From Eubacteriales bacterium (GTDB lineage: Bacteria > Bacillota > Clostridia > Oscillospirales > Oscillospiraceae): 64,000 bases of DNA. The notes beneath the pieces were generated by a model. The model saw only the letters and a program-made list of their open reading frames with translations. It ran no database searches and was not told the DNA's origin. This document shows positions 1 through 64,000 of the stretch, piece after piece. Every line of letters begins with the position of its first letter. The stretch's first letter is position 1. A program made the translations under genes and the position numbers. Where the stretch lies: positions 62,001 through 126,000 of the forward strand of contig JAUNNH010000003.1 of the NCBI GenBank assembly GCA_030531505.1, given 5' to 3'.

Positions 1-170
1 CCCTGAAGCCGATCTATCAGGAGTACAAGACCAAAAAGTATCTGGTGGCGGTGTTCTCGTCCGGCACCGAGGACTTGAAAAGCCTGACCTGTGATCTGCT
101 GCGCTACAACCGCGTCCGGCTGCGCGAGCCGGAAAAGCAAAAGGAAAAGGCGCACGATTACGCCAGATAA
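1..170 (+). CDS. 3' end of an unrecognised protein
   Basis: The reading frame is open from base 3 to a TAA at 168-170 and gives 55 C-terminal residues. They are rich in Lys, Arg and Glu and end in EKAHDYAR. The gene starts upstream of the window. No family is recognised from this fragment. It is followed 7 bases later by a strong hairpin, so it is the last gene of a rightward unit, probably cargo of the mobile element. It could equally be a structural or regulatory element protein. Confidence 0.6.
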   Translation, partial: LKPIYQEYKTKKYLVAVFSSGTEDLKSLTCDLLRYNRVRLREPEKQKEKAHDYAR

Positions 171-176
171 AACGTG

Positions 177-202
177 GAGGCTCCGCCGAAAAGCGGAGCC
201 TC
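177..202 (+). terminator. Intrinsic terminator-like hairpin
   Basis: A perfect 10-bp stem (GAGGCTCCGC with its complement) around a CGAAAA loop is followed by TTCGTTGGTTT. It ends the truncated gene and lies between convergent genes, so it may also stop leftward transcription from the NUDIX gene. Confidence 0.8.
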
Positions 203-227
203 TTCGTTGGTTTATGAGGTTTATTGC

Positions 228-734
228 TCAAAAGCTGTCCATTTCAAAGAAATATCCAAGTGTATGGACAAACTTACCGTGATCAAACAACTGTTTTATC
301 TTTGGCTTCTTCATCCAAGCCGTTTGAGCGACCTCTGCTGTTGTGGCTGTTCGAAGATCAACCTGTCCGTCATACTCAAACAACCAGACATCAACAATAT
401 CATAAAATCTGACGCCATCCACAACGCGGCCGACCACAGAATGGATCAGCTTCCCGTCTTTGGGAGACAGTCTCACACCTACTTCCTCCTCTGTCTCGCG
501 GAGCGCTGCGGTGATGCTGTCCTCACCCTTCAACGCAGAGCCGCCGACGCATTCCCATAGGAGCGGATGTATCGGTCGATCTGCGCTGCGCTGTGAGATC
601 AGATACTCACCATTCCTGTTTTTGATCCAGACATGGACAACGAGGTGATAATACCCCTGAGGGATCTCTTCTCCCCGTATGTGCTCACGTCCTGTCAATT
701 CCCGCCGTTCGTTGTATAAATCCCAAACTTCCAC
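228..734 (-). CDS. NUDIX hydrolase
   Basis: A 168-residue protein with a complete Nudix box at residues 65-87 (G-x5-E-x7-RETEEE-x-G), the Mg-binding signature of enzymes that hydrolyse nucleoside diphosphates linked to another moiety. The N-terminal form with a QGYYHLVVHVWI strand resembles the isopentenyl-diphosphate isomerase/YfcD-like branch, so the substrate is not fixed. The start is a GTG at 734-732 with GAGGAG eight bases upstream. It is transcribed leftward, 27 bases beyond the end of the radical SAM gene, and could be the last gene of that operon. Family assignment is firm; substrate is unknown. Confidence 0.93.
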   Translation of the reverse strand: MEVWDLYNERRELTGREHIRGEEIPQGYYHLVVHVWIKNRNGEYLISQRSADRPIHPLLWECVGGSALKGEDSITAALRETEEEVGVRLSPKDGKLIHSVVGRVVDGVRFYDIVDVWLFEYDGQVDLRTATTAEVAQTAWMKKPKIKQLFDHGKFVHTLGYFFEMDSF

Positions 735-760
735 AAGTATACTCCTCGTTCAGCCACAAT

Positions 761-1693
761 CTATTCTCCTCCCGCAGAGACCTCGTTCCAGTGCTTTCCC
801 TGCATCACACCGTCCCGCTCAAAGGCACGGTTGATCGCGTTGAGGACCTGCTTCTTGTCCGCGCTCCAGAGCGGCGCGATCAGCTCACGCTTGGCGCCGT
901 CCCCGGTCAGCCGGTGGATCACCAAGTCGGCCGGGATGGCCTCGACGCAGCTTTCCAACACGCGGATATACTCTTCCAGGGTCAGAACAGAAAACTGTCC
1001 CTTTCGGTAATCCTCCGCCAGATCCGTCCCCTCCAGCACATGCAAAAGTTGGAATTTGATCCCTTCCGCGCCACTTTGCCCGATGGTTCTGGCCGTTTCT
1101 GCCATCATTTCCGGCGTCTCGCCCGGCAGGCCGAGGATCATGTGGACGATCACCTCGATTCCCGCCTCGTGCAGCCGACGCACAGCGTCGTCAAAGACCG
1201 TCAGGGGATAGCCGCGGCGGATGTAGCGAGCGATGGCCTCGTGCACGGTCTGCAGGCCGAGCTCCACCCAGACCGGCTTGACGGCGGTAAGCTCCCTGAG
1301 CAGAGCGACGACTTCCTCCGGCAGGCAATCGGGCCGGGTGCCGATCGACAGAGCGACGACGTCCGGATGCGAAAGCGTCTCCGTGTACAGCGCGCGCAGT
1401 CTTTCCAGCGGTGCATAGGTTCCGGTATAACTCTGATAATAGGCGATGTATTTCTTCCCGCCCTTGTCTGCGACCAGCGTTTTCGCCTGTTCGATCGCGG
1501 CATGGACGTCCTTCCCAACCGGCACCGTGAAGGCGCCGCTCCCGCCGGCGCAGAAGGTGCAGCCGCGCGTATCGAGCGTCCCGTCCCGCGTGGGGCAGGT
1601 GAAGCCGCCGTCCAGGGCGAGCTTGTACACCTTTTCTCCGAAGCGCTGGCGCAGATAAGCGTTCAAGCTTCGATAACGAATCGTATCCGTCAT
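761..1693 (-). CDS. YhcC-type (TIGR01212) radical SAM protein
   Basis: A 310-residue radical SAM enzyme. The N-terminal cysteine motif CPTRDGTLDTRGCTFC (C33, C45, C48) is the atypical spacing of the YhcC/TIGR01212 group and should hold the [4Fe-4S] cluster that cleaves SAM. Later motifs such as the VELGLQT segment and IVHMILGLPGET fit the TIM barrel of this family. The substrate of YhcC proteins is not established. The gene overlaps the stop codon of a 31-codon ORF by ATGA, and the whole leftward set lies downstream of a putative SAM-sensing riboswitch at 2683-2806, a plausible match of ligand and enzyme. Confidence 0.93.
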   Translation of the reverse strand: MTDTIRYRSLNAYLRQRFGEKVYKLALDGGFTCPTRDGTLDTRGCTFCAGGSGAFTVPVGKDVHAAIEQAKTLVADKGGKKYIAYYQSYTGTYAPLERLRALYTETLSHPDVVALSIGTRPDCLPEEVVALLRELTAVKPVWVELGLQTVHEAIARYIRRGYPLTVFDDAVRRLHEAGIEVIVHMILGLPGETPEMMAETARTIGQSGAEGIKFQLLHVLEGTDLAEDYRKGQFSVLTLEEYIRVLESCVEAIPADLVIHRLTGDGAKRELIAPLWSADKKQVLNAINRAFERDGVMQGKHWNEVSAGGE

Positions 1694-1785
1694 GGCGTGA
1701 AGTCAAAACGGAAGATATCGCCGTTCTCCCTGAAGCCGGCGAAATTCTGTCGGGTCAAATCCTGCGCGTTCCAGTTCATATTCAT
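1690..1785 (-). CDS. Possible 31-residue micro-ORF
   Basis: Between the 153-residue unknown gene and the radical SAM gene an ATG-started frame of 31 codons ends in ATGA that overlaps the radical SAM start. The frame is open back to the upstream gene's TAG, and the residues (WNAQDLTRQNFAGF, ending in FRFDFTP) look protein-like rather than random. The nearest ribosome site, AGAGGTG, is about 20 bases before the ATG, which fits a TTG nine bases earlier somewhat better. It may be a translated coupler, or the remnant of a longer protein. Moderate doubt. Confidence 0.35.
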   Translation of the reverse strand: MNMNWNAQDLTRQNFAGFRENGDIFRFDFTP

Positions 1786-1842
1786 GTTCAAAACCCACGG
1801 CGTTTCACCTCTCGCTTCTTTCTGCCGGGCTGTGTGTCTCTC

Positions 1843-2304
1843 CTACCAGCTCATTGACAGCATGACCTTATACCGATTGTTGGAGACCTGGACCTGCCTC
1901 ACTTTTCCGAACAGTCCCTGCTTCGGCATCGTGCTGATGTCTTCGACCATGTTGACACGGGCGCTTCGCATGTCCTGAGCCCGAAATTCCTCCCGGATGT
2001 ATTCCAGGAACTGATCCGCCTCACTGCGTTTCAGAAAGATATACTCGCCCAGGCTCGGCAGGGGAGTTCCTTTGGCTTTGGCCGCTTCATAGTCCTCATC
2101 CCTGTAAATATAGACGAGATGGGACTTCCCCGGTTCCGTTGTCTTGGCCATTAAGGTGCAGAAATGCTCGCCCATCCGTGCCTTGAGCAGGCACAGCTCC
2201 TTGAACTCTTGAACGCTTTTCCTTGCCGTCTCCCGCAGCAAGCGATCCCGATCGCTGTAGTCGATCTGCTTCATCGTGTTTCTCAGCTGATCTTCAAAAC
2301 TCAT
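1843..2304 (-). CDS. Hypothetical protein (153 aa)
   Basis: A soluble, charged protein of 153 residues with no family I recognise. The start chosen is MSFEDQL at 2304, because GGGAGGAG lies six bases upstream; a longer frame to 2373 overlaps the preceding gene. The middle (HLVYIYRDEDYEAAK) and the C-terminal NNRYKVMLSMSW look like alternating beta strands and helices. There is no signal peptide and no cysteine cluster. It is the second gene of the riboswitch-led operon, 13 bases after the 106-residue gene, so its role is probably tied to SAM or methionine status or to the mobile element. Confidence 0.75.
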   Translation of the reverse strand: MSFEDQLRNTMKQIDYSDRDRLLRETARKSVQEFKELCLLKARMGEHFCTLMAKTTEPGKSHLVYIYRDEDYEAAKAKGTPLPSLGEYIFLKRSEADQFLEYIREEFRAQDMRSARVNMVEDISTMPKQGLFGKVRQVQVSNNRYKVMLSMSW

Positions 2305-2317
2305 TTCTGCTCCTCCC

Positions 2318-2638
2318 TCAGTGTCCGTTAAAGTGTGATCGACGGCAGAGATAGTCCTCTTCTCCCGCCGCATATTTTTCGTAATTGACCCGAACAGGCG
2401 TCCCTTTCACGTTTCCGGCAAACGATAAGGTCCAGTTGAACAGGGAGACAGTCCAAACTGTCATATCGCTGTGAAGCGCCATCACATAAAACCATGACAT
2501 CCAGCGCAGGGAACTCCCGTCACTGCAGCGAAAGCCTTCTTCCTCTGCTTGTCGGAGGAATTCTTTCCCTACTTTTTTGTTGTCCAGATAGACCCAGACC
2601 GTTCCTTCTTTTTCCGCCAGTTGCTTCAGTGTACGCAA
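2318..2638 (-). CDS. Hypothetical protein (106 aa), first gene of riboswitch operon
   Basis: An unrecognised 106-residue protein. The start is a TTG at 2638-2636: AAGGAGG lies eight bases before it, while the longer ATG frame to 2731 would run through the terminator and aptamer of the leader. The segment VWVYLDNKKVGKEFLRQAEEEGF resembles small unknown proteins common in gut Firmicute mobile elements (recollection, not searched). The C-terminus is basic (YLCRRSHFNGH). It is the gene directly controlled by the switch at 2683-2806. Confidence 0.75.
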   Translation of the reverse strand: MRTLKQLAEKEGTVWVYLDNKKVGKEFLRQAEEEGFRCSDGSSLRWMSWFYVMALHSDMTVWTVSLFNWTLSFAGNVKGTPVRVNYEKYAAGEEDYLCRRSHFNGH

Positions 2639-2682
2639 TTTCTTGCCCTCCTTGAAAAAAATGTACCTAGTAAGAGGGTAAG

Positions 2683-2707
2683 AAAAAATCCCATCGTCAC
2701 CGATGGG
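2683..2707 (-). terminator. Riboswitch expression-platform terminator
   Basis: Read leftward, CCCATCG-GTGA-CGATGGG forms a perfect 7-bp hairpin followed by ATTTTTT. Its 5' arm can instead pair with CCGATGGG at 2727-2720 to make an 8-bp antiterminator, so the two structures exclude each other. Confidence 0.88.
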
Positions 2708-2806
2708 AGAAAAACACAACCCATCGGTCAAGCTTTAGCACCTTGCCTTTCGGTAGGTTGCTGTGCGGTCACAGAGCTTGTCTCTCACGCACTCTTCATA
2801 GGTTAT
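2708..2806 (-). promoter_or_regulatory. SAM-I-clan riboswitch aptamer, P4-less
   Basis: Read leftward from 2806: P1 is AUAACCUAU (2806-2798) paired with AUGGGUUGU (2724-2716). J1/2 is GAAGAG. P2 (2792-2763) has a GUGCG/CGCAC base, a kink-turn-like UGA...GUGA pair and a GAG-ACAAG-CUC tip. P3 follows in AGCAACC...AAGGUGCUAAA, the most conserved SAM-I core. The loop bases CAAG can pair with CUUG just after CUAAAG, the SAM-I pseudoknot. The P4 hairpin normally found before the P1 3' strand is missing. The P1 3' strand contains the AUGGG needed for the antiterminator, so ligand binding should favour termination (an OFF switch). No search was run; the SAM ligand is inferred. Confidence 0.78.
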
Positions 2807-2810
2807 ATAT

Positions 2811-2839
2811 ATCATAACAACAACTGGCTTTCTTGTCAA
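2811..2839 (-). promoter_or_regulatory. Sigma-A promoter of the riboswitch operon
   Basis: TTGACA (2839-2834), 17-base spacer, TATGAT (2816-2811). Transcription would begin around 2804, exactly at the 5' side of P1 of the aptamer. Confidence 0.85.
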
Positions 2840-2861
2840 GCAGGCAGCTCGACATTTCCTC

Positions 2862-2890
2862 TTGCAATCGCTTTTCGTCTATGATACAAT
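2862..2890 (+). promoter_or_regulatory. Sigma-A promoter of the recombinase gene
   Basis: TTGCAA (2862-2867), 17-base spacer, TACAAT (2885-2890), 37 bases before the recombinase start. It is divergent from the riboswitch promoter about 20 bases away. Confidence 0.7.
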
Positions 2891-2927
2891 ACTATCTATA
2901 AATAAAACAAGAAAGGAGGCGCGAGTT

Positions 2928-5111
2928 GTGACAGAAACCTTCGACATTGCGGGATACTGCCGGATCTCCGTCGATGAAGAGCTGGACCGGGACAATACCT
3001 CGATTGAAAACCAGAAGGCGATCATTGCCGACTTCGTCAAAGAGAAATTCCCCGGCAGCAGCCTGAGCTTCTTTGAAGATCGCGACCGCTCCGGTTACAC
3101 TTTCGAGCAGCGCGAGAGTTATCAGAGGATGCGCAAGGGGCTGCTCAATCACATTTACGACATCCTGGTGGTCAAGGACTTCTCCCGTTTCTCCCGCCGC
3201 AACAGCCGCGGCCTGGTGGAGCTGGAGGATCTGCGCGACGCCGGGGTGCGCATCATCTCCATCGGCGACGGGATCGATTTTCCCAACGACGACGATTGGC
3301 TGAAGATCCAGTTCCAGTTTCTCATTAACGAGATGCCGGTCACGGACGCGTCCAAAAAGGTGCGCGCGGTAGTAAACCGCCGCCAGAAGGACGGCAAGTG
3401 GATCTGCGCCGCGCCCTACGGCTACAAGATCAACGCGCGGCAGGAGTTCGAGGTCGTGCCTACGGAGGCGGAGATCGTGCGCAAGATCTTCCAGCTGTAC
3501 ATCGAGGGCTGGGGCTATAAGCGGATCGCCAATTACCTCACCGACGAGGGCATCCCCACGCCCCGCATGTCCGAGCGCGAGCGCAAGGAGGCCGAGGGCA
3601 AGGAATATAAGCGCGCGGTCAAGCCGGAATGGGCCATCGTCTCCGTGCAGGGGATTTTGGAAAACGACTTTTACATCGGCACGCTACGCCAGAGCAAGTA
3701 CACCCGAAAGAAGATCAACGGCAAGGACGTGAAGAAGGATGAAGACGAGCAGATCGTCATCGAGAACCACCATCAGGCGATCATCGAGTACCGGGACTTC
3801 CGGATCGTGGAGGAGCTGCGGCGCTCGCGCTCCAGGAGCGACTACCGCGGGGTCAAAAAATACGAGAACACCTACACCGGCTTTCTCGTATGCGGCGACT
3901 GCGGCAGCCCGATGTTCTCCATGAGCCGGCCCGATCTGCGGGACGCCTACCGCTGCGGCACCTATCACCGCCGGGGGCTCAAGGGCTGCACCAGCCACTA
4001 TATCCGGGTGGACACGCTGGACGCGCTGCTGAAGGATTATCTCCGCAAGGTGCGCGAGACCTCGGCGGACATGATCGCAAAGCTGCAGGCTGATATCCAG
4101 AAGCAGGACGAAGACCTCGAAGAGAAGGAGACCGCCGCCGACAATATGGAGGAGGTGCTCGCCGGGCTGCAGGAGGAGCTGAAGATCGCCAAGCGGCAGC
4201 GCGTGCGCGATCTGTCGAAGCGGCCGCAGAACGAGGCCATCATCAACCAGACCTACGACGAGATGGAGGCCGATATCGAAAGCCGCATCTCTGCGCTGAG
4301 CAAGCAGATCGAACTGACGAAGGATCGGGAGAACACGATCATCCGCGTCAACCGCGCCGCCAGGACCGCCATCGAGGTTTTCGATGAGATTCTGGAGAAG
4401 GACAAGCTCGATCCGAAGGACTTGCACCTGATCCTCGACAAGATCTACGTCTATGAGGACCACGTGGAAATCAAGCTCAAGGCCGACATCGACAGCATAC
4501 TCCGCTGCGGGATGCTGCCAGAAGGGCAAAAAGAGCCCGAAAAGTTGGAGGAATCGCCGGTAAATTTTAATTTAGGCACGAAAGATAGCTTACAAGTCAC
4601 AACAGTCCAGACCTCGGAGAAGCGTCCGGACAAGGTTTTTCGTGCCAATGTTATCTGTGACGGTGACCCGCTGGAGATATTCACAGACAAGGATGGAGAG
4701 CTGATTTTTAAGAAGTATTCCCCGATCGGAGAGCTGACGGACTTCGCGGCCACGCTCTGCGACAGCCTGCGGCGGGCGACAGACGGCATCGCGGCCGTCT
4801 GCGACCGGGATGCGGTGATCGCGGTGGCGGGGGGCGGGAAGCGGGAGCTCCTCGATCGTCCGATCAGTCCACAGCTGGCGGAGATCATGGAGGGACGCGC
4901 AACCTATCGCAGCAGCGGAGGAGGCGGGATCCCGGCCTCTCCGGCAGACGAGCGCTTCTGCCTGGTGGTCGCGGCGCCGATCCTGACCGAGGGAGATGTG
5001 ATGGGCTGCGTGCTGTTTCTCGCTGCGCCGGGGAGCCCGCCGGCTACGGAGGTGGAATACAAACTGGCTCAGACCGCGGCGCTCTTTCTCGGCAAGCAGA
5101 TGGAGAATTGA
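2928..5111 (+). CDS. Large serine recombinase fused in frame to SpoVT C-terminal region
   Basis: A 727-residue frame from a GTG with AAAGGAGG eight bases upstream. Residues 1-575 are a large serine recombinase: YxRxS with catalytic Ser14, Arg-rich KDFSRFSRR near 83-91, a recombinase domain at about 175-290, a zinc ribbon (C322, C325, C343, C354), then a long coiled coil and DUF4368-like tail of the TnpX type. From G579 (GDPLEIFTDKDGE) to the end, the 149 residues match SpoVT from its residue 31 to its C-terminus, including KKYSPIGEL, DRDAVIAVAGG and FLGKQMEN. Missing are SpoVT residues 1-30, half of the AbrB DNA-binding domain. The fusion is best explained by integration of the element in spoVT. 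Whether the fused tail alters the recombinase is unknown. Confidence 0.95.
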   Translation: MTETFDIAGYCRISVDEELDRDNTSIENQKAIIADFVKEKFPGSSLSFFEDRDRSGYTFEQRESYQRMRKGLLNHIYDILVVKDFSRFSRRNSRGLVELEDLRDAGVRIISIGDGIDFPNDDDWLKIQFQFLINEMPVTDASKKVRAVVNRRQKDGKWICAAPYGYKINARQEFEVVPTEAEIVRKIFQLYIEGWGYKRIANYLTDEGIPTPRMSERERKEAEGKEYKRAVKPEWAIVSVQGILENDFYIGTLRQSKYTRKKINGKDVKKDEDEQIVIENHHQAIIEYRDFRIVEELRRSRSRSDYRGVKKYENTYTGFLVCGDCGSPMFSMSRPDLRDAYRCGTYHRRGLKGCTSHYIRVDTLDALLKDYLRKVRETSADMIAKLQADIQKQDEDLEEKETAADNMEEVLAGLQEELKIAKRQRVRDLSKRPQNEAIINQTYDEMEADIESRISALSKQIELTKDRENTIIRVNRAARTAIEVFDEILEKDKLDPKDLHLILDKIYVYEDHVEIKLKADIDSILRCGMLPEGQKEPEKLEESPVNFNLGTKDSLQVTTVQTSEKRPDKVFRANVICDGDPLEIFTDKDGELIFKKYSPIGELTDFAATLCDSLRRATDGIAAVCDRDAVIAVAGGGKRELLDRPISPQLAEIMEGRATYRSSGGGGIPASPADERFCLVVAAPILTEGDVMGCVLFLAAPGSPPATEVEYKLAQTAALFLGKQMEN
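4575..4665 (+). other. Presumed right attachment junction (attR)
   Basis: Recombinase-like sequence gives way to SpoVT homology here. The stretch around 4560-4610 is AT-rich compared with both sides, and clear SpoVT coding sequence begins at 4662. The crossover most likely lies in 4640-4665, where CTGTGACGGTGACC would be shared with an intact spoVT reading IRxGDP. The core dinucleotide cannot be fixed without the left end. Confidence 0.5.
4662..5111 (+). pseudogene. spoVT: spoVT 3' fragment (GAF domain), 5' part displaced
   Basis: SpoVT is an AbrB-type, sigma-G-dependent transcription factor of the forespore with an N-terminal swapped-hairpin DNA-binding domain and a C-terminal GAF domain. 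The fragment encodes the second half of the first domain and the whole GAF domain, ending at the normal C-terminus (KQMEN). It has no stop, frameshift or own start in view, so it looks freshly interrupted and would be restored by precise excision. The 5' 30 codons should lie at the left end of the element outside the window. Confidence 0.88.
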
Positions 5112-5216
5112 CCTTTCCGTCTGCTCCGCTGCCGCTTGCCAATTCCTTTCCAATGTGATAAAGTGCTGCCTGAATAGAAGCCCACACAGCACGATAAAAC
5201 ACGAAAGGATACAAGT

Positions 5217-6110
5217 ATGTTTGGCAGACGACCGGACGGACGAAGGATCGACGGGATCGATCCTGTTATGAAGATCACACCCTATGTGATGCCCATGCGC
5301 TGCGACGCGCAGGTGTTTCTGAAGCACCGGGCAGATATGGAGATCCTGTCCCGTTATATCCGCAGGCAGAAGAGAGAGAAGAACGAACAGATCTCCTATA
5401 TGCAGATCATCGTGGCGGCCTATGTGCGTGCGATCAGCCGCAACCCGGAGGTCAACCGTTTTATCATGAATAAGCAGCTCTTTGCGCGCAACAACTGCTC
5501 GGCCGCCTTTACCATCCTCAAGGACCCGAGCGACGCGGACAAGGGCGAGGCCGTCGTGAAGATCAAATTCGACCTGACGGATACGCTCTATGACGTGCGC
5601 GACCGCATGGCCGCCGCGGTCGCCGCAAACCGCGGTGATCAGCCTGCGGGCTTCGTGGAAAAGCTGCTGAGCTTCCTCTTCGCGGTGCCGGGACTTGCCA
5701 CGGTGACGGTCGGACTCGTCCGTGTGCTGGACCGCTATGGCCTGGCGCCCGCCGTGCTGATGGAGGAGCTGCCGTTCTACGTCGGGATGTACATCACCAA
5801 CACCGCCTCCATCGGTCTGCACGATGTCAACCATCACCTTTACAACTGGGGGAACGTCGGCTTGTTTCTCGGCATGGGCATGCCCGAGAAGGTGGCCGAG
5901 GTCGAAAACGGCGAGACGCGGATGAAGCGCTACCTGCCTATCGGGATCACCGCCGACGAGCGCGTTTGCTCCGGCGCCCATTATGCCCGCTTTTTCTCAG
6001 ATGTGAAGCGCTATCTGGAGCGCCCGGAATTGCTGGAACTCCCGCCCCAAAAGGTCCGCTTCGACAATGGCTGCGAATATCACCAGCCGAAGCAGGAGCC
6101 GACTGCCTGA
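5217..6110 (+). CDS. E2-like acyltransferase catalytic domain, active site altered
   Basis: A 297-residue protein that matches the catalytic domain of 2-oxoacid dehydrogenase E2 subunits and the chloramphenicol acetyltransferase fold. It starts directly with MFGRRPDGR and has no lipoyl or E1/E3-binding domain, and no E1 or E3 gene is near. The canonical HxxxD(G) near the C-terminus reads D-E248-R-V-C-S252-G, so both the catalytic His and the structural Asp are replaced. Other fold landmarks such as the ARFFSDVKRYLE helix are kept. The start at 5217 follows AAAGGA. It is monocistronic with its own terminator. It may be a CoA- or acyl-binding protein or a noncatalytic scaffold; the role is unknown. 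Confidence 0.85.
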   Translation: MFGRRPDGRRIDGIDPVMKITPYVMPMRCDAQVFLKHRADMEILSRYIRRQKREKNEQISYMQIIVAAYVRAISRNPEVNRFIMNKQLFARNNCSAAFTILKDPSDADKGEAVVKIKFDLTDTLYDVRDRMAAAVAANRGDQPAGFVEKLLSFLFAVPGLATVTVGLVRVLDRYGLAPAVLMEELPFYVGMYITNTASIGLHDVNHHLYNWGNVGLFLGMGMPEKVAEVENGETRMKRYLPIGITADERVCSGAHYARFFSDVKRYLERPELLELPPQKVRFDNGCEYHQPKQEPTA

Positions 6111-6121
6111 GAGTAGAACAG

Positions 6122-6167
6122 AACAGCAGGATGCCCGGCATCGTTCGATGCCGGGCATCCTGCTGTT
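6122..6167. terminator. Bidirectional terminator, 21-bp perfect stem
   Basis: AACAGCAGGATGCCCGGCAT and its full complement flank a GTTC loop, with flanking A and T runs. It separates the convergent E2-like gene and prfB and should stop transcription from both. Confidence 0.9.
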
Positions 6168-6180
6168 TGCGTGAACCGGG

Positions 6181-7287
6181 TCAATCTGCGGCGCGCATGG
6201 AGAGGAAAGCGTTGATGAAGCCGTCAAGGTCCCCGTCCATCACGTTCTGGATGTTGCTGTTTTCATATTCGGTGCGGTGATCCTTCACGAGCTGATAGGG
6301 CATGAAAACATAGGAGCGGATCTGGCTGCCCCATTCGATCTTCATCTGCACACCCTTGATGTCGCTGATCTTCTCCAGGTGCTCGCGCTCCTTGATCTCG
6401 GCCAAACGGGCGCGGAGCATATTCTTGCAGTTTTCGAGGTTCTGGAAGTGGCTGCGCTCCACCTGACTGGACACGACGATGCCGGTGGGCTTATGGATCA
6501 GACGCACGGCAGAAGAGGTCTTGTTGACCTTCTGACCGCCGGCGCCGGAGGAACGGTAGACCTGCATCTCGATATCCTCATCGCGCAGCTCGATCTCGTT
6601 GTCGTTGGCGATCTCGGGCATGACCTCGACCGCGGCGAAGGAGGTGTGCCGGCGGCCGGCCGCGTCAAAGGGGGAGACGCGGACCAGACGGTGGATGCCG
6701 TGCTCGCTCTTGAGGAAGCCGTAGGCGTTCTCACCTTCGATCATGATCGTGGCGCTCTTGAGCCCGGCCTCGTCCCCGTCGAGGTAGTCCATGACCTTCA
6801 CCTTGTAGCCATGGCGGTCGGCCCACATGTTGTACATGCGGTAGAGCATGGAGGCCCAGTCCTGCGCCTCGGTTCCGCCGGCGCCGGCGTGGAAGGTGAG
6901 GATGGCGTTGTTCGCGTCGTATTCGCCGGTGAGGAGCGTGCTCAGGCGCGTGGATTCCACCTTCTCGGAAAAGGCCTTGAACTCGCTTTGGAGCTCGGGG
7001 AGCATGGAGTCGTCGTTCTCCTCGATGGCCATTTCGCACATGACGGCCATATCGTCCCAGGCGGTGCAGAGCTTCTCGTAGTTTTCCACCTTGCTCTTGA
7101 GCCCCTTCAGACGCTTCTGCACGCGCTGGGAGTTCTCCACGTCGTTCCAGAAGCCGTCGCGCTCGCTGGCGGCCTCGAGCTCTTCGATCTCCTTCTGAGC
7201 GGCCTCGAGCTTCAGCGCGCCGCGCAGCACGTCCAGATCGGGCTTGACGGCATTCAGCCTGGCTTTGTATTCTTCAAATTCGAGCAT
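6181..7287 (-). CDS. prfB: Peptide chain release factor 2
   Basis: RF2 reads UAA and UGA and triggers peptidyl-tRNA hydrolysis in the ribosome. The 368-residue protein contains the class-defining GGQ in RSSGAGGQKVNKTSS, the codon-reading SPF in RVSPFDAAGRR, and the RF2-type N-terminal helices. The start ATG at 7287 has GAGGAG nine bases upstream. In many bacteria prfB needs a +1 frameshift at an in-frame UGA near codon 25 (after LRGYL). Here the equivalent LRGALKLE is continuous and no UGA is present, so autoregulation by frameshifting is absent. Confidence 0.98.
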   Translation of the reverse strand: MLEFEEYKARLNAVKPDLDVLRGALKLEAAQKEIEELEAASERDGFWNDVENSQRVQKRLKGLKSKVENYEKLCTAWDDMAVMCEMAIEENDDSMLPELQSEFKAFSEKVESTRLSTLLTGEYDANNAILTFHAGAGGTEAQDWASMLYRMYNMWADRHGYKVKVMDYLDGDEAGLKSATIMIEGENAYGFLKSEHGIHRLVRVSPFDAAGRRHTSFAAVEVMPEIANDNEIELRDEDIEMQVYRSSGAGGQKVNKTSSAVRLIHKPTGIVVSSQVERSHFQNLENCKNMLRARLAEIKEREHLEKISDIKGVQMKIEWGSQIRSYVFMPYQLVKDHRTEYENSNIQNVMDGDLDGFINAFLSMRAAD

Positions 7288-7321
7288 GTTTTCGTACTCC
7301 TCAACAGATTCTAGTCAAGAC

Positions 7322-7350
7322 ATTATAAACAAAAAAGAGCCGCTTGTAAA
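7322..7350 (-). promoter_or_regulatory. Sigma-A promoter of prfB
   Basis: TTTACA (7350-7345), 17-base spacer, TATAAT (7327-7322), 35 bases upstream of the prfB start. Confidence 0.8.
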
Positions 7351-7397
7351 TTGCTTTTTTTATTGGGCTTTTTTTCAGGAAAAACCCAAGCTTGGTC

Positions 7398-7426
7398 TTT
7401 TCAAGCTATCGGGGATGTGATACAAT
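7398..7426 (+). promoter_or_regulatory. Probable promoter of prs-pth
   Basis: A good extended -10 (TGATACAAT, hexamer 7421-7426) with a weak -35 TTTTCA at 17 bases. The leader to prs is about 70 bases and has no clear switch. Confidence 0.55.
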
Positions 7427-7505
7427 GATAATCGCGAACGAACGGGTTTTCGCAAGGAGTATTCGGATACCAAATCCGGGAGCCAATGGAGGATAAAGAA
7501 AATAC

Positions 7506-8516
7506 ATGATTGCACACGGTAAAGAGATCAGAGTGTTCACCGGCAACTCCAACCCCGCTCTTGCACAGAGCATCTGCCAGGAACTGTATATGAGTCTTGG
7601 GAATGCGTCCGTCTCCCAGTTTGCGGATGGGGAGTGTTCCATTTCCGTTTTTGAGCCTGTCCGCGGCAAGGACGTTTTTATCGTTCAATCCACCTGCAAA
7701 TCTCCCGTGCGCGAAAAGAAGTCAGAAGAGGCAAACAGTTTTGAAACCGTCAACGACAACCTGATGGAACTTCTCATCATGATCGACGCGATGCGCCGCG
7801 CCTCCGCAGGCCGCATCACGGCCGTGATCCCCTATTTCGGCTACGCCCGGCAGGACCGCAAGGCCAAGAGCCGCGACCCCATCTCGGCGAAGCTCGTCGC
7901 GAATCTGATCACCGCCGCCGGGGCGGACCGCGTCCTGACCATGGATCTGCACGCCGCGCAGATCCAGGGCTTCTTCGACATCCCGGTGGACAACCTTATG
8001 GGGGGCAACCTCTTCGTCAAGCACTACCAGCGCAAGTTCGGCAAGGGCAATGAGGACGTGATGGTCGTCTCACCCGATGTGGGCAGCACCGCCCGCGCCC
8101 GCGCCTTTTCCATGAAGCTGGGCCTCAACATGGCCATCGTCGATAAGCGCCGTGAGCGCGCCAACCAGTCCGAGGTCATGAACATCATCGGCAACGTCGA
8201 GGGCAAGACCTGCATCCTGCTCGACGATATCGTGGATACTGCCGGCTCCCTTTGCGGCGCTGCCAAGGCGATCAAGGAAATCGGCGGCGCGAAGGCGGTC
8301 TATGCATGCGCCACGCACGGCGTGCTCTCCGGCCCGGCCATCGACCGTATCAATGACAGCTGCATCGAAGAGCTGCTGCTGCTGGATACGATCCCCTATC
8401 CTGCCGACAAGCCGGCCTGCGACAAGATCCAGTACCTGACGACCGCTTCCGTGTTCGCCGAGGCGATCCGCCGCATCTACGAGGAAGTTTCCATCGCGAA
8501 CATGTTCGAAAACTGA
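7506..8516 (+). CDS. prs: Ribose-phosphate pyrophosphokinase (PRPP synthetase)
   Basis: Makes PRPP from ribose 5-phosphate and ATP for nucleotide, His and Trp synthesis. The 336-residue protein has the ATP-site GYARQDRKAKSRDPISAK, the DLHAAQIQGFFD segment and the PRPP loop DDIVDTAGSLCG. Relative to typical bacterial enzymes (about 315 residues) it carries about 15 extra residues at positions 65-81 (charged, KSPVREKKSEEANSFET) between QST and VNDNLMEL, a surface loop near the substrate entry. Start ATG has GGAGGATAAAG upstream. pth follows after one base, an operon of housekeeping genes often found together in Firmicutes. Confidence 0.97.
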   Translation: MIAHGKEIRVFTGNSNPALAQSICQELYMSLGNASVSQFADGECSISVFEPVRGKDVFIVQSTCKSPVREKKSEEANSFETVNDNLMELLIMIDAMRRASAGRITAVIPYFGYARQDRKAKSRDPISAKLVANLITAAGADRVLTMDLHAAQIQGFFDIPVDNLMGGNLFVKHYQRKFGKGNEDVMVVSPDVGSTARARAFSMKLGLNMAIVDKRRERANQSEVMNIIGNVEGKTCILLDDIVDTAGSLCGAAKAIKEIGGAKAVYACATHGVLSGPAIDRINDSCIEELLLLDTIPYPADKPACDKIQYLTTASVFAEAIRRIYEEVSIANMFEN

Positions 8517-8517
8517 G

Positions 8518-9108
8518 ATGCTCTTTTCCAAGCCCTCGGGCGTTACCTGGCTGGTGGTGTTTCTCGGGAACCCCGGCCTGAAATATGAGGGGACGCGGCA
8601 CAACGCCGGCTTCATGGCGGCCGACGCCTTCGCAAAGGCCCACAAGCTGAGCATCAATCGCGCGCGCTTCCGCGCGCTGACTGCGACCTGCGAACTGGGG
8701 GAGGAGAAGCTGCTGCTGATGAAGCCGCAGACCTATATGAACCTCTCCGGCGAGGCGGCCGCGCAGGCGGCGCGCTTTTACAAGATCCCGCCGCAGCATG
8801 TGCTGGTGGTCTCGGATGAGACGGCGCTTCCGATCGGGAAGCTGCGCATCCGCACCAAGGGCTCGGCCGGTGGGCATAACGGGCTCAAGAACCTGATCGC
8901 CTGCCTGGGGACGGAGGATTTCCCCCGGATCCGTCTGGGCGTCGGTGCACCGCCGCACCCGGATTACGACATGGCGGACTGGGTGCTCTCCGGGTTCCGC
9001 AATCAGGACGCCGAGGACATGGCGAAGGCCGCGGAGCGTGCGGCCGAGGCGGTGGAGTGTTATATCCTCCGCGGCCCGGAGCGCGCTATGAACCTCTACA
9101 ACGGCTGA
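8518..9108 (+). CDS. pth: Peptidyl-tRNA hydrolase
   Basis: Releases tRNA from prematurely dropped peptidyl-tRNA. Of 196 residues; catalytic His28 in GTRHNAGF, Asn18 in LGNPG, the [10 protein letters not shown] strand and the [11 protein letters not shown] loop are all present. The usual DDLDLPLGK segment reads [10 protein letters not shown], which keeps the acidic residue. The ATG lies one base after the prs stop with no strong ribosome site, so translation is likely coupled to prs. Confidence 0.97.
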
Positions 9109-9176
9109 GACTCTTTCTCTGTACACTGGCGGTCCATACCGCATGCATACAAATAAATACGAATAGGAGGCTGCAT

Positions 9177-10370
<1,194 letters not shown>

Positions 10371-10373
10371 GCC

Positions 10374-11480
10374 ATGAGAAAGTATCAGGGTATTATCTTT
10401 GCCTATCGCGAGGAGCCCGGGCTGCGCGAACTGACCGCGAACCGCACGGCCGCCTCTCTTCCCTTCTGCGGGCGCTACCGCCTGATCGACTTCCCGCTGT
10501 CCTCCCTGCGCAACGCCGGCGTGCTGGACGTGGGCGTCATCATGCAGCGTGATTATCAGTCCCTGCTCGATCACATCGGCAGCGGCAAGGCCTGGGACAT
10601 GAGCCGCCGCAGCGGCGGTCTGCGCATGCTGCCCCCTTTCGGCCTGCCCCAGTACCACAACGGCAACTACAACGGCACGATGGAAGCGCTGAACGCGGTC
10701 GGCTCCTACCTGCGCGACAGCAACGCCGAGAACGTCATCATGATGCTCGGCAACACCGCCGCCAACGTCGACCTCTCCGCCGCGATCCGCCAGTATGAGG
10801 AGTCCGGTGCCGAGGCGCTGGCCATCTGCATGGACCACATCCCCATGGGTGTGCATCACCGCTACCTCACGGACGAGGCGGGCTTCGTCACCGGCATGAG
10901 CCTCTACCGCCACGGCGAGGGCGAGGGCTTCCCCTCCATGGAGGCCTACATTTTCCGCAAGGACGTGCTGCTGAATCTGATGGATCTCTGCCGCGCGGAG
11001 AACCACTATCTCTTCCACCGCGACGCGATCTCCCGCTTCCTGAGCGACGGCGGCAAGATGGCCGTCTATGTGCACGAGGGCTACGCCAACAGCGTGCGCA
11101 GCGTGGAGGAGTATTACGACATCAGCCGCGACATGCTCAAGTCCGAGGTCCGGCACCAGCTCTTCTGCCGTCCGGTCCGCGCCAAGACGCATGAGGACGT
11201 GAGCACCTATTACGGCGAGAACTCCCGTTCCGTCAACTGCCTCGTGGGCGACAACTGCATCATCGAAGGCGACATCGAGAACTGCATCGTGTTCTCGGGC
11301 GTCCATGTGGCGGCCGGCGCGCGGCTGCGCGACTGCATCATCATGAAGGGCTGCGAGATCGGCGCGGGCGCAGAGCTGAGCTGCGTGATCGCCGACAAGG
11401 CCTGCAAATTTTCCCCCGGCTCCGTTCTGGTCGGCAGCCCGAAGCTGCCCACCGTCGTCCCCAAGGGGACCGAGATCTGA
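10374..11480 (+). CDS. glgD: ADP-glucose pyrophosphorylase regulatory subunit GlgD
   Basis: A 368-residue GlgC paralogue. The catalytic loop GGxGxRLxxLT is degenerate (FAYREEPGLRELT), which marks it as the noncatalytic GlgD subunit that modulates GlgC in a heterotetramer. GRYRLIDFPLSSLRN and the C-terminal beta-helix repeats are kept. It is cotranscribed with glgC and ends at a strong terminator. Confidence 0.96.
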   Translation: MRKYQGIIFAYREEPGLRELTANRTAASLPFCGRYRLIDFPLSSLRNAGVLDVGVIMQRDYQSLLDHIGSGKAWDMSRRSGGLRMLPPFGLPQYHNGNYNGTMEALNAVGSYLRDSNAENVIMMLGNTAANVDLSAAIRQYEESGAEALAICMDHIPMGVHHRYLTDEAGFVTGMSLYRHGEGEGFPSMEAYIFRKDVLLNLMDLCRAENHYLFHRDAISRFLSDGGKMAVYVHEGYANSVRSVEEYYDISRDMLKSEVRHQLFCRPVRAKTHEDVSTYYGENSRSVNCLVGDNCIIEGDIENCIVFSGVHVAAGARLRDCIIMKGCEIGAGAELSCVIADKACKFSPGSVLVGSPKLPTVVPKGTEI

Positions 11481-11492
11481 ATAAGGATCGGA

Positions 11493-11528
11493 AGGCGGCC
11501 TGACCTTCTCAGGCCGCCTGCTTCTTTT
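11493..11528 (+). terminator. Terminator of glgCD
   Basis: AGGCGGCCTGA and its complement form an 11-bp stem with a CCTTC loop, followed by GCTTCTTTT. Confidence 0.88.
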
Positions 11529-11575
11529 AAAGAAAAGCCTTTTCGGAAGTTTTTTGACGAAAATTGCCCCGGCAC

Positions 11576-11604
11576 TTGATTTTGCCTGTATTTTGCGGTA
11601 TGCT
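11576..11604 (+). promoter_or_regulatory. Sigma-A promoter of glgP unit
   Basis: TTGATT (11576-11581), 17-base spacer, TATGCT (11599-11604), 45 bases before the glgP start. It lets phosphorylase be expressed apart from glgCD. Confidence 0.7.
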
Positions 11605-11649
11605 ACCGCACTGTAAATAGAGAGAACGATTACGGAGGTATACTCTTAT

Positions 11650-14052
11650 ATGATTGCTGAAATCTCCCGTGACGAGGTCCGCAGCGCGATCGAAGACAAG
11701 CTCTGCGCCTATTTTGCCACGACCAGCCAGACTGCGACCAGGGGCCAGGTGTTCCAGGCCTCGGCCATGGTGATCCGTGAGATCATGAGCCGCCTCCTCG
11801 CGGCCGAGGATCCTCACCACGCCGAGAAGGAAGCCCACTACATGTCCATGGAGTTCCTGATGGGCCGCAGCCTCATGAAAAACGCTTACAACCTCGGGAT
11901 CGGTCCCGCGCTCTGCGGCGCGCTGAACGACCTGGGCTTTACCGCCTCGGACATCTTTGAGGAGGAGCCGGACGCCGGCCTCGGCAACGGCGGCCTCGGC
12001 CGTCTCGCCGCCTGCTATATGGACAGCATGGCGACGCTGGGCCTGGAGGCCACCGGCTATTCCATCTGCTATGAGCTCGGTATTTTCCGCCAGAAGTTCC
12101 AGGACGGCAAGCAGACCGAGGTCGCCGACAACTGGCGCATCGCGGCCGACAGCTGGCTGGTTCCCCGTATGGAGGACGCGGTCGAGGTCCGTTTCGGCGG
12201 CCAGATCTCGCCCCACTGGGACGCCAACGGCCACTACTACGCCGAGCACACCGGCTACACCGCCGTTATCGCGGTGCCGCGCGACATGCTGCTGGCCGGC
12301 TACGGCGGCAAAGAGATCAATACCCTGCGTCTCTGGGAGGCCCACAGCACCAACTCCCTCGATATGTATCTCTTCTCCGAGGGCGAGTATGTCAAGAGCC
12401 TTGAGCAGCGCACCATGGCCGAGGTCATTACCAAGGTCCTCTACCCGGCGGACGACCACATCGAGGGCAAGAACCTGCGCCTGAAGCAGCAATATTTCTT
12501 CGTCTCTGCCTCCGCACAGGACATCGTGCACAAGCACATCCGGAAGTGGGGCGACATCCGCAGCTTTGCCAAGCACCACACCATCCAGATCAACGACACC
12601 CATCCCACCATGATCATCCCCGAGCTCATGCGCATCTTCATGGATGAGTACGGTCTCGGCTGGGACGAGAGCTGGGAGATCGTGCGCAAGAGCGTGGCCT
12701 ATACCAACCACACCGTTATGAGCGAGGCGCTTGAGAAGTGGCCCCAGGATCTGGTACAGCAGCTGCTGCCCCGCCTCTGGGAGATCATGTGCGAGATCAA
12801 CCGCCGCTGGTGCGACTACCTGGTCGCGAGCTTCGGCCACGGCGACGGCCGGGTCGGCCGCAACCTCGTCATCGCCAACGGCCAGGTGCACATGGCCAAC
12901 CTCTGCCTGGCCACCTGCTATAAGGTCAACGGCGTCTCCCGCCTGCACGGCGAGATTTTGAAGGATGATCTTTTCCACGACATCTATACCCTGCGCCCCG
13001 AGCGCTTTACCCACGTCACCAACGGCATCGATCACCGCCGCTGGCTTGCGCAGATCAACCACGGCCTGCACGAGCTCATCGTCGAGTGCCTGGGAAACGA
13101 GGACTATCTGACCCACCCCGAGGAGATGATCCGTTTCAAGGACTTTGCCGACGACAGCGAGGTCCGCGCCCGCATGAACGCGATCAAGAAGCAGAACAAG
13201 GAGCGCCTCGCGGCCTTCGCGATGCGCAACGACGGCTTCGCCCTCAACACCGACGCCATCGTCGACGTGCAGGTCAAGCGCCTGCATGAGTATAAGCGCC
13301 AGCTCCTGTGCGCGATGCGGATCGCCGCGCTGCAGCTGCAGCTGCATGACGATCCCAACCGGGACTTTGCGCCGCGCAGCTTCGTTTTCGGCGCGAAGGC
13401 CGCCGCCGGCTACCGCGTCGCCAAGCGCATCATCGAGCTGCTGCTGTCGATGATGGAGGATATCAACAACGATCCCGTCTGCAAGGACAAGCTGCAGATC
13501 CTCTTCGTGGAGAACTACCGCGTTTCCGCGGCCGAGGCCATCGTGCCCGCGGCAGAGATCTCCGAGCAGATCTCCACGGCCGGCAAGGAGGCCTCGGGCA
13601 CCGGCTGCATGAAGCTCATGATGAACGGCGCGGTGACGATCGGCACGCTCGACGGCGCGAACGTTGAGATGTATGAGCGCCTGGGCGACGATAACATGTT
13701 CCTCTTCGGCCTGCACACCGACGATATCGCCCGCGTCCGCTCCCAGGGCTACGATCCCTTCTCCGCCGCCCGGTCCGACTGGGAGATCCAGCGCGTGCTG
13801 GACCGCTTCTCTCAGGGCTTCTCCGACGGCAAGAGCTATTCCGACCTGGTGTCCGGGCTGCTCTACGGCGGCGACCCCTACATGGTCATCGCCGACTATC
13901 GCGCCTACGCTGACTGCCAGAGCCGTCTGTACGAGCGCATCGCGGACGATGCCGAGCGTGCGCGTATCGCCATCGTGAACACGGCCGAGAGCGGCTATTT
14001 CGCCGCCGACCGCGCGATCATGGAATACGCGAAAAATATCTGGAAACTATGA
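11650..14052 (+). CDS. glgP: Glycogen/alpha-glucan phosphorylase
   Basis: Releases glucose 1-phosphate from alpha-1,4-glucan ends. The 800-residue length and the motifs DAGLGNGGLGRLAACYMDS, HVTNGIDHRRW and DVQVKRLHEYKRQ are standard for the GT35 family. The PLP lysine is K655 in EASGTGCMKLMMNG, where most bacterial enzymes have GTGNMKF. Start ATG follows GGAGGT. The gene overlaps the next one by ATGA, so the kinase and membrane protein downstream are translated in coupling with it. Confidence 0.97.
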   Translation: MIAEISRDEVRSAIEDKLCAYFATTSQTATRGQVFQASAMVIREIMSRLLAAEDPHHAEKEAHYMSMEFLMGRSLMKNAYNLGIGPALCGALNDLGFTASDIFEEEPDAGLGNGGLGRLAACYMDSMATLGLEATGYSICYELGIFRQKFQDGKQTEVADNWRIAADSWLVPRMEDAVEVRFGGQISPHWDANGHYYAEHTGYTAVIAVPRDMLLAGYGGKEINTLRLWEAHSTNSLDMYLFSEGEYVKSLEQRTMAEVITKVLYPADDHIEGKNLRLKQQYFFVSASAQDIVHKHIRKWGDIRSFAKHHTIQINDTHPTMIIPELMRIFMDEYGLGWDESWEIVRKSVAYTNHTVMSEALEKWPQDLVQQLLPRLWEIMCEINRRWCDYLVASFGHGDGRVGRNLVIANGQVHMANLCLATCYKVNGVSRLHGEILKDDLFHDIYTLRPERFTHVTNGIDHRRWLAQINHGLHELIVECLGNEDYLTHPEEMIRFKDFADDSEVRARMNAIKKQNKERLAAFAMRNDGFALNTDAIVDVQVKRLHEYKRQLLCAMRIAALQLQLHDDPNRDFAPRSFVFGAKAAAGYRVAKRIIELLLSMMEDINNDPVCKDKLQILFVENYRVSAAEAIVPAAEISEQISTAGKEASGTGCMKLMMNGAVTIGTLDGANVEMYERLGDDNMFLFGLHTDDIARVRSQGYDPFSAARSDWEIQRVLDRFSQGFSDGKSYSDLVSGLLYGGDPYMVIADYRAYADCQSRLYERIADDAERARIAIVNTAESGYFAADRAIMEYAKNIWKL

Positions 14053-14939
14053 ATCGCACCGTCACGGTAATCGGCGGGGCAAACGTTGACATCGGCGGCC
14101 GCTCTGCGGCCGCCCTTGCGCTTCACGACTCCAATCCCGGGTTCGTGACTGTCCGCTACGGCGGCGTGGGCCGCAATATCGCTCACGACCTCTGCCTGCT
14201 CGGCGAACGCGTCCGCCTGATCACCGCCATCGGCGGCGACGGCTTCGGCGTGCAGCTCAGAGAGAGCTGCCTGCGCCTGGGCATGGATCTCTCCCACGCG
14301 CTGATCCTGCCGGAGGAGCGCAGCTCCAGTTACCTCTATGTGACCGACGGAAACGGCGATATGCTCGTCGGCATCTCCGACATGGACATTGTGCGGCGCC
14401 TTACGCCCGCCGTCCTCGAGAGCGCGCTGGAGGCGATCAACGACTCCGACGCCGTGGTAGTGGACGCGAATCTGGAGGAGGAGACCCTCGCCTGGATCGC
14501 GGCGCATTGCCGTGTCCCGCTGTACGCCGACCCGGTCTCGGCCGCGAAGGCAAAGCGTCTGCTGCCTCTGTTGGGGCGGCTGCGCGGTCTCAAGCCCAAT
14601 CTGTTGGAGGCCGCCGCCCTGACCGGGGAGACGGAGCCGGAGGCGGCGCTGGATAAGCTGATCGCCTGCGGCGTCGAGCGGGTATTCCTCAGCCTCGGCA
14701 GCTGCGGGATCCGTGCGGCGGAAGGGGAGGAGCGCGTGGCGCTCCCCTGTGAGCCGCTCCCCGTCGTCAACACCAACGGCGCGGGCGACGCCGCGCTGGC
14801 GGCGCTCGTCTGGGCGGACCGGCGCGGCCGGGATCTTACGGCCTGCACACGTGCGGCCCTGCACGCCGGCGCCGTCACAAGCGCCTGTGAGGAAACCAAT
14901 CATCCGGAACTTGCGAAACAGATGGAGAGCTTCTTATGA
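14049..14939 (+). CDS. PfkB-family carbohydrate kinase, pseudouridine-kinase-like
   Basis: A 296-residue ribokinase-fold enzyme. It opens with VTVIGGANVDIGGRS and keeps GGVGRNIAHDL, NLLEAAALTGE and the anion-hole NTNGAGDAALAALVW with its catalytic Asp. These features, and the SNPG segment, are closest to PsuK/YeiC pseudouridine kinases. No psuG is adjacent, which such kinases usually have, so the substrate could be another nucleoside or sugar. It overlaps glgP and the next gene by 4 bases on each side, and so is tied to glycogen breakdown by operon structure. Confidence 0.88.
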   Translation: MNRTVTVIGGANVDIGGRSAAALALHDSNPGFVTVRYGGVGRNIAHDLCLLGERVRLITAIGGDGFGVQLRESCLRLGMDLSHALILPEERSSSYLYVTDGNGDMLVGISDMDIVRRLTPAVLESALEAINDSDAVVVDANLEEETLAWIAAHCRVPLYADPVSAAKAKRLLPLLGRLRGLKPNLLEAAALTGETEPEAALDKLIACGVERVFLSLGSCGIRAAEGEERVALPCEPLPVVNTNGAGDAALAALVWADRRGRDLTACTRAALHAGAVTSACEETNHPELAKQMESFL

Positions 14940-16270
14940 AAAAGATCCGCAGAAAAGGCTTCGGCGGCGTGCTCGGTGCACTGGTGCTCGCCGCGGAGCT
15001 TGCGGTCCTGGCCGACTGGCTCGCCGTCGGCTTCGGCCGGCCGCTGCCGCGCGTCCCCTGGCTGATCGGCGCGGGGCTCCTGTTCCTGCTGCTCGCGCTG
15101 CTGCCCGTCAAGCGCCACAAGCTGCCCGACACGGCGCGGCATATCCTGCTCCTGTATCTCCTGGTGCTGCTCGGTTCGCAGGGCATCCTGCTCTATCTCC
15201 AGCGGAGCGGCGGCTATACCGTGCTGGATCAGGGCAAGGGCACCCTCTGTGCCGGGCACAGCGTCCTTGTGACCGTGCCGGAGCCCGGGGAGGAGACGGT
15301 CCTCGCCGGCGGTGTGATCGAGCAGTATCTCCGCTACGGGAGCGACGTGTCCTTCTTCTACACGGGCGATGCGTCCGAGGACGCGGCGCGGGCCGCGGCT
15401 GTGAGCTACGGGCTCCCGCCGGAGAGCGCCCATATTCGTGACGGAGAGACGGGGGAAGAGGCGCTGCGTGCCTTTCTGACAGAACGGCAGCCGGACGTTG
15501 TGCTCGCCGCCGCACCGGAGAGCGGGATCGAAAGCCCGGATCTGGAGACGCTGCTGGACGAACTCCGGAAAGAAATGCCGGACTACAGGCCGCTTGTGCT
15601 GCGGAGCTTCCTCCGCGCCCTCGGCACCGAGGCGCCTGCCGATTTCTATGAGGCGAATATCCTCTCAACCCAAAAACCGACCCGTTCTCTCAAGGGCCTC
15701 AATTGGGAGGATCGGCTGCGCCTGCCGGTGGACGCCGCGACGCTGTCCCGCTCGCTGCCGAAAACAGGGGCCGCCTTCGCCTGGCTGACAGCGGATACTA
15801 CGGAGCGGGCCGTGAACGGCGATCGCGTGTTCTGGCCGCTCGGCAGCGCGGCGGCGGAGAACGAGCCCGCCTTTGTCAAGATCCAGAACGAGCAGGGGGA
15901 TTTCGTCTACGATTACTATATCGATCCGCTGGGGCGGGAGAGCTTCACGCTCTATACCGTCGGCGACGCGGACCAGCCCTATTCCGTCAGCGTCCAGGGC
16001 GACAAGTGCTCGGCGCGGATCGGACAGGAGCGGACGCTTACGATCATCTGCCCGAAGAACCAGCGCTGCATCGTCACCGTCACGAGCGGCGACGGGAAGT
16101 ACTGGGATACGATCCTGATCTCGAATCCCGGCCGCTTTTACCGCGTGACGGGACAGCGCCTCGAGCAGGAGTTCCGGCATTTCTGGGAGGAGATCCTGCC
16201 GCCCTCCAACAGTGGTCAGCTCGTAATGCAGGGCTGGGCCTGGCTGCAGACGAAGCTGCCGGTAAAATGA
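14936..16270 (+). CDS. Membrane protein with degenerate PIG-L (LmbE-like) domain
   Basis: A 444-residue protein with three N-terminal membrane segments (about residues 10-30, 40-58, 68-87) and an extracytoplasmic domain of about 340 residues. Its start, SVLVTVPEPGEETVLAGGVIEQYLRYG, aligns by eye with the PIG-L/LmbE deacetylase strand-helix that normally reads HPDDE, and RQPDVVLAAAPESG fits the later RPDVV segment. The zinc ligands are lost (EPGEE), so deacetylation is unlikely. The last about 130 residues form a beta-rich region without a recognised family. It is the last gene of the glgP operon and may bind a glycan; that is inference. Confidence 0.65.
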   Translation: MKKIRRKGFGGVLGALVLAAELAVLADWLAVGFGRPLPRVPWLIGAGLLFLLLALLPVKRHKLPDTARHILLLYLLVLLGSQGILLYLQRSGGYTVLDQGKGTLCAGHSVLVTVPEPGEETVLAGGVIEQYLRYGSDVSFFYTGDASEDAARAAAVSYGLPPESAHIRDGETGEEALRAFLTERQPDVVLAAAPESGIESPDLETLLDELRKEMPDYRPLVLRSFLRALGTEAPADFYEANILSTQKPTRSLKGLNWEDRLRLPVDAATLSRSLPKTGAAFAWLTADTTERAVNGDRVFWPLGSAAAENEPAFVKIQNEQGDFVYDYYIDPLGRESFTLYTVGDADQPYSVSVQGDKCSARIGQERTLTIICPKNQRCIVTVTSGDGKYWDTILISNPGRFYRVTGQRLEQEFRHFWEEILPPSNSGQLVMQGWAWLQTKLPVK

Positions 16271-16277
16271 AAAAGGG

Positions 16278-16319
16278 AACAAAAAAACTGCTGTCCATAC
16301 GGACAGCAGTTTTTTTGTT
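16278..16319. terminator. Bidirectional terminator
   Basis: AACAAAAAAACTGCTGTCC and its perfect complement around ATAC: the A run and T run serve as U tracts for either direction. It separates the glgP operon from convergent rplL. Confidence 0.93.
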
Positions 16320-16334
16320 CGTCGGGAAGTGATC

Positions 16335-16706
16335 TTACTTGATCTCGACAGTGGCGCCGACGGCCTCGAGCTGAGCCTTGAGAGCCTCCGCGTCTTCCTT
16401 GGAAACGCCTTCCTTGATCTTGGCGGGCACGCCCTCGACCAGGCCCTTCGCCTCGGCGAGGCCCAGACCGGTGATGCCGCGGACTTCCTTGATGACCTTG
16501 ATCTTCTCAGCACCGAAGCTGGTCATGACAACGTCAAACTCGGTCTTCTCCTCGACAGGAGCGGCAGCGGCGCCGGCAGCGGGGCCAGCGGCGACGGCGG
16601 CGGCGGAAACGCCGAAGGTCTCCTCAAGAGCATGGACGAGCTCGCTGAGCTCGAGAACGGAAAGGGCCTTGATCTCTTCGATCATGGCAGCGATTTTTTC
16701 ACTCAT
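16335..16706 (-). CDS. rplL: 50S ribosomal protein L7/L12
   Basis: The multicopy stalk protein that recruits translation factors. Of 123 residues: N-terminal dimer domain ([15 protein letters not shown]), an Ala-rich hinge at about 35-52 and the conserved C-terminal domain ([20 protein letters not shown], ending GATVEIK). GGAGGAAATTACA precedes the ATG. Cotranscribed with rplJ. Confidence 0.99.
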
Positions 16707-16744
16707 TGTAATTTCCTCCAGTAAAGATTTTTGTGTGCGCTGAC

Positions 16745-17278
16745 TTACTCAGCGGCTTCGGGAGCGGCGGACTCGGCAGAGCCGCCCTTCTGCTCCAGGA
16801 CCTGGCCCAGGCAGACGGCCAGAGCGGTGATGGGCGCGAGCATGGTGCCCAGCACCTTGGCGTACAGAGCGTCCTTGGAGGGCAGCTCTGCCATCCCGGC
16901 GATCTCGGCTTCGCTCAGCACCTTGCCCTCCATGAAGGCGGCCTTGATGTTGAAGCGATCACCCAGCTTCTTGCTGTAATCGTTGAGGATGCGGAAAGGA
17001 GCGATGGGATCATTCTCGGTGGTGGCCAGAGAGGTGGTGCCGCTGAGGACGGAGTCGAGCTCGTTCAACCCAAGCTTGTCCAGAGCCTTTCTGGTCAGGG
17101 TGTTCTTGACGACGGTGTACTCCACGCCATCCTTGCGCAGCTCGGTACGCAGAGCGGTGTCCTCGGCCACGGTGATACCCTTGTAGTCGACGAGGACGCC
17201 GGAACCGGCGTTCTGAATGCGCTGGGCGAGGGCTTCCACGATCGCCTGCTTCTCGCTGAGAACTTTTGCGTTAGGCAT
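16745..17278 (-). CDS. rplJ: 50S ribosomal protein L10
   Basis: Anchors L7/L12 dimers to 23S rRNA. The 177-residue protein starts [15 protein letters not shown] behind GGAGGTGA; the longer frame to 17359 would run through the leader RNA. It has the [10 protein letters not shown] and [12 protein letters not shown] segments and a long C-terminal helix for L12 binding. rplK and rplA are not upstream, so this is an isolated rplJL operon with its own promoter and leader. Confidence 0.98.
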
Positions 17279-17316
17279 GTTGGTTGTTTCACCTCCGACG
17301 ATGGAATCACGCTCAT

Positions 17317-17349
17317 AAAGAAAGCCCCTGCATCCAAGGACGCAAAGGC
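17317..17349 (-). terminator. Attenuator hairpin in the rplJ leader
   Basis: Read leftward, a 12-bp stem with G-U pairs (GCCTTTGCGTCC with GGATGCAGGGGC) closed by TT, followed by TTTCTTT. It lies between the L10-binding leader and rplJ, so it can act as a transcription attenuator. Confidence 0.7.
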
Positions 17350-17425
17350 ACAAAAACAATCAAGTCGATGTTGATGTCCTCGGCAGGATTTACGGCTTTC
17401 GCCACCTGCTGTCTTCGGAGCGCTC
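17350..17425 (-). promoter_or_regulatory. Ribosomal protein L10 leader
   Basis: The leftward leader contains GAAGACAGCAGGTG and, 17 bases on, AATCCTGCCGAGGAC, the conserved halves of the L10-leader RNA that mimics the 23S rRNA site. Binding of L10(L12)4 would repress rplJL, here probably through the hairpin just downstream. Confidence 0.85.
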
Positions 17426-17429
17426 ATAT

Positions 17430-17458
17430 AATATACTGGATTTGCCCGCGGCTGTCAA
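17430..17458 (-). promoter_or_regulatory. Sigma-A promoter of rplJL
   Basis: TTGACA (17458-17453), 17-base spacer, TATATT (17435-17430), directly before the L10 leader. The remaining 17459-17514 holds only T-rich sequence. Confidence 0.9.
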
Positions 17459-17514
17459 GCCCTTTTTTCGCTTTTTTGCCATCCTGAAATCATGATACGA
17501 GGCAGGCTCCGCAA

Positions 17515-17543
17515 TTGACATCTCCGGGGAATGAGAATATACT
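17515..17543 (+). promoter_or_regulatory. Sigma-A promoter of the TetR-type gene
   Basis: TTGACA (17515-17520), 17-base spacer, TATACT (17538-17543). The short leader to the TTG start could hold an autoregulatory operator, but no clear palindrome is visible. Confidence 0.88.
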
Positions 17544-17584
17544 GTCTACAATATCGGACACTATGTTCGAGGAGGGCGATTTGC

Positions 17585-18199
17585 TTGGAATCAGCAGGAT
17601 CAGAGCTTCGGGGCAGAATTACGGAGGCAGCCGTGCGTTGTTTTCGGACGAAGGGCTATGACGAGGTTTCCGTCAACGACATCTGCCGGGAGGCAGACAT
17701 TGCGCGCTCGACCTTTTACCGCGTCTTTTCCAGCAAAAAGGATGTGATCCGCTACCGCTTCGAGCACACGGACGCAAACCAGATTGTCAGCATCGAGGAA
17801 CTGCTCGCCGCCCGGAATGACTTTGACCGTATGTGGGTGATTGGAGACAGGTATATTTCCCTGTGCTGCGAGTTGGGGGCGACTTTCTGTGCCGCGATGA
17901 TGAACCTCACCCTGGAGGGTGAAATCGACATGCTTCAGGTGGCTCACTCGGTCGACGCCTGGTTTATTCGTCTCACGCGCAGCTGCCAACAGACCGGCAT
18001 CATCCGCAGCAAGGAGCCGCCGGAGCTGTTGGGGCCGCTTTTTGTTGATCTTGAGTATCAGACACTGTACGACTGGTGCCGCCGGCAGGGAGACTATCCC
18101 GTCCGCGCGCAGGCGCGCAGACGCGCGGAAATGCTCGCTGACCTTGCGCCGGAGTATCGCTGGACAAAGGAACAGCTGGAAAACGCGGATAACGTGTAA
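17585..18199 (+). CDS. TetR/AcrR-family transcriptional regulator
   Basis: Of 204 residues from a TTG preceded by GAGGAGGG at eight bases; an ATG at 17531 lies inside the promoter and is rejected. Residues about 8-55 form the TetR helix-turn-helix (RITEAAVRCFRTKGYDEVSV, then STFYRVFSSKKDV). The C-terminal ligand domain is diverged. It precedes the redox operon in the same direction but is separated by a strong terminator, and may control it or itself. Confidence 0.9.
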   Translation: MESAGSELRGRITEAAVRCFRTKGYDEVSVNDICREADIARSTFYRVFSSKKDVIRYRFEHTDANQIVSIEELLAARNDFDRMWVIGDRYISLCCELGATFCAAMMNLTLEGEIDMLQVAHSVDAWFIRLTRSCQQTGIIRSKEPPELLGPLFVDLEYQTLYDWCRRQGDYPVRAQARRRAEMLADLAPEYRWTKEQLENADNV

Positions 18200-18214
18200 G
18201 ATTCGGACGTTTTT

Positions 18215-18255
18215 GCCGGAACTGTCTCATGTTTTGGGACAGCTCCGGCTTTTTT
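18215..18255 (+). terminator. Terminator of the TetR-type gene
   Basis: GCCGGA and CTGTC arms pair with GACAG and TCCGGC around a CATGTTTTGG loop with one mismatch, followed by TTTTTTATT. Confidence 0.92.
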
Positions 18256-18311
18256 ATTGTCGAGGTTGAAACAGCTTTTTTGTGAGTTTTTGAGAATCGT
18301 CCGTCCTGCTC

Positions 18312-18340
18312 TTGACGGGGCATTTTTTCTTTGGAAAAAT
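18312..18340 (+). promoter_or_regulatory. Possible promoter of the redox operon
   Basis: TTGACG (18312-18317), 17-base spacer and a weak -10 AAAAAT (18335-18340), 35 bases before the oxidoreductase start. The poor -10 suggests an activator or another sigma factor. Confidence 0.4.
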
Positions 18341-18374
18341 GGGCACAGCTCACCATGTGACAGGAGGAATGCGT

Positions 18375-20678
18375 ATGAGCGAGTGGAAAAAAACGTTGTG
18401 CAATCTCTGTGCCATGACCTGCGGGCTGGAGATGGAGGTGGAGGATAACCGGATCCTCAACGTCCGGCCCGACCCCGCAAGCCCCAGCAGCGAGTGTTAC
18501 TGCTGCCGCAAGGGCAGAAGCGCCAAATACTTTGTGGAAAACAGCGAGAGGATCCTGTACCCCCAAAAGCGCGTCGACGACCACTATGAGCGCATCTCCT
18601 GGGAGCAGGCCTATGCGGAGATTGCCGAGAAGGCCAACGCGATCCTGAAAGCCCACGGACCCCGCTCCGCGGCCATCATCGGCGGGGGCGGCGGTGCCAC
18701 CGGCGCGGCGGCCGCTACGGCCCAGCCCTTTTTGAAGGCCATCGGCTCCCAGTATTTCTTCAACCCCATCGGCGTGGAATTTATGGGTATTTTCTGGAGC
18801 TGCGGCCGCATTTTCGGCGATCAGTTCCATCCGCTGGAGCCGGACGACAAGAATTGCGAAGTGCTCATTTTCTGGGGCAGCAATTCCTATGTCTCCCATC
18901 AGCTGCCGAACGCCAGGCCTATGATCCGGGAATTCTCCCGGGATCCGAACAAAATGGTCATCGTAGTGGATCCCCGCCTTTCGGAGACGGCCCGCATGGC
19001 GGATATGCACATCCAGGTGCGGCCCGGCTCGGACAGCCTGTTTCTCCGGGCGCTGATCGCGCTGATCGTGGAGAATGGCTGGCAGGACCGGGATTTTCTG
19101 TACCGGTATTGCTGCGACTGGACCCAGGCCCGCGGCTGGTTTGCAGATTTTGATGTCGATGGCGCGCTGCAGGTTTGCGGCGTCTCCCGCGAGCAGGCGG
19201 AGAAGTTTGCCCGCATCCTCACCACCAGGAAGTGGGGCACGCATCAGGATCTGGGCCTGTATTTCGGGCGGCAGTCCACCATGTCCAGCTACCTGTGTCT
19301 GGTGTTGATGGCGGTATGCGGCACCCTGCTGGTGCCCGGCGGCAACATCCCGCCGGTGCGTATCATCACGCTGGACTACTCCGACGAATACGATCCCAAA
19401 GTCTGGCGTATGCCGGTGACCGGGCGCTTCCCGGTGGCGGGCATGTACCCCGAGGGCGCGCTGCCGGACGAGGTGCTGGGCGATAACGAGGACCGCATCC
19501 GCATGGCCTTCTGCAACATGTCGAACCCTGCCCGCAGCTACCCGGACTCCCAGAAGATGGAGGAGGCGCTGCGGCATCTGGAGCTCTTCGTGGCCATGGA
19601 CTGCGTGGAGACCGAGACCACCCGTCTTGCGGACTATATCCTGCCGACGCCCAGCGCCTATGAGGTGGGCGGCGACTTTGACGTATTCGCCTTCCACTAT
19701 CCCGAGATCATGTATTTCAGCCGCCGCGGCGTGGTGAAGGCCCCGGGCGAGGCCCGGGAGGACGCCATGATCTATGCCGAGCTGACCGAGGCCATGGGCC
19801 TCATTCCGAAGCTGCCACAGTACTTGTATGACGCAGCCGAGGAGGCTGTCCGCACCGGTGATCGTATCACCTATTTCATGAAGGTCGTCGGCTGGATCGC
19901 CAAGGGCGGCATGAAGTATTTCGACCAGGCGGCCATCATCATCGCCCTGACGCTGGGCAAGGCCATGGGCAGCGCTGGACACGCCATGTGCTGGGCGGCT
20001 TTGCTGATCTCCAAGCTGCCGTCACGGGCCATCATGGACGTAAAACCGGATACCAAACAGCACCCCATCCTTGCCCGCATGCCGGGCCTGAGCGAGTTCT
20101 GCACCATGGACGCGGCCTTTGAGCTGGTGGACAAACACCCGGAGGGCGCCGTCATCGCGCACAGCGACACCGCACATCTGATGGAGCGCCATATCAAACA
20201 CAAGGACAAGAAGTTCCATCTCTGGTGCGAAGAGATCGACGAGGCGATCAAGGCCCTCACGCCGGAACATGAGCGAGAAGCGCTGACGCTCCGGGACGGC
20301 TGCAACATGATCCTCTCGGCGGGGCGGCATTCGGACGGCGGTATGAATACCTCCATGCGAAACCCCGGTACCTATCGCTTCCGCGATCCCTACCGCCTGG
20401 CCATGAATCCGGAAGATGCGGCGGAATTCGGTTTTGCCGACGGGGAGACTGTGCGCGTCACCACAAAGAAAGGCAGCATCACGATCCCGGTGGAGATCAC
20501 CTGGCAAGCCTTCCGGGGCTACTGCATGATCCCGCACCATTTCGGCCTCAGCTATGAAGGCGAGGCCCACGGGATGCATATCAATTATCTGACGGACCAT
20601 CAGGATCTGGACGAGCTGACCGGCAACGCCAGGTGGCGCTATACGCCCTGCCGGGTGGAAAAGATTCAGGAGGTGTGA
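18375..20678 (+). CDS. Molybdopterin (bis-MGD) oxidoreductase catalytic subunit
   Basis: A 767-residue DMSO-reductase-family protein. The N-terminal cluster motif C9-x2-C12-x3-C16 and a later Cys (C44 in CCRKG) bind a [4Fe-4S] centre. The bis-MGD cofactor domains are evident from LIFWGSNSYVSH, VIVVDPRLSETA and the C-terminal cap (NPEDAAEFGFADGETVRV). At the metal-ligand region (residues 130-143, NPIGVEFMGIFWSC) there is no Cys/Sec-His pair as in formate dehydrogenases, so the substrate is not formate by this sign. There is no Tat signal, so it is cytoplasmic. Start ATG is eight bases after AGGAGG. Its downstream partners imply electron exchange with NAD(P)H. Confidence 0.93.
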   Translation: MSEWKKTLCNLCAMTCGLEMEVEDNRILNVRPDPASPSSECYCCRKGRSAKYFVENSERILYPQKRVDDHYERISWEQAYAEIAEKANAILKAHGPRSAAIIGGGGGATGAAAATAQPFLKAIGSQYFFNPIGVEFMGIFWSCGRIFGDQFHPLEPDDKNCEVLIFWGSNSYVSHQLPNARPMIREFSRDPNKMVIVVDPRLSETARMADMHIQVRPGSDSLFLRALIALIVENGWQDRDFLYRYCCDWTQARGWFADFDVDGALQVCGVSREQAEKFARILTTRKWGTHQDLGLYFGRQSTMSSYLCLVLMAVCGTLLVPGGNIPPVRIITLDYSDEYDPKVWRMPVTGRFPVAGMYPEGALPDEVLGDNEDRIRMAFCNMSNPARSYPDSQKMEEALRHLELFVAMDCVETETTRLADYILPTPSAYEVGGDFDVFAFHYPEIMYFSRRGVVKAPGEAREDAMIYAELTEAMGLIPKLPQYLYDAAEEAVRTGDRITYFMKVVGWIAKGGMKYFDQAAIIIALTLGKAMGSAGHAMCWAALLISKLPSRAIMDVKPDTKQHPILARMPGLSEFCTMDAAFELVDKHPEGAVIAHSDTAHLMERHIKHKDKKFHLWCEEIDEAIKALTPEHEREALTLRDGCNMILSAGRHSDGGMNTSMRNPGTYRFRDPYRLAMNPEDAAEFGFADGETVRVTTKKGSITIPVEITWQAFRGYCMIPHHFGLSYEGEAHGMHINYLTDHQDLDELTGNARWRYTPCRVEKIQEV

Positions 20679-20680
20679 CT

Positions 20681-21121
20681 ATGGCGGATCATTACCAGTC
20701 GATCATCGAAGAAGCGCTCCGTGACGGCGGCCTGCTGGACGCCCTGCTGGCCCTGCAGAACGCCGAGGGCTATGTGAGCGAGGACGCGCTCAAGGCGCTG
20801 GCGAAGCACGCGAAGGTCAGCCCGGCGGAACTCTATGACGCGGCGAGCTTCTATTCCATGCTCCGCTTTGCCCCGCCGGCCAAAACAGAGATCCGTGTCT
20901 GCCACGGTACCGCTTGCCACTCTGCCGACAACACCGCGCTCGTGGCGGCGCTGGAGGAGGCCACGGGCCTGAAAATGGGCGAGTGCAGCGAAGCGTACAG
21001 TCTCGGCTGGGTCGAATGTCTCGGCCAGTGCCAGAGCGCGCCGAACCTGCTCATCAACGGAAAGCTTTTTCAAAACGTGGATGTCGGCAGCATCCCCACT
21101 CTACTGGGAGGTGAGCATTGA
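20681..21121 (+). CDS. NuoE/HydC-like [2Fe-2S] thioredoxin-fold subunit
   Basis: Of 146 residues, cytoplasmic. The four cluster ligands are C74 and C79 in CHGTACH and C113 and C117 in CLGQCQSAPN. This subunit relays electrons to or from the flavin subunit encoded next. The N-terminal helical part (YVSEDALKALAKHAKVSPAELYDAASFYSMLRF) is typical of NuoE, HndA and HydC. It begins 2 bases after the oxidoreductase stop, with AGGAGGTG overlapping that stop, and its own stop overlaps the next ATG. Confidence 0.95.
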   Translation: MADHYQSIIEEALRDGGLLDALLALQNAEGYVSEDALKALAKHAKVSPAELYDAASFYSMLRFAPPAKTEIRVCHGTACHSADNTALVAALEEATGLKMGECSEAYSLGWVECLGQCQSAPNLLINGKLFQNVDVGSIPTLLGGEH

Positions 21122-22353
21122 TGGAGGAAGTACGCATTGCGCTGCGAAACGTCGGGAAGATCCGCCCCGATTCCATCGAGGATTATCTCGCTTCCGGCGG
21201 TTATGAGGCGCTGAAAAAAGCCCGCACCCTAGACCGGGGCGAGCTGATCGCGACCATCGAGGAGACCTCCCGCCTGCGCGGGCGCGGCGGCGCGGCCTTC
21301 TCCACCGGCAAGAAGTGGAGCAACGCCTACGCAAGCAAGGACGAGACGAAATACCTCGTCTGCAACGCCGACGAGGGCGAGCCCGGCACCTACAAGGATC
21401 GCGTCATCATGGAGGGAGATCCTCACACCGTGATCGAGGGCATCCTGATCGGGGCTTACGCCGTCGGGGCAAAGGAATGCTTCATCTATGTGCGCGGCGA
21501 GTATCAGAAATCCATCGAGCTGCTGCGCAAGGCGGTCACGTCCGCCGAGGAAAAGGGCTTCACCGGGGATGTGACGATCAAGGTAGTCTCCGGCGCGGGG
21601 GCTTATGTCTGCGGCGAGGGTACGGCCATCGTGAACTCACTCGAGGGTCTGCGCGGCGAGCCGAGACTGAAGCCGCCCTCCATGGCGGTCAGGGGCCTGC
21701 ACCAAAAGCCCACTGTTGTCAACAATGTGGAGACCTTTGCGGTAATCCCCGAGATCATAAGCAAGGGCGCGGAATGGTTCGGAGCCATCGGCGCGGAGAA
21801 GTTCCCCGGTACCAAGCTGATGTGCCTCTCCGGCGATGTGGTGAACAAGGTCTGCGTCGAGGTGCCGACCAATGCCACCCTGCGGGATGTGGTGGAAGGC
21901 TTCGGCGGCGGGGTCACAAAGGGCCGGAAGCTCAAAGCGATCCAGCTCGGCGGCTCCAGCTGCGGCTTTGTGACGCCGGATAAGCTGGACACCCCCATCG
22001 ACTTTGATTCCATCCGTGCGATCGGCGCGTCGCTGGGCTCCGGCGCGGTCTATGTGATCGATGAGACGCGGAATGTGGTGGATATCCTCGCCGAGATCGC
22101 CGGATTCTTCCGGCATGAGAGCTGCGGCAAATGCACGCCCTGCCGCGAGGGGACCATGCGCATAGCAGAGCTCATGGAGAAACTCTCCGTCGGCGAAGGC
22201 ACAAAACAGGACGTCGAACTCATCCAGACCCTCTCCGGCTACATGCAGAAGACCTGCTTCTGCCCCTTGGGGCAGAGCGCAACGACGGCGTTTATGAGCG
22301 CGCTGAAGCTCTTCCCCGAAGATTTCGACGCAAAGCTGAAAAAGGAGGCATGA
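21121..22353 (+). CDS. NuoF/HydB-like NAD(P)H-binding flavin subunit
   Basis: A 410-residue protein with the NAD loop GRGGAAFSTGKKW (54-66), the FMN site around YVCGEGTAIVNSLEG, and the [4Fe-4S] motif SCGKCTPCREG (about C335, C338, C341) plus a later Cys near 379. It oxidises or forms NAD(P)H with FMN. Unlike HydB or HndC it lacks an N-terminal thioredoxin-like domain and the C-terminal two-[4Fe-4S] domain, so it is the short core form. The usual C-terminal cluster Cys lies in TCFCPLGQ. Overlaps the previous stop by one base and is followed 2 bases later by the hydrogenase-like gene. Confidence 0.96.
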   Translation: MEEVRIALRNVGKIRPDSIEDYLASGGYEALKKARTLDRGELIATIEETSRLRGRGGAAFSTGKKWSNAYASKDETKYLVCNADEGEPGTYKDRVIMEGDPHTVIEGILIGAYAVGAKECFIYVRGEYQKSIELLRKAVTSAEEKGFTGDVTIKVVSGAGAYVCGEGTAIVNSLEGLRGEPRLKPPSMAVRGLHQKPTVVNNVETFAVIPEIISKGAEWFGAIGAEKFPGTKLMCLSGDVVNKVCVEVPTNATLRDVVEGFGGGVTKGRKLKAIQLGGSSCGFVTPDKLDTPIDFDSIRAIGASLGSGAVYVIDETRNVVDILAEIAGFFRHESCGKCTPCREGTMRIAELMEKLSVGEGTKQDVELIQTLSGYMQKTCFCPLGQSATTAFMSALKLFPEDFDAKLKKEA

Positions 22354-22355
22354 GC

Positions 22356-23768
22356 ATGGCGAACGTTACTCTTACGATCAACGGCAAGGCCCTGTCCGTG
22401 CCTGCCGGAAGCACGATCCTGGAAGCTGCGGAAGCAAACGGCATCCGCATCCCGACCCTGTGCTTTTTGAAAGAACTGCCCCCCCACGCCTCCTGCCGCA
22501 TGTGTGTGGTGGAGGTGGAGGGCGCGCGCACCTTCCAGCATGCCTGCGCCGCGAAAGTGCGCGAGGGCATGGTCGTCCACACCGACACGGAGGCGGTGCG
22601 CGCCTCCCGCAAGCTTACGCTGGAGCTTCTGCTCAGTAACCACGCGGTCGACTGCCACCATTGCCTGCGCATCGGCAGCTCCCGCTGCGACGATCTCGAC
22701 CCCAAATTCTGCGAGATGTGCTTTTTCTGCGACTGTGTGAGGGACGGCTTCTGCGAGCTGCAGGCCCTGGCCCGGGAATACAAGGTGGACAAGCTCCCCT
22801 TTGAGCAAAAGCACAACACGCTCCCGGAAGACAGGAGCAGCGTCATCGTCCGCAATCCCAACAAGTGCATCAAATGCAAGCGCTGTGTGGATGTCTGCGG
22901 CAAGGTGCAGACGGTACGCAACCTGGCCGCCTCCGGCCGCGGCTGTGAGGTCACGATCGGTCCCGCCTTCGGAAAACCGATGGCGGAGAGCGCCTGCATC
23001 GGCTGCGGCCGCTGCGTCCAGGTCTGCCCCACAGGCGCGATCTACGCTTTCGAGCACAAGGACGAACTGGTTTACTACGCTCACCGCGACGGCATCAAAA
23101 CCGCCGCGACGGTTTCCGCCGCGCTCATCCCCGAGCTGGAGCACGTGCTGCACCGCGAGAGCGGCAGCGTGGGCCTGCCTGAAATCATCGGCGCGCTCAA
23201 AAAGATCGGCGTGGATACTGCCGCCGATACTGCCGAGGCGGAAGAGGCCGCCCGCGCGCAGGCCGAGACGCTGCTGGACGAAAAGCTGGGACAGGGAAAG
23301 CCCGTGATCCTCACGAACAGCTTTGCTGCGAAGACCTTTCTTGAAGAGACCTTCCCCGAGAAGAGGGACCGCTTCCTGTTTTATGATTCCGCGCTGGCCG
23401 TTTTCGGCAAGGCGGCCGCGGGGTTTGACAAGCGTTTCGCCTTCGGCCCGGTGGGCGGTGACGCTATGGAGTGCGAAAAGACCCGCTGCGTGGACATCGC
23501 CGTGAATGCCCGGGAGCTTGCCCGCATCATGATCCGCACGGGAAGCGAGCCGAATCCCAGGCGGACGGCAAAGGCGGATACACTGGGGCTGCCCGTCTCT
23601 GCCGGACGCTACAGCAGACTCTTGGGCGAGGCTACATGGAATATGGACTCCGAGCCGGAGTGTTTTGAGGAAAACGGCCTTCGCTGCGTGATCTGTCACA
23701 ATCTTTCCGAGGCGCGTAGGACGCTTGCCGAACCGGAGCGCTATGACGTGATCCGGGTAATCGCTTAA
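22356..23768 (+). CDS. [FeFe]-hydrogenase-like iron-sulfur protein lacking the H-cluster site
   Basis: Of 470 residues. Domains: [2Fe-2S] (C36, C47, C50, C64); the His-ligated [4Fe-4S] segment (H96, C100, C103) that, instead of the short spacer to CELQ, has a 24-residue insert with C111, C119, C122, C125, C127 before C133; two [4Fe-4S] motifs (C171-181 and C214-224). Residues 250-470 keep the hydrogenase fold trace (APAV-like AATVSAAL, NARELARIM) but the H-cluster motifs are gone: TSCCP reads TNSFA and the CPGGC-type motif is absent. It is likely an electron conduit between the NuoF-like flavin and the molybdopterin subunit. The extra cysteines could hold one more cluster. Confidence 0.92.
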   Translation: MANVTLTINGKALSVPAGSTILEAAEANGIRIPTLCFLKELPPHASCRMCVVEVEGARTFQHACAAKVREGMVVHTDTEAVRASRKLTLELLLSNHAVDCHHCLRIGSSRCDDLDPKFCEMCFFCDCVRDGFCELQALAREYKVDKLPFEQKHNTLPEDRSSVIVRNPNKCIKCKRCVDVCGKVQTVRNLAASGRGCEVTIGPAFGKPMAESACIGCGRCVQVCPTGAIYAFEHKDELVYYAHRDGIKTAATVSAALIPELEHVLHRESGSVGLPEIIGALKKIGVDTAADTAEAEEAARAQAETLLDEKLGQGKPVILTNSFAAKTFLEETFPEKRDRFLFYDSALAVFGKAAAGFDKRFAFGPVGGDAMECEKTRCVDIAVNARELARIMIRTGSEPNPRRTAKADTLGLPVSAGRYSRLLGEATWNMDSEPECFEENGLRCVICHNLSEARRTLAEPERYDVIRVIA

Positions 23769-24036
23769 GTTTATCCTATAGCACCGTTTTCGATCCCGGC
23801 AGCCTAAAGCGTATGCCACGGCTGCCGGGACCGGGTGGAGCGGGAACAGCTCCGTCTTCCACCTTGCGGTGCCCGAAAACACTTCGCGCTTACGCGATGA
23901 TTCCGGGCCTTATCGTATTTTCTCCATGAATTACAGTTTTAGTGGAATTACTGGAGATAACAAGCCTGTTTTTGCCCGTTCCAGAAGAGGAGAGGTAAAG
24001 CAAGTCAGCCAAGCTTTGACACACTCGAGATGCGCC
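23769..24036. other. Structured intergenic region between redox operon and sigG
   Basis: No gene is seen. Read rightward there are three stable elements: an 11-bp stem TCCCGGCAGCC/GGCTGCCGGGA (about 23804-23841), a nested GGTGGA...TCCACC with GGAGC/GCTCC inside (about 23835-23865), and a GCCCG...CGGGC arm enclosing CGCGCTTACGCG (about 23872-23910). None has a good U tract. They may stabilise the 3' end of the redox mRNA or damp read-through into sigG. Confidence 0.45.
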
Positions 24037-24067
24037 TGTATCATATTTCCCGCGGCGGGAAATACTA
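24037..24067 (+). promoter_or_regulatory. Putative sigma-F/sigma-G promoter of sigG
   Basis: TGTATC (24037-24042), 18 bases, AATACTA (24061-24067), close to the forespore-type TGMATA / CATACTA boxes. A perfect 9-1-9 inverted repeat (ATTTCCCGC G GCGGGAAAT, 24045-24063) fills the spacer and could bind a regulator. Confidence 0.45.
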
Positions 24068-24098
24068 ACACCACTCTTTCTGAACAAAGGAGTGGTGT
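24068..24098 (+). promoter_or_regulatory. Hairpin hiding the sigG ribosome-binding site
   Basis: ACACCACTC (24068-24076) pairs fully with GAGTGGTGT (24090-24098), extended by TTT/AAA; the AAAGGAG ribosome site (24086-24092) is inside the stem. RNA begun at the local promoter (about 24073-24075) would lack most of the 5' arm and leave the site free. Confidence 0.75.
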
Positions 24099-24100
24099 AA

Positions 24101-24877
24101 TTGCAGGGAAAAGTCGAGATCTGCGGCGTGAACACGGCGGCGCTGCCGGTGCTGAAAAGCCCGGAGACGCGCCGGCTGCTCGAGCGGGCACAGCAGGGCG
24201 ACGCCGCGGCCCGAGAGGCGCTCATCACCGGCAATCTTCGTCTTGTGCTGAGTGTGGTACAGAAATTCGCCGGGCGCGGCGAGAGCATGGACGACCTCTT
24301 CCAGGTGGGTGTTATCGGCCTCATCAAGGCCGTGGACTGTTTCGACCTGGACCAGAACGTCCAGTTTTCCACCTACGGTGTTCCCATGATCGCGGGGGAG
24401 CTGCGGCGCTTCCTGCGCGACCACAGCGCGGTGCGCGTCAGCCGCTCGCTGCGTGACACGGCCTATAAGGTGCTGCAGGCCAAGGAAAAGCTGACCGCCG
24501 AGACCGGGCGCGAGCCGGACACGGACAGCATCGCCCGCGCGCTTGGGATCCCGCGGCAGGATGTGGTCTTTGCACTGGAGGCGATCTGCGATCCGGTGAG
24601 TCTCTATGAGCCGGTGTACAGCGATGTGGGCGAGAGCACGACCGTCATGGATCAGATCGGCGATACGCGCAATACCGACGAACACTGGCTTGAGCAGATC
24701 GCACTCGAGGAGGCGATGCACCGCCTGAACGAGCGGGAGAAGCGTATCCTGGCACTGCGCTATTACGACGGCCGTACGCAGATGGAGGTGGCGAAGGCTG
24801 TGGGCATCTCCCAGGCCCAGGTTTCACGGCTGGAGAAAAACGCGATCCGGCAGATCAAAAAGAACATGACGGCATAA
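24101..24877 (+). CDS. sigG: RNA polymerase sporulation sigma factor sigma-G
   Basis: Directs late forespore transcription, including spore coat-binding SASP and germination genes. The 258-residue protein starts at a TTG (MQGKVEICGVNTAALPVLK), the N-terminal signature typical of sigma-G. Region 2 (NLRLVLSVVQKFAGRGESMDDLFQ) and region 4 (RTQMEVAKAVGISQAQVSRLEK) are intact. In Bacilli sigG follows sigE; here it follows a redox operon, with a local promoter and a translational lock. It supports the view that spoVT, a sigma-G regulon member, matters in this organism. Confidence 0.96.
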   Translation: MQGKVEICGVNTAALPVLKSPETRRLLERAQQGDAAAREALITGNLRLVLSVVQKFAGRGESMDDLFQVGVIGLIKAVDCFDLDQNVQFSTYGVPMIAGELRRFLRDHSAVRVSRSLRDTAYKVLQAKEKLTAETGREPDTDSIARALGIPRQDVVFALEAICDPVSLYEPVYSDVGESTTVMDQIGDTRNTDEHWLEQIALEEAMHRLNEREKRILALRYYDGRTQMEVAKAVGISQAQVSRLEKNAIRQIKKNMTA

Positions 24878-24878
24878 A

Positions 24879-24909
24879 ACAGGCCCCGTGAGCATTTCAC
24901 GGGGCCTGT
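24879..24909. terminator. Terminator hairpin between sigG and the TRAP operon
   Basis: ACAGGCCCCGTGA and its complement make a 13-bp stem between convergent genes. No long U run follows on either strand. Confidence 0.75.
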
Positions 24910-24929
24910 ACAGATTTATGGAGGTGCGC

Positions 24930-26882
24930 TCACGCTGCGGCTTTCTTCCGCGCGAGAATGTATTGCAGGAGGATTACGGCCGCCATCAGGACGATGCCGA
25001 TCGCATCGGTCGTCACGGTGGGGTCCATCATCAGCAGACCGCCCGCGGCGAGCAGGATGCGAAGCACGGGGTGGATGGCCTTGAAGAGATAGCCGTTGAG
25101 GCCGGCGGCCACACCGAAGATGCCGAGGATGGAGCTCGCGACCACGAGCAAGACCTGCAGCGTCGTGGTGTCGACGAGCAGCATCGCGGGGTTCATCGCA
25201 AAGATATAGGGCACGATGAAGGCGGCGATGGCGAGCTTTGAGGCGTTGAAGGCGGTCTTCATGGGCGGGGCCTTGGCGATGGCGGAGCCGGCGTAGGCGG
25301 CCAGGGCCACGGGCGGCGTGATGTCCGCCACGATCCCAAAGTAGAACACGAAGAAGTGGGCGGCCACCTGGGGCACGCCGATGGTGATGAGGATGGGCGC
25401 GCAGGTGGAGGCCATGATGCAGTAGTTGGCGGTGGTGGGCACGCCCATGCCGAGCACGATGCAGCAGAGCATCGTCAGCAGCAGAGCGATCATGATGCGC
25501 CCGCCGGAGATCGTGACGACAGCGGTGATGAGCTTGGAGGCGAGGCCCGTCGAGGTGACGGAGCCGGCCACGAGCCCGGCCATGGCACAGGCCACGGCGA
25601 CGGTGATGCAGCTCTTGGCACCGGCCTCAAGCGCGTCGAAGAACTTGGCGAAGGTCAGGTTGTCGCTCTTGTCCTGGCTCTTGGTGGCGATGGTGACCAG
25701 GTTGTTGTAGAGCCCGACCAGGATCGTGATGCCGATGGCGACAGCCGCGGAGAACTGCATCGTGTGCTTGTTGGTGGCGACGAGCCAGACCAGCACTACG
25801 AGCGGCAGCAGCAGATAGACCTTCGGCAGCAGCGCACGGAAACGGGGAAGCTCCTCCTTCGGGATGCCCTGCAGCCCGAGCTTGCGCGCCTCCAGGTGCA
25901 CGGCGATGTAGATGCCGGCGAAGTACAGCACCGCCGGGAGGATCGCCTTCAGCGCGACCTGCCCGTAGGGGATACCCATGTACTCGGCCATCAGGAAGGC
26001 GGCGGCGCCCATGATGGGCGGCATGATCTGGCCGCCGGTGGAGGCGGCGGCCTCGACGGCGCCGGCGAACTCCGGCTTGTAGCCGGTGCGCTTCATCATC
26101 GGGATCGTGACGGAGCCGGTGGTCACGGTGTTGCCGACGGAGGAGCCGGACACCATGCCGCAGAGCGCGGAGGAGATGACCGCCACCTTGGCGGGACCGC
26201 CGGCGGAGGCGCCGGCGATGGAGTTGGCCAGATTTATGAAAAAGGCGGAGATGCCGGTCCGTTCCAGAAACGCGCCGAAGATGATGAACACCACGATGTA
26301 CTTGGCACAGACGTTGATGGGGGTGCCCATGATGCCGGTGGTGGTATAGAACAGATCGTAGATTACCTTGCCGAAGCGGACATTGGTAAAGGCGTAGACC
26401 AGCAGAACGCCGACCACGCAGAGGATCGGGATGCCGACACAGCGGCGGCAAAGCTCCATATACGAGAGGATCGCGATGATCGCCATGGCGACCATTTTCG
26501 GGTCACGCGTGACGCGGGCGGCGAGCTTGATGATGGAATGCGCGTGGAGCGCACAGTAGAAAAAGGGGATCGCCCCAATCACAAGCAGAACGATGTCATA
26601 CCAGGGAATATAGTTGGGGCGCACGTGTTTCTTGCTGACGGGATAGTTGAGATATCCGATGATGAGGATGAGGCCGAGGAAGAGGTTGAGCTTCTCCTCG
26701 GGCATCATGGTGCTGAAGAGCGTGACCCAGATGCAGTAGACGGAAAAAGCCGCGCAGAGATAGCGCACGACCTTGGCCGGGACGCCTTCCCAGATCCGTA
26801 CATTGGATTCCCGGTCATACTTTTTCATCAGCTCTTCCGCATTGACCGCCTCGTCCGAGACGGCTTTTTTCTTCCAAGCCAT
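24930..26882 (-). CDS. TRAP transporter fused permease (DctQM type)
   Basis: A 650-residue membrane protein with the small 4-TM DctQ-like part fused ahead of the 12-TM DctM part, as in TAXI-TRAP systems. Visible signatures are SSALCGMVSGSSVGNTVTTGSVTIP and the loop MGVPTTANYCIMAST. It should use a sodium or proton gradient to import a substrate delivered by the binding protein encoded upstream (27002-27982). Substrate is unknown; TAXI systems often carry dicarboxylates, glutamate-like acids or organic acids. GAAAGGAGG precedes the ATG. A 30-base hairpin separates it from the binding protein gene. Confidence 0.96.
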   Translation of the reverse strand: MAWKKKAVSDEAVNAEELMKKYDRESNVRIWEGVPAKVVRYLCAAFSVYCIWVTLFSTMMPEEKLNLFLGLILIIGYLNYPVSKKHVRPNYIPWYDIVLLVIGAIPFFYCALHAHSIIKLAARVTRDPKMVAMAIIAILSYMELCRRCVGIPILCVVGVLLVYAFTNVRFGKVIYDLFYTTTGIMGTPINVCAKYIVVFIIFGAFLERTGISAFFINLANSIAGASAGGPAKVAVISSALCGMVSGSSVGNTVTTGSVTIPMMKRTGYKPEFAGAVEAAASTGGQIMPPIMGAAAFLMAEYMGIPYGQVALKAILPAVLYFAGIYIAVHLEARKLGLQGIPKEELPRFRALLPKVYLLLPLVVLVWLVATNKHTMQFSAAVAIGITILVGLYNNLVTIATKSQDKSDNLTFAKFFDALEAGAKSCITVAVACAMAGLVAGSVTSTGLASKLITAVVTISGGRIMIALLLTMLCCIVLGMGVPTTANYCIMASTCAPILITIGVPQVAAHFFVFYFGIVADITPPVALAAYAGSAIAKAPPMKTAFNASKLAIAAFIVPYIFAMNPAMLLVDTTTLQVLLVVASSILGIFGVAAGLNGYLFKAIHPVLRILLAAGGLLMMDPTVTTDAIGIVLMAAVILLQYILARKKAAA

Positions 26883-26934
26883 GATGTTTGTCCTCCTTTC
26901 TTTGCGATTTCTTAATGGGGGATAGAAGTTCGCG

Positions 26935-26964
26935 CGGCCCGCACCCTTTACGGGATGCGGGCCG
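26935..26964 (-). other. Intercistronic hairpin in the TRAP operon
   Basis: CGGCCCGCA...TGCGGGCCG with CCC/GGG inside, without a U tract. It probably protects the 3' end of the abundant binding-protein mRNA, or partly ends transcription before the permease. Confidence 0.65.
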
Positions 26965-27001
26965 TGGAACGGATATTACACAGCCTTATGGGGCGGGAAG
27001 C

Positions 27002-27982
27002 TTACTCCGCGGGGACCTCGATCCCCTTGTCGGCGAAGTACTGGACAGCGCCCGGGTGATAGGGAACGCCGACCAGAGAGGTGGCGAACTCCAGGCTCAG
27101 CTCGTTGGCCTTGTCGTGGACCTTGGCCAGATCCTCCAGGTTCTCGAACACGCCGCAGAGGAAGTTGTAGACGTCGACATCGGCCACGTCGTTGGAGGCG
27201 AGGACCACAGCGCCGATCGCGACCGTGACGGCATCCTCAGGCATGCCGTAGGTCTCGGCGGGGATCACGGCCTTGGCATAGTAGGGAGAGCTCTCCAGCA
27301 GGGCGTCGATGTGCTCGTCGTCCAGGCTGACCAGGTAGACCTGGTTGGTGGCGGAGAGGGAGGTGACGGCGGTGGTGGGAGCGCCGGCGACGACGAAGGC
27401 GGCGTCGATCTGGCCGTCCTGCAGGGACTCCACGCTGTCACCGAAGGACTGGTAGGTGGGCTTGATGTCGTCCTCGGTCAGCCCGTAGGCGCCGAGCAGA
27501 TCGATGGCGTTGAAGTACACGCCGGAGCCGGCGGCGCCGATGGAGACGGCCTTGCCCTCCAGATCAGCGACGGTCTTGATGTCGGGATTCAGGGTGACGA
27601 TCTGGACCTGCTCCATGTACAGGGGGGCGACGATGGAGAAGCTCTGGATGGCGCCGAGCTCCTCAAAGGTGCGGGTGCCCTCATAGGCGTAGGCCAGCAC
27701 GTCGGACTGGGAGAAGCCGAGCTGGGCGTCGCCCATATCCAGCGCGTCGATGTTCGCGGCGGAGCCGCCGGAGGTGATCGCGGTGATGCTGGTGCTGGTG
27801 ACTTCGCTCACCTTCTGGGCCAGAACGCTGCCGAAGCCGTAATAGGTGCCGGCCTCGCCGCCGGTGGTGAAGGTCAGCTTGGAGCCGCCGTCCTTGGGGG
27901 CCACGGCGTCGTCCGCGCAGGCGGTGACGCCCAGCGCCAGGACCATGCACAGAGCAAGGACAAGAGCTAAAATCTTTTTCAT
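27002..27982 (-). CDS. TAXI-family TRAP transporter solute-binding lipoprotein
   Basis: Of 326 residues from the ATG behind AAGGAGG. The N-terminal signal ends in a lipobox VTAC (Cys22). The TAXI fold is evident from LTFTTGGEAGTYYGFGSVLAQKV and DVLAYAYEG, and the second lobe from GAAGSGVYFNAIDLLGAYGL. It captures the substrate at the outer membrane face and hands it to the fused permease downstream. The longer frame up to 28009 starts before the ribosome site and is rejected. Confidence 0.95.
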   Translation of the reverse strand: MKKILALVLALCMVLALGVTACADDAVAPKDGGSKLTFTTGGEAGTYYGFGSVLAQKVSEVTSTSITAITSGGSAANIDALDMGDAQLGFSQSDVLAYAYEGTRTFEELGAIQSFSIVAPLYMEQVQIVTLNPDIKTVADLEGKAVSIGAAGSGVYFNAIDLLGAYGLTEDDIKPTYQSFGDSVESLQDGQIDAAFVVAGAPTTAVTSLSATNQVYLVSLDDEHIDALLESSPYYAKAVIPAETYGMPEDAVTVAIGAVVLASNDVADVDVYNFLCGVFENLEDLAKVHDKANELSLEFATSLVGVPYHPGAVQYFADKGIEVPAE

Positions 27983-28042
27983 GGGTGTTTCCTCCTTTGA
28001 TGTATCCATGTATACAATTATTCACGGATAAGTACAGTGCTT

Positions 28043-28071
28043 ACTATACACGAAAAGCCAGAGCTTTGCAA
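28043..28071 (-). promoter_or_regulatory. Sigma-A promoter of the TAXI-TRAP operon
   Basis: TTGCAA (28071-28066), 17-base spacer, TATAGT (28048-28043), about 60 bases before the start codon. Confidence 0.75.
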
Positions 28072-28225
28072 GAGTAAATCGCTGAATCGAGCGATTTTTT
28101 TTCGTGATGGGCCTGCCACAGCGCGAAACAGCGAAAAGAACCGCGCCGGATCCGGAAAAAAGCCTTGCCAAAACGGGTGATTCGAGCCATAATAGGAGCA
28201 AATTCGTGAAACAGGAAGAGATGCC

Positions 28226-29065
28226 ATGAACTGCAGGCTGATCGCATTCGATCTGGACGGAACGCTGCTCGACAACGAAAAACGGATCCCGGAGGAGAAT
28301 CTGCGCACGCTGTATGCCGCGGCGGAGCGGGGCGTGCTGCTCGTCCCGGCGACGGGGCGCATCCTGCGCGGCATTCCGCCCACCCTGCGTGAGCTGCCCT
28401 TCCTCCGCTACTATATCCTCTCCAACGGCGCCCTTGTCTATGACACGCTGGAGGAGAAAACGATCAGCCGCGGGGATATCCCGCTGGACCTCACGCTGCG
28501 CACCATGGACTACCTCGACACCCTGCCTGTGCTCTACGACTGCTATCAGAACGATGTGGGCTGGATGAGCCAGGCCATGTTTGAAAGGGCTCCGGCCTAT
28601 TTCGTCCAAGAGCCGCAGGTGCTGAAGATGGTGGAGCAGCTGCGCATCCGGGTGCCGGATCTGAAGGAGACGCTGCGGGAGCACAACGAGCCGGTGCAGA
28701 AGATCCAGTTTTTCTTCCGCCCGGAGGACAACGCCCTGCGCCTCGAGACCATCGCGCACTTCTCCGAGCGCTTCCCGGAGCTGCGCGCCACAAGCTCTAT
28801 CAGCAACAATGTCGAGGTCAACAGTGCTCTTGCGGGAAAGGGCAACGGGCTGCTCGCCCTCTGCCGTGCGCTCGGGATCGATCCGGCGGACTGCATGGCC
28901 TTCGGCGATGGCAGCAACGATATCTCCATGCTCGAGGCCGCGGGGCGCGGCGTCGCGATGGGAAACGCGGGCGAGGATGTCCGGACGGCGGCGGACGCCG
29001 TGTGCGAGAGCAACCTGGATTGCGGCGTGGCGAAGGAAATCGCGCGCGTCCTCGGGATCGGATGA
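28226..29065 (+). CDS. HAD-superfamily Cof-type phosphatase
   Basis: A 279-residue cytoplasmic hydrolase. Motif I DLDGTLLDNEKRIPEENL, motif III Lys in the KGNGLLALCRALGI segment and motif IV GDGSNDISML place it in the Cof/YbjI group with a C2B cap domain (about residues 85-190). Members dephosphorylate sugar phosphates, FMN or PLP; the substrate is not predictable here. Single gene with its own terminator. Confidence 0.95.
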   Translation: MNCRLIAFDLDGTLLDNEKRIPEENLRTLYAAAERGVLLVPATGRILRGIPPTLRELPFLRYYILSNGALVYDTLEEKTISRGDIPLDLTLRTMDYLDTLPVLYDCYQNDVGWMSQAMFERAPAYFVQEPQVLKMVEQLRIRVPDLKETLREHNEPVQKIQFFFRPEDNALRLETIAHFSERFPELRATSSISNNVEVNSALAGKGNGLLALCRALGIDPADCMAFGDGSNDISMLEAAGRGVAMGNAGEDVRTAADAVCESNLDCGVAKEIARVLGIG

Positions 29066-29093
29066 GCGGCACGGACGGGAAGAAGGATGTTTT

Positions 29094-29122
29094 CCCCGGT
29101 TTCTGTTGAAACCGGGGCATTT
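29094..29122 (+). terminator. Terminator of the HAD gene
   Basis: CCCCGGTTTC-TGTT-GAAACCGGGG followed by CATTTTT. Its 3' arm overlaps the -35 box of the next promoter. Confidence 0.88.
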
Positions 29123-29134
29123 TTCGTGTAGACT
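29106..29134 (+). promoter_or_regulatory. Sigma-A promoter of the AAA-CYTH gene
   Basis: TTGAAA (29106-29111), 17-base spacer, TAGACT (29129-29134), embedded in the terminator hairpin of the upstream gene. Confidence 0.65.
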
Positions 29135-29169
29135 GGAAGAGAAATAATAACAACGAAGGGAACAGAGCT

Positions 29170-30258
29170 ATGCGCATACGCAAGATCGTAGTCACGGGAG
29201 GGCCCAGCGCGGGCAAGACGACCGGCATGACCTGGATCCAGAACGCGATCTCCAAGCTGGGCTATACGGTGCTCTTTGTGCCGGAGACCGCGACCGAGCT
29301 CATCTCCGGCGGCGTCGCACCCTGGACCTGCGGCACCAATCTGGATTACCAGAAGGGACAGATGCGTCTGCAGCTGGAGAAGGAGAGAATCTTTGAGCGG
29401 GCGGCGCGCAGCATGAACGCCGAAAAGATCCTGATCGTCTGCGACCGCGGGGCCATGGACAACCGGGCCTATATGGATGAGCGGGAATTTGCCGCGGTGC
29501 TCGCGGACATCGGGATGACAGAACAGGAACTGGTCGAGAGCTACGGCGCCATCTTCCATATGGTGACGGCCGCCAAGGGCGCGGAACAGTTTTACACCTT
29601 TGAAAACAACGCCGCCCGCTATGAGACCACCGAGCAGGCGCGGGCACTGGACGACCGGCTGATCGCCGCCTGGTCGGGGCATCCGTACCACCGCGTCATT
29701 GAAAACGACCTCGATTTTGAGGAGAAGCTCAAGCGCCTCATCGCCGAGATCCGCGCCTTTCTCGGAGAGCCGGACCCGCCGGAGATCCGGCGCCGCTACC
29801 TGATCGAGTACCCGGACACGGCGCGGCTGGAGAGCCTGCCGGGCTGCCGGCGCGCGGACATGGTCCAGACCTGGCTGTATTCACGGCGTGGCGAGGAGCT
29901 GCGGCTGCGCGAGCGGCGCGAGAAGGAGAGCTCCTTCTACTATAAGACCTACAAGCGGCCCGCGCCGGACGGCGCGCAGATCGAGGTCGAGGAGCCGCTG
30001 AGCCGCGAGGAGTACGCGGATCTGCTGCTCGAGGCCGATCCGGCGCGGCGGCCGCTGTGCAAGACGCGCTACGGCCTCACCTTCGAGGGGCGGTATTTCG
30101 AGGTGGAGATCTATCCTTTTTGGAAGGATCGGGCCCTGCTGGAGGCCGAACTGCGCGCGGCGGATGAGGAAGTGCGCTTCCCGCCGGAATTGAGCGTGCT
30201 GCGGGAGGTCACCGGGGACGAGGCCTATCAGACCGCGGCCCTCGCCGCCCAGGCCTGA
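29170..30258 (+). CDS. AAA-type nucleotide kinase-like ATPase fused to a CYTH domain
   Basis: Of 362 residues. Residues 1-195 are a P-loop domain of the NadR/thymidylate-kinase-like kind: GGPSAGKTT at 10-18, VCDRGAMDNRAYMD as the Walker-B region. Residues about 200-350 look like a CYTH (triphosphate tunnel) domain: alternating charged strands with RRRYLIEYP, ELRLRERRE and KTRYGLTFEGRYFEVEIYPFW. CYTH proteins bind triphosphates with divalent metal, so the protein may phosphorylate and also hydrolyse or sense a triphosphorylated small molecule. Function is unknown. Monocistronic. Confidence 0.82.
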   Translation: MRIRKIVVTGGPSAGKTTGMTWIQNAISKLGYTVLFVPETATELISGGVAPWTCGTNLDYQKGQMRLQLEKERIFERAARSMNAEKILIVCDRGAMDNRAYMDEREFAAVLADIGMTEQELVESYGAIFHMVTAAKGAEQFYTFENNAARYETTEQARALDDRLIAAWSGHPYHRVIENDLDFEEKLKRLIAEIRAFLGEPDPPEIRRRYLIEYPDTARLESLPGCRRADMVQTWLYSRRGEELRLRERREKESSFYYKTYKRPAPDGAQIEVEEPLSREEYADLLLEADPARRPLCKTRYGLTFEGRYFEVEIYPFWKDRALLEAELRAADEEVRFPPELSVLREVTGDEAYQTAALAAQA

Positions 30259-30266
30259 ACAAGGAA

Positions 30267-30300
30267 AAACAGCGGGAAGCCGTATGGCTTCCCGCTGTTT
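30267..30300. terminator. Bidirectional terminator
   Basis: AAACAGCGGGAAGCC-GTAT-GGCTTCCCGCTGTTT, a 15-bp perfect stem with A and T ends, between convergent genes. Confidence 0.92.
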
Positions 30301-30317
30301 GTGTTTGAGAGGGGATA

Positions 30318-31016
30318 TTATTTGGATAGGAACAGGCTGCCTTCCACATTGACAACTTCAATATCGGTATAGACGACCTGATAGTATTTGGTATGGAGAT
30401 CGGGCTCGGCGTATCCGGAGGACCAGCTTTTATACTGAGGATGTTTGTACCAGAAGGCCTCACCGGTGATATAATACGTGGAATAGACGCCGTCGATCTG
30501 CTCGTCGACCTTGGACTCAAACCAGTCCAGCTTTTTCACCGCTTTTTTCACGTCGGAGTCCTTCTCGTCGCCGAGCGTGATCTCGCCGGTCTCCCAATCG
30601 ATCTTGGCGCGGTACATGTCTTTGTTGGCTGTTACGCCGAGGACAAGGCTGCTGTTTTCCCAGTCCAGACGGTTGATGACGTCTTCCTTCATAACGAGAA
30701 GCAGACCGCCCGGCCAGATACGCTTGATGTTCCCGGAGGAATCCTTCTCGATCTGGGGCTCGCCGGTAATGATGTCAAAGTAGTCCAGGACATTCTCCGG
30801 CGTGAGAACGACCTCTTCATACTCCGTAGCCGGCATCATGGACCAGATAGATTCCAGAGCGGCTTCATAGTCTTCCGCCTCGAGCAGTCCGATCAGATCG
30901 GCATATTTGGTATACAGGGCCTCCTCTTCTTCCGAAAGTGCGGCGGCGGTCGGCGCAAACACGCAGAGCGAGCAGACGATCGCCATGAGCAAAACAAGCG
31001 TGATGATTCGTTTCAT
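30318..31016 (-). CDS. Secreted protein of unknown function
   Basis: A 232-residue protein with a signal peptide (MKRIITLVLLMAIVCSLCVFA, cleavage near TAAA-LSEEE) and an acidic, beta-rich mature part. Starts at the ATG behind AAGGAG; the very long upstream frame overlaps the neighbouring gene and is not real. No cysteine lipobox suitable for lipidation directly before the mature part, no enzyme motif. I do not recognise a family. Confidence 0.8.
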   Translation of the reverse strand: MKRIITLVLLMAIVCSLCVFAPTAAALSEEEEALYTKYADLIGLLEAEDYEAALESIWSMMPATEYEEVVLTPENVLDYFDIITGEPQIEKDSSGNIKRIWPGGLLLVMKEDVINRLDWENSSLVLGVTANKDMYRAKIDWETGEITLGDEKDSDVKKAVKKLDWFESKVDEQIDGVYSTYYITGEAFWYKHPQYKSWSSGYAEPDLHTKYYQVVYTDIEVVNVEGSLFLSK

Positions 31017-31141
31017 CTTTCGTTTCTCCTTTCCTTTGTGCTCTCCGATATGTGGAGCTATCTCAATCTTAAACGCCTTTTTAACGATTGTCAATGGAAG
31101 GGCGAAAAAACACGGGGAAATGGCGACCGGACGCGTATGGG

Positions 31142-31537
31142 TCAGCGCCGGCGGCGCGAGCGGGCAAGGAGCAGCATGAGTCCCCGGAGAACAGCGAAGA
31201 CGGCGAACAGGGCCAGGAAGCCCAGCACACCGAAGACCATGTCGGCAAACTCCATGCGCCCGGTGTGGGTCACCTGCTGGCCGACCTCGATGCCGAAGGT
31301 GATGACCAGGATCAGCGTCAAAACATAAAACCAGGAGACCACGATGCCGCGGCCGTGTCGGATCAGCGTCTGAAAGATCGGATGCACGATAAAGAACAGC
31401 AGCATGCCGAGCAGGCCGATGACCAGAAAGTGAAGCTGCTTGTCCGACAAAACGGTGGGAAAACGGTCGTTGAGCGTCGGGATGCGGTCGTGAATCTCCG
31501 CCATAAGCGCAACGGTGCGGTAGAGCAAGTCTCTCAA
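31142..31537 (-). CDS. Small VanZ-like membrane protein
   Basis: Of 131 residues from a TTG preceded by AGAGGGGG. Three hydrophobic segments (about 37-57, 68-88, 100-122), a conserved-looking SDKQLHFLVIG before the first and FGIEVGQQVTHTGRMEFADMVFGVLGF spanning the second loop, a pattern of VanZ-like proteins (DK-x-xH and E...D). The C-terminus ends in a poly-Arg tail. Function unknown. Confidence 0.78.
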   Translation of the reverse strand: MRDLLYRTVALMAEIHDRIPTLNDRFPTVLSDKQLHFLVIGLLGMLLFFIVHPIFQTLIRHGRGIVVSWFYVLTLILVITFGIEVGQQVTHTGRMEFADMVFGVLGFLALFAVFAVLRGLMLLLARSRRRR

Positions 31538-31620
31538 GCTGCAGCCCCCTCTTAAACAAAATAGAATCCTTATAGAAGGAGTATATCAGAACACTCCGGA
31601 AAAAACCGTCTGAAAAGATG

Positions 31621-31646
31621 AAACCGCCTCCCTGGGGAGGCGGTTT
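31621..31646 (-). terminator. Terminator of typA
   Basis: AAACCGCCTCCC with its complement, 12-bp stem; on the leftward strand followed by CATCTTTTC. Confidence 0.82.
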
Positions 31647-31663
31647 CTCTCGGTATCGGTGTT

Positions 31664-33487
<1,824 letters not shown>

Positions 33488-33547
33488 AGGTAACGGCTCC
33501 TCGCTTGGAAAATCTCGCAGATTCCTTTATTTTTTACACAAAACCGA

Positions 33548-33576
33548 AGTTTAACACCGCAGGGGCCAAAATGCAA
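33548..33576 (-). promoter_or_regulatory. Sigma-A promoter of typA
   Basis: TTGCAT (33576-33571), 17-base spacer, TAAACT (33553-33548), 61 bases before the start. Confidence 0.7.
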
Positions 33577-33608
33577 GAAGAATCTATTGATTCACCCGGA
33601 AGAATCGC

Positions 33609-33637
33609 TTGACAAGTCGATGGCCGGGCTGTATAAT
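33609..33637 (+). promoter_or_regulatory. Consensus sigma-A promoter of the Tat flavoprotein
   Basis: TTGACA (33609-33614), exactly 17 bases, TATAAT (33632-33637): a perfect consensus, implying high expression. The approximately 95-base leader has two small hairpins and no recognised switch. Confidence 0.93.
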
Positions 33638-33736
33638 TCACTCGAAATGTAAAGACATGCCCGTGGGCGCTTCCATCCATGAGACAGCAAGGGGCAAGAC
33701 CCCATGCCGATATATTCTAATAAAGGAGAGATTCGT

Positions 33737-35410
33737 ATGAGCAAAATGGAAATCTCACGTCGGGACTTTCTGAAGGGCGCGGCCGCCGGTGCGGCCGGTC
33801 TGGCCGTCATGGGTCTGGGCGGCGGCGCCGCCTTGGCGGAAGATGCGCCCGAGGCCATGAACGCGGCGAAGTCCATGGAAAAATGGGACTTTGAGATCGC
33901 ACCCCCTCCGATCCCCGAGGAGGAGATCGCCGAGGTCATCGAGGACGATATCATCGTCGTCGGCGCCGGCATGTCCGGTCTGACGACCGCCCTCTCCGCC
34001 GCGCAGAACGGTGCCAGCGTCACCCTGTTCTCCGGCTCCAGCCACCCCATCTCCCGCGGCGGCTCCAACTTTGCCAAGAACAGCAAGGTCATGGAAGAGC
34101 GCGGCATCGAGCCCTTCGACGTCAACTACTTCTTCTATCATGAGATGCGCGCCGCCTCCTTCCAGGTCGACCAGAAGAAGTGGAACCGCGGCTACAACAA
34201 CTCCGAAGAGGCCATGAACTGGCTGATCGACATCGTGTCCGAGGACGGGCTGAAGGTCATCCTCGAGCGCGACAACAACTTTGACGGCGGCCCCTATTAT
34301 GCCCACGCCTTCAACACCGAAGGCAACGACGCGATGGTCTCCACCGGCCAGCAGGGCGCGGTCGAGAGCCTGGAGCGCCATGCGAAGGACGCCGGCGTGA
34401 AGTTCTTCTACGAAACGGTGGCCAAGCAGCTCATCCGTGAGGACAACAACACCGGCCGTGTGACCGGCGTCGTCGCCCAGCGCGCGGACGGCAGCTATGT
34501 GAAGTTTGTCGGCAAGAAGGCGATCGTCCTCGCCACCGGCGACTTCTCCGCCAACAAGCAGATGCTGGCCAAGTACTGCCCGATGGTCCTCCCGCTGGTG
34601 GGCATGGAAGAGCAGGAAGTCGACTACAACACGGGCTTCTCCACGGCCGGCCTCTACAAGGGCGACGGCCAGCGGATGGGCCTCTGGATCGGCGCGGCCT
34701 GGCAGCACGCCTTCCCCAATCCCCCGATGATGCAGGGCTCCTGGGGCGGCAGCCATCAGCCCCTCGGCTTCCACTGGGGCCTGAACGTCAACACCCGGAC
34801 CGAGCGCTATCAGCGTGAGGACGTCTCCGCGCCCTACAGCGCCAACCACCTGATCAGCCAGCCGGGCCACATCGCCTGGGGCATCTGGACCGCGAATTAC
34901 GCCCAGGCCATCATCGACACCGGCAATGAGTGGTACAGCTTCGGCTCGAACTTCGATAACCCGCCCAAGACCGTGGACGAGCTGCTGGCCTCCTGGGAGA
35001 GCAGCAAGGCCGACACGATCGAGGAGCTGGCCGAGAAGTGCGAGCTCGACGCCGAGAAGCTGAAGGCGGTCATCAAGCGCTACAACGAGCTGTGCGAGAA
35101 GGGCGAGGACGAGGACTTCCACAAGGATCCCAAGTTCATGATCCCCATCGACGAGAACGGCCCCTTCTATTATGCCCGCAACTACGCGCTGTTCATGACC
35201 GTCATGGGCGGCCTGCGCTGCAACGAGTTCATGCAGGTCGAGGACGAGAACGACGAGGTCATCCCGGGCCTCTTCAACGTCGGCCAGATGATCGGCGACA
35301 TGTATGCCAACACCTACAACTTCGCCATCCCCGGCAACTGCTACGGCATCAACTGCCTGACCTTCGGCTACCTGCTCGGCCGTGACCTGGCTGAGGGCAA
35401 GTTCGACTGA
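33737..35410 (+). CDS. Tat-exported FAD-dependent reductase (fumarate-reductase-like)
   Basis: Of 557 residues from the ATG behind AAAGGAG. The N-terminus has a twin-arginine signal (SRRDFLKG at about 8-15, then a Gly/Ala-rich stretch ending GGGAALA). The FAD-binding segment DIIVVGAGMSGLTTALSAA is at about 75-93, and the C-terminal PGLFNVGQMIGDMYANTYNFAIPGNCYGINCLTFGYLLGRDLA is the FrdA/flavocytochrome-c-type closing part. No FMN-binding domain and no haem motif (CxxCH) are present, so the electron donor must be a separate protein. It presumably reduces an unsaturated organic acid outside the cell; the substrate is unknown. Confidence 0.93.
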   Translation: MSKMEISRRDFLKGAAAGAAGLAVMGLGGGAALAEDAPEAMNAAKSMEKWDFEIAPPPIPEEEIAEVIEDDIIVVGAGMSGLTTALSAAQNGASVTLFSGSSHPISRGGSNFAKNSKVMEERGIEPFDVNYFFYHEMRAASFQVDQKKWNRGYNNSEEAMNWLIDIVSEDGLKVILERDNNFDGGPYYAHAFNTEGNDAMVSTGQQGAVESLERHAKDAGVKFFYETVAKQLIREDNNTGRVTGVVAQRADGSYVKFVGKKAIVLATGDFSANKQMLAKYCPMVLPLVGMEEQEVDYNTGFSTAGLYKGDGQRMGLWIGAAWQHAFPNPPMMQGSWGGSHQPLGFHWGLNVNTRTERYQREDVSAPYSANHLISQPGHIAWGIWTANYAQAIIDTGNEWYSFGSNFDNPPKTVDELLASWESSKADTIEELAEKCELDAEKLKAVIKRYNELCEKGEDEDFHKDPKFMIPIDENGPFYYARNYALFMTVMGGLRCNEFMQVEDENDEVIPGLFNVGQMIGDMYANTYNFAIPGNCYGINCLTFGYLLGRDLAEGKFD

Positions 35411-35438
35411 TCCGACACAGGCAAAGCAGAATCCTTCT

Positions 35439-35467
35439 GGGCCTCCCGCAAGGGAGGCCCTCTTCTT
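35439..35467 (+). terminator. Terminator of the Tat flavoprotein gene
   Basis: GGGCCTCCC-GCAA-GGGAGGCCC followed by TCTTCTT. Confidence 0.9.
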
Positions 35468-35500
35468 GCAGACAAACCTATACGGCAAAGCACAGACACA

Positions 35501-35548
35501 CATGGGGAGAGCGCGAGAGGGGATTGGGTATTCCCTCTCGCATTTGAT
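35501..35548. repeat. Dispersed hairpin repeat, copy 1
   Basis: A 48-base segment starting CATGGGGAGAGCGCGAGAGG and ending CTCTCGCATTTGAT. It is almost identical to 51712-51760 (one inserted G and one A/G change). It contains a 9-bp stem GCGAGAGGG/CCCTCTCGC with an 11-base loop. Confidence 0.9.
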
Positions 35549-35598
35549 TCAAGCAAAAGGGGAACACCTTGGGAGACCCTTTCCGCGCCGGCGGAGGA

Positions 35599-35627
35599 TT
35601 GAAAAGCGGCGGGGGCTATGATACAAT
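35599..35627 (+). promoter_or_regulatory. Sigma-A promoter of the YfbR operon
   Basis: TTGAAA (35599-35604), 17-base spacer, TACAAT (35622-35627). Confidence 0.75.
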
Positions 35628-35656
35628 AAACAATAAACTACCCATCGGAGGAACCC

Positions 35657-36247
35657 ATGAGCTATAACTTTTTTGCCTATATTTCCCGTATGCGCTACAT
35701 CGGGCGCTGGAGTCTGATGCGCAACGCCCTGCCGGAGAACATCCAGGAGCACAGCCACATGGTCGCGGTGCTCGCGCACGCCCTCGGCGTGATCCGCCGG
35801 GACGTGTTCGGCCGGGACTGTGACCCGAACGCCGCCGCCGCGGTTGCGCTCTATCACGACAGCAGCGAGATCCTGACCGGCGATCTGCCGACGCCCATCA
35901 AGTACCACAGCCGCAAGATCCGCGAGGCCTACCAGAAGGTGGAGAACCTCGCCTGCAGCAAGCTGCTCGCGACGCTCCCGGGAAAGCTCCGCCCGGCGTA
36001 TGAGGATCTGCTGCTGGGCGAGAGCGCGAAGGAGTTGCACGATCTCGTGAAAGCGGCCGATAAGCTCTCAGCCTATATCAAGTGCGTCGAGGAGCGCAAG
36101 GCCGGCAACAACGAGTTCCTCTCCGCCGAGGCGCAGACGCGCCGCATGCTGGAGGAGAATCCGCTGCCCGAGGTACAGTATTTCCTGGAGCACTTTGCCC
36201 CGGCTTTTGAGCTGGATCTGGACGAATTGGGAACGATCGAGGACTGA
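35657..36247 (+). CDS. YfbR-like 5'-deoxynucleotidase (HD domain)
   Basis: A 196-residue HD-domain phosphohydrolase. The metal ligands fall in EHSHMVAVLAHAL, YHDSSEILTGDLPTPIKY (the H-D pair) and the late D of AADKLSAYIK. The family removes phosphate from deoxynucleoside 5'-monophosphates. First gene of an operon with a DUF896 protein and two flavoproteins; start ATG behind GGAGGAACCC. Confidence 0.94.
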   Translation: MSYNFFAYISRMRYIGRWSLMRNALPENIQEHSHMVAVLAHALGVIRRDVFGRDCDPNAAAAVALYHDSSEILTGDLPTPIKYHSRKIREAYQKVENLACSKLLATLPGKLRPAYEDLLLGESAKELHDLVKAADKLSAYIKCVEERKAGNNEFLSAEAQTRRMLEENPLPEVQYFLEHFAPAFELDLDELGTIED

Positions 36248-36250
36248 AAA

Positions 36251-36469
36251 ATGGAAAACAGCAAACTGGAACACATCAATGAGCTGGCCCGCCTCGCCAA
36301 GGAACGGGAGCTCACGGCCGAGGAGCTCGCCGAACGCGAGGTCCTGCGGAAGGAGTACATCGCCGAATGGCGCGCGGGCGCGATCGCGCTGCTGGAGAAC
36401 ACTTACATCCAGACCCCGGACGGGAAAAAGCACAAACTGCAGCGCAAAGGACCGCTGCCGAAGGCATGA
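36251..36469 (+). CDS. DUF896 (YnzC-type) small protein
   Basis: A 72-residue helical protein with the family pattern INELARLAKERELTAEELAER, LRKEYI and the TPDGKKHKLQRKG tail. Related YnzC/YneA-operon proteins are small two-helix proteins of unknown role. It starts 3 bases after the YfbR-like gene and overlaps the next gene by ATGA. Confidence 0.94.
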   Translation: MENSKLEHINELARLAKERELTAEELAEREVLRKEYIAEWRAGAIALLENTYIQTPDGKKHKLQRKGPLPKA

Positions 36470-37674
36470 GGCGCGTCGTTGTGATCGGCGGCGGGGCGAG
36501 CGGGATGATGGCCGCGCTGACCGCGGCGGAGGACGCGGAGAATCGCGTCGTCCTGCTGGAGCGCCAGCAGCGCCTCGGCCGCAAGCTCCTCGCCACCGGC
36601 AACGGCCGCTGCAATCTCACGAACACCGCCGCCGCGCCCGCGCATTACCACGGAGCGGAGGCGGCTTTCGTGCGCCCGGCGCTTGAGAAGTTCGGCCCGG
36701 AGGAGACGCTCGCCTATTTCCATGCGCTCGGTCTGCTGACCGTGACGGAGTACGGCGGGCGGGTCTATCCGCTCTCCAACGCCGCCAACTCCGTTCTGGA
36801 CGTGCTGCGCTTCGCGCTGGACCGGGCCGGGGTAGAGCTGCGCTGCGGCTGCCCGGCGCGGGAGATCCGCCGCACGAAGACAGGCTACACGGTGCTGACC
36901 GATGAAGGCGCGCTTGAGGCGGACAGGCTGATCGTCGCCTGCGGCGGCTGTGCCGGGGCGAAACTCGGTGGGGTGAAGGACGGCTATGAGCTGCTCAAGC
37001 CCCTCGGCCACAAACGGACGAACCTGTACCCGGCGCTGGTGCAGCTTTTGACCGCGCCGGAATATCCGCGCGCTCTCAAGGGCGTGCGCTGCCCGGCCGC
37101 GCTGCGGCTCACCGCCGGAGAGGAGACACTCGCCGTGAGCGAGGGCGAGCTGCAGTTTACCGAGACGGGCGTCTCCGGCCCGGCGGTCTTTGACATTTCG
37201 CGCGCCGCCGCGACGGGCGGCGAGGGTCTGACGCTCCATATCCGTTTCCTGTCTTATCCGGCGGAGGAAGTCGACGGGCTGCTCCGCGATCGCTGCACAG
37301 CCTTCCCGGCGCTCGAGACCGGCGAGATCCTGACCGGCATGGTCCACAACCGGCTCGGTCGGATGCTGGTGCGCTATGCGGGGCTGGACGCCGCCGCGCC
37401 GCTGCGCGCTGTCGGGGATAAGGGGCGCGCAGCGCTCATCCGGGCGCTCTGCGATTTCACACTCCCCGTGCGCGGTACGGAGGATTTCGACCATGCCCAG
37501 GTGACCGCGGGCGGGATCCGGACAGCGGGCTTTGACCCCGAGACGCTGGAGAGCTGGTTCATGCCGGGACTCTTCGTCTGCGGCGAGCTGCTCGATGTGG
37601 ACGGGGACTGCGGCGGCTTCAACCTGCAGTGGGCCTGGTCGAGCGGGCGGCTCGCCGGGAGGCTGGGCCGATGA
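36466..37674 (+). CDS. NAD(P)/FAD-dependent oxidoreductase, HI0933/YhiN family
   Basis: A 402-residue flavoprotein. The FAD-binding VVVIGGGASGMMAALTAAE opens the sequence, RLGRKLLATGNGRCNLTN is the family hallmark, and GELLDVDGDCGGFNLQWAWSSG closes it. The biochemical role of this family is unsettled. It overlaps both neighbours by 4 bases, so the two flavoproteins are likely made in step. Confidence 0.95.
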   Translation: MRRVVVIGGGASGMMAALTAAEDAENRVVLLERQQRLGRKLLATGNGRCNLTNTAAAPAHYHGAEAAFVRPALEKFGPEETLAYFHALGLLTVTEYGGRVYPLSNAANSVLDVLRFALDRAGVELRCGCPAREIRRTKTGYTVLTDEGALEADRLIVACGGCAGAKLGGVKDGYELLKPLGHKRTNLYPALVQLLTAPEYPRALKGVRCPAALRLTAGEETLAVSEGELQFTETGVSGPAVFDISRAAATGGEGLTLHIRFLSYPAEEVDGLLRDRCTAFPALETGEILTGMVHNRLGRMLVRYAGLDAAAPLRAVGDKGRAALIRALCDFTLPVRGTEDFDHAQVTAGGIRTAGFDPETLESWFMPGLFVCGELLDVDGDCGGFNLQWAWSSGRLAGRLGR

Positions 37675-39260
37675 TCCGCGTGCGCAATATCCGGCTCGCA
37701 CCGGAGGAAAACGAGGCGCTCCTGCGGCATCGCACGGCCAAAAAGCTGCGCATTTCGGAGGAAAAGCTCCGCTCGCTCACAATTTTAAAGCGCTCGCTGG
37801 ACGCGCGCAAAAAGAATGATATCCACTACCGCTATGCCGTGGCGGTCACGGTCGCCGGACGCGAGGAGGATGTCCTCGCGCGCTTGAAGGACCCTGACGT
37901 CGAGCATTGGGAGAAGCGGGCGTATACCATCCCGCAGGTGCACTGCGAGGAGCGGCCCGTCGTCGTGGGCTTCGGCCCGGCGGGCATGTTCGCCGCGCTG
38001 GTGCTCGCGAAGGCGGGGGCCTGCCCGCTGGTGCTCGAGCGCGGACAGGACGCCCGGACGCGCCTTGCGGCAGTTGAGGCCTTTCGGGCCGGGGGACCGC
38101 TGGACCCGGAGAACAACGTGCAGTTCGGAGAGGGCGGCGCCGGGACCTTTTCCGACGGCAAGCTCAACACCGGCACACACGATCCGCGCATCGGCTGGGT
38201 GCTCGAGCAGTTCCGCGACCACGGAGCGCAGCCGAGCATCGTCTACGACGCCAAGCCCCATATCGGCACCGACGTGCTGGTGGAGGTCGTGCAGGCGCTC
38301 CGGGAGGAGATCGTGTCCCTCGGCGGCGAGGTTCGCTTTGGGGCGAAGCTCACGGGCCTGCGTGTCGAGGCCGGCGCGCTTACCGGGATCGAGGTCACGT
38401 CGCACGACGGTACCGAGGTCCTGCCCTGCCGGCAGCTGATCCTCGCCGTGGGTCACTCGGCGCGGGACACTTTCGAGATGCTGCGGGCGGCCGGGATCCC
38501 GATGGAGCCCAAGCCCTTCTCGATGGGCGTGCGCATCGAGCACCGCCAGAGCCTGATCGACCGCGCCCAGTATGGGCGCGAGCGGGGAAGCCTGCCCCCG
38601 GCGGATTACGCCCTGAACGTACATCTGCCGGACGGGAGCAGCGCCTACACCTTCTGCATGTGCCCGGGCGGGGAGGTCTTCGCCGCGGCCTCGGAGGAGG
38701 GCGGCGTGGTCACGAACGGCATGAGCTATGCCGCGCGCGCCGGCGAGAACGCCAACGCCGCGCTGCTGGTCACGCTGCAGCCGTCGGACTTCCCGGGCGG
38801 CGATGTGCTCGCCGGAATGGCCTGGCAGCGGGAGATCGAGCGCGCCGCGTTCCGGTATGGAGGCGGGGACTACCGCGCTCCTGCTCAGACCGTGGGGGAT
38901 TTCCTGCGGCGTGTGCCGAGCACGGGTCCGGGTACGGTCAAGCCGAGCTACCGGCCCGGCGTGTGCTGGGGCGAGCTCCGGGAGGTGCTTCCGGCACGCA
39001 TCACGGCCGTGCTCGAGCAGGCGATCCCGGCCCTCGGGAAGAAGCTCGCGGGCTTTGATACGCCCGACGCGGTGCTCACCGCGCCCGAGACGCGCTCCTC
39101 CTCACCGGTGCGGCTGCCGCGGGATGCGGGCTGTTCGAGCGCCGTGCAGGGGCTGTACCCCTGCGGCGAGGGCGCCGGCTACGCCGGGGGGATCACCTCG
39201 GCCGCGGTGGACGGCATGCGCTGTGCGGAAGCGCTGCTGGACAAACTGCCGAAAGCGTAG
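37671..39260 (+). CDS. FAD-dependent protein, uncharacterised dehydrogenase-like family
   Basis: Of 529 residues, start ATG overlapping the preceding stop. A short N-terminal domain (residues 1-95, basic, with LTILKRSLDARKKNDIHYRY) precedes an FAD domain with VVVGFGPAGMFAALVLAKAG and the marker NNVQFGEGGAGTFSDGKLNT. This matches the common Firmicute family often annotated as FAD-dependent dehydrogenase; its substrate is unknown. The N-terminal domain is suggestive of nucleic acid or protein binding, an inference only. Confidence 0.93.
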   Translation: MIRVRNIRLAPEENEALLRHRTAKKLRISEEKLRSLTILKRSLDARKKNDIHYRYAVAVTVAGREEDVLARLKDPDVEHWEKRAYTIPQVHCEERPVVVGFGPAGMFAALVLAKAGACPLVLERGQDARTRLAAVEAFRAGGPLDPENNVQFGEGGAGTFSDGKLNTGTHDPRIGWVLEQFRDHGAQPSIVYDAKPHIGTDVLVEVVQALREEIVSLGGEVRFGAKLTGLRVEAGALTGIEVTSHDGTEVLPCRQLILAVGHSARDTFEMLRAAGIPMEPKPFSMGVRIEHRQSLIDRAQYGRERGSLPPADYALNVHLPDGSSAYTFCMCPGGEVFAAASEEGGVVTNGMSYAARAGENANAALLVTLQPSDFPGGDVLAGMAWQREIERAAFRYGGGDYRAPAQTVGDFLRRVPSTGPGTVKPSYRPGVCWGELREVLPARITAVLEQAIPALGKKLAGFDTPDAVLTAPETRSSSPVRLPRDAGCSSAVQGLYPCGEGAGYAGGITSAAVDGMRCAEALLDKLPKA

Positions 39261-39312
39261 TACAATAGAGCAAAGCGCGAAAGCGCCGTTCGATCACAAA
39301 AGGAGGATCACC

Positions 39313-39525
39313 ATGGATTTCAGAAGCATGAAGGTGAAGGAACTCTTCGCCAATGAGAAGGCGGCAGCCATCGTGAAGGAGCTGGCGCCGAACCTCACGA
39401 AGTACCCCATCAAGCTCTTCAACAACAAGACCTGCGGCGAGATCTTCGACCTTGTGGTCAGCAAAAAGATCGTCCCCGAGAACATCGCCAAGCAGATCGA
39501 GGAGAAGGTCAACGCGCTGCTGTGA
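39313..39525 (+). CDS. Small hypothetical protein (70 aa)
   Basis: A 70-residue helical protein starting MDFRSMKVKELFANEKAAAI directly behind AGGAGG, and ending in EEKVNALL. It is 52 bases after the flavoprotein gene and before a terminator, so it is the last gene of the operon. The repeated short helices resemble a three-helix bundle like DUF1858-type proteins, but I do not claim that family. Confidence 0.82.
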   Translation: MDFRSMKVKELFANEKAAAIVKELAPNLTKYPIKLFNNKTCGEIFDLVVSKKIVPENIAKQIEEKVNALL

Positions 39526-39546
39526 GGCGCGGAGAACAGAAATAGG

Positions 39547-39580
39547 AAAGCCGCCCGGCTTATATGCCGGGCGGCTTTTT
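39547..39580. terminator. Terminator between the flavoprotein operon and trkH
   Basis: AAAGCCGCCCGGC and its complement with a short TTATAT loop, followed by TTTTT rightward. Confidence 0.9.
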
Positions 39581-39589
39581 GCCGTATGT

Positions 39590-41029
39590 TCAGTTTTTCC
39601 AGGTGCGCGGGGAGAAGAGCACCAGGATGGGATAGAACTCCAGACGGCCGAGGAGCATCGCGAGGGTCATGAGCAGCTTGGCGCGCGGGGAGAAGAAGGC
39701 AAAGCTCCCGAGCGGGCCGATGACGGCGGTCATGCCGGGCCCGATGTTCGAGAGGCAGGAGAGCGCCGCCGTGAAGCTCGTCGCGACATCCGTCCCGTCA
39801 AGGGAAATGAGGGCGGAGAAGAGGAAGAGAAGCAGGAAATACAGCACGGCGAAAATAGCTGCGGCCTTGACCGTGCTCATCTCGACGCGCTTGCCGTCCA
39901 TCTGCACGCGCTGCACGCTCCGGGGGCGGACCATCTGCCGCAGCTCCGCGCGGAGCATCTTGCCGAGAATCATCAGACGCGAGAGCTTCATGCCGCCGCC
40001 GGTGCTGCCGGCGCAGCCGCCGCAGACCATCAGCAGGATCAGGATCCATTTGCAGTATTCGGGCCAGAGCGTGAAATCCACGGTGCCGAAGCCGGTCGTG
40101 CTGATAAGCGTCGCGACATTGAAAAAAGCCTGGTGGAAGGCAGGGACGAAGCCTCCGTACATCCCGCGGATGCCGAGCGTGATCAGCAGTGCCGCGCCGA
40201 AGACGATCCCGAGATACCAGTGCAGCTCCTCGTTTTTCAGCGCGTCTTTCCCACGGCGGATGAGCAGGAGAAAATAGAGGTTGAAGTTCACACCGAAGAG
40301 CAGCATGAACACGGCGCACACGACCTCAATATAGCGGCTGTGAAAGCCCGCGATGCTCGCGGGATTGGTGGAGAAGCCGCCGGTGCCGGCCGTGGCACAG
40401 GCGTGCAGCAGCGCATCGTAGAAGCTCATGCCGCCGCAGAGGAGGAAGAGCGTCTCGAGCAGGGTGAGACCGATGTAGATGAGATAGAGGGTGCGCGCGG
40501 TCTGTCGGGCGCGGGGCACGAGCTTGCCCACGGTGGGGCCGGGTACCTCGGCGCGGAAGATGTGCATGGAGTATTCGCCGCTCATCGGCAGCACGGCCAT
40601 CAGGAAGACCAGCACGCCCATGCCGCCGATCCAATGGCTGAACATACGCCAGAACAGGACGCCGCGGGGCATTGCGTCGAGATCGGTCACGACGGTCGCG
40701 CCTGTGGTGGAGAGGCCGGAGGCCGTCTCAAAGAGCGCGTCGATGAAGTGCGGCAGCGCACCGCTGAGCGTAAAGGGCAGCGCCCCGATCAGCGAGATGA
40801 GGACCCAGCCGACACCGACGATCACGAAGCCGTCGCGGGCGAAGAGCGTGGTGCTGCGCGGCCTGGGCAGGCAAAAGAGCGCGCCCAGAGCGGCCGAGCC
40901 GAGCAGCGGGATCAGCAGCGGGAGAGAGCTCTCGTGAAAGCAGAGCGACGCGATGAGCGGCAGGAGCATGAGCGCGGCGAAAATGAGCAGGATATAGCCC
41001 AGTACGCGCAGGATCATCCGCCCGTTCAT
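39590..41029 (-). CDS. trkH: TrkH-family potassium uptake channel subunit
   Basis: A 479-residue membrane protein with the four-fold pore repeats of the TrkH/KtrB superfamily; selectivity-filter-like segments include ASGLSTTGATVVTD, TAGTGGFSTNPASI, STTGFGTVDF and SNIGPGM. It forms the K+ channel gated by the TrkA protein encoded directly upstream, whose stop codon overlaps this ATG. Confidence 0.96.
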   Translation of the reverse strand: MNGRMILRVLGYILLIFAALMLLPLIASLCFHESSLPLLIPLLGSAALGALFCLPRPRSTTLFARDGFVIVGVGWVLISLIGALPFTLSGALPHFIDALFETASGLSTTGATVVTDLDAMPRGVLFWRMFSHWIGGMGVLVFLMAVLPMSGEYSMHIFRAEVPGPTVGKLVPRARQTARTLYLIYIGLTLLETLFLLCGGMSFYDALLHACATAGTGGFSTNPASIAGFHSRYIEVVCAVFMLLFGVNFNLYFLLLIRRGKDALKNEELHWYLGIVFGAALLITLGIRGMYGGFVPAFHQAFFNVATLISTTGFGTVDFTLWPEYCKWILILLMVCGGCAGSTGGGMKLSRLMILGKMLRAELRQMVRPRSVQRVQMDGKRVEMSTVKAAAIFAVLYFLLLFLFSALISLDGTDVATSFTAALSCLSNIGPGMTAVIGPLGSFAFFSPRAKLLMTLAMLLGRLEFYPILVLFSPRTWKN

Positions 41030-42390
41030 GCCTCGACCTCCAGGATGTCGTCGACGTTCTGGATCCGGCCTGCCTCGGCCACGATCACCGCGTGGTCCCC
41101 GGCGTGGATCGCGGTGCCGCCGTCGGGGATAAGGCTGTGTGTGCCGCGGATGACGGCGCTGATGAGGATGTTGGGCTTGAGCTTCAGCTCCTTCAGCGGA
41201 ACGCCGACCAGCGCGGAGCCGGAGCCGATTTTGAATTCCAGCGCCTCGACCTGCCCGTCAGCCAGGCGGTAGAGCGTCTCCATGCTGCTGTCGAGAGAGT
41301 TGTCCATGGCGCGCACATAGCGTGCGAGTTGCTGGGCAACGATGTCCTTCGGCGTGACGATGCTGTCGAGCCCGGAGTTTTCGAGGATATCGGAGAAATG
41401 CTCGCGGTTGACCTTGGCGACGATCTTTCCGACCCCACAGTCCCGGGCGTACATGGAGGTGATGATGTTGTCGCCGTCCTCGCCGGTCAGGGCGACAAAG
41501 GCGTCGACGGAGCCGAGCCCGTCCTCGAGCAGCACGTCGCTGCGCGTCGCGTCGCCGCAGATGATGTGTGCCTTGGGGATCAGGTCGAGCAGCCGGTCGC
41601 AGCGCTCGCGGTCCTTTTCCACGATGGTGACGGTCATCCCGGCCTCGAGCAGCAGGCGGGCGAGGTACACCGCGGTGCGGCTGCCGCCCATGAGCATGGC
41701 GCTGCGCACGGGGCGCCGATAGGTCCCGCAGGCGACAAAGAAACGCCGCAGCTCGCCGGGCGTGCCCGTGATGCTGAGCATGTCGCCGCCGCGCAGGACG
41801 AAGGAGCCGTTCGGGATCATGGCCTCGCCGCCGCGCTCCACCACGCCGACCAACACGTGGGCGCCGAGCTCCTGCGGCAGGCGGCGCAGCTCCATCCCGT
41901 CGAGCTTCCCGCCCTCGCGGACGCGGTGCTCCACGATCTCGGCGCTGCCCCGGGAGAAGGTGTCCACCCGCACCGCGCTCGGGAAGCGCAGGATGCGGGA
42001 GATCTCCTTGGCGCATTCGTACTCGGGGTTCACGATCACCGAGAGCCCCAGCGCTTCGCGCAGGAACTCGCGCTGGTTCAGGTACTCCGGATCGCGCACG
42101 CGCGCGATGACGTGGCGCGTCCCGAGCTTGCGCGCCGAGATGCCGCAGATCATGTTCACTTCGTCCTGCTCCGTCGCGGCCATCAGCAGGTCGGCCTTTT
42201 CGGCCCCCGCCTCGCGCAGCGTCTCGGGGTTGGTGGCGCTGCCCTCGACGCAGATGACATCCAGCTCGTTGGAAATGTGCGAGATGAGCTCGCTGTCGCG
42301 GTCGATGACCGTGATGTCGTGGCCTTCGCCGGCAAGGATCGCGGCCACGGATCGCCCGATCTTGCCCGCGCCTGCAAGGATGATCTTCAT
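41026..42390 (-). CDS. trkA: Trk potassium uptake regulator TrkA
   Basis: The cytoplasmic nucleotide-binding ring that gates TrkH. The 454-residue protein is a tandem of two RCK units, each with a Rossmann NAD site (MKIILAGAGKIGRSVAAIL at 1-19 and SAMLMGGSRTAVYLARLLLE near 225) followed by a TrkA-C domain. Translation is coupled to trkH through the 4-base overlap. Confidence 0.96.
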   Translation of the reverse strand: MKIILAGAGKIGRSVAAILAGEGHDITVIDRDSELISHISNELDVICVEGSATNPETLREAGAEKADLLMAATEQDEVNMICGISARKLGTRHVIARVRDPEYLNQREFLREALGLSVIVNPEYECAKEISRILRFPSAVRVDTFSRGSAEIVEHRVREGGKLDGMELRRLPQELGAHVLVGVVERGGEAMIPNGSFVLRGGDMLSITGTPGELRRFFVACGTYRRPVRSAMLMGGSRTAVYLARLLLEAGMTVTIVEKDRERCDRLLDLIPKAHIICGDATRSDVLLEDGLGSVDAFVALTGEDGDNIITSMYARDCGVGKIVAKVNREHFSDILENSGLDSIVTPKDIVAQQLARYVRAMDNSLDSSMETLYRLADGQVEALEFKIGSGSALVGVPLKELKLKPNILISAVIRGTHSLIPDGGTAIHAGDHAVIVAEAGRIQNVDDILEVEA

Positions 42391-42472
42391 GGGACACCCC
42401 CGCTTTCTACATTATTTGATAATATCTTATTCTATCATGGAAAGAGCGAAATGTACAGAGGCGAAGAGCCCC

Positions 42473-42501
42473 TTGCGAAAGGACACGGCTTCGGATATAA
42501 T
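42473..42501 (+). promoter_or_regulatory. Sigma-A promoter of the DUF2461 gene
   Basis: TTGCGA (42473-42478), 17-base spacer, TATAAT (42496-42501). Confidence 0.78.
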
Positions 42502-42524
42502 GAAAACGATAAATAAAGGACGGT

Positions 42525-43217
42525 ATGAGCATGTTTCAAGGATTCACACCGGAAGCCGGCAATTTCCTCTGGGAGCTGAGCTTCAACAATGAGCGCCCCT
42601 GGTTCCTGGCGCATAAAGAGCAGTTCGAGCGCAGTGTGAACGAGCCCTTCAAGGCCCTCGCGGCGGAGACGGCCGCGTGCATGGGTGAGCGCTTTCCACA
42701 GCGGGACTGGCGGGTCCACCTCTCCCGCATCTACCGGGACGCGCGGCGGCTCTTCGGCCGCGGCCCCTACAAGGACCATCTCTGGTTCACGCTCTGGACG
42801 GACGGGGCGGGGCGAGAGAGCGGTCCTGCCTTCTGGTTCGAGATCGGCCCTGCCACCTGGGAGTGCGGCGTGGGCTATTTCGAGGCGTCTCCGGCCACGA
42901 TGGAGACCTTCCGTCGGATGGTGGACGCGAATCCCGCGCGCTTCGGACGGCTCGCGGAGGAGCTCTCCCATATGCGCGGGCTGCGGATCCTCGGTCCGGA
43001 GTACAAGCGCCCCAAGGGACAGTATGAAAAACCGATCGCCGACTGGTATAACCGCCGCTGGCTCGGAGCGGAATGGGTACACGATTTCGGCGGCGACCTG
43101 CTGACGCCGGAACTCCCCGACAAACTGACGAAAGCCTACGCGCGGCTCATGCCGCTCTATGATTTTCTCCAGGAGGTCTGTGCCGCTGCGGCCGAGACCG
43201 GGGAGGAGAGGAGATAG
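42525..43217 (+). CDS. DUF2461 protein
   Basis: A 230-residue protein of the DUF2461/TIGR02453 family, shown by FLWELSFNNERPWFLAHKEQFE, the HLSRIYRDARR motif and GPYKDHLWFTLW. Its function is not known; some members are near DNA or nucleotide metabolism genes. The ATG at 42531 has better ribosome spacing than the one at 42525. It is followed after 2 bases by a glycosyltransferase gene. Confidence 0.92.
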   Translation: MSMFQGFTPEAGNFLWELSFNNERPWFLAHKEQFERSVNEPFKALAAETAACMGERFPQRDWRVHLSRIYRDARRLFGRGPYKDHLWFTLWTDGAGRESGPAFWFEIGPATWECGVGYFEASPATMETFRRMVDANPARFGRLAEELSHMRGLRILGPEYKRPKGQYEKPIADWYNRRWLGAEWVHDFGGDLLTPELPDKLTKAYARLMPLYDFLQEVCAAAAETGEERR

Positions 43218-43219
43218 CC

Positions 43220-44251
43220 ATGGCACGCACCACCTTTATCATGCCCGCCTACAACGCCGAGGCCTGGATCGAGAGCTCGGTGCGGAGCGTCCTGGACCAG
43301 ACGGAGCGGGACCTGCGCCTGCTCGTCGTGGACGACGGCTCGACCGACGGCACGGCGGCCATCCTTGCCCGCCTCGCGGCAGAGGATGCGCGGCTCACCC
43401 CGCTGCGCGTGCCGAACGGCGGCCCGGCCGTGGCGCGAAACCGCGCGCTCGAGCAGCTCGAAGAGGAGACGGAGTATGTCATGTTCCTTGACGCGGATGA
43501 CTATCTGCTGCCGGACGCGCTGGCCTATGCGCTGCAGGGCGCGCGGCGCGGCGCGGACCTTACGGTCTTCGGTTTTTCCATCCGCGGGCTCGACGGGGAG
43601 CTCCGGGATTACTGCGAACCGGAGGAGCTGCTGGACAGGAGTACCATCGGCGCCTCGCTGGGGCGGCTCTACAAGGCCAACCTTCTCAACCAGGTCTGGG
43701 GAAAGCTCTTCTCCGCCCGGCTGCTGCGCGAGCATGCGATCCGCTTCCCCGACTACCGCTGGGGCGAGGACCGGCTCTTCCTCTTCGACTGCCTCGAGCA
43801 CTGCGGGAGCATCTGCGTCCTGCCGGGCTGCAAGTATCAGTATGTCATGCACCCGGGCGAGAGCCTCATCAGCAAGTACTACGACAAAAAGTTCCCGGTC
43901 TGCCTCGAGATCGACAGGCGCGCACAGGCGCTCTGCTGCCGCTTCGGCGTGGAGGACGACGCGGCTTTCCGCTACATGTTCCTCAAGAGCGTCTTCTCCT
44001 GCCTGACCACGCTCTACACGCCGGGCTGTCCGCTCGATGCGGCGGGCCGGCGCGCGGCGGCGGCGGAGATCCTCGCGAGTGAGGAGCTGCGGGAGCGCAG
44101 CCGCGGGGCCGAGGGCGGGCTGCCCGTGAAGGTCCTGGCCGCTGTACTGCGCAGCGGCTCGCCGGGGCTCAGCCTTGCAGCCTTTCGTGCCGTCGCCGGG
44201 ATCGGCCGGGCGGCGCCGGAGCTCTTCCGGCGGATCAAGCATCGGAAATAA
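43220..44251 (+). CDS. Family 2 glycosyltransferase
   Basis: A 343-residue GT-A enzyme. The nucleotide-sugar site TTFIMPAYNAEAWIESSVRS, the VVDDGSTDGTAA segment and the metal-binding DADD in MFLDADDYLLP are clear, followed by an acceptor region with WGEDRLFLFDCLEHC. No membrane segment, so it probably acts at the inner membrane face on cell-envelope sugars. It ends at a strong terminator. Confidence 0.95.
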   Translation: MARTTFIMPAYNAEAWIESSVRSVLDQTERDLRLLVVDDGSTDGTAAILARLAAEDARLTPLRVPNGGPAVARNRALEQLEEETEYVMFLDADDYLLPDALAYALQGARRGADLTVFGFSIRGLDGELRDYCEPEELLDRSTIGASLGRLYKANLLNQVWGKLFSARLLREHAIRFPDYRWGEDRLFLFDCLEHCGSICVLPGCKYQYVMHPGESLISKYYDKKFPVCLEIDRRAQALCCRFGVEDDAAFRYMFLKSVFSCLTTLYTPGCPLDAAGRRAAAAEILASEELRERSRGAEGGLPVKVLAAVLRSGSPGLSLAAFRAVAGIGRAAPELFRRIKHRK

Positions 44252-44254
44252 AAA

Positions 44255-44287
44255 ACAGGGCTCTGAGCGTTTCGCTCAGAGCCCTGT
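44255..44287. terminator. Terminator hairpin
   Basis: ACAGGGCTCTGAGCG-TTT-CGCTCAGAGCCCTGT, a 15-bp perfect stem between convergent genes, preceded by an A run that serves the leftward gene. Confidence 0.9.
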
Positions 44288-44305
44288 CGTCATATAGCGC
44301 GCCGC

Positions 44306-45376
44306 TCAGGCGGCCTTGATCCAGGAGATCACGCCCTCTTCGGAGAAGAAGGTCAGCACGGCCTCGCCATCGGCGTTCTCTTCCAGGGTGTAGGGGGCCG
44401 CCTCAGCCTCGCCCTCAAGGTTGCTGAAGGCAACGTAGAGTCCGGTGCCGTCATCCATCTCGCCGTTGTCCACCGCGAAAGCCTCGAAGTCTGCGGTCTG
44501 CTCACCGTTCATCGTCGTTACGCCGTGGCCGTTTTCATCGATGCTCATGCTGAGCTCCACGCCCGCATAGGCGTCTCCGAAGGGGGAGAGATCGGCTGCC
44601 CACTCGCCCACAAAGCCGAGCGTGTCAAGCTGTGTCAGAGCCTCCGGCGTGTGGATGCTGCAGTCGAGGTTTTCCAGGCAGAAGAGGGAAATGACTTTTT
44701 CGATCGTCTCGGCATCGGCGTTCACATCGATGCCGGCGGCCAGCCAGTAGGCATAGGGACCGACGAAATAACCCTGCAGCTCCTCCAGGTCACGACCATA
44801 ACGGAACTCGATGTGATAGGTAGAATCCATCGTGTCGGGGCAGAGGAAGATGTAGTTGAACTCGCCCGCTTCATCGGTGCTCTTGTACACGTCGCAGGCC
44901 ATGGTCACGGGGAACTCCATCCCCATGTAGTTCATTGTCTCGCCCGGGCCGATCTCGCCAGCGCCGAGGTATTCGTAGCTGTGGGTCTCGGTGCTTCCGT
45001 CGGTCTTGGTGACGGTGACGGTGTCGCCTTCAAAGGTGAAGGCCGCGGCGTCGTGGATATACCAGCAGTCAAAAGCCATGCCGCCGTCGGCAAAGGCGGC
45101 GATGGCGTCTTCGCCGTAGATGTCCGAGCTGATGGAGGCTTTCAGGCCGGCGACGGTTTCAGCCGCGTTTTCCTCCCCGACGACTGCCGCGCAGTAGTCA
45201 AGCCAGAGCGCCTCGCAGTCCTCGCTGAGAATGACCTCAAACAGATTGCCGTAAGTGGTGCCTTCCTCGCCGGCGACAGCGGGCCAGACGCCGCGGTCGG
45301 CGTCGTCGGCGAAGCCGAGCGCGCTCAGGCTGAACACGAGCGTCAGTGCCAGCGCGATGGAGATGAGTTTTTTCAC
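44306..45376 (-). CDS. ZinT/YodA-like metal-binding secreted protein
   Basis: A 356-residue exported protein. A GTG start (45376-45374) lies eight bases after AAGGAGG; the ATG at 45409 is upstream of it. A signal peptide (KKLISIALALTLVFSLSALGFA) precedes the ZinT-type domain, recognised by AFTFEGDTVTVT, YHIEFRYGRDLEELQ and YAYWLAAGID. ZinT proteins bind zinc in the periplasm or at the surface and help uptake. The third His of the usual HxH site (HIEFRYG only) is not certain. A C-terminal beta domain of about 95 residues is extra. A perfect palindrome at the promoter suggests metal control. Confidence 0.8.
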   Translation of the reverse strand: MKKLISIALALTLVFSLSALGFADDADRGVWPAVAGEEGTTYGNLFEVILSEDCEALWLDYCAAVVGEENAAETVAGLKASISSDIYGEDAIAAFADGGMAFDCWYIHDAAAFTFEGDTVTVTKTDGSTETHSYEYLGAGEIGPGETMNYMGMEFPVTMACDVYKSTDEAGEFNYIFLCPDTMDSTYHIEFRYGRDLEELQGYFVGPYAYWLAAGIDVNADAETIEKVISLFCLENLDCSIHTPEALTQLDTLGFVGEWAADLSPFGDAYAGVELSMSIDENGHGVTTMNGEQTADFEAFAVDNGEMDDGTGLYVAFSNLEGEAEAAPYTLEENADGEAVLTFFSEEGVISWIKAA

Positions 45377-45401
45377 GGGATGATCCTCCTTATTCGCATT
45401 A

Positions 45402-45417
45402 GTTAGCATATGCTAAC
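45402..45417. promoter_or_regulatory. Palindromic operator, 16 bp
   Basis: GTTAGCATATGCTAAC is a perfect palindrome placed 7 bases after the -10 box of the ZinT-like gene, over the start of transcription. It resembles metal-repressor boxes of the DtxR/MntR kind (TTAG...CTAA) more than Fur/Zur boxes; the regulator is not in the window. Confidence 0.75.
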
Positions 45418-45424
45418 CATTTGA

Positions 45425-45453
45425 AGTATAGCGCGGTCCCGTGAAAATGTCAA
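45425..45453 (-). promoter_or_regulatory. Sigma-A promoter of the ZinT-like gene
   Basis: TTGACA (45453-45448), 17-base spacer, TATACT (45430-45425). Confidence 0.9.
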
Positions 45454-45469
45454 GCTGGAATCCCGCTGC

Positions 45470-46747
45470 CTATCCGGCGCGCAGGCCCTCGGCGAGGATG
45501 CCGCGGACGCGGCGGTAGATCGCCTCGAAGTCGGCGATCGGCAGCGGATTCACCCCGCGCCCTACCTCGATCGTGTAGCCGGGACGGTCGAAGTCCTGGA
45601 TAAAGAAGTCCTTGTATCCGGCGAAGTCCGAGGCATAGGGCGTCTCCTCGAGCGCGTAGCCGGAGACAGCGGCGAAGCGCTCCCCCGCTTCCTGCGCACC
45701 GGGCGGCGCGTAACCGCGATACTGCCAGTAGATCACCTCGCCCTGGCTGTGCCAGGCCTGCACGAGCGTGGGGTCAAAGTGCAGCGTGAGCTCATAGAGT
45801 GCGCGGGCCTCCGGTGCCGCGAGCGGGGCCGTACCCACGAAGTCCGCCGGCGCAGGCGAGACGATCCCCTGTTCGAACTTGATGGCGCGGGCCTGTTCCC
45901 AGCCGGCCGGGTACTGGAGGTTCAGGTCAACGCCGCGCAGGTTCGCCTTCCAGCCCGATGGGAAGGGATAGCGCGGGTAGGCGGCCGCGATCTGCCTGAC
46001 CCGGTCGTAGCTTTCACCGCTTTGCAGCTCGCCCGTCACGAGATCCATCCCATCGGGGTTCACGGCCGGGGCCAGACAGAGCGCGGTGTCCGCGAGCAGC
46101 TCCCCCGCGTCGAGCCCCGCGACCGTACCGCCGACGGCCACGGCCGCGGCGAGCTCCTCGACAAAGCAGAGCAGCAGCGGCGTCGTGATCCACTCGTTGG
46201 CGTGGTGCTCCGCATTATAGAGCACACGCCGGGGCCCCTCACCGAGCGTGAGATGCCAGAGCGGGCGGCCGAGAACACTGCGGCCGAATTGCCCGCTGCG
46301 CAGAAAGGGATAGCGCGCGGCGAGCCCCTGCACGCAGTAGCCGACCAGCGCGGCGCACCAGGCGATCTTTGTCGGCACGACGGGGAAGGGGAGCGGCACG
46401 ATGACGTCCATGCCCACGGGCAGGCGCTCGGGTGGGAGACCGGGGTTGGCCAGCGCAACGGCCGCCTCTCCGCTGCCGTAGGCCTGCCCGAGGCTCCAGA
46501 AGCTGTCGCCCGGACGCAGCGTGTGGAGCAGATAACCGGTGTACCAGGGCCGCAGCGCGGCGTGGCTGCGCGGCCCGGCGACGCCGTCGGGCTGCAGGGC
46601 ATTCGCCCTCTGAAAACGGCGCAGCGCCTCCCGGGTGAGCGGGCCGAAAGCCCCGTCTGTTGCGAGCTCTCCGAAGCCCGCCCGGTTCAGTGCAAGCTGC
46701 AGGAGCTGCACGCCGGGACCGGTGCTGCCGAAACGCAAAATCCGCAT
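45470..46747 (-). CDS. M14 peptidase with peptidoglycan-binding and LysM domains
   Basis: Of 425 residues from the ATG behind AAAGGAGG. Residues 1-66 are a PG_binding_1 domain (TDGAFGPLTREALRRFQ), 72-118 a LysM (HTLRPGDSFWSLGQAYGSG), and 130-425 a zinc carboxypeptidase (H182-x2-E185, a later H in QAWHSQGE, and catalytic Glu in YTIEVGRG). This layout is that of gamma-D-glutamyl-diaminopimelate endopeptidase I, which acts on spore or vegetative peptidoglycan. No signal peptide is seen, as in those enzymes. Upstream is CATATACT with a weak ATA-type -35, compatible with a sigma-E-like promoter. Confidence 0.92.
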   Translation of the reverse strand: MRILRFGSTGPGVQLLQLALNRAGFGELATDGAFGPLTREALRRFQRANALQPDGVAGPRSHAALRPWYTGYLLHTLRPGDSFWSLGQAYGSGEAAVALANPGLPPERLPVGMDVIVPLPFPVVPTKIAWCAALVGYCVQGLAARYPFLRSGQFGRSVLGRPLWHLTLGEGPRRVLYNAEHHANEWITTPLLLCFVEELAAAVAVGGTVAGLDAGELLADTALCLAPAVNPDGMDLVTGELQSGESYDRVRQIAAAYPRYPFPSGWKANLRGVDLNLQYPAGWEQARAIKFEQGIVSPAPADFVGTAPLAAPEARALYELTLHFDPTLVQAWHSQGEVIYWQYRGYAPPGAQEAGERFAAVSGYALEETPYASDFAGYKDFFIQDFDRPGYTIEVGRGVNPLPIADFEAIYRRVRGILAEGLRAG

Positions 46748-46834
46748 GGGATCGCCCTCCTTTCCCGAAGAGTATATGCGGCGTCCCCGGACGGAATGCC
46801 GCGCACAGGAGGAGGGAAAAAGACGGGAAGCGTA

Positions 46835-46863
46835 TTGACAAGCCCTGTGAGTTTTACTATAAT
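46835..46863 (+). promoter_or_regulatory. Consensus sigma-A promoter of tctCBA
   Basis: TTGACA (46835-46840), 17-base spacer, TATAAT (46858-46863). Confidence 0.93.
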
Positions 46864-46927
46864 TTATGTACATACTGTGAATACGGTTTAAATCAAATAT
46901 CACAGTTGCTTATAAGGAGGAAAAAAC

Positions 46928-47953
46928 ATGAAGAAGATTCTTGCTCTTCTGCTCGCTCTGTGCATGGTCTTCGCCCTGGCTGCCTGCGGTCAGAGCGCCA
47001 AGCCTGCTGCGACCGAGGCTCCCAAGGCCGAGGAGGCCGCTCCCGCTGAGGAAGCTGCTCCCGCCGGTTGGGCGCCCAACGGCACGGTTCACATGATTGT
47101 CTCTTACAAGGCCGGTTCCGGCACCGACAACACCGCCCGTATCCTGGCTCAGTATGCCGAGAAGTATGTCGGTCAGACCATCGTCATCGATAACGTCGAG
47201 GGAGGCTCCGGCTCCATCGGCTGGACCCAGCTCGCCGACGCCGAGCCCGACGGCCTCACCATCGGCTTCCTGAACCTGCCGAACTTCAACAGCTCTATCA
47301 CGCAGGAAATGGGCGCCTACACCATCGACAGCTTCAAGGCCATCGCCAACCACGTGACCGAGACCTCCATCGTCATCGTCCGTGCGGATGACGACCGCTT
47401 CCCCGATCTGGCGTCGCTGGTCGAGTACGGCAAGGCCCACCCGGGCGAGCTGAAGGCCTCCACCAACGGCCCAAAGGCCTCCAACCACATCGGTGCTCAG
47501 GCCTTTGCCAACTCCGCTGAGTTCACCTACATCGACATCCCTCAGGGCGGCACCGCCGACCAGCTGCTGTCCCTGCGCGGCAAGGAAGCTGACTTCTGCG
47601 TCGTGAAGACCGCCGATATCGTCGGCCAGGAGTCCGAATACAAGATCCTTGGCGTGTTCGATACCCAGCGCATGGCGAGCCTGCCCGACGTCCCGACCCT
47701 CGGTGAGCTCGGCTACTACGCCGATTGGCTCGGCTCCTCCCGTCTGCTTGCGGCTCCCTCCGGTGTCAGCGACGAGGTCATCAGCTTCTATGAGGCTGCC
47801 TTCAAGGCCGCTATGGAAGATCCCGATTATCTGGCCGCCGCTGAGCAGGCCGGCGTCGGCACCGATTTCAAGGATGCCGCCGCTACCGAAGAGCTGATCG
47901 CTCAGCAGCAGACCTTTGCCGAGAGCCTGGCGGAAGGCTTCTGGTACGAATAA
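46928..47953 (+). CDS. tctC: Tripartite tricarboxylate transporter substrate-binding lipoprotein
   Basis: Of 341 residues. Lipobox LAAC (Cys20) follows the signal peptide MKKILALLLALCMVFA; an Ala/Glu/Pro linker of about 25 residues then leads to the Bug/TctC fold (VHMIVSYKAGSGTDNTARIL, STNGPKASNHIGAQAFA, PDVPTLGELGY). It feeds TctB/TctA encoded just downstream. The ligand, an organic acid by family, is unknown. AAGGAGG precedes the ATG. Confidence 0.96.
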   Translation: MKKILALLLALCMVFALAACGQSAKPAATEAPKAEEAAPAEEAAPAGWAPNGTVHMIVSYKAGSGTDNTARILAQYAEKYVGQTIVIDNVEGGSGSIGWTQLADAEPDGLTIGFLNLPNFNSSITQEMGAYTIDSFKAIANHVTETSIVIVRADDDRFPDLASLVEYGKAHPGELKASTNGPKASNHIGAQAFANSAEFTYIDIPQGGTADQLLSLRGKEADFCVVKTADIVGQESEYKILGVFDTQRMASLPDVPTLGELGYYADWLGSSRLLAAPSGVSDEVISFYEAAFKAAMEDPDYLAAAEQAGVGTDFKDAAATEELIAQQQTFAESLAEGFWYE

Positions 47954-47990
47954 GCCGAAAATCTTAATGCGTTTTTAACGGCATTGATCT

Positions 47991-48020
47991 GAAAAGGGCA
48001 GGACTACTCCTGCCCTTTTC
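47991..48020 (+). terminator. Hairpin between tctC and tctB
   Basis: GAAAAGGGCAGGA-CTAC-TCCTGCCCTTTTC, a 13-bp perfect stem. It likely terminates part of the transcripts so that TctC is made in excess of the membrane parts. Confidence 0.82.
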
Positions 48021-48080
48021 CTAAAAAAACACGCGGCGCCCCCATGCGTGCCCGCGTCCAGAACAAGGAGGGAATGCCCC

Positions 48081-48539
48081 TTGAAAATGAAAAGAACGGA
48101 TATCGGTGTGGTTGCGTTCTTCTACCTGGTCAGCGCGTACTTCTATTCGCAGACCGTGAAGCTCCCGGCCAGCAGCCAGACCTATCCCCGCTTTACCGTC
48201 ACCCTCGTATTCGGGCTGACAACGCTCTATCTCGTGCAGATGATCGTACGTGCCGTGAAAAACGGGACCGAGAGCGGCAAGGAGGACTTCAAGGATTTCC
48301 AGGCCGTTCAGTTCATCGTCTGCTTCTGCGCCACGATCGTGTATCTGGTGCTGATCCATTTCTTCGGCTTTTACATCGCTACGGCGGTGTTCATGGTCGC
48401 GGTGCTGCTCTTCCTGCGTGTGAAGCCGCTTGCGACGCTGATTTCCGTGGTCGTGATCATGGCGCTGATCTACTTCGCCTTCCAGAAGTTCCTGGGCGTG
48501 CGGCTGCCCGTCGGCGAAGTGATCAAGTCTCTGAAGTAA
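48081..48539 (+). CDS. tctB: Tripartite tricarboxylate transporter small membrane subunit
   Basis: A 152-residue membrane protein with about four membrane segments and the TctB-type TLVFGLTTLYLVQMIV and HFFGFYIATAVFMVAVLLFLRV. The start is a TTG at nine bases from AAGGAGG; an ATG two codons later is possible. Encoded between TctC and TctA, with 15 bases to tctA. Confidence 0.93.
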   Translation: MKMKRTDIGVVAFFYLVSAYFYSQTVKLPASSQTYPRFTVTLVFGLTTLYLVQMIVRAVKNGTESGKEDFKDFQAVQFIVCFCATIVYLVLIHFFGFYIATAVFMVAVLLFLRVKPLATLISVVVIMALIYFAFQKFLGVRLPVGEVIKSLK

Positions 48540-48554
48540 GGAGGGGAAAGACGT

Positions 48555-50105
48555 ATGCTTGGAACCTTGGCTCAGATGGGCGCAGGCTTTGTCAACGCCC
48601 TGACCCCCATTAACCTGCTGATGATGGCCGGCGGTGTCGCCATGGGCATCATCATCGGCTGCATGCCCGGCCTCTCGGCCGCCATGGGCGTGGCGCTGAT
48701 GCTCCCCATGACCTTCAAAATGGCCCCCGAAACCGGCTTGATCGTCCTCGGCGCTATCTATTGCGGCGCCATCTTCGGCGGCTCCATTTCCGCCATCCTG
48801 ATCCACACTCCCGGCACGCCGGCCTCCGCGGCCACGGCTATCGAGGGCTATCAAATGACGCTGCGCGGCCAGGCGGGCAAGGCGCTCTTTACCGCCTGCT
48901 ACTCCTCCTTCTGGGGCGGCCTGCTCAGCTGCATTTCGCTCTACTTCTTTGCCCCGCTGCTCTCGCAGCTCACGTTGAAGTTTATGTCCGCCGAGTACTT
49001 CTGGCTGTCGATCTTCGGCCTGACGATCATCGCGGGTGTAAGCTCCAAGTCCATTGTCAAGGGCCTGATGTCCGGTGCACTGGGCCTGCTCATTTCGACG
49101 ATCGGCCTCGATCCGATCACGGGCGTGAAGCGCTTCATGCCGAGCAGCTATTTTGCCGAGGGCATCAACACCACCTGCGCGCTGATCGGCCTCTTCTCCA
49201 TGTCCCAGGTTTTTGTCCTGGCTGAGGCAAAAATCAAGGAGCGTGCCCGCGCCACCAAGTTCTCGGACAAGATGAGCCTGACACGCGAGGAACGCAAGAT
49301 GATCCGTCCGACGATCTTCCGTTCCTGGATCATCGGCAACCTGATCGGCATCCTGCCCGGCGCCGGCGCGTCCATCGCCTGCTTCCTGGGCTACAACACC
49401 TCCCGCCAGTTCTCCAAGCATAAAGAGCAGTTCGGCAAGGGCTCCATCGAGGGCGTGGCCGGCTCCGAGGCGGCGAACAACGCCGTCACCGGTGGTTCCC
49501 TGATCCCGACGCTGACGCTCGGCATCCCGGGCGAGAGCGTCACGGCGGTGCTGATGGGCGGCCTGGTCATCCAGGGCCTGACCCCCGGCCCCGAGCTCTT
49601 CGGCAAATACGCCCCCATGACTTACACCTTCTTCGCCGGCTTCGTGCTGGTGCAGTTCTTCATGCTGGGCATCGGCCTGCTGGGCTGCCGCGGCTTCGCG
49701 CAGATCTCCCGTCTGTCCGACGCGATCCTGATCCCCTGCGTCACGGTGCTCTGCTTTGTAGGCTCCTACGCGATCCATAAGAACATTATGGACATGGTGG
49801 TCATGCTGGTCTTCGGTGTGCTCGGCTATGCGATGCGCAAGTTTGATCTGAACACAGCGGCCGTTGTGCTTGCGCTGATCCTCGGTCCCATCGGTGAAAA
49901 AGGTCTGCGCAATGCGCTGCGCACCTCCAACGGCAGCATCAGCGTGCTCTTCTCCTCCGTAGTCTGCTGGGTGCTGATCGCCCTGTGCGTGGTGGGCATC
50001 CTCTCTCCGATCTTCATGGCAAAGATGGAGAAAAAAGCCGAGAAGGAGGCTGTCGCCGGTACCGACGAGGATATTGAGAAGCTTACCGAGGAAGACTCCG
50101 TCTGA
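48555..50105 (+). CDS. tctA: Tripartite tricarboxylate transporter large membrane subunit
   Basis: The 516-residue TctA channel subunit with family motifs GCMPGLSAAMGVALMLPMTF, SAILIHTPGTPASAATAI, GILPGAGASIACFLGYN and GSLIPTLTLGIPGESVTAVL. It moves the solute with a proton or sodium gradient. With tctC and tctB it completes the transporter. A long hairpin terminator follows. Confidence 0.97.
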   Translation: MLGTLAQMGAGFVNALTPINLLMMAGGVAMGIIIGCMPGLSAAMGVALMLPMTFKMAPETGLIVLGAIYCGAIFGGSISAILIHTPGTPASAATAIEGYQMTLRGQAGKALFTACYSSFWGGLLSCISLYFFAPLLSQLTLKFMSAEYFWLSIFGLTIIAGVSSKSIVKGLMSGALGLLISTIGLDPITGVKRFMPSSYFAEGINTTCALIGLFSMSQVFVLAEAKIKERARATKFSDKMSLTREERKMIRPTIFRSWIIGNLIGILPGAGASIACFLGYNTSRQFSKHKEQFGKGSIEGVAGSEAANNAVTGGSLIPTLTLGIPGESVTAVLMGGLVIQGLTPGPELFGKYAPMTYTFFAGFVLVQFFMLGIGLLGCRGFAQISRLSDAILIPCVTVLCFVGSYAIHKNIMDMVVMLVFGVLGYAMRKFDLNTAAVVLALILGPIGEKGLRNALRTSNGSISVLFSSVVCWVLIALCVVGILSPIFMAKMEKKAEKEAVAGTDEDIEKLTEEDSV

Positions 50106-50127
50106 GTTTCGTTTATCAGAAAGCAAG

Positions 50128-50166
50128 GCAAATCCCATGTGTGCAAATGCACGCATGGGATTTGTG
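50128..50166 (+). terminator. Terminator of tctCBA
   Basis: GCAAATCCCATG pairs with CATGGGATTTGT, and inside it GTGCA with TGCAC, giving an almost continuous 18-bp stem, then GCATTTCCCCC. Confidence 0.82.
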
Positions 50167-50199
50167 CATTTCCCCCAAAAACGGCGGCTTATTTTTGGC

Positions 50200-50228
50200 T
50201 TGCATGGCTATGTGCTTTCCTGTATAAT
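50200..50228 (+). promoter_or_regulatory. Sigma-A promoter of the MsmX-like ATPase
   Basis: TTGCAT (50200-50205), 17-base spacer, TATAAT (50223-50228). Confidence 0.85.
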
Positions 50229-50428
50229 AAATGCGGGTTTTTATGCCCTAATTTGACTGCACGTACAGCTCTCCATATTTCTTAGCTGTGCGTAGCTTTA
50301 ACAAGGAGGAAATGTGAATCCCCAGGCTCGGGGTGCGGCAGTGTGGAGACCTGTCGTAACGCGGTGCGCTCCTTTGCGGGCGGCCGTGAGGGCAAACGGG
50401 CGGAGGCCCCTTGTCCGGAGCCGGCAGT
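50229..50428 (+). other. Unusual 200-base leader of the MsmX-like gene
   Basis: It holds a hairpin (ACGTACAGCT with AGCTGTGCGT, about 50264-50294), then a strong AAGGAGG (50303-50309) followed by ATG-TGA (start then stop, 50312-50317). After that come about 113 GC-rich bases up to the true ATG at 50429, which has only a modest CGGAG nearby. A GTG at 50314 opens a 66-codon frame overlapping the gene in another phase; its residues look random. Confidence 0.6.
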
Positions 50429-51610
50429 ATGGCAACTGTTCAGCTGAAAAACATCAAGAAAGTCTACCCCTTCGTGAGCGGCGAGCAGAAGAAGAGCAAG
50501 AAGAAAAAGGCTGACGAACCGGAAAAGAAGAAAGTCAACCTCCAGATCACCGATGAAGGCGTCGTTGCTGTCCAGGAGTTCAGCCTGGATATCGCGGACA
50601 AGGAATTCATCGTGCTGGTCGGCCCCTCCGGCTGCGGCAAGTCCACCACCCTGCGTATGGTCGCCGGTCTCGAGGAGATCTCCGGCGGCGAGCTGATCAT
50701 CGACGGTAAGCTCATGAACGACGTGGCGCCCAAGGATCGTGATATCGCGATGGTTTTCCAGAACTACGCGCTGTATCCCCACATGAGCGTGTACGACAAC
50801 ATGGCTTTCTCCCTGAAGCTGCGCAAGGAGAGCAAAGACGTCATCGACAAGAAGGTCCGCGAGGCTGCTGAGATCCTGGACATCACCCAGTATCTGGATC
50901 GTAAGCCCAAGGCGCTGTCCGGCGGCCAGCGTCAGCGTGTCGCCATCGGCCGCGCCATCGTGCGTGACCCGAAGGTCATGCTGATGGACGAGCCTCTGTC
51001 CAATCTGGACGCCAAGCTCCGTAACGAGATGCGTGCCGAGATCATCAAGCTCCGCAAGCGCATCAACACCACCTTCATCTACGTCACTCACGACCAGACC
51101 GAGGCTATGACGCTGGGCGACCGTATCGTCATTATGCGCGACGGCTACATCCAGCAGATCGGCACTCCTCAGGAAGTCTTCAACCATCCCTCCAACCTGT
51201 TCGTCGCGGGCTTCATCGGCATGCCCGTCATGAACTTCTTCGACGCGCAGCTCATCCGCGAGGGCAAGAAGTTCTTCGTCGAGCTGGGCGGCCTGAAGGT
51301 CGAGCTGGATGAGGAGAAGGAAGCCCGCCTGCTCGCCAACGACGTGCAGAGCCAGGCTGTGACGCTGGGCGTTCGTCCCGAGCACACCAACATCTCCGAG
51401 ACCGGCGTCGCCGCGAAGGTCGACGTGGCCGAGATGATGGGCTCCTCCGTCCACCTGCACCTCAGCGCCGAGGGCAAGGACGTCATCGTGATCGTCCCGA
51501 CCATCGACCTGAAGGACAGCTTCAAGCAGGGCGACACCGTGCACTTCAGCTTCAACGGCAATGTGGCGCACGTCTTCTCCAAGGAGACCGACAAGAACCT
51601 CGAGTGGTAA
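50429..51610 (+). CDS. msmX: MsmX/UgpC-type carbohydrate ABC transporter ATPase
   Basis: A 393-residue ATPase that energises sugar ABC importers; one such protein often serves many transporters. Walker A GPSGCGKSTTLR, signature LSGGQRQRVAIGRAI, Walker B VMLMDEPLSNLDAKLRNEM, and the C-terminal TOBE domain (LGVRPEHTNI). Between residues about 16 and 45 there is a Lys/Glu-rich insert (EQKKSKKKKADEPEKKK) not found in usual MsmX proteins. No permease or binding protein is adjacent, consistent with a shared ATPase. Confidence 0.94.
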   Translation: MATVQLKNIKKVYPFVSGEQKKSKKKKADEPEKKKVNLQITDEGVVAVQEFSLDIADKEFIVLVGPSGCGKSTTLRMVAGLEEISGGELIIDGKLMNDVAPKDRDIAMVFQNYALYPHMSVYDNMAFSLKLRKESKDVIDKKVREAAEILDITQYLDRKPKALSGGQRQRVAIGRAIVRDPKVMLMDEPLSNLDAKLRNEMRAEIIKLRKRINTTFIYVTHDQTEAMTLGDRIVIMRDGYIQQIGTPQEVFNHPSNLFVAGFIGMPVMNFFDAQLIREGKKFFVELGGLKVELDEEKEARLLANDVQSQAVTLGVRPEHTNISETGVAAKVDVAEMMGSSVHLHLSAEGKDVIVIVPTIDLKDSFKQGDTVHFSFNGNVAHVFSKETDKNLEW

Positions 51611-51644
51611 GATCTTTCTTGTCTTGCTGAACGAACCAACCAAG

Positions 51645-51677
51645 ACGGAGCAGGGGAAACCCTGCTCCGTTTTTATA
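51645..51677 (+). terminator. Terminator T1 of msmX
   Basis: ACGGAGCAGGG-GAAA-CCCTGCTCCGT followed by TTTTTAT. A near-identical hairpin recurs at 51832-51860. Confidence 0.93.
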
Positions 51678-51711
51678 GTGCGGACAGAACTCGGCATCCA
51701 TCCTGGACGGG

Positions 51712-51760
51712 CATGGGGAGAGCGCGAGAGGGGGATTGGGTATTCCCTCTCGCGTTTGAT
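51712..51760. repeat. Dispersed hairpin repeat, copy 2
   Basis: The second copy of the 48-base repeat at 35501-35548, one base longer. It lies between two similar terminators in a spacer without genes. Confidence 0.9.
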
Positions 51761-51766
51761 ATCTGC

Positions 51767-51799
51767 AAAAACAGAAACGCCTTCAAAGTTTCTGTTTTT
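51767..51799 (+). terminator. Hairpin with T run
   Basis: AAAAACAGAAAC-GCCTTCAAA-GTTTCTGTTTTT, a 12-bp perfect stem ending in five T. Confidence 0.75.
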
Positions 51800-51807
51800 G
51801 CCTTTCC

Positions 51808-51860
51808 GGCTGTCGGCAGCATGCCGACAGCCGGAGCAGGGGGAACCCTGCTCCGTTTTT
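51808..51860 (+). terminator. Tandem hairpins incl. duplicate of T1
   Basis: GGCTGTCGGCA-GCA-TGCCGACAGCC (51808-51832) abuts CGGAGCAGGG-GGAA-CCCTGCTCCG followed by TTTTTATAT (51832-51860). The second repeats T1 with one loop change. From 51861 to 51949 nothing is recognised. Confidence 0.85.
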
Positions 51861-51949
51861 ATATCTTGTGTCCGTTCGTGCTTTTCACCAAAAATCCCCC
51901 CCGCATCTTGCGGCCCTTCCTCCAAAGCTCCGAACCGGAATCTGGGGGC

Positions 51950-51978
51950 TTGCTTTTTTCACCGCGCTTTGCTATACT
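51950..51978 (+). promoter_or_regulatory. Sigma-A promoter of pyrR-uraA
   Basis: TTGCTT (51950-51955), 17-base spacer, TATACT (51973-51978). The leader to pyrR is about 165 bases. Confidence 0.75.
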
Positions 51979-52018
51979 GCGACACGAAAACAAGATTTTT
52001 AAGCTTCGGTACCGAGAT

Positions 52019-52695
<677 letters not shown>

Positions 52696-52748
52696 GTCAG
52701 CAAAGAACCTTTAGATAAAAGCAAACTGAGAGGAAAAGGAGAATTCAC

Positions 52749-54086
52749 ATGAACCTGATCTACGGCATCAAGGACAAGCCCAAATTCGGGCAGGTCGTCC
52801 TCTTCGCCATCCAGCAGCTGCTGGCCATCATGGCCGCCACCATCGCGGTGCCCGCTGTCGTCAACAGCGTCACCGGCTCCCAGATGAGCGCCTCCGCCGC
52901 CCTGTTCGGCGCCGGCGTCGGTTCCATCGTCTACCTGCTCTTCACCAAGAGCTCCAGCCCCGTGTTCCTCGGCAGCTCCTTCGCGTTCCTTGGACCCATG
53001 TTCACCGCTTTCGGCGGCGCGGCCTCCATGGCGGTCGGCTATGCCGGCCTCATCATCGGCGCGCTGATCGCCGGTCTCGTCTATGTGATCATCGCCCTGG
53101 TCGTCAAGTTCTGCGGCGTCAAGTGGATCGACAAGCTCATGCCCCCCGTCATCATCGGACCCACCGTCGCCATCATCGGCCTCTCCCTCGCGGGCAACGC
53201 CATCGGCGACCTCATGACCTCCAGCTCCGAGGGCGGCTCCGTCTATGTCTGCCTGATCTGCGGCCTGGTCACCCTGTTTGTCACCGTCCTGGTCTCCACC
53301 TACGGCAAGCGCATGATGAAGCTCATCCCCTTCATCATCGGCATCCTGGCCGGCTACTTCTGCGCCTCGCTCTTTGCCCTGATCGGCAAGAACACCGGCA
53401 ATGACGCCCTGGTCGTCATCAACTATTCCGCCATGCAGAATGTGAAGAGCATCGTCTCCCTGCCGGAGTTCACCTTCCTGAAGGCCGACTGGGCCGGTGT
53501 GAACGCCGCCTATCTGCTCACGCTCTTCGTGGCCTATGCGCCGGTCGCGTTCGTCGTCTTCGCCGAGCACCTGGCCGACCACAAGAACCTCAGCACCATC
53601 GTCGGCGTGGATCTGCTCGAGAAGCCGGGCCTGACCAACACCCTGCTGGGCGACGGTATCGGCTCCGCGGTCGGCGCCTTCTTCGGCGGCTGCCCCAACA
53701 CTACCTACGGCGAGTCCATTGCCACCGTGGCCATCACCCGCAACGCCTCCACCGTTTCCATCTGGGGTGCGGCCGTTGCCTGCCTGATCTGCTCCATGAT
53801 CACTCCGCTGGTCGCTTTCCTCGAGACCATCCCCAACTGTGTCATGGGCGGCGTGTGCGTCGCGCTCTACGGCTTCATCGCAGCCTCCGGTCTCAAGATG
53901 CTGCAGCCCGTGGACCTCAACAAGAACCGCAACCTCTTCGTGGCCTCCGTGATCTTTATCGTCGGCGTCGGCGGCATGACCGTCTCCTTCGGCGCGGTCG
54001 AGATCCGCACGGTCGCCTGCGCGCTGATCCTTGGCATCCTGACCAATGTGATGCTCTCCAAGGAGAAGGACGAGAGCGCGGAGTAA
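52749..54086 (+). CDS. uraA: Uracil permease (NCS2 family)
   Basis: A 445-residue membrane protein with about 14 segments in two inverted repeats. NCS2 marks include QQLLAIMAATIAVPAVV, SSFAFLGPM and the substrate-site FGGCPNTTYGESIA. Uracil:H+ symport is the likely role given the pyrR partner 53 bases upstream. Confidence 0.97.
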   Translation: MNLIYGIKDKPKFGQVVLFAIQQLLAIMAATIAVPAVVNSVTGSQMSASAALFGAGVGSIVYLLFTKSSSPVFLGSSFAFLGPMFTAFGGAASMAVGYAGLIIGALIAGLVYVIIALVVKFCGVKWIDKLMPPVIIGPTVAIIGLSLAGNAIGDLMTSSSEGGSVYVCLICGLVTLFVTVLVSTYGKRMMKLIPFIIGILAGYFCASLFALIGKNTGNDALVVINYSAMQNVKSIVSLPEFTFLKADWAGVNAAYLLTLFVAYAPVAFVVFAEHLADHKNLSTIVGVDLLEKPGLTNTLLGDGIGSAVGAFFGGCPNTTYGESIATVAITRNASTVSIWGAAVACLICSMITPLVAFLETIPNCVMGGVCVALYGFIAASGLKMLQPVDLNKNRNLFVASVIFIVGVGGMTVSFGAVEIRTVACALILGILTNVMLSKEKDESAE

Positions 54087-54105
54087 AAAATCCGTACAAG
54101 CTTGA

Positions 54106-54135
54106 AAAGCGCCCCGACGTAAGTCGGGGCGCTTT
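54106..54135. terminator. Terminator between uraA and the DUF4349 gene
   Basis: AAAGCGCCCCGAC-GTAA-GTCGGGGCGCTTT, a 13-bp stem with A and T ends between convergent genes. Confidence 0.9.
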
Positions 54136-54151
54136 GCCGTATTAGAGGAGT

Positions 54152-55195
54152 TTACAGCGGGGTGGCAGTGGGCTTGCCGCCCTGCTTTTTCTCGGCTTTT
54201 GCGGCCTTGCGCGCGGCGCGGCGATCCCGGGCCCGGCGGGCGAGCTTCCTCGCGAGCGGGAGCAGGACGATGAACAGCACGGCGAGGATCACAAGCGTGG
54301 GCAGGGCCTCAACGAGCCAGAGCAGGAAGTCCTTGAAGAAATGACCCACGGCGCTCAGCCCGTCACGGAAGGCGCGGACCAGACGCTCGCCGTAGCGCAG
54401 CTGCACCGGCGTGTCGGGGGTGTACTCCCGCACCTCGTTGAGCTGCAGGTAGACCGTGCTGTAGCTCACGCGGCGGTCCCAGTTCTGCAGCGAGGACTGC
54501 AGGCTTTCGATCTGCCAGCGCAGTTCGGTGAGCCGATCCTCGATCAGGATGATGTCCTCCACACTCTCGGCGGCTTCCATCATCTCCAGCAGGCGCGTCT
54601 CCTGGGTCTGGTAGGCGGTCATGCGGGCCTGGGTATCGTAGTACTGGGCGGTGACATTCTCGGTGTAAACGTGGGTGTAGGGCACATTCCCAAGCTCGGA
54701 GAGCGTGTTCATCAGTTCGTCGAAGCGCTCGCCGGGGATGCGCAGCGTATAGCCGGCGCTGCGGGCGCTGCTGCGGCCGCGGGAGATATCATAGTAGTTG
54801 GCGCCGTTGACGCTGCTCGATTCGACCCAGCCGCCGAAGCGCTCCACGAGCTCGGCGACTTTGGCGAGCGCGTCGTCGAAGGCGGTGGTCTCGACGGTCA
54901 CGTCCGCCGCGTAGATGATCTTGGCGGGATCCTCCTCAGGCGGCTCGCTGTCGGGGGAGCCGTTCTTTTCCGCGGCGTCGCCGCGCGCGGCAGCGCCCGC
55001 CATGGCGAGACCGGGCGCTGCAGCCATCTCATACTCGGCATACACGGCCTCCTCACGAGGCGCTTCGTCCGCGTAGAAGGAACTGCTCTGGGCGGCGGTG
55101 GGAGTGCCCTTGGCGCTCTGCGCGCCGCAGGCGCAGAGGGAGAGGAGCATCAGCACGCTCAGCGTGAGTGCAAGGAGCTTGTTTGAGGTTTTCAT
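54152..55195 (-). CDS. DUF4349 lipoprotein
   Basis: A 347-residue surface protein. Lipobox LCAC (Cys23) after the signal peptide; a low-complexity Ala/Glu region to about residue 90; the DUF4349 core (IIYAADVTVETTAFDDALAKV, FGGWVESS, LRIPGERFDELMNTL) with a central coiled coil at about 185-240; then a membrane helix near 290-315 and a basic cytosolic tail. The family is membrane-anchored with unknown function; being lipidated and spanning once more is unusual topology. Confidence 0.92.
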   Translation of the reverse strand: MKTSNKLLALTLSVLMLLSLCACGAQSAKGTPTAAQSSSFYADEAPREEAVYAEYEMAAAPGLAMAGAAARGDAAEKNGSPDSEPPEEDPAKIIYAADVTVETTAFDDALAKVAELVERFGGWVESSSVNGANYYDISRGRSSARSAGYTLRIPGERFDELMNTLSELGNVPYTHVYTENVTAQYYDTQARMTAYQTQETRLLEMMEAAESVEDIILIEDRLTELRWQIESLQSSLQNWDRRVSYSTVYLQLNEVREYTPDTPVQLRYGERLVRAFRDGLSAVGHFFKDFLLWLVEALPTLVILAVLFIVLLPLARKLARRARDRRAARKAAKAEKKQGGKPTATPL

Positions 55196-55247
55196 GGGCT
55201 TGTCCTCCTGACCGAATAGACTCTGGTCATGGGACGCGGCGGGATAA

Positions 55248-55279
55248 AAAAAGTTCCCTGATCTCTCAGGGAACTTTTT
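55248..55279 (-). terminator. Terminator of the PrsA-like foldase gene
   Basis: AAAAAGTTCCCTGA-TCTC-TCAGGGAACTTTTT, a 14-bp stem; the leftward reading gives a T run. Confidence 0.92.
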
Positions 55280-55296
55280 GCTTCTTTTGAAAAACC

Positions 55297-56832
55297 TTAT
55301 CCGACGCGGCGGAGGGCGGAGCCGTCCACAGCCTCATAACCGGCGGTGGTCTCCTCCATCCAGGCCTGCATGTCAGCGGTGCGGAGAGAATCCTCCGCGA
55401 GGATGTCGCTGTACTGACGGCCCTCGCCGACGTAATACATGACATGGTAGCCGGCGTAGTTGCCGTTCTCGCCGTAGACGATGCCGGTGTCGCCGCTCTT
55501 GTGGCCGGCGAAGAGGAAGTCGTTGAACTCCTGGACCATCTGGCCCTTGGCTACGTTCTCATACAGACCGCCGTTGGTCTTGGAGCCGTCGTCCTCGGAA
55601 TAGAGGGTGGCGAGGGTGGCAAAGCTCTCCTCGCTCTTGTCTCCGGCCTCGAACTCGGCCAGGATCTCCTCGGCGCGGGCCTTGGCAGCCGCCTTGGCCT
55701 CGTCGCTGTAAGTGCCGTCCTCGGAGGCCTCGGCCTTCACCAGAATGTGGCGGATATTGGCAGTGGCATAGTGGTTGTCGCTGCGGGAAAGGAACACCAC
55801 GACGCTGCTGCCGCTGTCGTCGTCGAAGACGGAGACGTCACCGGCCTTGCGCCCGGCGTCGAGCAGCCACTCCTTGTAGAGTGCGTTCAGGCTGCTGCCG
55901 TGCACACCGGAGCGGACCGTGGGCGCCTCGCCCTCGAACTGGGACTCCACGGCGACCTCAAAGCGCTCCTGGATATCCTCGATATCGGTGCCATCGGTAT
56001 AGGCCATGCTGACCGCCTCGGCGTCGGCGTGGGCCTCGACCTTGGCGATATCGCTCGGGGCTTCCTCGCCCTCTTCCACGGTCGCGGTGACGGTATAGAG
56101 CAGGAAGTCAAACAGATCTTCCTCACCGTTGAAAGCCTGATACGCGGCCTCCAGCTCGTCGTCGGTATAGCTCAGCGCGTCGTAGACCTCGCTGTAGACC
56201 TTGCTGGCCAGCGCGGTGTCGAGAGAGGCCTGGCGGACGAGCGCGGTGGTGACGCCGTTGCCGTAGTTGGCGGCCAGGAGGTTGTTGGCGCTGGAATAGC
56301 CGGCGGTCTTGGCAGACTCGCTGAGCTGATCGACACTCGCGTCGACCGCGGCGATCTCCTCCTCGGTCAGACTGATGGCGTTGGCCTTGGCATAGTCGGT
56401 CAGAGCCTTGACCTGCGCCATGTTCGTCTTGGCGTTCTGCAGGAAGTAGTCACGCCAGGTGCCGTCCTCGAGCATCGGGCAGTTCTGCTTGTCGAGACCG
56501 GAGATGCCGGAGCGGGTATCCAGACCGAACATGGAGATATAGTTGCCGTACTGGTTGACCATGTTGTGGTACTCGTTGGCGTAGTAGTAGTTCACTTCGG
56601 CGGGGGAATAGCTCTCATCGCCGATGGTGAGCGCAGTGGAGCGGGTGTAGAGGACGCCGGAGTCCAGGAAGAAGATCAGCGCGATCAGCAGCACAACGGC
56701 GATCGTGCCGAGCGTCCAGCGGATCTGGCTCTTCTTTTTCTGCTTGGCGGCTTCCTGAGCGGCCAGCATCTTTTTGTCGGTGCCTGCCGCACGCGCGGCC
56801 TGGCGATTCTTTCTTTCGGTTGAAGCGCTCAT
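55297..56832 (-). CDS. PrsA/SurA-like membrane-anchored peptidylprolyl isomerase
   Basis: A 511-residue extracellular foldase. A basic cytosolic tail (residues 1-38, with KKMLAAQEAAKQKKK) precedes one membrane helix (39-57). The outer part has a SurA_N-like helical chaperone region and a parvulin domain at about 365-475 (IRHILVKAEASEDG, EEILAEFEAGDKSEESFATLATLYSEDDGS, NGGLYENVAKGQMVQEF, GYHVMYY). It helps secreted proteins fold. There is no lipobox, unlike Bacillus PrsA. Monocistronic. Confidence 0.93.
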   Translation of the reverse strand: MSASTERKNRQAARAAGTDKKMLAAQEAAKQKKKSQIRWTLGTIAVVLLIALIFFLDSGVLYTRSTALTIGDESYSPAEVNYYYANEYHNMVNQYGNYISMFGLDTRSGISGLDKQNCPMLEDGTWRDYFLQNAKTNMAQVKALTDYAKANAISLTEEEIAAVDASVDQLSESAKTAGYSSANNLLAANYGNGVTTALVRQASLDTALASKVYSEVYDALSYTDDELEAAYQAFNGEEDLFDFLLYTVTATVEEGEEAPSDIAKVEAHADAEAVSMAYTDGTDIEDIQERFEVAVESQFEGEAPTVRSGVHGSSLNALYKEWLLDAGRKAGDVSVFDDDSGSSVVVFLSRSDNHYATANIRHILVKAEASEDGTYSDEAKAAAKARAEEILAEFEAGDKSEESFATLATLYSEDDGSKTNGGLYENVAKGQMVQEFNDFLFAGHKSGDTGIVYGENGNYAGYHVMYYVGEGRQYSDILAEDSLRTADMQAWMEETTAGYEAVDGSALRRVG

Positions 56833-57024
56833 ATCAAATCATCCTTTGCAAAAAGAGTAATCTGTTGCATCAAGCCGCACTATTATAACGCAAACCCGGC
56901 GCCGATTCAAGGGAAATGTGCCGCTTTTAAAAATCTTTCGGAAAAGGACGGGAATCGGGTGCTTTCGCGGCGGTAAGGCGCATACAATAAAGGTATGCTG
57001 CCAAAAGGGAAAGGAGCTTATGCG

Positions 57025-57087
57025 ATGGAATTCGACATCGACGATCTGATCTTCGGAGACGCGGATCCGGGCCCGAGCGCGCGGTGA
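57025..57087 (+). CDS. Possible 20-residue microprotein
   Basis: In the 313-base gap between two leftward genes, AAAGGAG (57010-57016) is followed eight bases later by an ATG and 20 acidic codons (MEFDIDDLIFGD... PGPSAR) to a TGA. A TACAAT lies 40 bases upstream, with no good -35. It is short and could be chance, but the ribosome site is clear and the residues are not the shadow of a neighbour. The rest of 56833-57024 holds nothing recognised. Confidence 0.3.
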   Translation: MEFDIDDLIFGDADPGPSAR

Positions 57088-57095
57088 AAAGAAAA

Positions 57096-57125
57096 GCGGG
57101 GGATGTGTATGATCACATCCCCCGC
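57096..57125 (-). terminator. Terminator of the FMN/FAD Tat protein gene
   Basis: GCGGGGGATGTG and its complement around TATGAT; leftward it is followed by TTTTCTTTTC. Confidence 0.88.
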
Positions 57126-57145
57126 AGGGTATCGCAGGAAAAGAC

Positions 57146-58987
57146 TCAGGCGAGCTCGGCCTCCAGGACATTGGCCATGTGATAGCCGAAGGAGATCGCG
57201 GAGTCGAAGCCGTAGCTGTAGCGCAGGCCGTCATGCTTCTCCACGGAACCGATGACGTCGCCGGCACCGTACAGACCCGGGATTGCCTCGCCGGCCGCAG
57301 TGAGGATGTGGCAGTCCGTGTCGCACTTCAGGCCGGAGGTGGTGATGTAGAAGGTCGGGGTGACTTCCAGCGCCCACAGACCGTCGCGGGTCTCCAGATA
57401 GCCGACCTGGTTGTAAGCCTCGATGGAGGCGGGCAGGTTGGGCAGATCCAGATCCTGGGCCAGCGCTTCGACGCTGTCGTAGTGCACGGCGTCGCCGCAG
57501 TCGAACATGGCGGCATAGGTGTCGAAGCCGAGGGCCTTGCTCTTGCGCATAGCTTCGGCGGTGGTGCTGTCGAAGACACAGAAGAAGCGGTCGCCGTTGC
57601 TCGGATCGAGCTTGGTGTTGGAGCAGTTGACGTGGCTCACGCAGCTGCCGATATTGTCACCGTTGGTGTTGACGAAGATGAGGTTGGTGCCGCCGAAGCC
57701 GTTGATCGCGCCAAGGAAGGCGAGCTCGAACATTCTCTTCTTGCTGGAGAGGTAGGCGGGGAGCTCGGTGTCGATCACATCCACTTCGCTGCCGGCCTCG
57801 AGGCCCATGCGGATGCCGTCGCCTTCGGAAGCAGAAGCGCAGTTGAAGAACTGGCCGACGTGCTCGGGATTGTACTGCGCGATCATGTCGGCGTTGCGCG
57901 CGAAGCCGCCGGTGGTGAGGCAGACGGCCTTCGCGGTGAGGGTGTACTCGTTGCCGTTTTCTCCCTTGGCGTGGACACCGACGACGCGGCCGTCCTCGTC
58001 ACGGATCAGATCGGTGACGGAGGTGGCGTAGAGGATCTCCGCGTTGGCATACTGATTGATCCGGTCCGCGAGCAGCATCATGCAATAGCCGACGCCGCCC
58101 ATGTACATGCCGGGGGCGAGGGACAGACCGGTACCCCAGGAAGTGTCGCCCTCAAACACGCCGAAGGTGCGGAAGCCGACGCCGATGTCGCTGAGCCAGT
58201 CGGAGAGCTCGGTGGAATCGTGGTACAGGATGCGGCAGAAGGGCATCTCGTCGGAAGCGCGCTCTGGATTGATGACCTGCGTCTTCAGGGTCTCGATCTG
58301 GAGGTCGAGGTCGCCGGCAGCGGTCCCCTTCAGGGTGCCGTTCACGTCATAGGCGAACTGACGGCGGGAGCCGGTGGTCAGGATGCCGCCGTAGGTCATG
58401 GCCATGGAGCCGCCCGGAATGTCGCGCTTCTCCACGACGAGGACGTTCAGGCCCTTCTCGGCGAGACGCGCGGCGGTGACAAGACCGGCGGTGCCGGCGC
58501 CGCAGACGATGACGTCCGCTTCACGCTCGATCTTCTCGTTGGTCATTTCACGCTCGATCTTGGTGTTGAAGTCGTCGGGGTTGTAGCCGGCGCGCTCCAA
58601 GGCTTCCTTAACGGCGGCCTTGATAGCCCGGCAGGTGGTAGAGCAGCCGCGGACATTGGGCACGTTGATGCTCTGGTTGGCGACGATCGCGGCGGGGATG
58701 CGGGCACAGGCGTAGTTGCCGATGCCGACGGTCTCGTTCTGGCGGACCACTTCGCAGGCGGCGATGGCGCCGTCTTTCAGGGTGGTGGACACATAGACCC
58801 AGCTCTCGTGGCCGATCGCGCGCGTGACGTATTTACCGTCTACGGGATGATCCGGGATCTCAAAGCTGTCGGCAGCCTGCGCCTCGGCACTGTCGGCATA
58901 GGCGGGGATGCCCAGGGAACCGACCAGGGACGCGCCCACAACGGCGGCGGAGCCCTTCAGAAAGTCACGACGGGAAATGCTTTTCAT
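57146..58987 (-). CDS. Tat-exported FMN-binding/FAD flavoprotein reductase
   Basis: A 613-residue flavoprotein. Twin-arginine signal SRRDFLKG at 5-12 with an Ala-rich core; an FMN_bind domain at about 50-130 (GKYVTRAIGHESWVYVSTTLKDG and NVRGCSTTCRAIKAAVKEAL, the site where FMN is usually attached to a Thr or Ser); an FAD domain from about 158 (DVIVCGAGTAGLVTAARLAEKG) to the end (GLYGAGDVIG, GFDSAISFGYHMANVLE). The layout equals urocanate- or fumarate-reductase-like proteins used for anaerobic respiration with organic acids. Substrate is unknown. A LysR gene is divergent. Confidence 0.95.
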   Translation of the reverse strand: MKSISRRDFLKGSAAVVGASLVGSLGIPAYADSAEAQAADSFEIPDHPVDGKYVTRAIGHESWVYVSTTLKDGAIAACEVVRQNETVGIGNYACARIPAAIVANQSINVPNVRGCSTTCRAIKAAVKEALERAGYNPDDFNTKIEREMTNEKIEREADVIVCGAGTAGLVTAARLAEKGLNVLVVEKRDIPGGSMAMTYGGILTTGSRRQFAYDVNGTLKGTAAGDLDLQIETLKTQVINPERASDEMPFCRILYHDSTELSDWLSDIGVGFRTFGVFEGDTSWGTGLSLAPGMYMGGVGYCMMLLADRINQYANAEILYATSVTDLIRDEDGRVVGVHAKGENGNEYTLTAKAVCLTTGGFARNADMIAQYNPEHVGQFFNCASASEGDGIRMGLEAGSEVDVIDTELPAYLSSKKRMFELAFLGAINGFGGTNLIFVNTNGDNIGSCVSHVNCSNTKLDPSNGDRFFCVFDSTTAEAMRKSKALGFDTYAAMFDCGDAVHYDSVEALAQDLDLPNLPASIEAYNQVGYLETRDGLWALEVTPTFYITTSGLKCDTDCHILTAAGEAIPGLYGAGDVIGSVEKHDGLRYSYGFDSAISFGYHMANVLEAELA

Positions 58988-59060
58988 GTGTTCTCCTTTC
59001 GTTATTGACCGTTTTCGTATGAAACGGGGATACAGAGTGCGGTGGCCGAATACATCTGTT

Positions 59061-59090
59061 ATTCTAGAGAAGCGGCGGAGGACCTGTCAA
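59061..59090 (-). promoter_or_regulatory. Sigma-A promoter of the FMN/FAD Tat protein
   Basis: TTGACA (59090-59085), 18-base spacer, TAGAAT (59066-59061). The 218-base divergent region also should hold the LysR-type operator. Confidence 0.78.
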
Positions 59091-59205
59091 TTCAAACATT
59101 TTTATAGACAGTCTTTAAAAAACTCTATGGCAGAATTCCATATTGTGGTATACTGAAACAGACAGAGAAGACTGGCGGAGAATCCGGACTGCGGAGGATA
59201 TGCGC

Positions 59206-60087
59206 ATGAACTTTTTTCAGTTGGAATGCTTTGTTTCTGCCGTGGAAAAAGGGAGCTTTGCGGAGGTGGCGGCCGCGCTGCATGTGACCCAGCCGACCAT
59301 CACCTATCAGATCAACAATCTGGAGGACGAGCTGGGGGAGAAACTGTTCCGGCGCACGCAAAAAGGCGTAGAGGCGACGGCGGCGGGGCAGCTCTTCTGT
59401 GAGGACGCGACGGCGATCCTGGAGCGCTACCGAAGCGCTCTCGAACGCTTTCGCTACGGGGCGGAAGCGTCCGCCCCGGTCATTCGACTCGGCTTCACGC
59501 GCCTGCCGGACAACTACGATATCTTTGCCGCCGTGCACCGCTTTCGCGTGCAGTATCCGGATACGGTCGTGGACGTGGCCCAGAACGGGATCGTGGCTGA
59601 CAGTGCCGAGGAAAAAGCACGCTTTGATGTGCTGATGCATTACCGCTATCATCAGGACGATTTTGCGGATATGTGCTATGTCCCTCTCGGGCGCTGCCCG
59701 TACTATGTGACGGTGAGTCAGTACTCTCCGCTCGCGGAGAGGGAGGCGCTGAAACTGGAGGACCTGCGCGGCTTCCGGCAGCTGGTGATTGAGGAGTACA
59801 AAAACTCCGCTTTCCAGGTCCCCTCGCTTCGGGAGCTGCGCAGAGCGGGCATCGAGGTCACGGCTTTTGAGAATATGGATCAGCTGATGTACGCCATCGC
59901 TGACGGCGTGGGTTTCGGTGTGTACCCGGCGAAGTACCGGGAGATGAAGGCGGGTTTTAAGCGCGTACCCCTGTGTGGGCTGGAGGCACTCGAATACGGT
60001 CTCCTGTATCACCCGGCGCACTCGGCCGAGACGGAGCTGTTTCTGCAGTTTCTGATAAACGAATTGCGGGACGTTCCTGTCCGATAA
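59206..60087 (+). CDS. LysR-family transcriptional regulator
   Basis: Of 293 residues from the ATG behind GGAGGA; an upstream frame extension to 59143 is rejected. The N-terminal HTH (MNFFQLECFVSAVEKGSFAE, LHVTQPTITYQINNLEDELG, LFRRTQKGVEATAAG) is complete, and the substrate-binding domain spans 95-290. Being divergent from the Tat flavoprotein, it most likely activates that gene when the reducible substrate is present. Confidence 0.96.
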   Translation: MNFFQLECFVSAVEKGSFAEVAAALHVTQPTITYQINNLEDELGEKLFRRTQKGVEATAAGQLFCEDATAILERYRSALERFRYGAEASAPVIRLGFTRLPDNYDIFAAVHRFRVQYPDTVVDVAQNGIVADSAEEKARFDVLMHYRYHQDDFADMCYVPLGRCPYYVTVSQYSPLAEREALKLEDLRGFRQLVIEEYKNSAFQVPSLRELRRAGIEVTAFENMDQLMYAIADGVGFGVYPAKYREMKAGFKRVPLCGLEALEYGLLYHPAHSAETELFLQFLINELRDVPVR

Positions 60088-60091
60088 AAGG

Positions 60092-60115
60092 GGCGGGCCG
60101 GTTTTCCGGCCCGCC
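60092..60115 (+). terminator. Hairpin after the LysR gene
   Basis: GGCGGGCCGG-TTTT-CCGGCCCGCC, 10-bp perfect stem, without a long U tract. Confidence 0.72.
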
Positions 60116-60283
60116 AACAGGGTGTGGGGATAAAGATATGAGCCATTGGATAAGCTGTGCATACAGCATACCCTGCCCGGCCCGATTTGTAAAGAGCGAA
60201 GCGGCACCAGTTTTGTCGAGGGAATATTTTTCTTTCTTCTCGGGCAGACTAAGAGCGATATCGCATGAGAGGAGTAATGCTTT

Positions 60284-60493
60284 GTGATCATGGACCGTAT
60301 CGCGCTGATCCTCGCCATCATCGGTGGGATCAACTGGGGCAGCGTCGGCCTGTTCCGCTTCGATCTGGTGGCCTGGCTTTTCGGCGGGCAGACCGCAACG
60401 GTGAGCCGCGTCGTGTACACACTGGTGGGGCTCGCGGCGCTGTGGTGCATTTCGCTGCTGTTCCGCACGGACGCGGTGAGCGACGAGATGTAA
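60284..60493 (+). CDS. DUF378 membrane protein
   Basis: A 69-residue protein with two hydrophobic segments (about 5-27 and 41-60) and the DUF378 signature IIGGINWGSVGLFRFDLVAWLFGG. The GTG at 60284 is about 9 bases from GAGAGGAG; an ATG two codons later is an alternative. Function unknown. Confidence 0.9.
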   Translation: MIMDRIALILAIIGGINWGSVGLFRFDLVAWLFGGQTATVSRVVYTLVGLAALWCISLLFRTDAVSDEM

Positions 60494-60504
60494 TACGGAA
60501 GAAG

Positions 60505-60537
60505 CATACGGCCGCCGGCATGTCCGGCGGCCGTATG
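60505..60537. terminator. Terminator between DUF378 and GDPD genes
   Basis: CATACGGCCGCCGG-CATGT-CCGGCGGCCGTATG, a 14-bp perfect stem between convergent genes. Confidence 0.8.
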
Positions 60538-60549
60538 TATGTCCGATCT

Positions 60550-61383
60550 TTATTTGAATTTGACGCGCGGCTTGTAGAACTCGAAGATCACGCCGTCGCG
60601 TCCTTTTTCGTTTCGCGGCTCATGCGAGGTCCAGCCGAAGCGCAGCGCGCCCAGCAGCTCGGCGAGCCGTACGGTGGGCGGGCGATAGCCGATGCGGTAG
60701 GCGATGAACTGCGGCCGGCCGATGAAGTTGAACAGGCAGTGGGAGAGCAGGAACGCGGTGGGCAGCTTGATCCCGTCCTTGCAGTAGTCCCGGGAGAGCG
60801 TGGCGAGCTGCCCGCGCAGCAGATCCCGCCCGTGGAGGCGGAACCAGCCCACGATGAAAGGACTGAAGCTCTCGATGCACACATCACCCCGGTACTGCTC
60901 CAGCAGAGCGTAGGTCTTCTCGCAGAGCTCCCGATTGCGCGGGCCGTTCTTGAGCTCCACGATCAGCGGCCCACGGCCGCGGATCACATCCAGCGCGTCG
61001 GCGAAGAGCGGGATACCGTGCTCGGTCCCGCAGAGTTTGAGCTCCCGCAGCTCGGCCCAGTCCAGCTCGTCCACGCGCTTGTCCACACCGCAGACGCGCT
61101 TGAGGTCGTTGTCGTGGAAGACCACCACCTGCCCGTCCCGGCTCAAACGCACGTCGAGCTCGATGCCGTAGCCCGCACGGGCGGCGAGGCGGAAGGCCTC
61201 GAGCGAGTTTTCGGGGACGGAGCGGTTGCGGGTATGGAGCCCGCGGTGGGCAAAGTTCACCCCGCGGAAGGGCGCGCGCTGGCGCCTGGTCGAGCCGCCC
61301 GGGAAGAGCATCGCGAGCGGCGTCAGGACCGCCGCAGCGCCGAGGAGCGCGGCGCGGCGCAGCCTGGAAGGATTTCGGTTCAA
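60550..61383 (-). CDS. Glycerophosphodiester phosphodiesterase
   Basis: Of 277 residues from the TTG at 61383, which has GAGGTG seven bases upstream; a GTG three codons earlier overlaps that site. An N-terminal hydrophobic stretch (LLGAAAVLTPLAMLFPGG) anchors it or acts as a signal. The GDPD active site is complete: FAHRGLH, PENSLEAF, IELDVRLSRDGQVVVFHD. It cleaves glycerophosphodiesters to glycerol 3-phosphate and alcohol. The C-terminus is about 40 residues longer than the simple TIM barrel. Confidence 0.95.
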   Translation of the reverse strand: MNRNPSRLRRAALLGAAAVLTPLAMLFPGGSTRRQRAPFRGVNFAHRGLHTRNRSVPENSLEAFRLAARAGYGIELDVRLSRDGQVVVFHDNDLKRVCGVDKRVDELDWAELRELKLCGTEHGIPLFADALDVIRGRGPLIVELKNGPRNRELCEKTYALLEQYRGDVCIESFSPFIVGWFRLHGRDLLRGQLATLSRDYCKDGIKLPTAFLLSHCLFNFIGRPQFIAYRIGYRPPTVRLAELLGALRFGWTSHEPRNEKGRDGVIFEFYKPRVKFK

Positions 61384-61429
61384 GAAAGACACCTCGCTTG
61401 TTTATAATAAGGATAGCCCGGAGAACGGC

Positions 61430-62878
61430 TCAGTCGTCGCCGAGGGCTTCGAGACCCTTGACGTTGGCGAGCTTTTTGGCTTTGATGTTCTTGACGAGCG
61501 CGGTGAAGACCGTGAAGCTCAGCAGGATCAGCGCGCAGGCGTAAACCGGCAGCGTCCGCCAGGCCTGGGTGGCATTGAGCGTGAGGCCGAGCAGCACGGG
61601 CGTGATGGTCTGCGCCGCCATGCTGGCGGTGTAGTAATAGCCGGTGAACTGCCCGATCTTTTTGGACGAGCAGAGCTCGACCACCATCGGGAAGGAGCAG
61701 TTATGCACGAGCGCCATGCCAAAACCCTTGATGGCCCAGACGGCGAAGAGCAGCGCGGGGAAGGCAAACTCCCCGTTCGCGCCGACGACGCGGCCGCTCG
61801 GCGCTGCAAAGCACATCACGACCAGACCGAGGAAGGTGATGGCGAGGCCGATGGAGATCGTCCACTTGCGGCCGATCCGGTCGGCGATGGAGCCCGCGGT
61901 CGCAAAGCCGACCACCGAGGCGAGACCGCCCACGATCGTCATGATCATCGTGGCGCTCGAGACGGATTTCAAATAGTAGATGACATAGTTGCCGATATAG
62001 GTGCCGAGGGCGTTGTCCGCCATGAACCACAGGAACTCCGCCGCGAGGATCGCGAGCAGCATCCGTCTGTTGGCGGGGGACATGGGACCGTCGTCGTCGA
62101 TGGGGGTCTCCACGGCGGCGAGCTCTTCGCCGCGCGCCATTTCATCCTTCAGCTCCTCGGCGAGCTTGTTCTCACGGATCGTGAAGAACAGCACCAGCGC
62201 CGAGATGACCATCAGCACGGAGGCGATGACGAAGGGCAGCTCGATGGTCCAGACATTGCGCGCCTCGTCGGGGCTGTTGATGTAGTTGGAGAGGACGAGG
62301 AAGATGCCGAGCACCGTGGCGGCGGCACCGCCCAGGTAGCCCATGATGTTGATGATGCCGTTGGCCTTCGCCCGCAGAGGCTTGGGCGTGATGTCCGGCA
62401 TGAGGGCGACGGCGGGGTTGCGGTACATCATCATGAAGAGCAGCACCACGGCCATCATCAGGACCATGCCGAAGACGTTGTTGCGGTGGAAGAAGAGCGG
62501 AATGAAGGGGAAGGCGGCGGCCGCCACGAAGGTGCCCACGAGTATGTAGGGCATGCGCTTGCCGATGGGGCTGCGCGTCCGGTCCGAGAGGCGGCCGAAG
62601 AGCGGCAGCAGGACCAGGGCGGCCAGGTTGTCACAGGCCATGATGATGCCGACGATCCACTGGACCTGCAGAATCTGCTGCTCGTTGCCGCTGCTCTTGA
62701 GTTCATAGGAGGACATATTATACATCCGCCGCGCGAAAATATCCGTCAAAAACGTGGGGCACCAGGAATCATAGACCTGCCAGAGCAGGAGGATGCCGAA
62801 GAAGGCGAAGCCGATCAGGGCGGTCCGCCGGTAGTTGAGCTTGAGCGCGCCGGCCGGCGCGGCGGTTTTTTTGGCCAT
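61430..62878 (-). CDS. MFS transporter, SLC45/GPH-like
   Basis: A 482-residue carrier with 12 membrane segments and a long central loop (about 225-260, acidic). Motifs LFGRLSDRTRSPIGKRMPYILVG and MPDITPKPLRAKANGI match the glycoside-pentoside-hexuronide and SLC45-like sugar carriers. Two ATGs stand in tandem; the second (62878) has the better distance to GGAGAG. No neighbour reveals the substrate. Confidence 0.93.
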   Translation of the reverse strand: MAKKTAAPAGALKLNYRRTALIGFAFFGILLLWQVYDSWCPTFLTDIFARRMYNMSSYELKSSGNEQQILQVQWIVGIIMACDNLAALVLLPLFGRLSDRTRSPIGKRMPYILVGTFVAAAAFPFIPLFFHRNNVFGMVLMMAVVLLFMMMYRNPAVALMPDITPKPLRAKANGIINIMGYLGGAAATVLGIFLVLSNYINSPDEARNVWTIELPFVIASVLMVISALVLFFTIRENKLAEELKDEMARGEELAAVETPIDDDGPMSPANRRMLLAILAAEFLWFMADNALGTYIGNYVIYYLKSVSSATMIMTIVGGLASVVGFATAGSIADRIGRKWTISIGLAITFLGLVVMCFAAPSGRVVGANGEFAFPALLFAVWAIKGFGMALVHNCSFPMVVELCSSKKIGQFTGYYYTASMAAQTITPVLLGLTLNATQAWRTLPVYACALILLSFTVFTALVKNIKAKKLANVKGLEALGDD

Positions 62879-62995
62879 CATGTCTCTCCAATCTGCCGCT
62901 TCAGCGGGGCGGCGACCCTTTTTACGTATTTTACTACGAAAAAAGGGCCTTGTAAACCGATCATTTTCGCAATATGCACAAAAAATGGCCGCCCG

Positions 62996-64000
62996 TTAAT
63001 CGATCGTGATCCGCTCCTGCTTTCCGTCGACAGCGTTCACATAGAGCCGCACGCGCCCGTCGTCCCGACCCGGACCGCTGAATTCGTAGCAGGCGCTGTT
63101 GCGCCCGCCCTCGCTGGTCAGGATGACCCGGCGCGCCGCATCCCAGGCAAAGTCGTCCGGGAGCGCCGCGGCCGCCTCCTCCTCGCTGAGCGTCCAGCGC
63201 ACACCGCTCTCGCCCGGCTGCCAGGCGTCCGCGTTGAAGCTGTAGATGGAGCCGTCGTCGAGCGCGACGGCGACGCGCAGGAGATTGTCGAGCCAGAGGG
63301 CGCCGTCCTCCGTGCGTGCGTAGTCCAGCGAAAGCACGGTCCCGCCGTCACGCTGCCCGACGAGGTTCAGCTCCGTGTAGCCGGCGCGCCGCAGAAAAGT
63401 CTCGGCCTCCGCCTGCGCCTCCTCGGCGCTCAGCACGGCCTCACTCACGAGCCTTGTCTGGCTGAGGCTGTCCACACCGCTGCGGCTGACGCACAGGAAA
63501 CTGTCCCCGCAGCGGAAGCAGCGCCGGCCTTCCAGCCCCTCATAGGAATAGACAGGCTCCAGCTCCTCGCCCGATACGCCGAGAAAGGCCGCGGCCGCCT
63601 CCCGCATCTCCTCTTCGGTGAGGTAACCGGTCCCGGGGCGCTCTTCCTTTCCGTACAGGCCATCGTAATGCAGCTCGGCCGGCGCGGCAAAGGAGGCCTC
63701 GTAGTCCAGAAGCCGTGCGGCCAGCGATTCACCCGGCTCCGCGCCGACGTTCCGGAGCCGCTTCTCGCGGCTGTCCAAATGCACATGACCGCCGTTGAGG
63801 TCCTCACGCAGCGCCAGCAGGACCTCGACGAACTCATCCGCCCTCATGGAGAGCTCGCCGAGCGCCTCGCGCTGCTCCGGTCGCAGACCGGCCTCGGCGC
63901 TCTCTCCGCAGAGCGTGCGGGCATAGTCGCCGGTGCGGTTGAGGAAGGCGGAGAGGTTTTCCAGCTCCTGGGTGGAGAAAGGCAGCGCCGCCATGGCGCT
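62996..64000 (-). CDS. ypeB: Spore germination protein YpeB (5' end outside window)
   Basis: The frame is open to the right edge (SAMAALPFSTQELENLSAF...), so only the C-terminal 334 residues are here. It has the YpeB middle region (RTGDYARTLCGE, ELSMRADEF) and three repeats of the PepSY-like YpeB domain (TEEEMREAAAAFLGVSGEELE; SAEEAQAEAETFLRRAGY; SEEEAAAALPDDF). YpeB is needed to place and protect the cortex-lytic enzyme SleB in the spore inner membrane; sleB usually sits just upstream. Confidence 0.92.
   Translation of the reverse strand, partial: SAMAALPFSTQELENLSAFLNRTGDYARTLCGESAEAGLRPEQREALGELSMRADEFVEVLLALREDLNGGHVHLDSREKRLRNVGAEPGESLAARLLDYEASFAAPAELHYDGLYGKEERPGTGYLTEEEMREAAAAFLGVSGEELEPVYSYEGLEGRRCFRCGDSFLCVSRSGVDSLSQTRLVSEAVLSAEEAQAEAETFLRRAGYTELNLVGQRDGGTVLSLDYARTEDGALWLDNLLRVAVALDDGSIYSFNADAWQPGESGVRWTLSEEEAAAALPDDFAWDAARRVILTSEGGRNSACYEFSGPGRDDGRVRLYVNAVDGKQERITID

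Follow-up and report, generated by a model that had tools for sequence, protein, structure and literature searches.

A serine-integrase element of a probably mobile family splits the sporulation gene spoVT and is joined to it in frame

Results

An integrase gene continues in frame into spoVT

The window, that is, the whole 64,000-nucleotide stretch analyzed here, is C32:62001-126000 of a source genome assembled in 42 contigs (74% complete, 4.4% contamination). A single open reading frame of 727 residues with a GTG start occupies positions 2928-5111 on the plus strand. Pfam searches matched it to Resolvase (PF00239, residues 7-158), Recombinase (PF07508, residues 178-300) and Zn_ribbon_recom (PF13408, residues 317-373), the complete domain set of a large serine integrase, and to SpoVT_C (PF15714, residues 602-726, E 2.8e-36). 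The PHROG match of the integrase part was also an integrase. When the frame was compared with solved structures by phmmer, residues 54-420 matched the SPbeta integrase YokA (9dxh, E 5e-21) and residues 567-726 matched SpoVT (2w1t). The SpoVT model TIGR02851 matched from residue 567 with 148 bits, under its full-length cut-off of 236 because only part of SpoVT is present. This part comprises residues 579-727 (149 codons) and ends at the native SpoVT stop. The domain and structure matches agree with a first-pass annotation of this DNA, which had read the frame as an in-frame recombinase-SpoVT fusion with 149 SpoVT codons at its end. We regard the feature as confirmed and its layout as firmly established (Table 1). 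Ser14 of the resolvase domain, which we take to be the catalytic serine, is invariant in 11 aligned members. The predicted integrase promoter was named by its likeness to the sigma-A consensus.

Table 1. Features at the right-hand end of the element and at the spoVT junction (window coordinates)
Feature	Position	Strand	Basis or remark
Right-hand part of the 21,135-bp element	1..4670	+	Core repeat, joined frame; left 16.5 kb precede the window
orfX, 3' part (84 residues)	1..170	+	Small conserved protein; starts at C32:61916, 85 bases before the window
Nudix hydrolase-like gene, cargo	228..734	-	NCBIfam, below curated cut-offs
MnmL/YtqA tRNA-modification radical SAM gene, cargo	761..1693	-	TIGR01212, 322 bits
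Cargo ORF	1843..2373	-	No match in Pfam, PADLOC, NCBIfam, PHROGs
Cargo ORF	2318..2731	-	No match in Pfam, PADLOC, NCBIfam, PHROGs
Sigma-A-like integrase promoter (predicted)	2862..2890	+	TTGCAA-17 bases-TACAAT, read by eye
Large serine integrase up to the core	2928..4661	+	578 codons; Pfam and PHROG integrase matches
attP-derived left arm at attR, CCAATGTTATCTGTGAC	4645..4661	+	Half of the attP dyad
9-bp core GGTGACCCG, common to the spoVT 5' fragment	4662..4670	+	= C32:66662-66670
spoVT 3' part, SpoVT residues 31-179 and stop	4662..5111	+	PF15714, PDB 2w1t

The other half of spoVT lies at the far end of the element

A spoVT 5' fragment of about 30 codons, whose absence upstream had been named in the first-pass annotation as an argument against an interruption, is present at C32:45437-45547 on the plus strand, where an N-terminal SpoVT query matched with 86% identity over residues 1-37. 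SpoVT residues 1-33 thus sit 16.5 kb upstream of window base 1 on the same contig and strand. The fragment reads MKATGIVRRIDDLGRVVIPKEIRRTMRIREGDP and is followed in frame by 25 non-SpoVT residues and a stop. An identical 9-bp core, GGTGACCCG, occurs in both halves, at C32:45527-45535 and C32:66662-66670; the second copy falls where the join had been predicted, at about base 4660. Joining the halves at the core yields an intact in-frame SpoVT of 179 residues. Both earlier claims, that a serine-recombinase element interrupts spoVT and that its excision would restore the gene, are therefore borne out by the two halves and the flanking core.

The proposed comparison with intact-spoVT strains led to a colinear relative, genome G013 (locus L212), with an uninterrupted 179-residue spoVT. 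On its right, prfB and prs are both 96% identical to the window genes; its left flank matches the genes to the left of spoVT in the window's genome, the nearest with 91% identity. G013 has no counterpart of the gene at window 5217-6110, and about 5 kb of its sequence immediately to the left of spoVT are different. The window's spoVT neighbours were not found around a first set of intact loci with 1.5-kb flanks, and the longer stretches compared from G065 and G044 had no shared neighbours beside spoVT. No other SpoVT_C was found in the 74%-complete source genome, nor a second one at E 1e-15 in the one-contig genomes G226 and G177. A sporulation gene is hence split here, with no second intact copy found, and its frame is restored on joining.

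The element carries defence genes and a conserved small gene, orfX

From core to core the element spans 21,135 bp (C32:45527-66661, plus the repeated 9-bp core), with a GC content of 0.48 versus 0.59 in the flanks. From the left, its genes encode a SWIM-domain protein, AbiEi, AbiEii, a superfamily 1 helicase, a Druantia-like block, OrfX, a Nudix protein, MnmL/YtqA, the products of two ORFs without matches, and the integrase. The Druantia-like block contains DruE1 (1,729 bits), a weak DruD1 match and two large proteins with weak matches or none. None of 10 element proteins matched a virion family in PHROGs (DruE, Nudix and MnmL lay outside this set). Across the family the cargo varies in composition and includes Druantia, PglZ (BREX-type), Mza and methyltransferase genes. 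In its site-specific large serine integrase and defence cargo the element resembles integrative mobilizable elements and defence islands, and five of the 12 complete elements of the family carry a relaxase; unlike integrative mobilizable elements, the window's element itself yielded no recognisable relaxase.

The small gene orfX (about 85 residues) was found upstream of the integrase in all 12 complete elements and in 51 of the 55 relatives with at least 3 kb of upstream sequence. Among these 51 loci, 22 have orfX within 300 bp of the integrase, and 49 have it on the same strand as the integrase. It had no Pfam or PHROG match. From its size, place and constancy, we guess that orfX is a candidate directionality factor.

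The attachment sites point to codons 31-33 of spoVT

We reconstructed attP by taking its left side from attR and its right side from attL. In the window's element the result is a dyad, with 17 of 22 positions paired. Among 18 genomes (19 rows, G049 being present twice), 17 gave 13-17 of 22, and G068, whose left end is deleted, gave 11; when the centre was slid as a control (360 trials), the pairing averaged 4.9 and never exceeded 12 of 22. Reconstructed attB sites showed only 6-9 of 20. A dyad attP that has a short core in common with attB is as expected of a large serine integrase. The sequence comparison places the putative attB at spoVT codons 31-33 (Gly-Asp-Pro). The third base of the Gly codon differs between attL and attR in G062, G492 and G500, and that of the Pro codon in G054, G082, G226, G492, G493, G500 and G496. 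With the hosts' uninterrupted genes not at hand, these differences fit a crossover between the two wobble bases, in GACCC.

The left end encodes a conserved tail in frame with SpoVT

In 11 of 12 complete elements (all except G068), the left end continues the SpoVT frame into a similar peptide, which is SQTTLETWQKFSFSMLDLAKRMGWE in the window's element. A stop follows after 24-28 codons in 40 of the 40 left ends used; these were drawn from 43 distinct left ends by leaving out G068 (left end deleted), G034 (no tail) and one degenerate G179 copy. Beyond the attP arm, tail codons 6-22 gave a pN/pS of 0.35 in frame (0.32-0.38 by bootstrap over sequences), compared with 0.98 and 1.46 in the other two frames. 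Within the attP arm (codons 1-5) the value was 0.82, and past base 90 of the left ends majority-base identity drops to 0.44. The frame and its constraint suggest that the tail is the integrase's own C-terminus. Gly-Asp-Pro is read in one frame in both chimeras, and the integrase encoded by the circular form would thus end in this tail. With attP inside the integrase gene, integration would therefore exchange the C-termini of integrase and SpoVT in both directions. That excision would alter the C-terminus of the recombinase itself had already been suggested from the fused frame, and the tail conserved in frame at the element's left end supports it.

The element belongs to a widespread family

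Of the 101 genus genomes, at least 15 have an integrase that runs in frame into SpoVT_C (in G062 a contig end truncates the integrase, and in G037 it lies in two frames); with G065, cut just upstream of the core, there are at least 16 carriers. At least 45 other genus genomes have a SpoVT_C match without the integrase, so the other outcome that had been weighed against an interruption, a conserved fusion with no empty site, does not apply. Across 84,980 species we found 473 relatives of the recombinase, of which the best 80 were kept. Of these best 80 of 473, 76 continue in frame into SpoVT_C, with the contig ending within SpoVT_C in two cases; the remaining four comprise three contig ends and one lost frame (L137). 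Carriers include many gut and rumen bacteria, among them the isolates Butyricicoccus pullicaecorum DSM 23266, Flintibacter muris DSM 110149, Oscillibacter valericigenes An411, Flavonifractor An100 and An306, Pseudoflavonifractor An85, Lachnoclostridium MSJ-17 and Ruminococcaceae bacterium P7. The left junction, searched with SpoVT 1-33 plus the tail and counted if matched to position 52 or beyond, occurs in at least 52 of 400 host-family genomes, which belong to at least 28 of 106 genera; these counts take in relics. The 12 elements whose two ends lie correctly ordered on a single contig are 12.2-27.1 kb long; in G177 about 40 kb separate the ends, again on one contig.

Integrase and SpoVT_C do not share a history. 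In a comparison of 81 sequences (one a duplicate, L139 = G250), 152 integrase pairs were at least 85% identical, and in 102 of these SpoVT_C was at most 75% identical; the integrases of L117 and L124, for instance, are 94% identical and their SpoVT_C parts 42%. The integrase thus appears to travel and to meet each host's own spoVT. These discordant histories point to movement between hosts, as for integrative mobilizable elements, and to a mobile family rather than a fixed fusion.

They also bear on two explanations that we rejected. A true, vertically inherited fusion, in which the SpoVT domain regulates the recombinase, would account for the in-frame joining in 76 of the best 80 of 473 relatives; given the other spoVT half at the element's far end, the differing histories of recombinase and SpoVT_C, and the uninterrupted spoVT of relatives, we regard a stable fusion gene as very improbable. 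An assembly or binning artefact might be suspected in so fragmented, incomplete and partly contaminated a source genome, but the identical junctions and core recur in many independent assemblies, including one-contig G226 and those of named isolates, which leaves a chimera with next to no probability.

Searches for excised forms

In a junction-peptide search of 102 genus genomes we found attL-type and attR-type matches only, and no excised form. An attP pattern search, limited to the TCNCTGA variant in 400 genomes, gave one match, by eye in a methionyl-tRNA formyltransferase-like gene, and a scan of viral contigs for attP gave a single unrelated chance match. In G401, the end of contig C5 and the start of contig C9 both fall at the att core, and the attL contig of this genome is unbroken there; the breaks might reflect a mixture of excised and integrated forms. 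In G072 there is an intact spoVT and no attL, together with an integrase cut by a contig end, which would be either an unintegrated copy or a contaminant.

Sporulation genes and the state of spoVT in carriers

SpoIVA was detected in 25 of 28 carriers; the misses, the source genome among them, are genomes 64-75% complete. SigG-like matches of 387-437 bits occur in 18 of the 28, including the source genome, none above the cut-off of 457. A predicted sigma-G-like promoter, judged by likeness to the sigma-G consensus, is retained upstream of 16 of 44 attL copies, a set that includes the deletion allele of G034; it was found for nine of 16 intact genes and, as a control, in eight of 3,000 random stretches.

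In several genomes, spoVT is broken in other ways: it is frameshifted in G034 by a deletion after the core and in G030 by a 17-bp duplication, and its 5' part is cut near codon 10 in G496 and G497. The carrier isolate Flintibacter muris DSM 110149 has a second break near codon 10. Since excision could not repair these genes, loss of spoVT may be tolerated. The pN/pS of SpoVT_C was 0.34 for 15 fused and 0.25 for 14 intact sequences, a gap that says little either way, as the divergence may mostly predate insertion.

Seven genomes carry attL relics or tail fragments upstream of spoVT. G030 was excluded because its 17-bp duplication puts the gene out of frame. In the other six (G039, G043, G084, G179, G271 and G461) an intact spoVT with its own start lies below the relics, and no integrase or orfX was found in the stretches searched; these genomes look as if they had regained spoVT.

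Discussion

We consider it highly probable that a mobile integrative element ends at this locus, and that its large serine integrase uses spoVT codons 31-33 as attB and has attP within the 3' portion of the integrase gene itself, in frame with it. A single crossover in the core would yield the two in-frame chimeras that are seen: at attL, the host promoter with SpoVT 1-33 and an integrase tail of 24-28 residues, and at attR, the integrase body with SpoVT 31-179. Excision would leave an intact spoVT and a circle whose integrase regains its native tail; its likeliest agents would be the integrase and, as directionality factor, the orfX protein. While the element is integrated SpoVT would be inactive, because its DNA-binding domain is severed. 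Elements of the family pass between species with exchangeable cargo, which in this one comprises Druantia-like and AbiE defence genes.

Two main readings compete for what the insertion means for the host. The one that fares best, to which we give slightly less than an even chance, takes the conserved gene simply as a landing site: spoVT is lost, a host that rarely or never sporulates tolerates the loss, and the exchange of C-termini is a by-product. The patchy spread of the family and the four otherwise broken spoVT genes favour it, and the non-sporulating type strain of O. valericigenes, which retains sporulation sigma factors according to the accessible text of PMC3558957, is consistent with it, though this strain lies outside the genomes examined. 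Against it stand the sporulation genes retained by carriers and the intact spoVT below the relics in six genomes. Moreover, the tail is constrained as a protein, and the arrangement is therefore not merely neutral for the element.

A developmental rearrangement like that of skin, with excision on cue during sporulation so that the forespore can make SpoVT, seems to us possible but rather unlikely. The gene would be a fitting target, as spoVT is a sigma-G-dependent forespore regulator that B. cereus needs to finish sporulation, according to the accessible text of PMC5061766. The retained promoters, the SpoIVA genes, the exact in-frame restoration and the single SpoVT_C of G226 and G177 also speak for it. 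Because the forespore genome is inherited, however, the circle would have to stay in the spore and reintegrate after germination, and the described cases with a named compartment act in the mother cell, as far as the available part of PMC5595907 goes. The excised form was searched for and not found, the element is spreading and patchy instead of fixed, and spoVT is beyond restoration in G034, G496, G497 and G030. The likeness to skin drawn in the first-pass annotation thus holds for the interrupted sporulation gene and its in-frame restoration; it does not extend to a spreading family with variable cargo and other breaks in spoVT. Regulated excision is an attractive hypothesis.

More speculatively, and in our view improbably, the integrase might record its own state. 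The circular form, with its short tail, would integrate; the integrated form would end in the GAF-type sensing domain of SpoVT, and the tail would be made from the spoVT forespore promoter as a SpoVT-tail chimera of 57-61 residues. The swap and orfX would together set directionality, perhaps with excision timed to sporulation, giving a reversible and heritable switch in the forespore and not in the doomed mother cell.

The general frame of our preferred reading, in which a mobile element with a serine integrase sits in a sporulation gene, is already known. Intervening elements include skin in sigK, SPbeta in spsM, gin in gerE, vfbin in spoVFB and yin in yabG, as listed in the accessible text of PMC10747680. 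Like these, the element described here bears a recombinase and splits a sporulation gene whose frame excision would restore; gin, too, has 9 bp in common with its target inside an inverted repeat (PMC5595907, available part). In contrast to these single or few cases, the present elements form a patchy mobile family with variable cargo in many species; they interrupt spoVT, which encodes a forespore regulator, their attP is embedded in the integrase gene, and their excision is predicted from sequence. SPbeta is a phage in spsM, and its large serine integrase SprA (YokA) is the nearest relative with a solved structure (9dxh). A joined chain of YokA and the SPbeta directionality factor SprB (YotN; 9dxd) was among the same structure matches; the integrase here is instead joined naturally to a domain of the target gene. 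Mycobacteriophage BPs, with its integration-dependent immunity, likewise has attP in an element gene, so that integration alters the C-terminus of the product and with it the product's behaviour (PMC4557955, accessible text). In BPs this gene encodes a repressor that, by the same text, is shortened by integration; in the present family it encodes the integrase, to which integration adds a host domain of 149 residues, with a reciprocal change to the host gene.

We found no paper with both spoVT and a serine recombinase in a literature search that most subscription papers lie outside, and among the titles and abstract openings searched none reported an element in spoVT. The available main text of a survey of large serine recombinases and their targets (PMC10083194) does not name spoVT. 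A forespore regulator as target, combined with an in-frame reciprocal swap with the integrase, thus appears unusual. Interrupted sporulation genes are known from a handful of elements; here one target is used by a widespread mobile family that ties the carriage of defence genes to a developmental gene of the host, and that may bear on gut bacteria that have sporulation genes and yet have not been seen to form spores. The reciprocal exchange of C-termini offers a naturally occurring setting in which to test how integrases distinguish the integrated state from the free one, and the integrases of the family share one defined attB and come with a conserved protein that is a candidate directionality factor.

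Remnants of Insertion and Additional Breaks in spoVT

In six of the compared genomes (G039, L215; G043, L216; G084, L217; G179, L198; G271, L202; and G461, L189), one to three attL chimeras (the start of SpoVT joined to an element-encoded tail) or tail fragments lie 5′ of a spoVT gene that has its own promoter and its own start. Neither an integrase gene nor orfX, the candidate directionality factor gene, was found between these relics and spoVT in any of the six. A similar, but frameshifted, arrangement is present in G030 (L219). The G043 locus also contains a repeat of upstream host DNA, 1.5 kb or more in length and 99.9% identical. G040 (L057) carries a tandem pair of attL chimeras, near positions 3236 and 5499 (spacing 2.3 kb); the first of these looks like an older relic, because its ATG has been lost.

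An element-free spoVT in G034 (L069, near 4250) is frameshifted by a deletion of ∼40 bp that starts directly after GGTGACCCG; this is the kind of scar that imprecise excision might leave. In two further genomes, spoVT is additionally broken near codon 10 (G496, L194, near 2168; G497, L196, near 2908). Different upstream DNA precedes this break, and its end is TTGACACA-like in both; perhaps the break marks a second integration site within the same gene.

Possible Excised or Unintegrated Copies

Two contigs of G401 meet the att core, C5 (L203) and C9 (L204), one ending and the other starting there. The break could reflect a mixed population of excised and integrated forms, or an ordinary gap. 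Contig C159 of G072 (L083; also L071) encodes an 89% identical integrase, truncated at the contig end, with orfX immediately 5′; spoVT is intact in this genome, and a search for attL in it found none.

Cargo of the Element

Druantia-like blocks are present in this element (L015, 6689–17204) and in G496 (L194/L195). DruE1, a Druantia defence protein, scores 1,729 and 1,745 bits, respectively, and in both blocks the adjoining genes were unrecognised or weakly matched by PADLOC. The tRNA-modification gene carried by the element looks like a housekeeping gene.

Additional genes located in the window
Feature	Position	Remark
MnmL/YtqA-type tRNA-modification gene	761–1693	within the mobile element
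SigG-like sigma factor gene	24110–24865	395 bits, under the curated cut-off of 457
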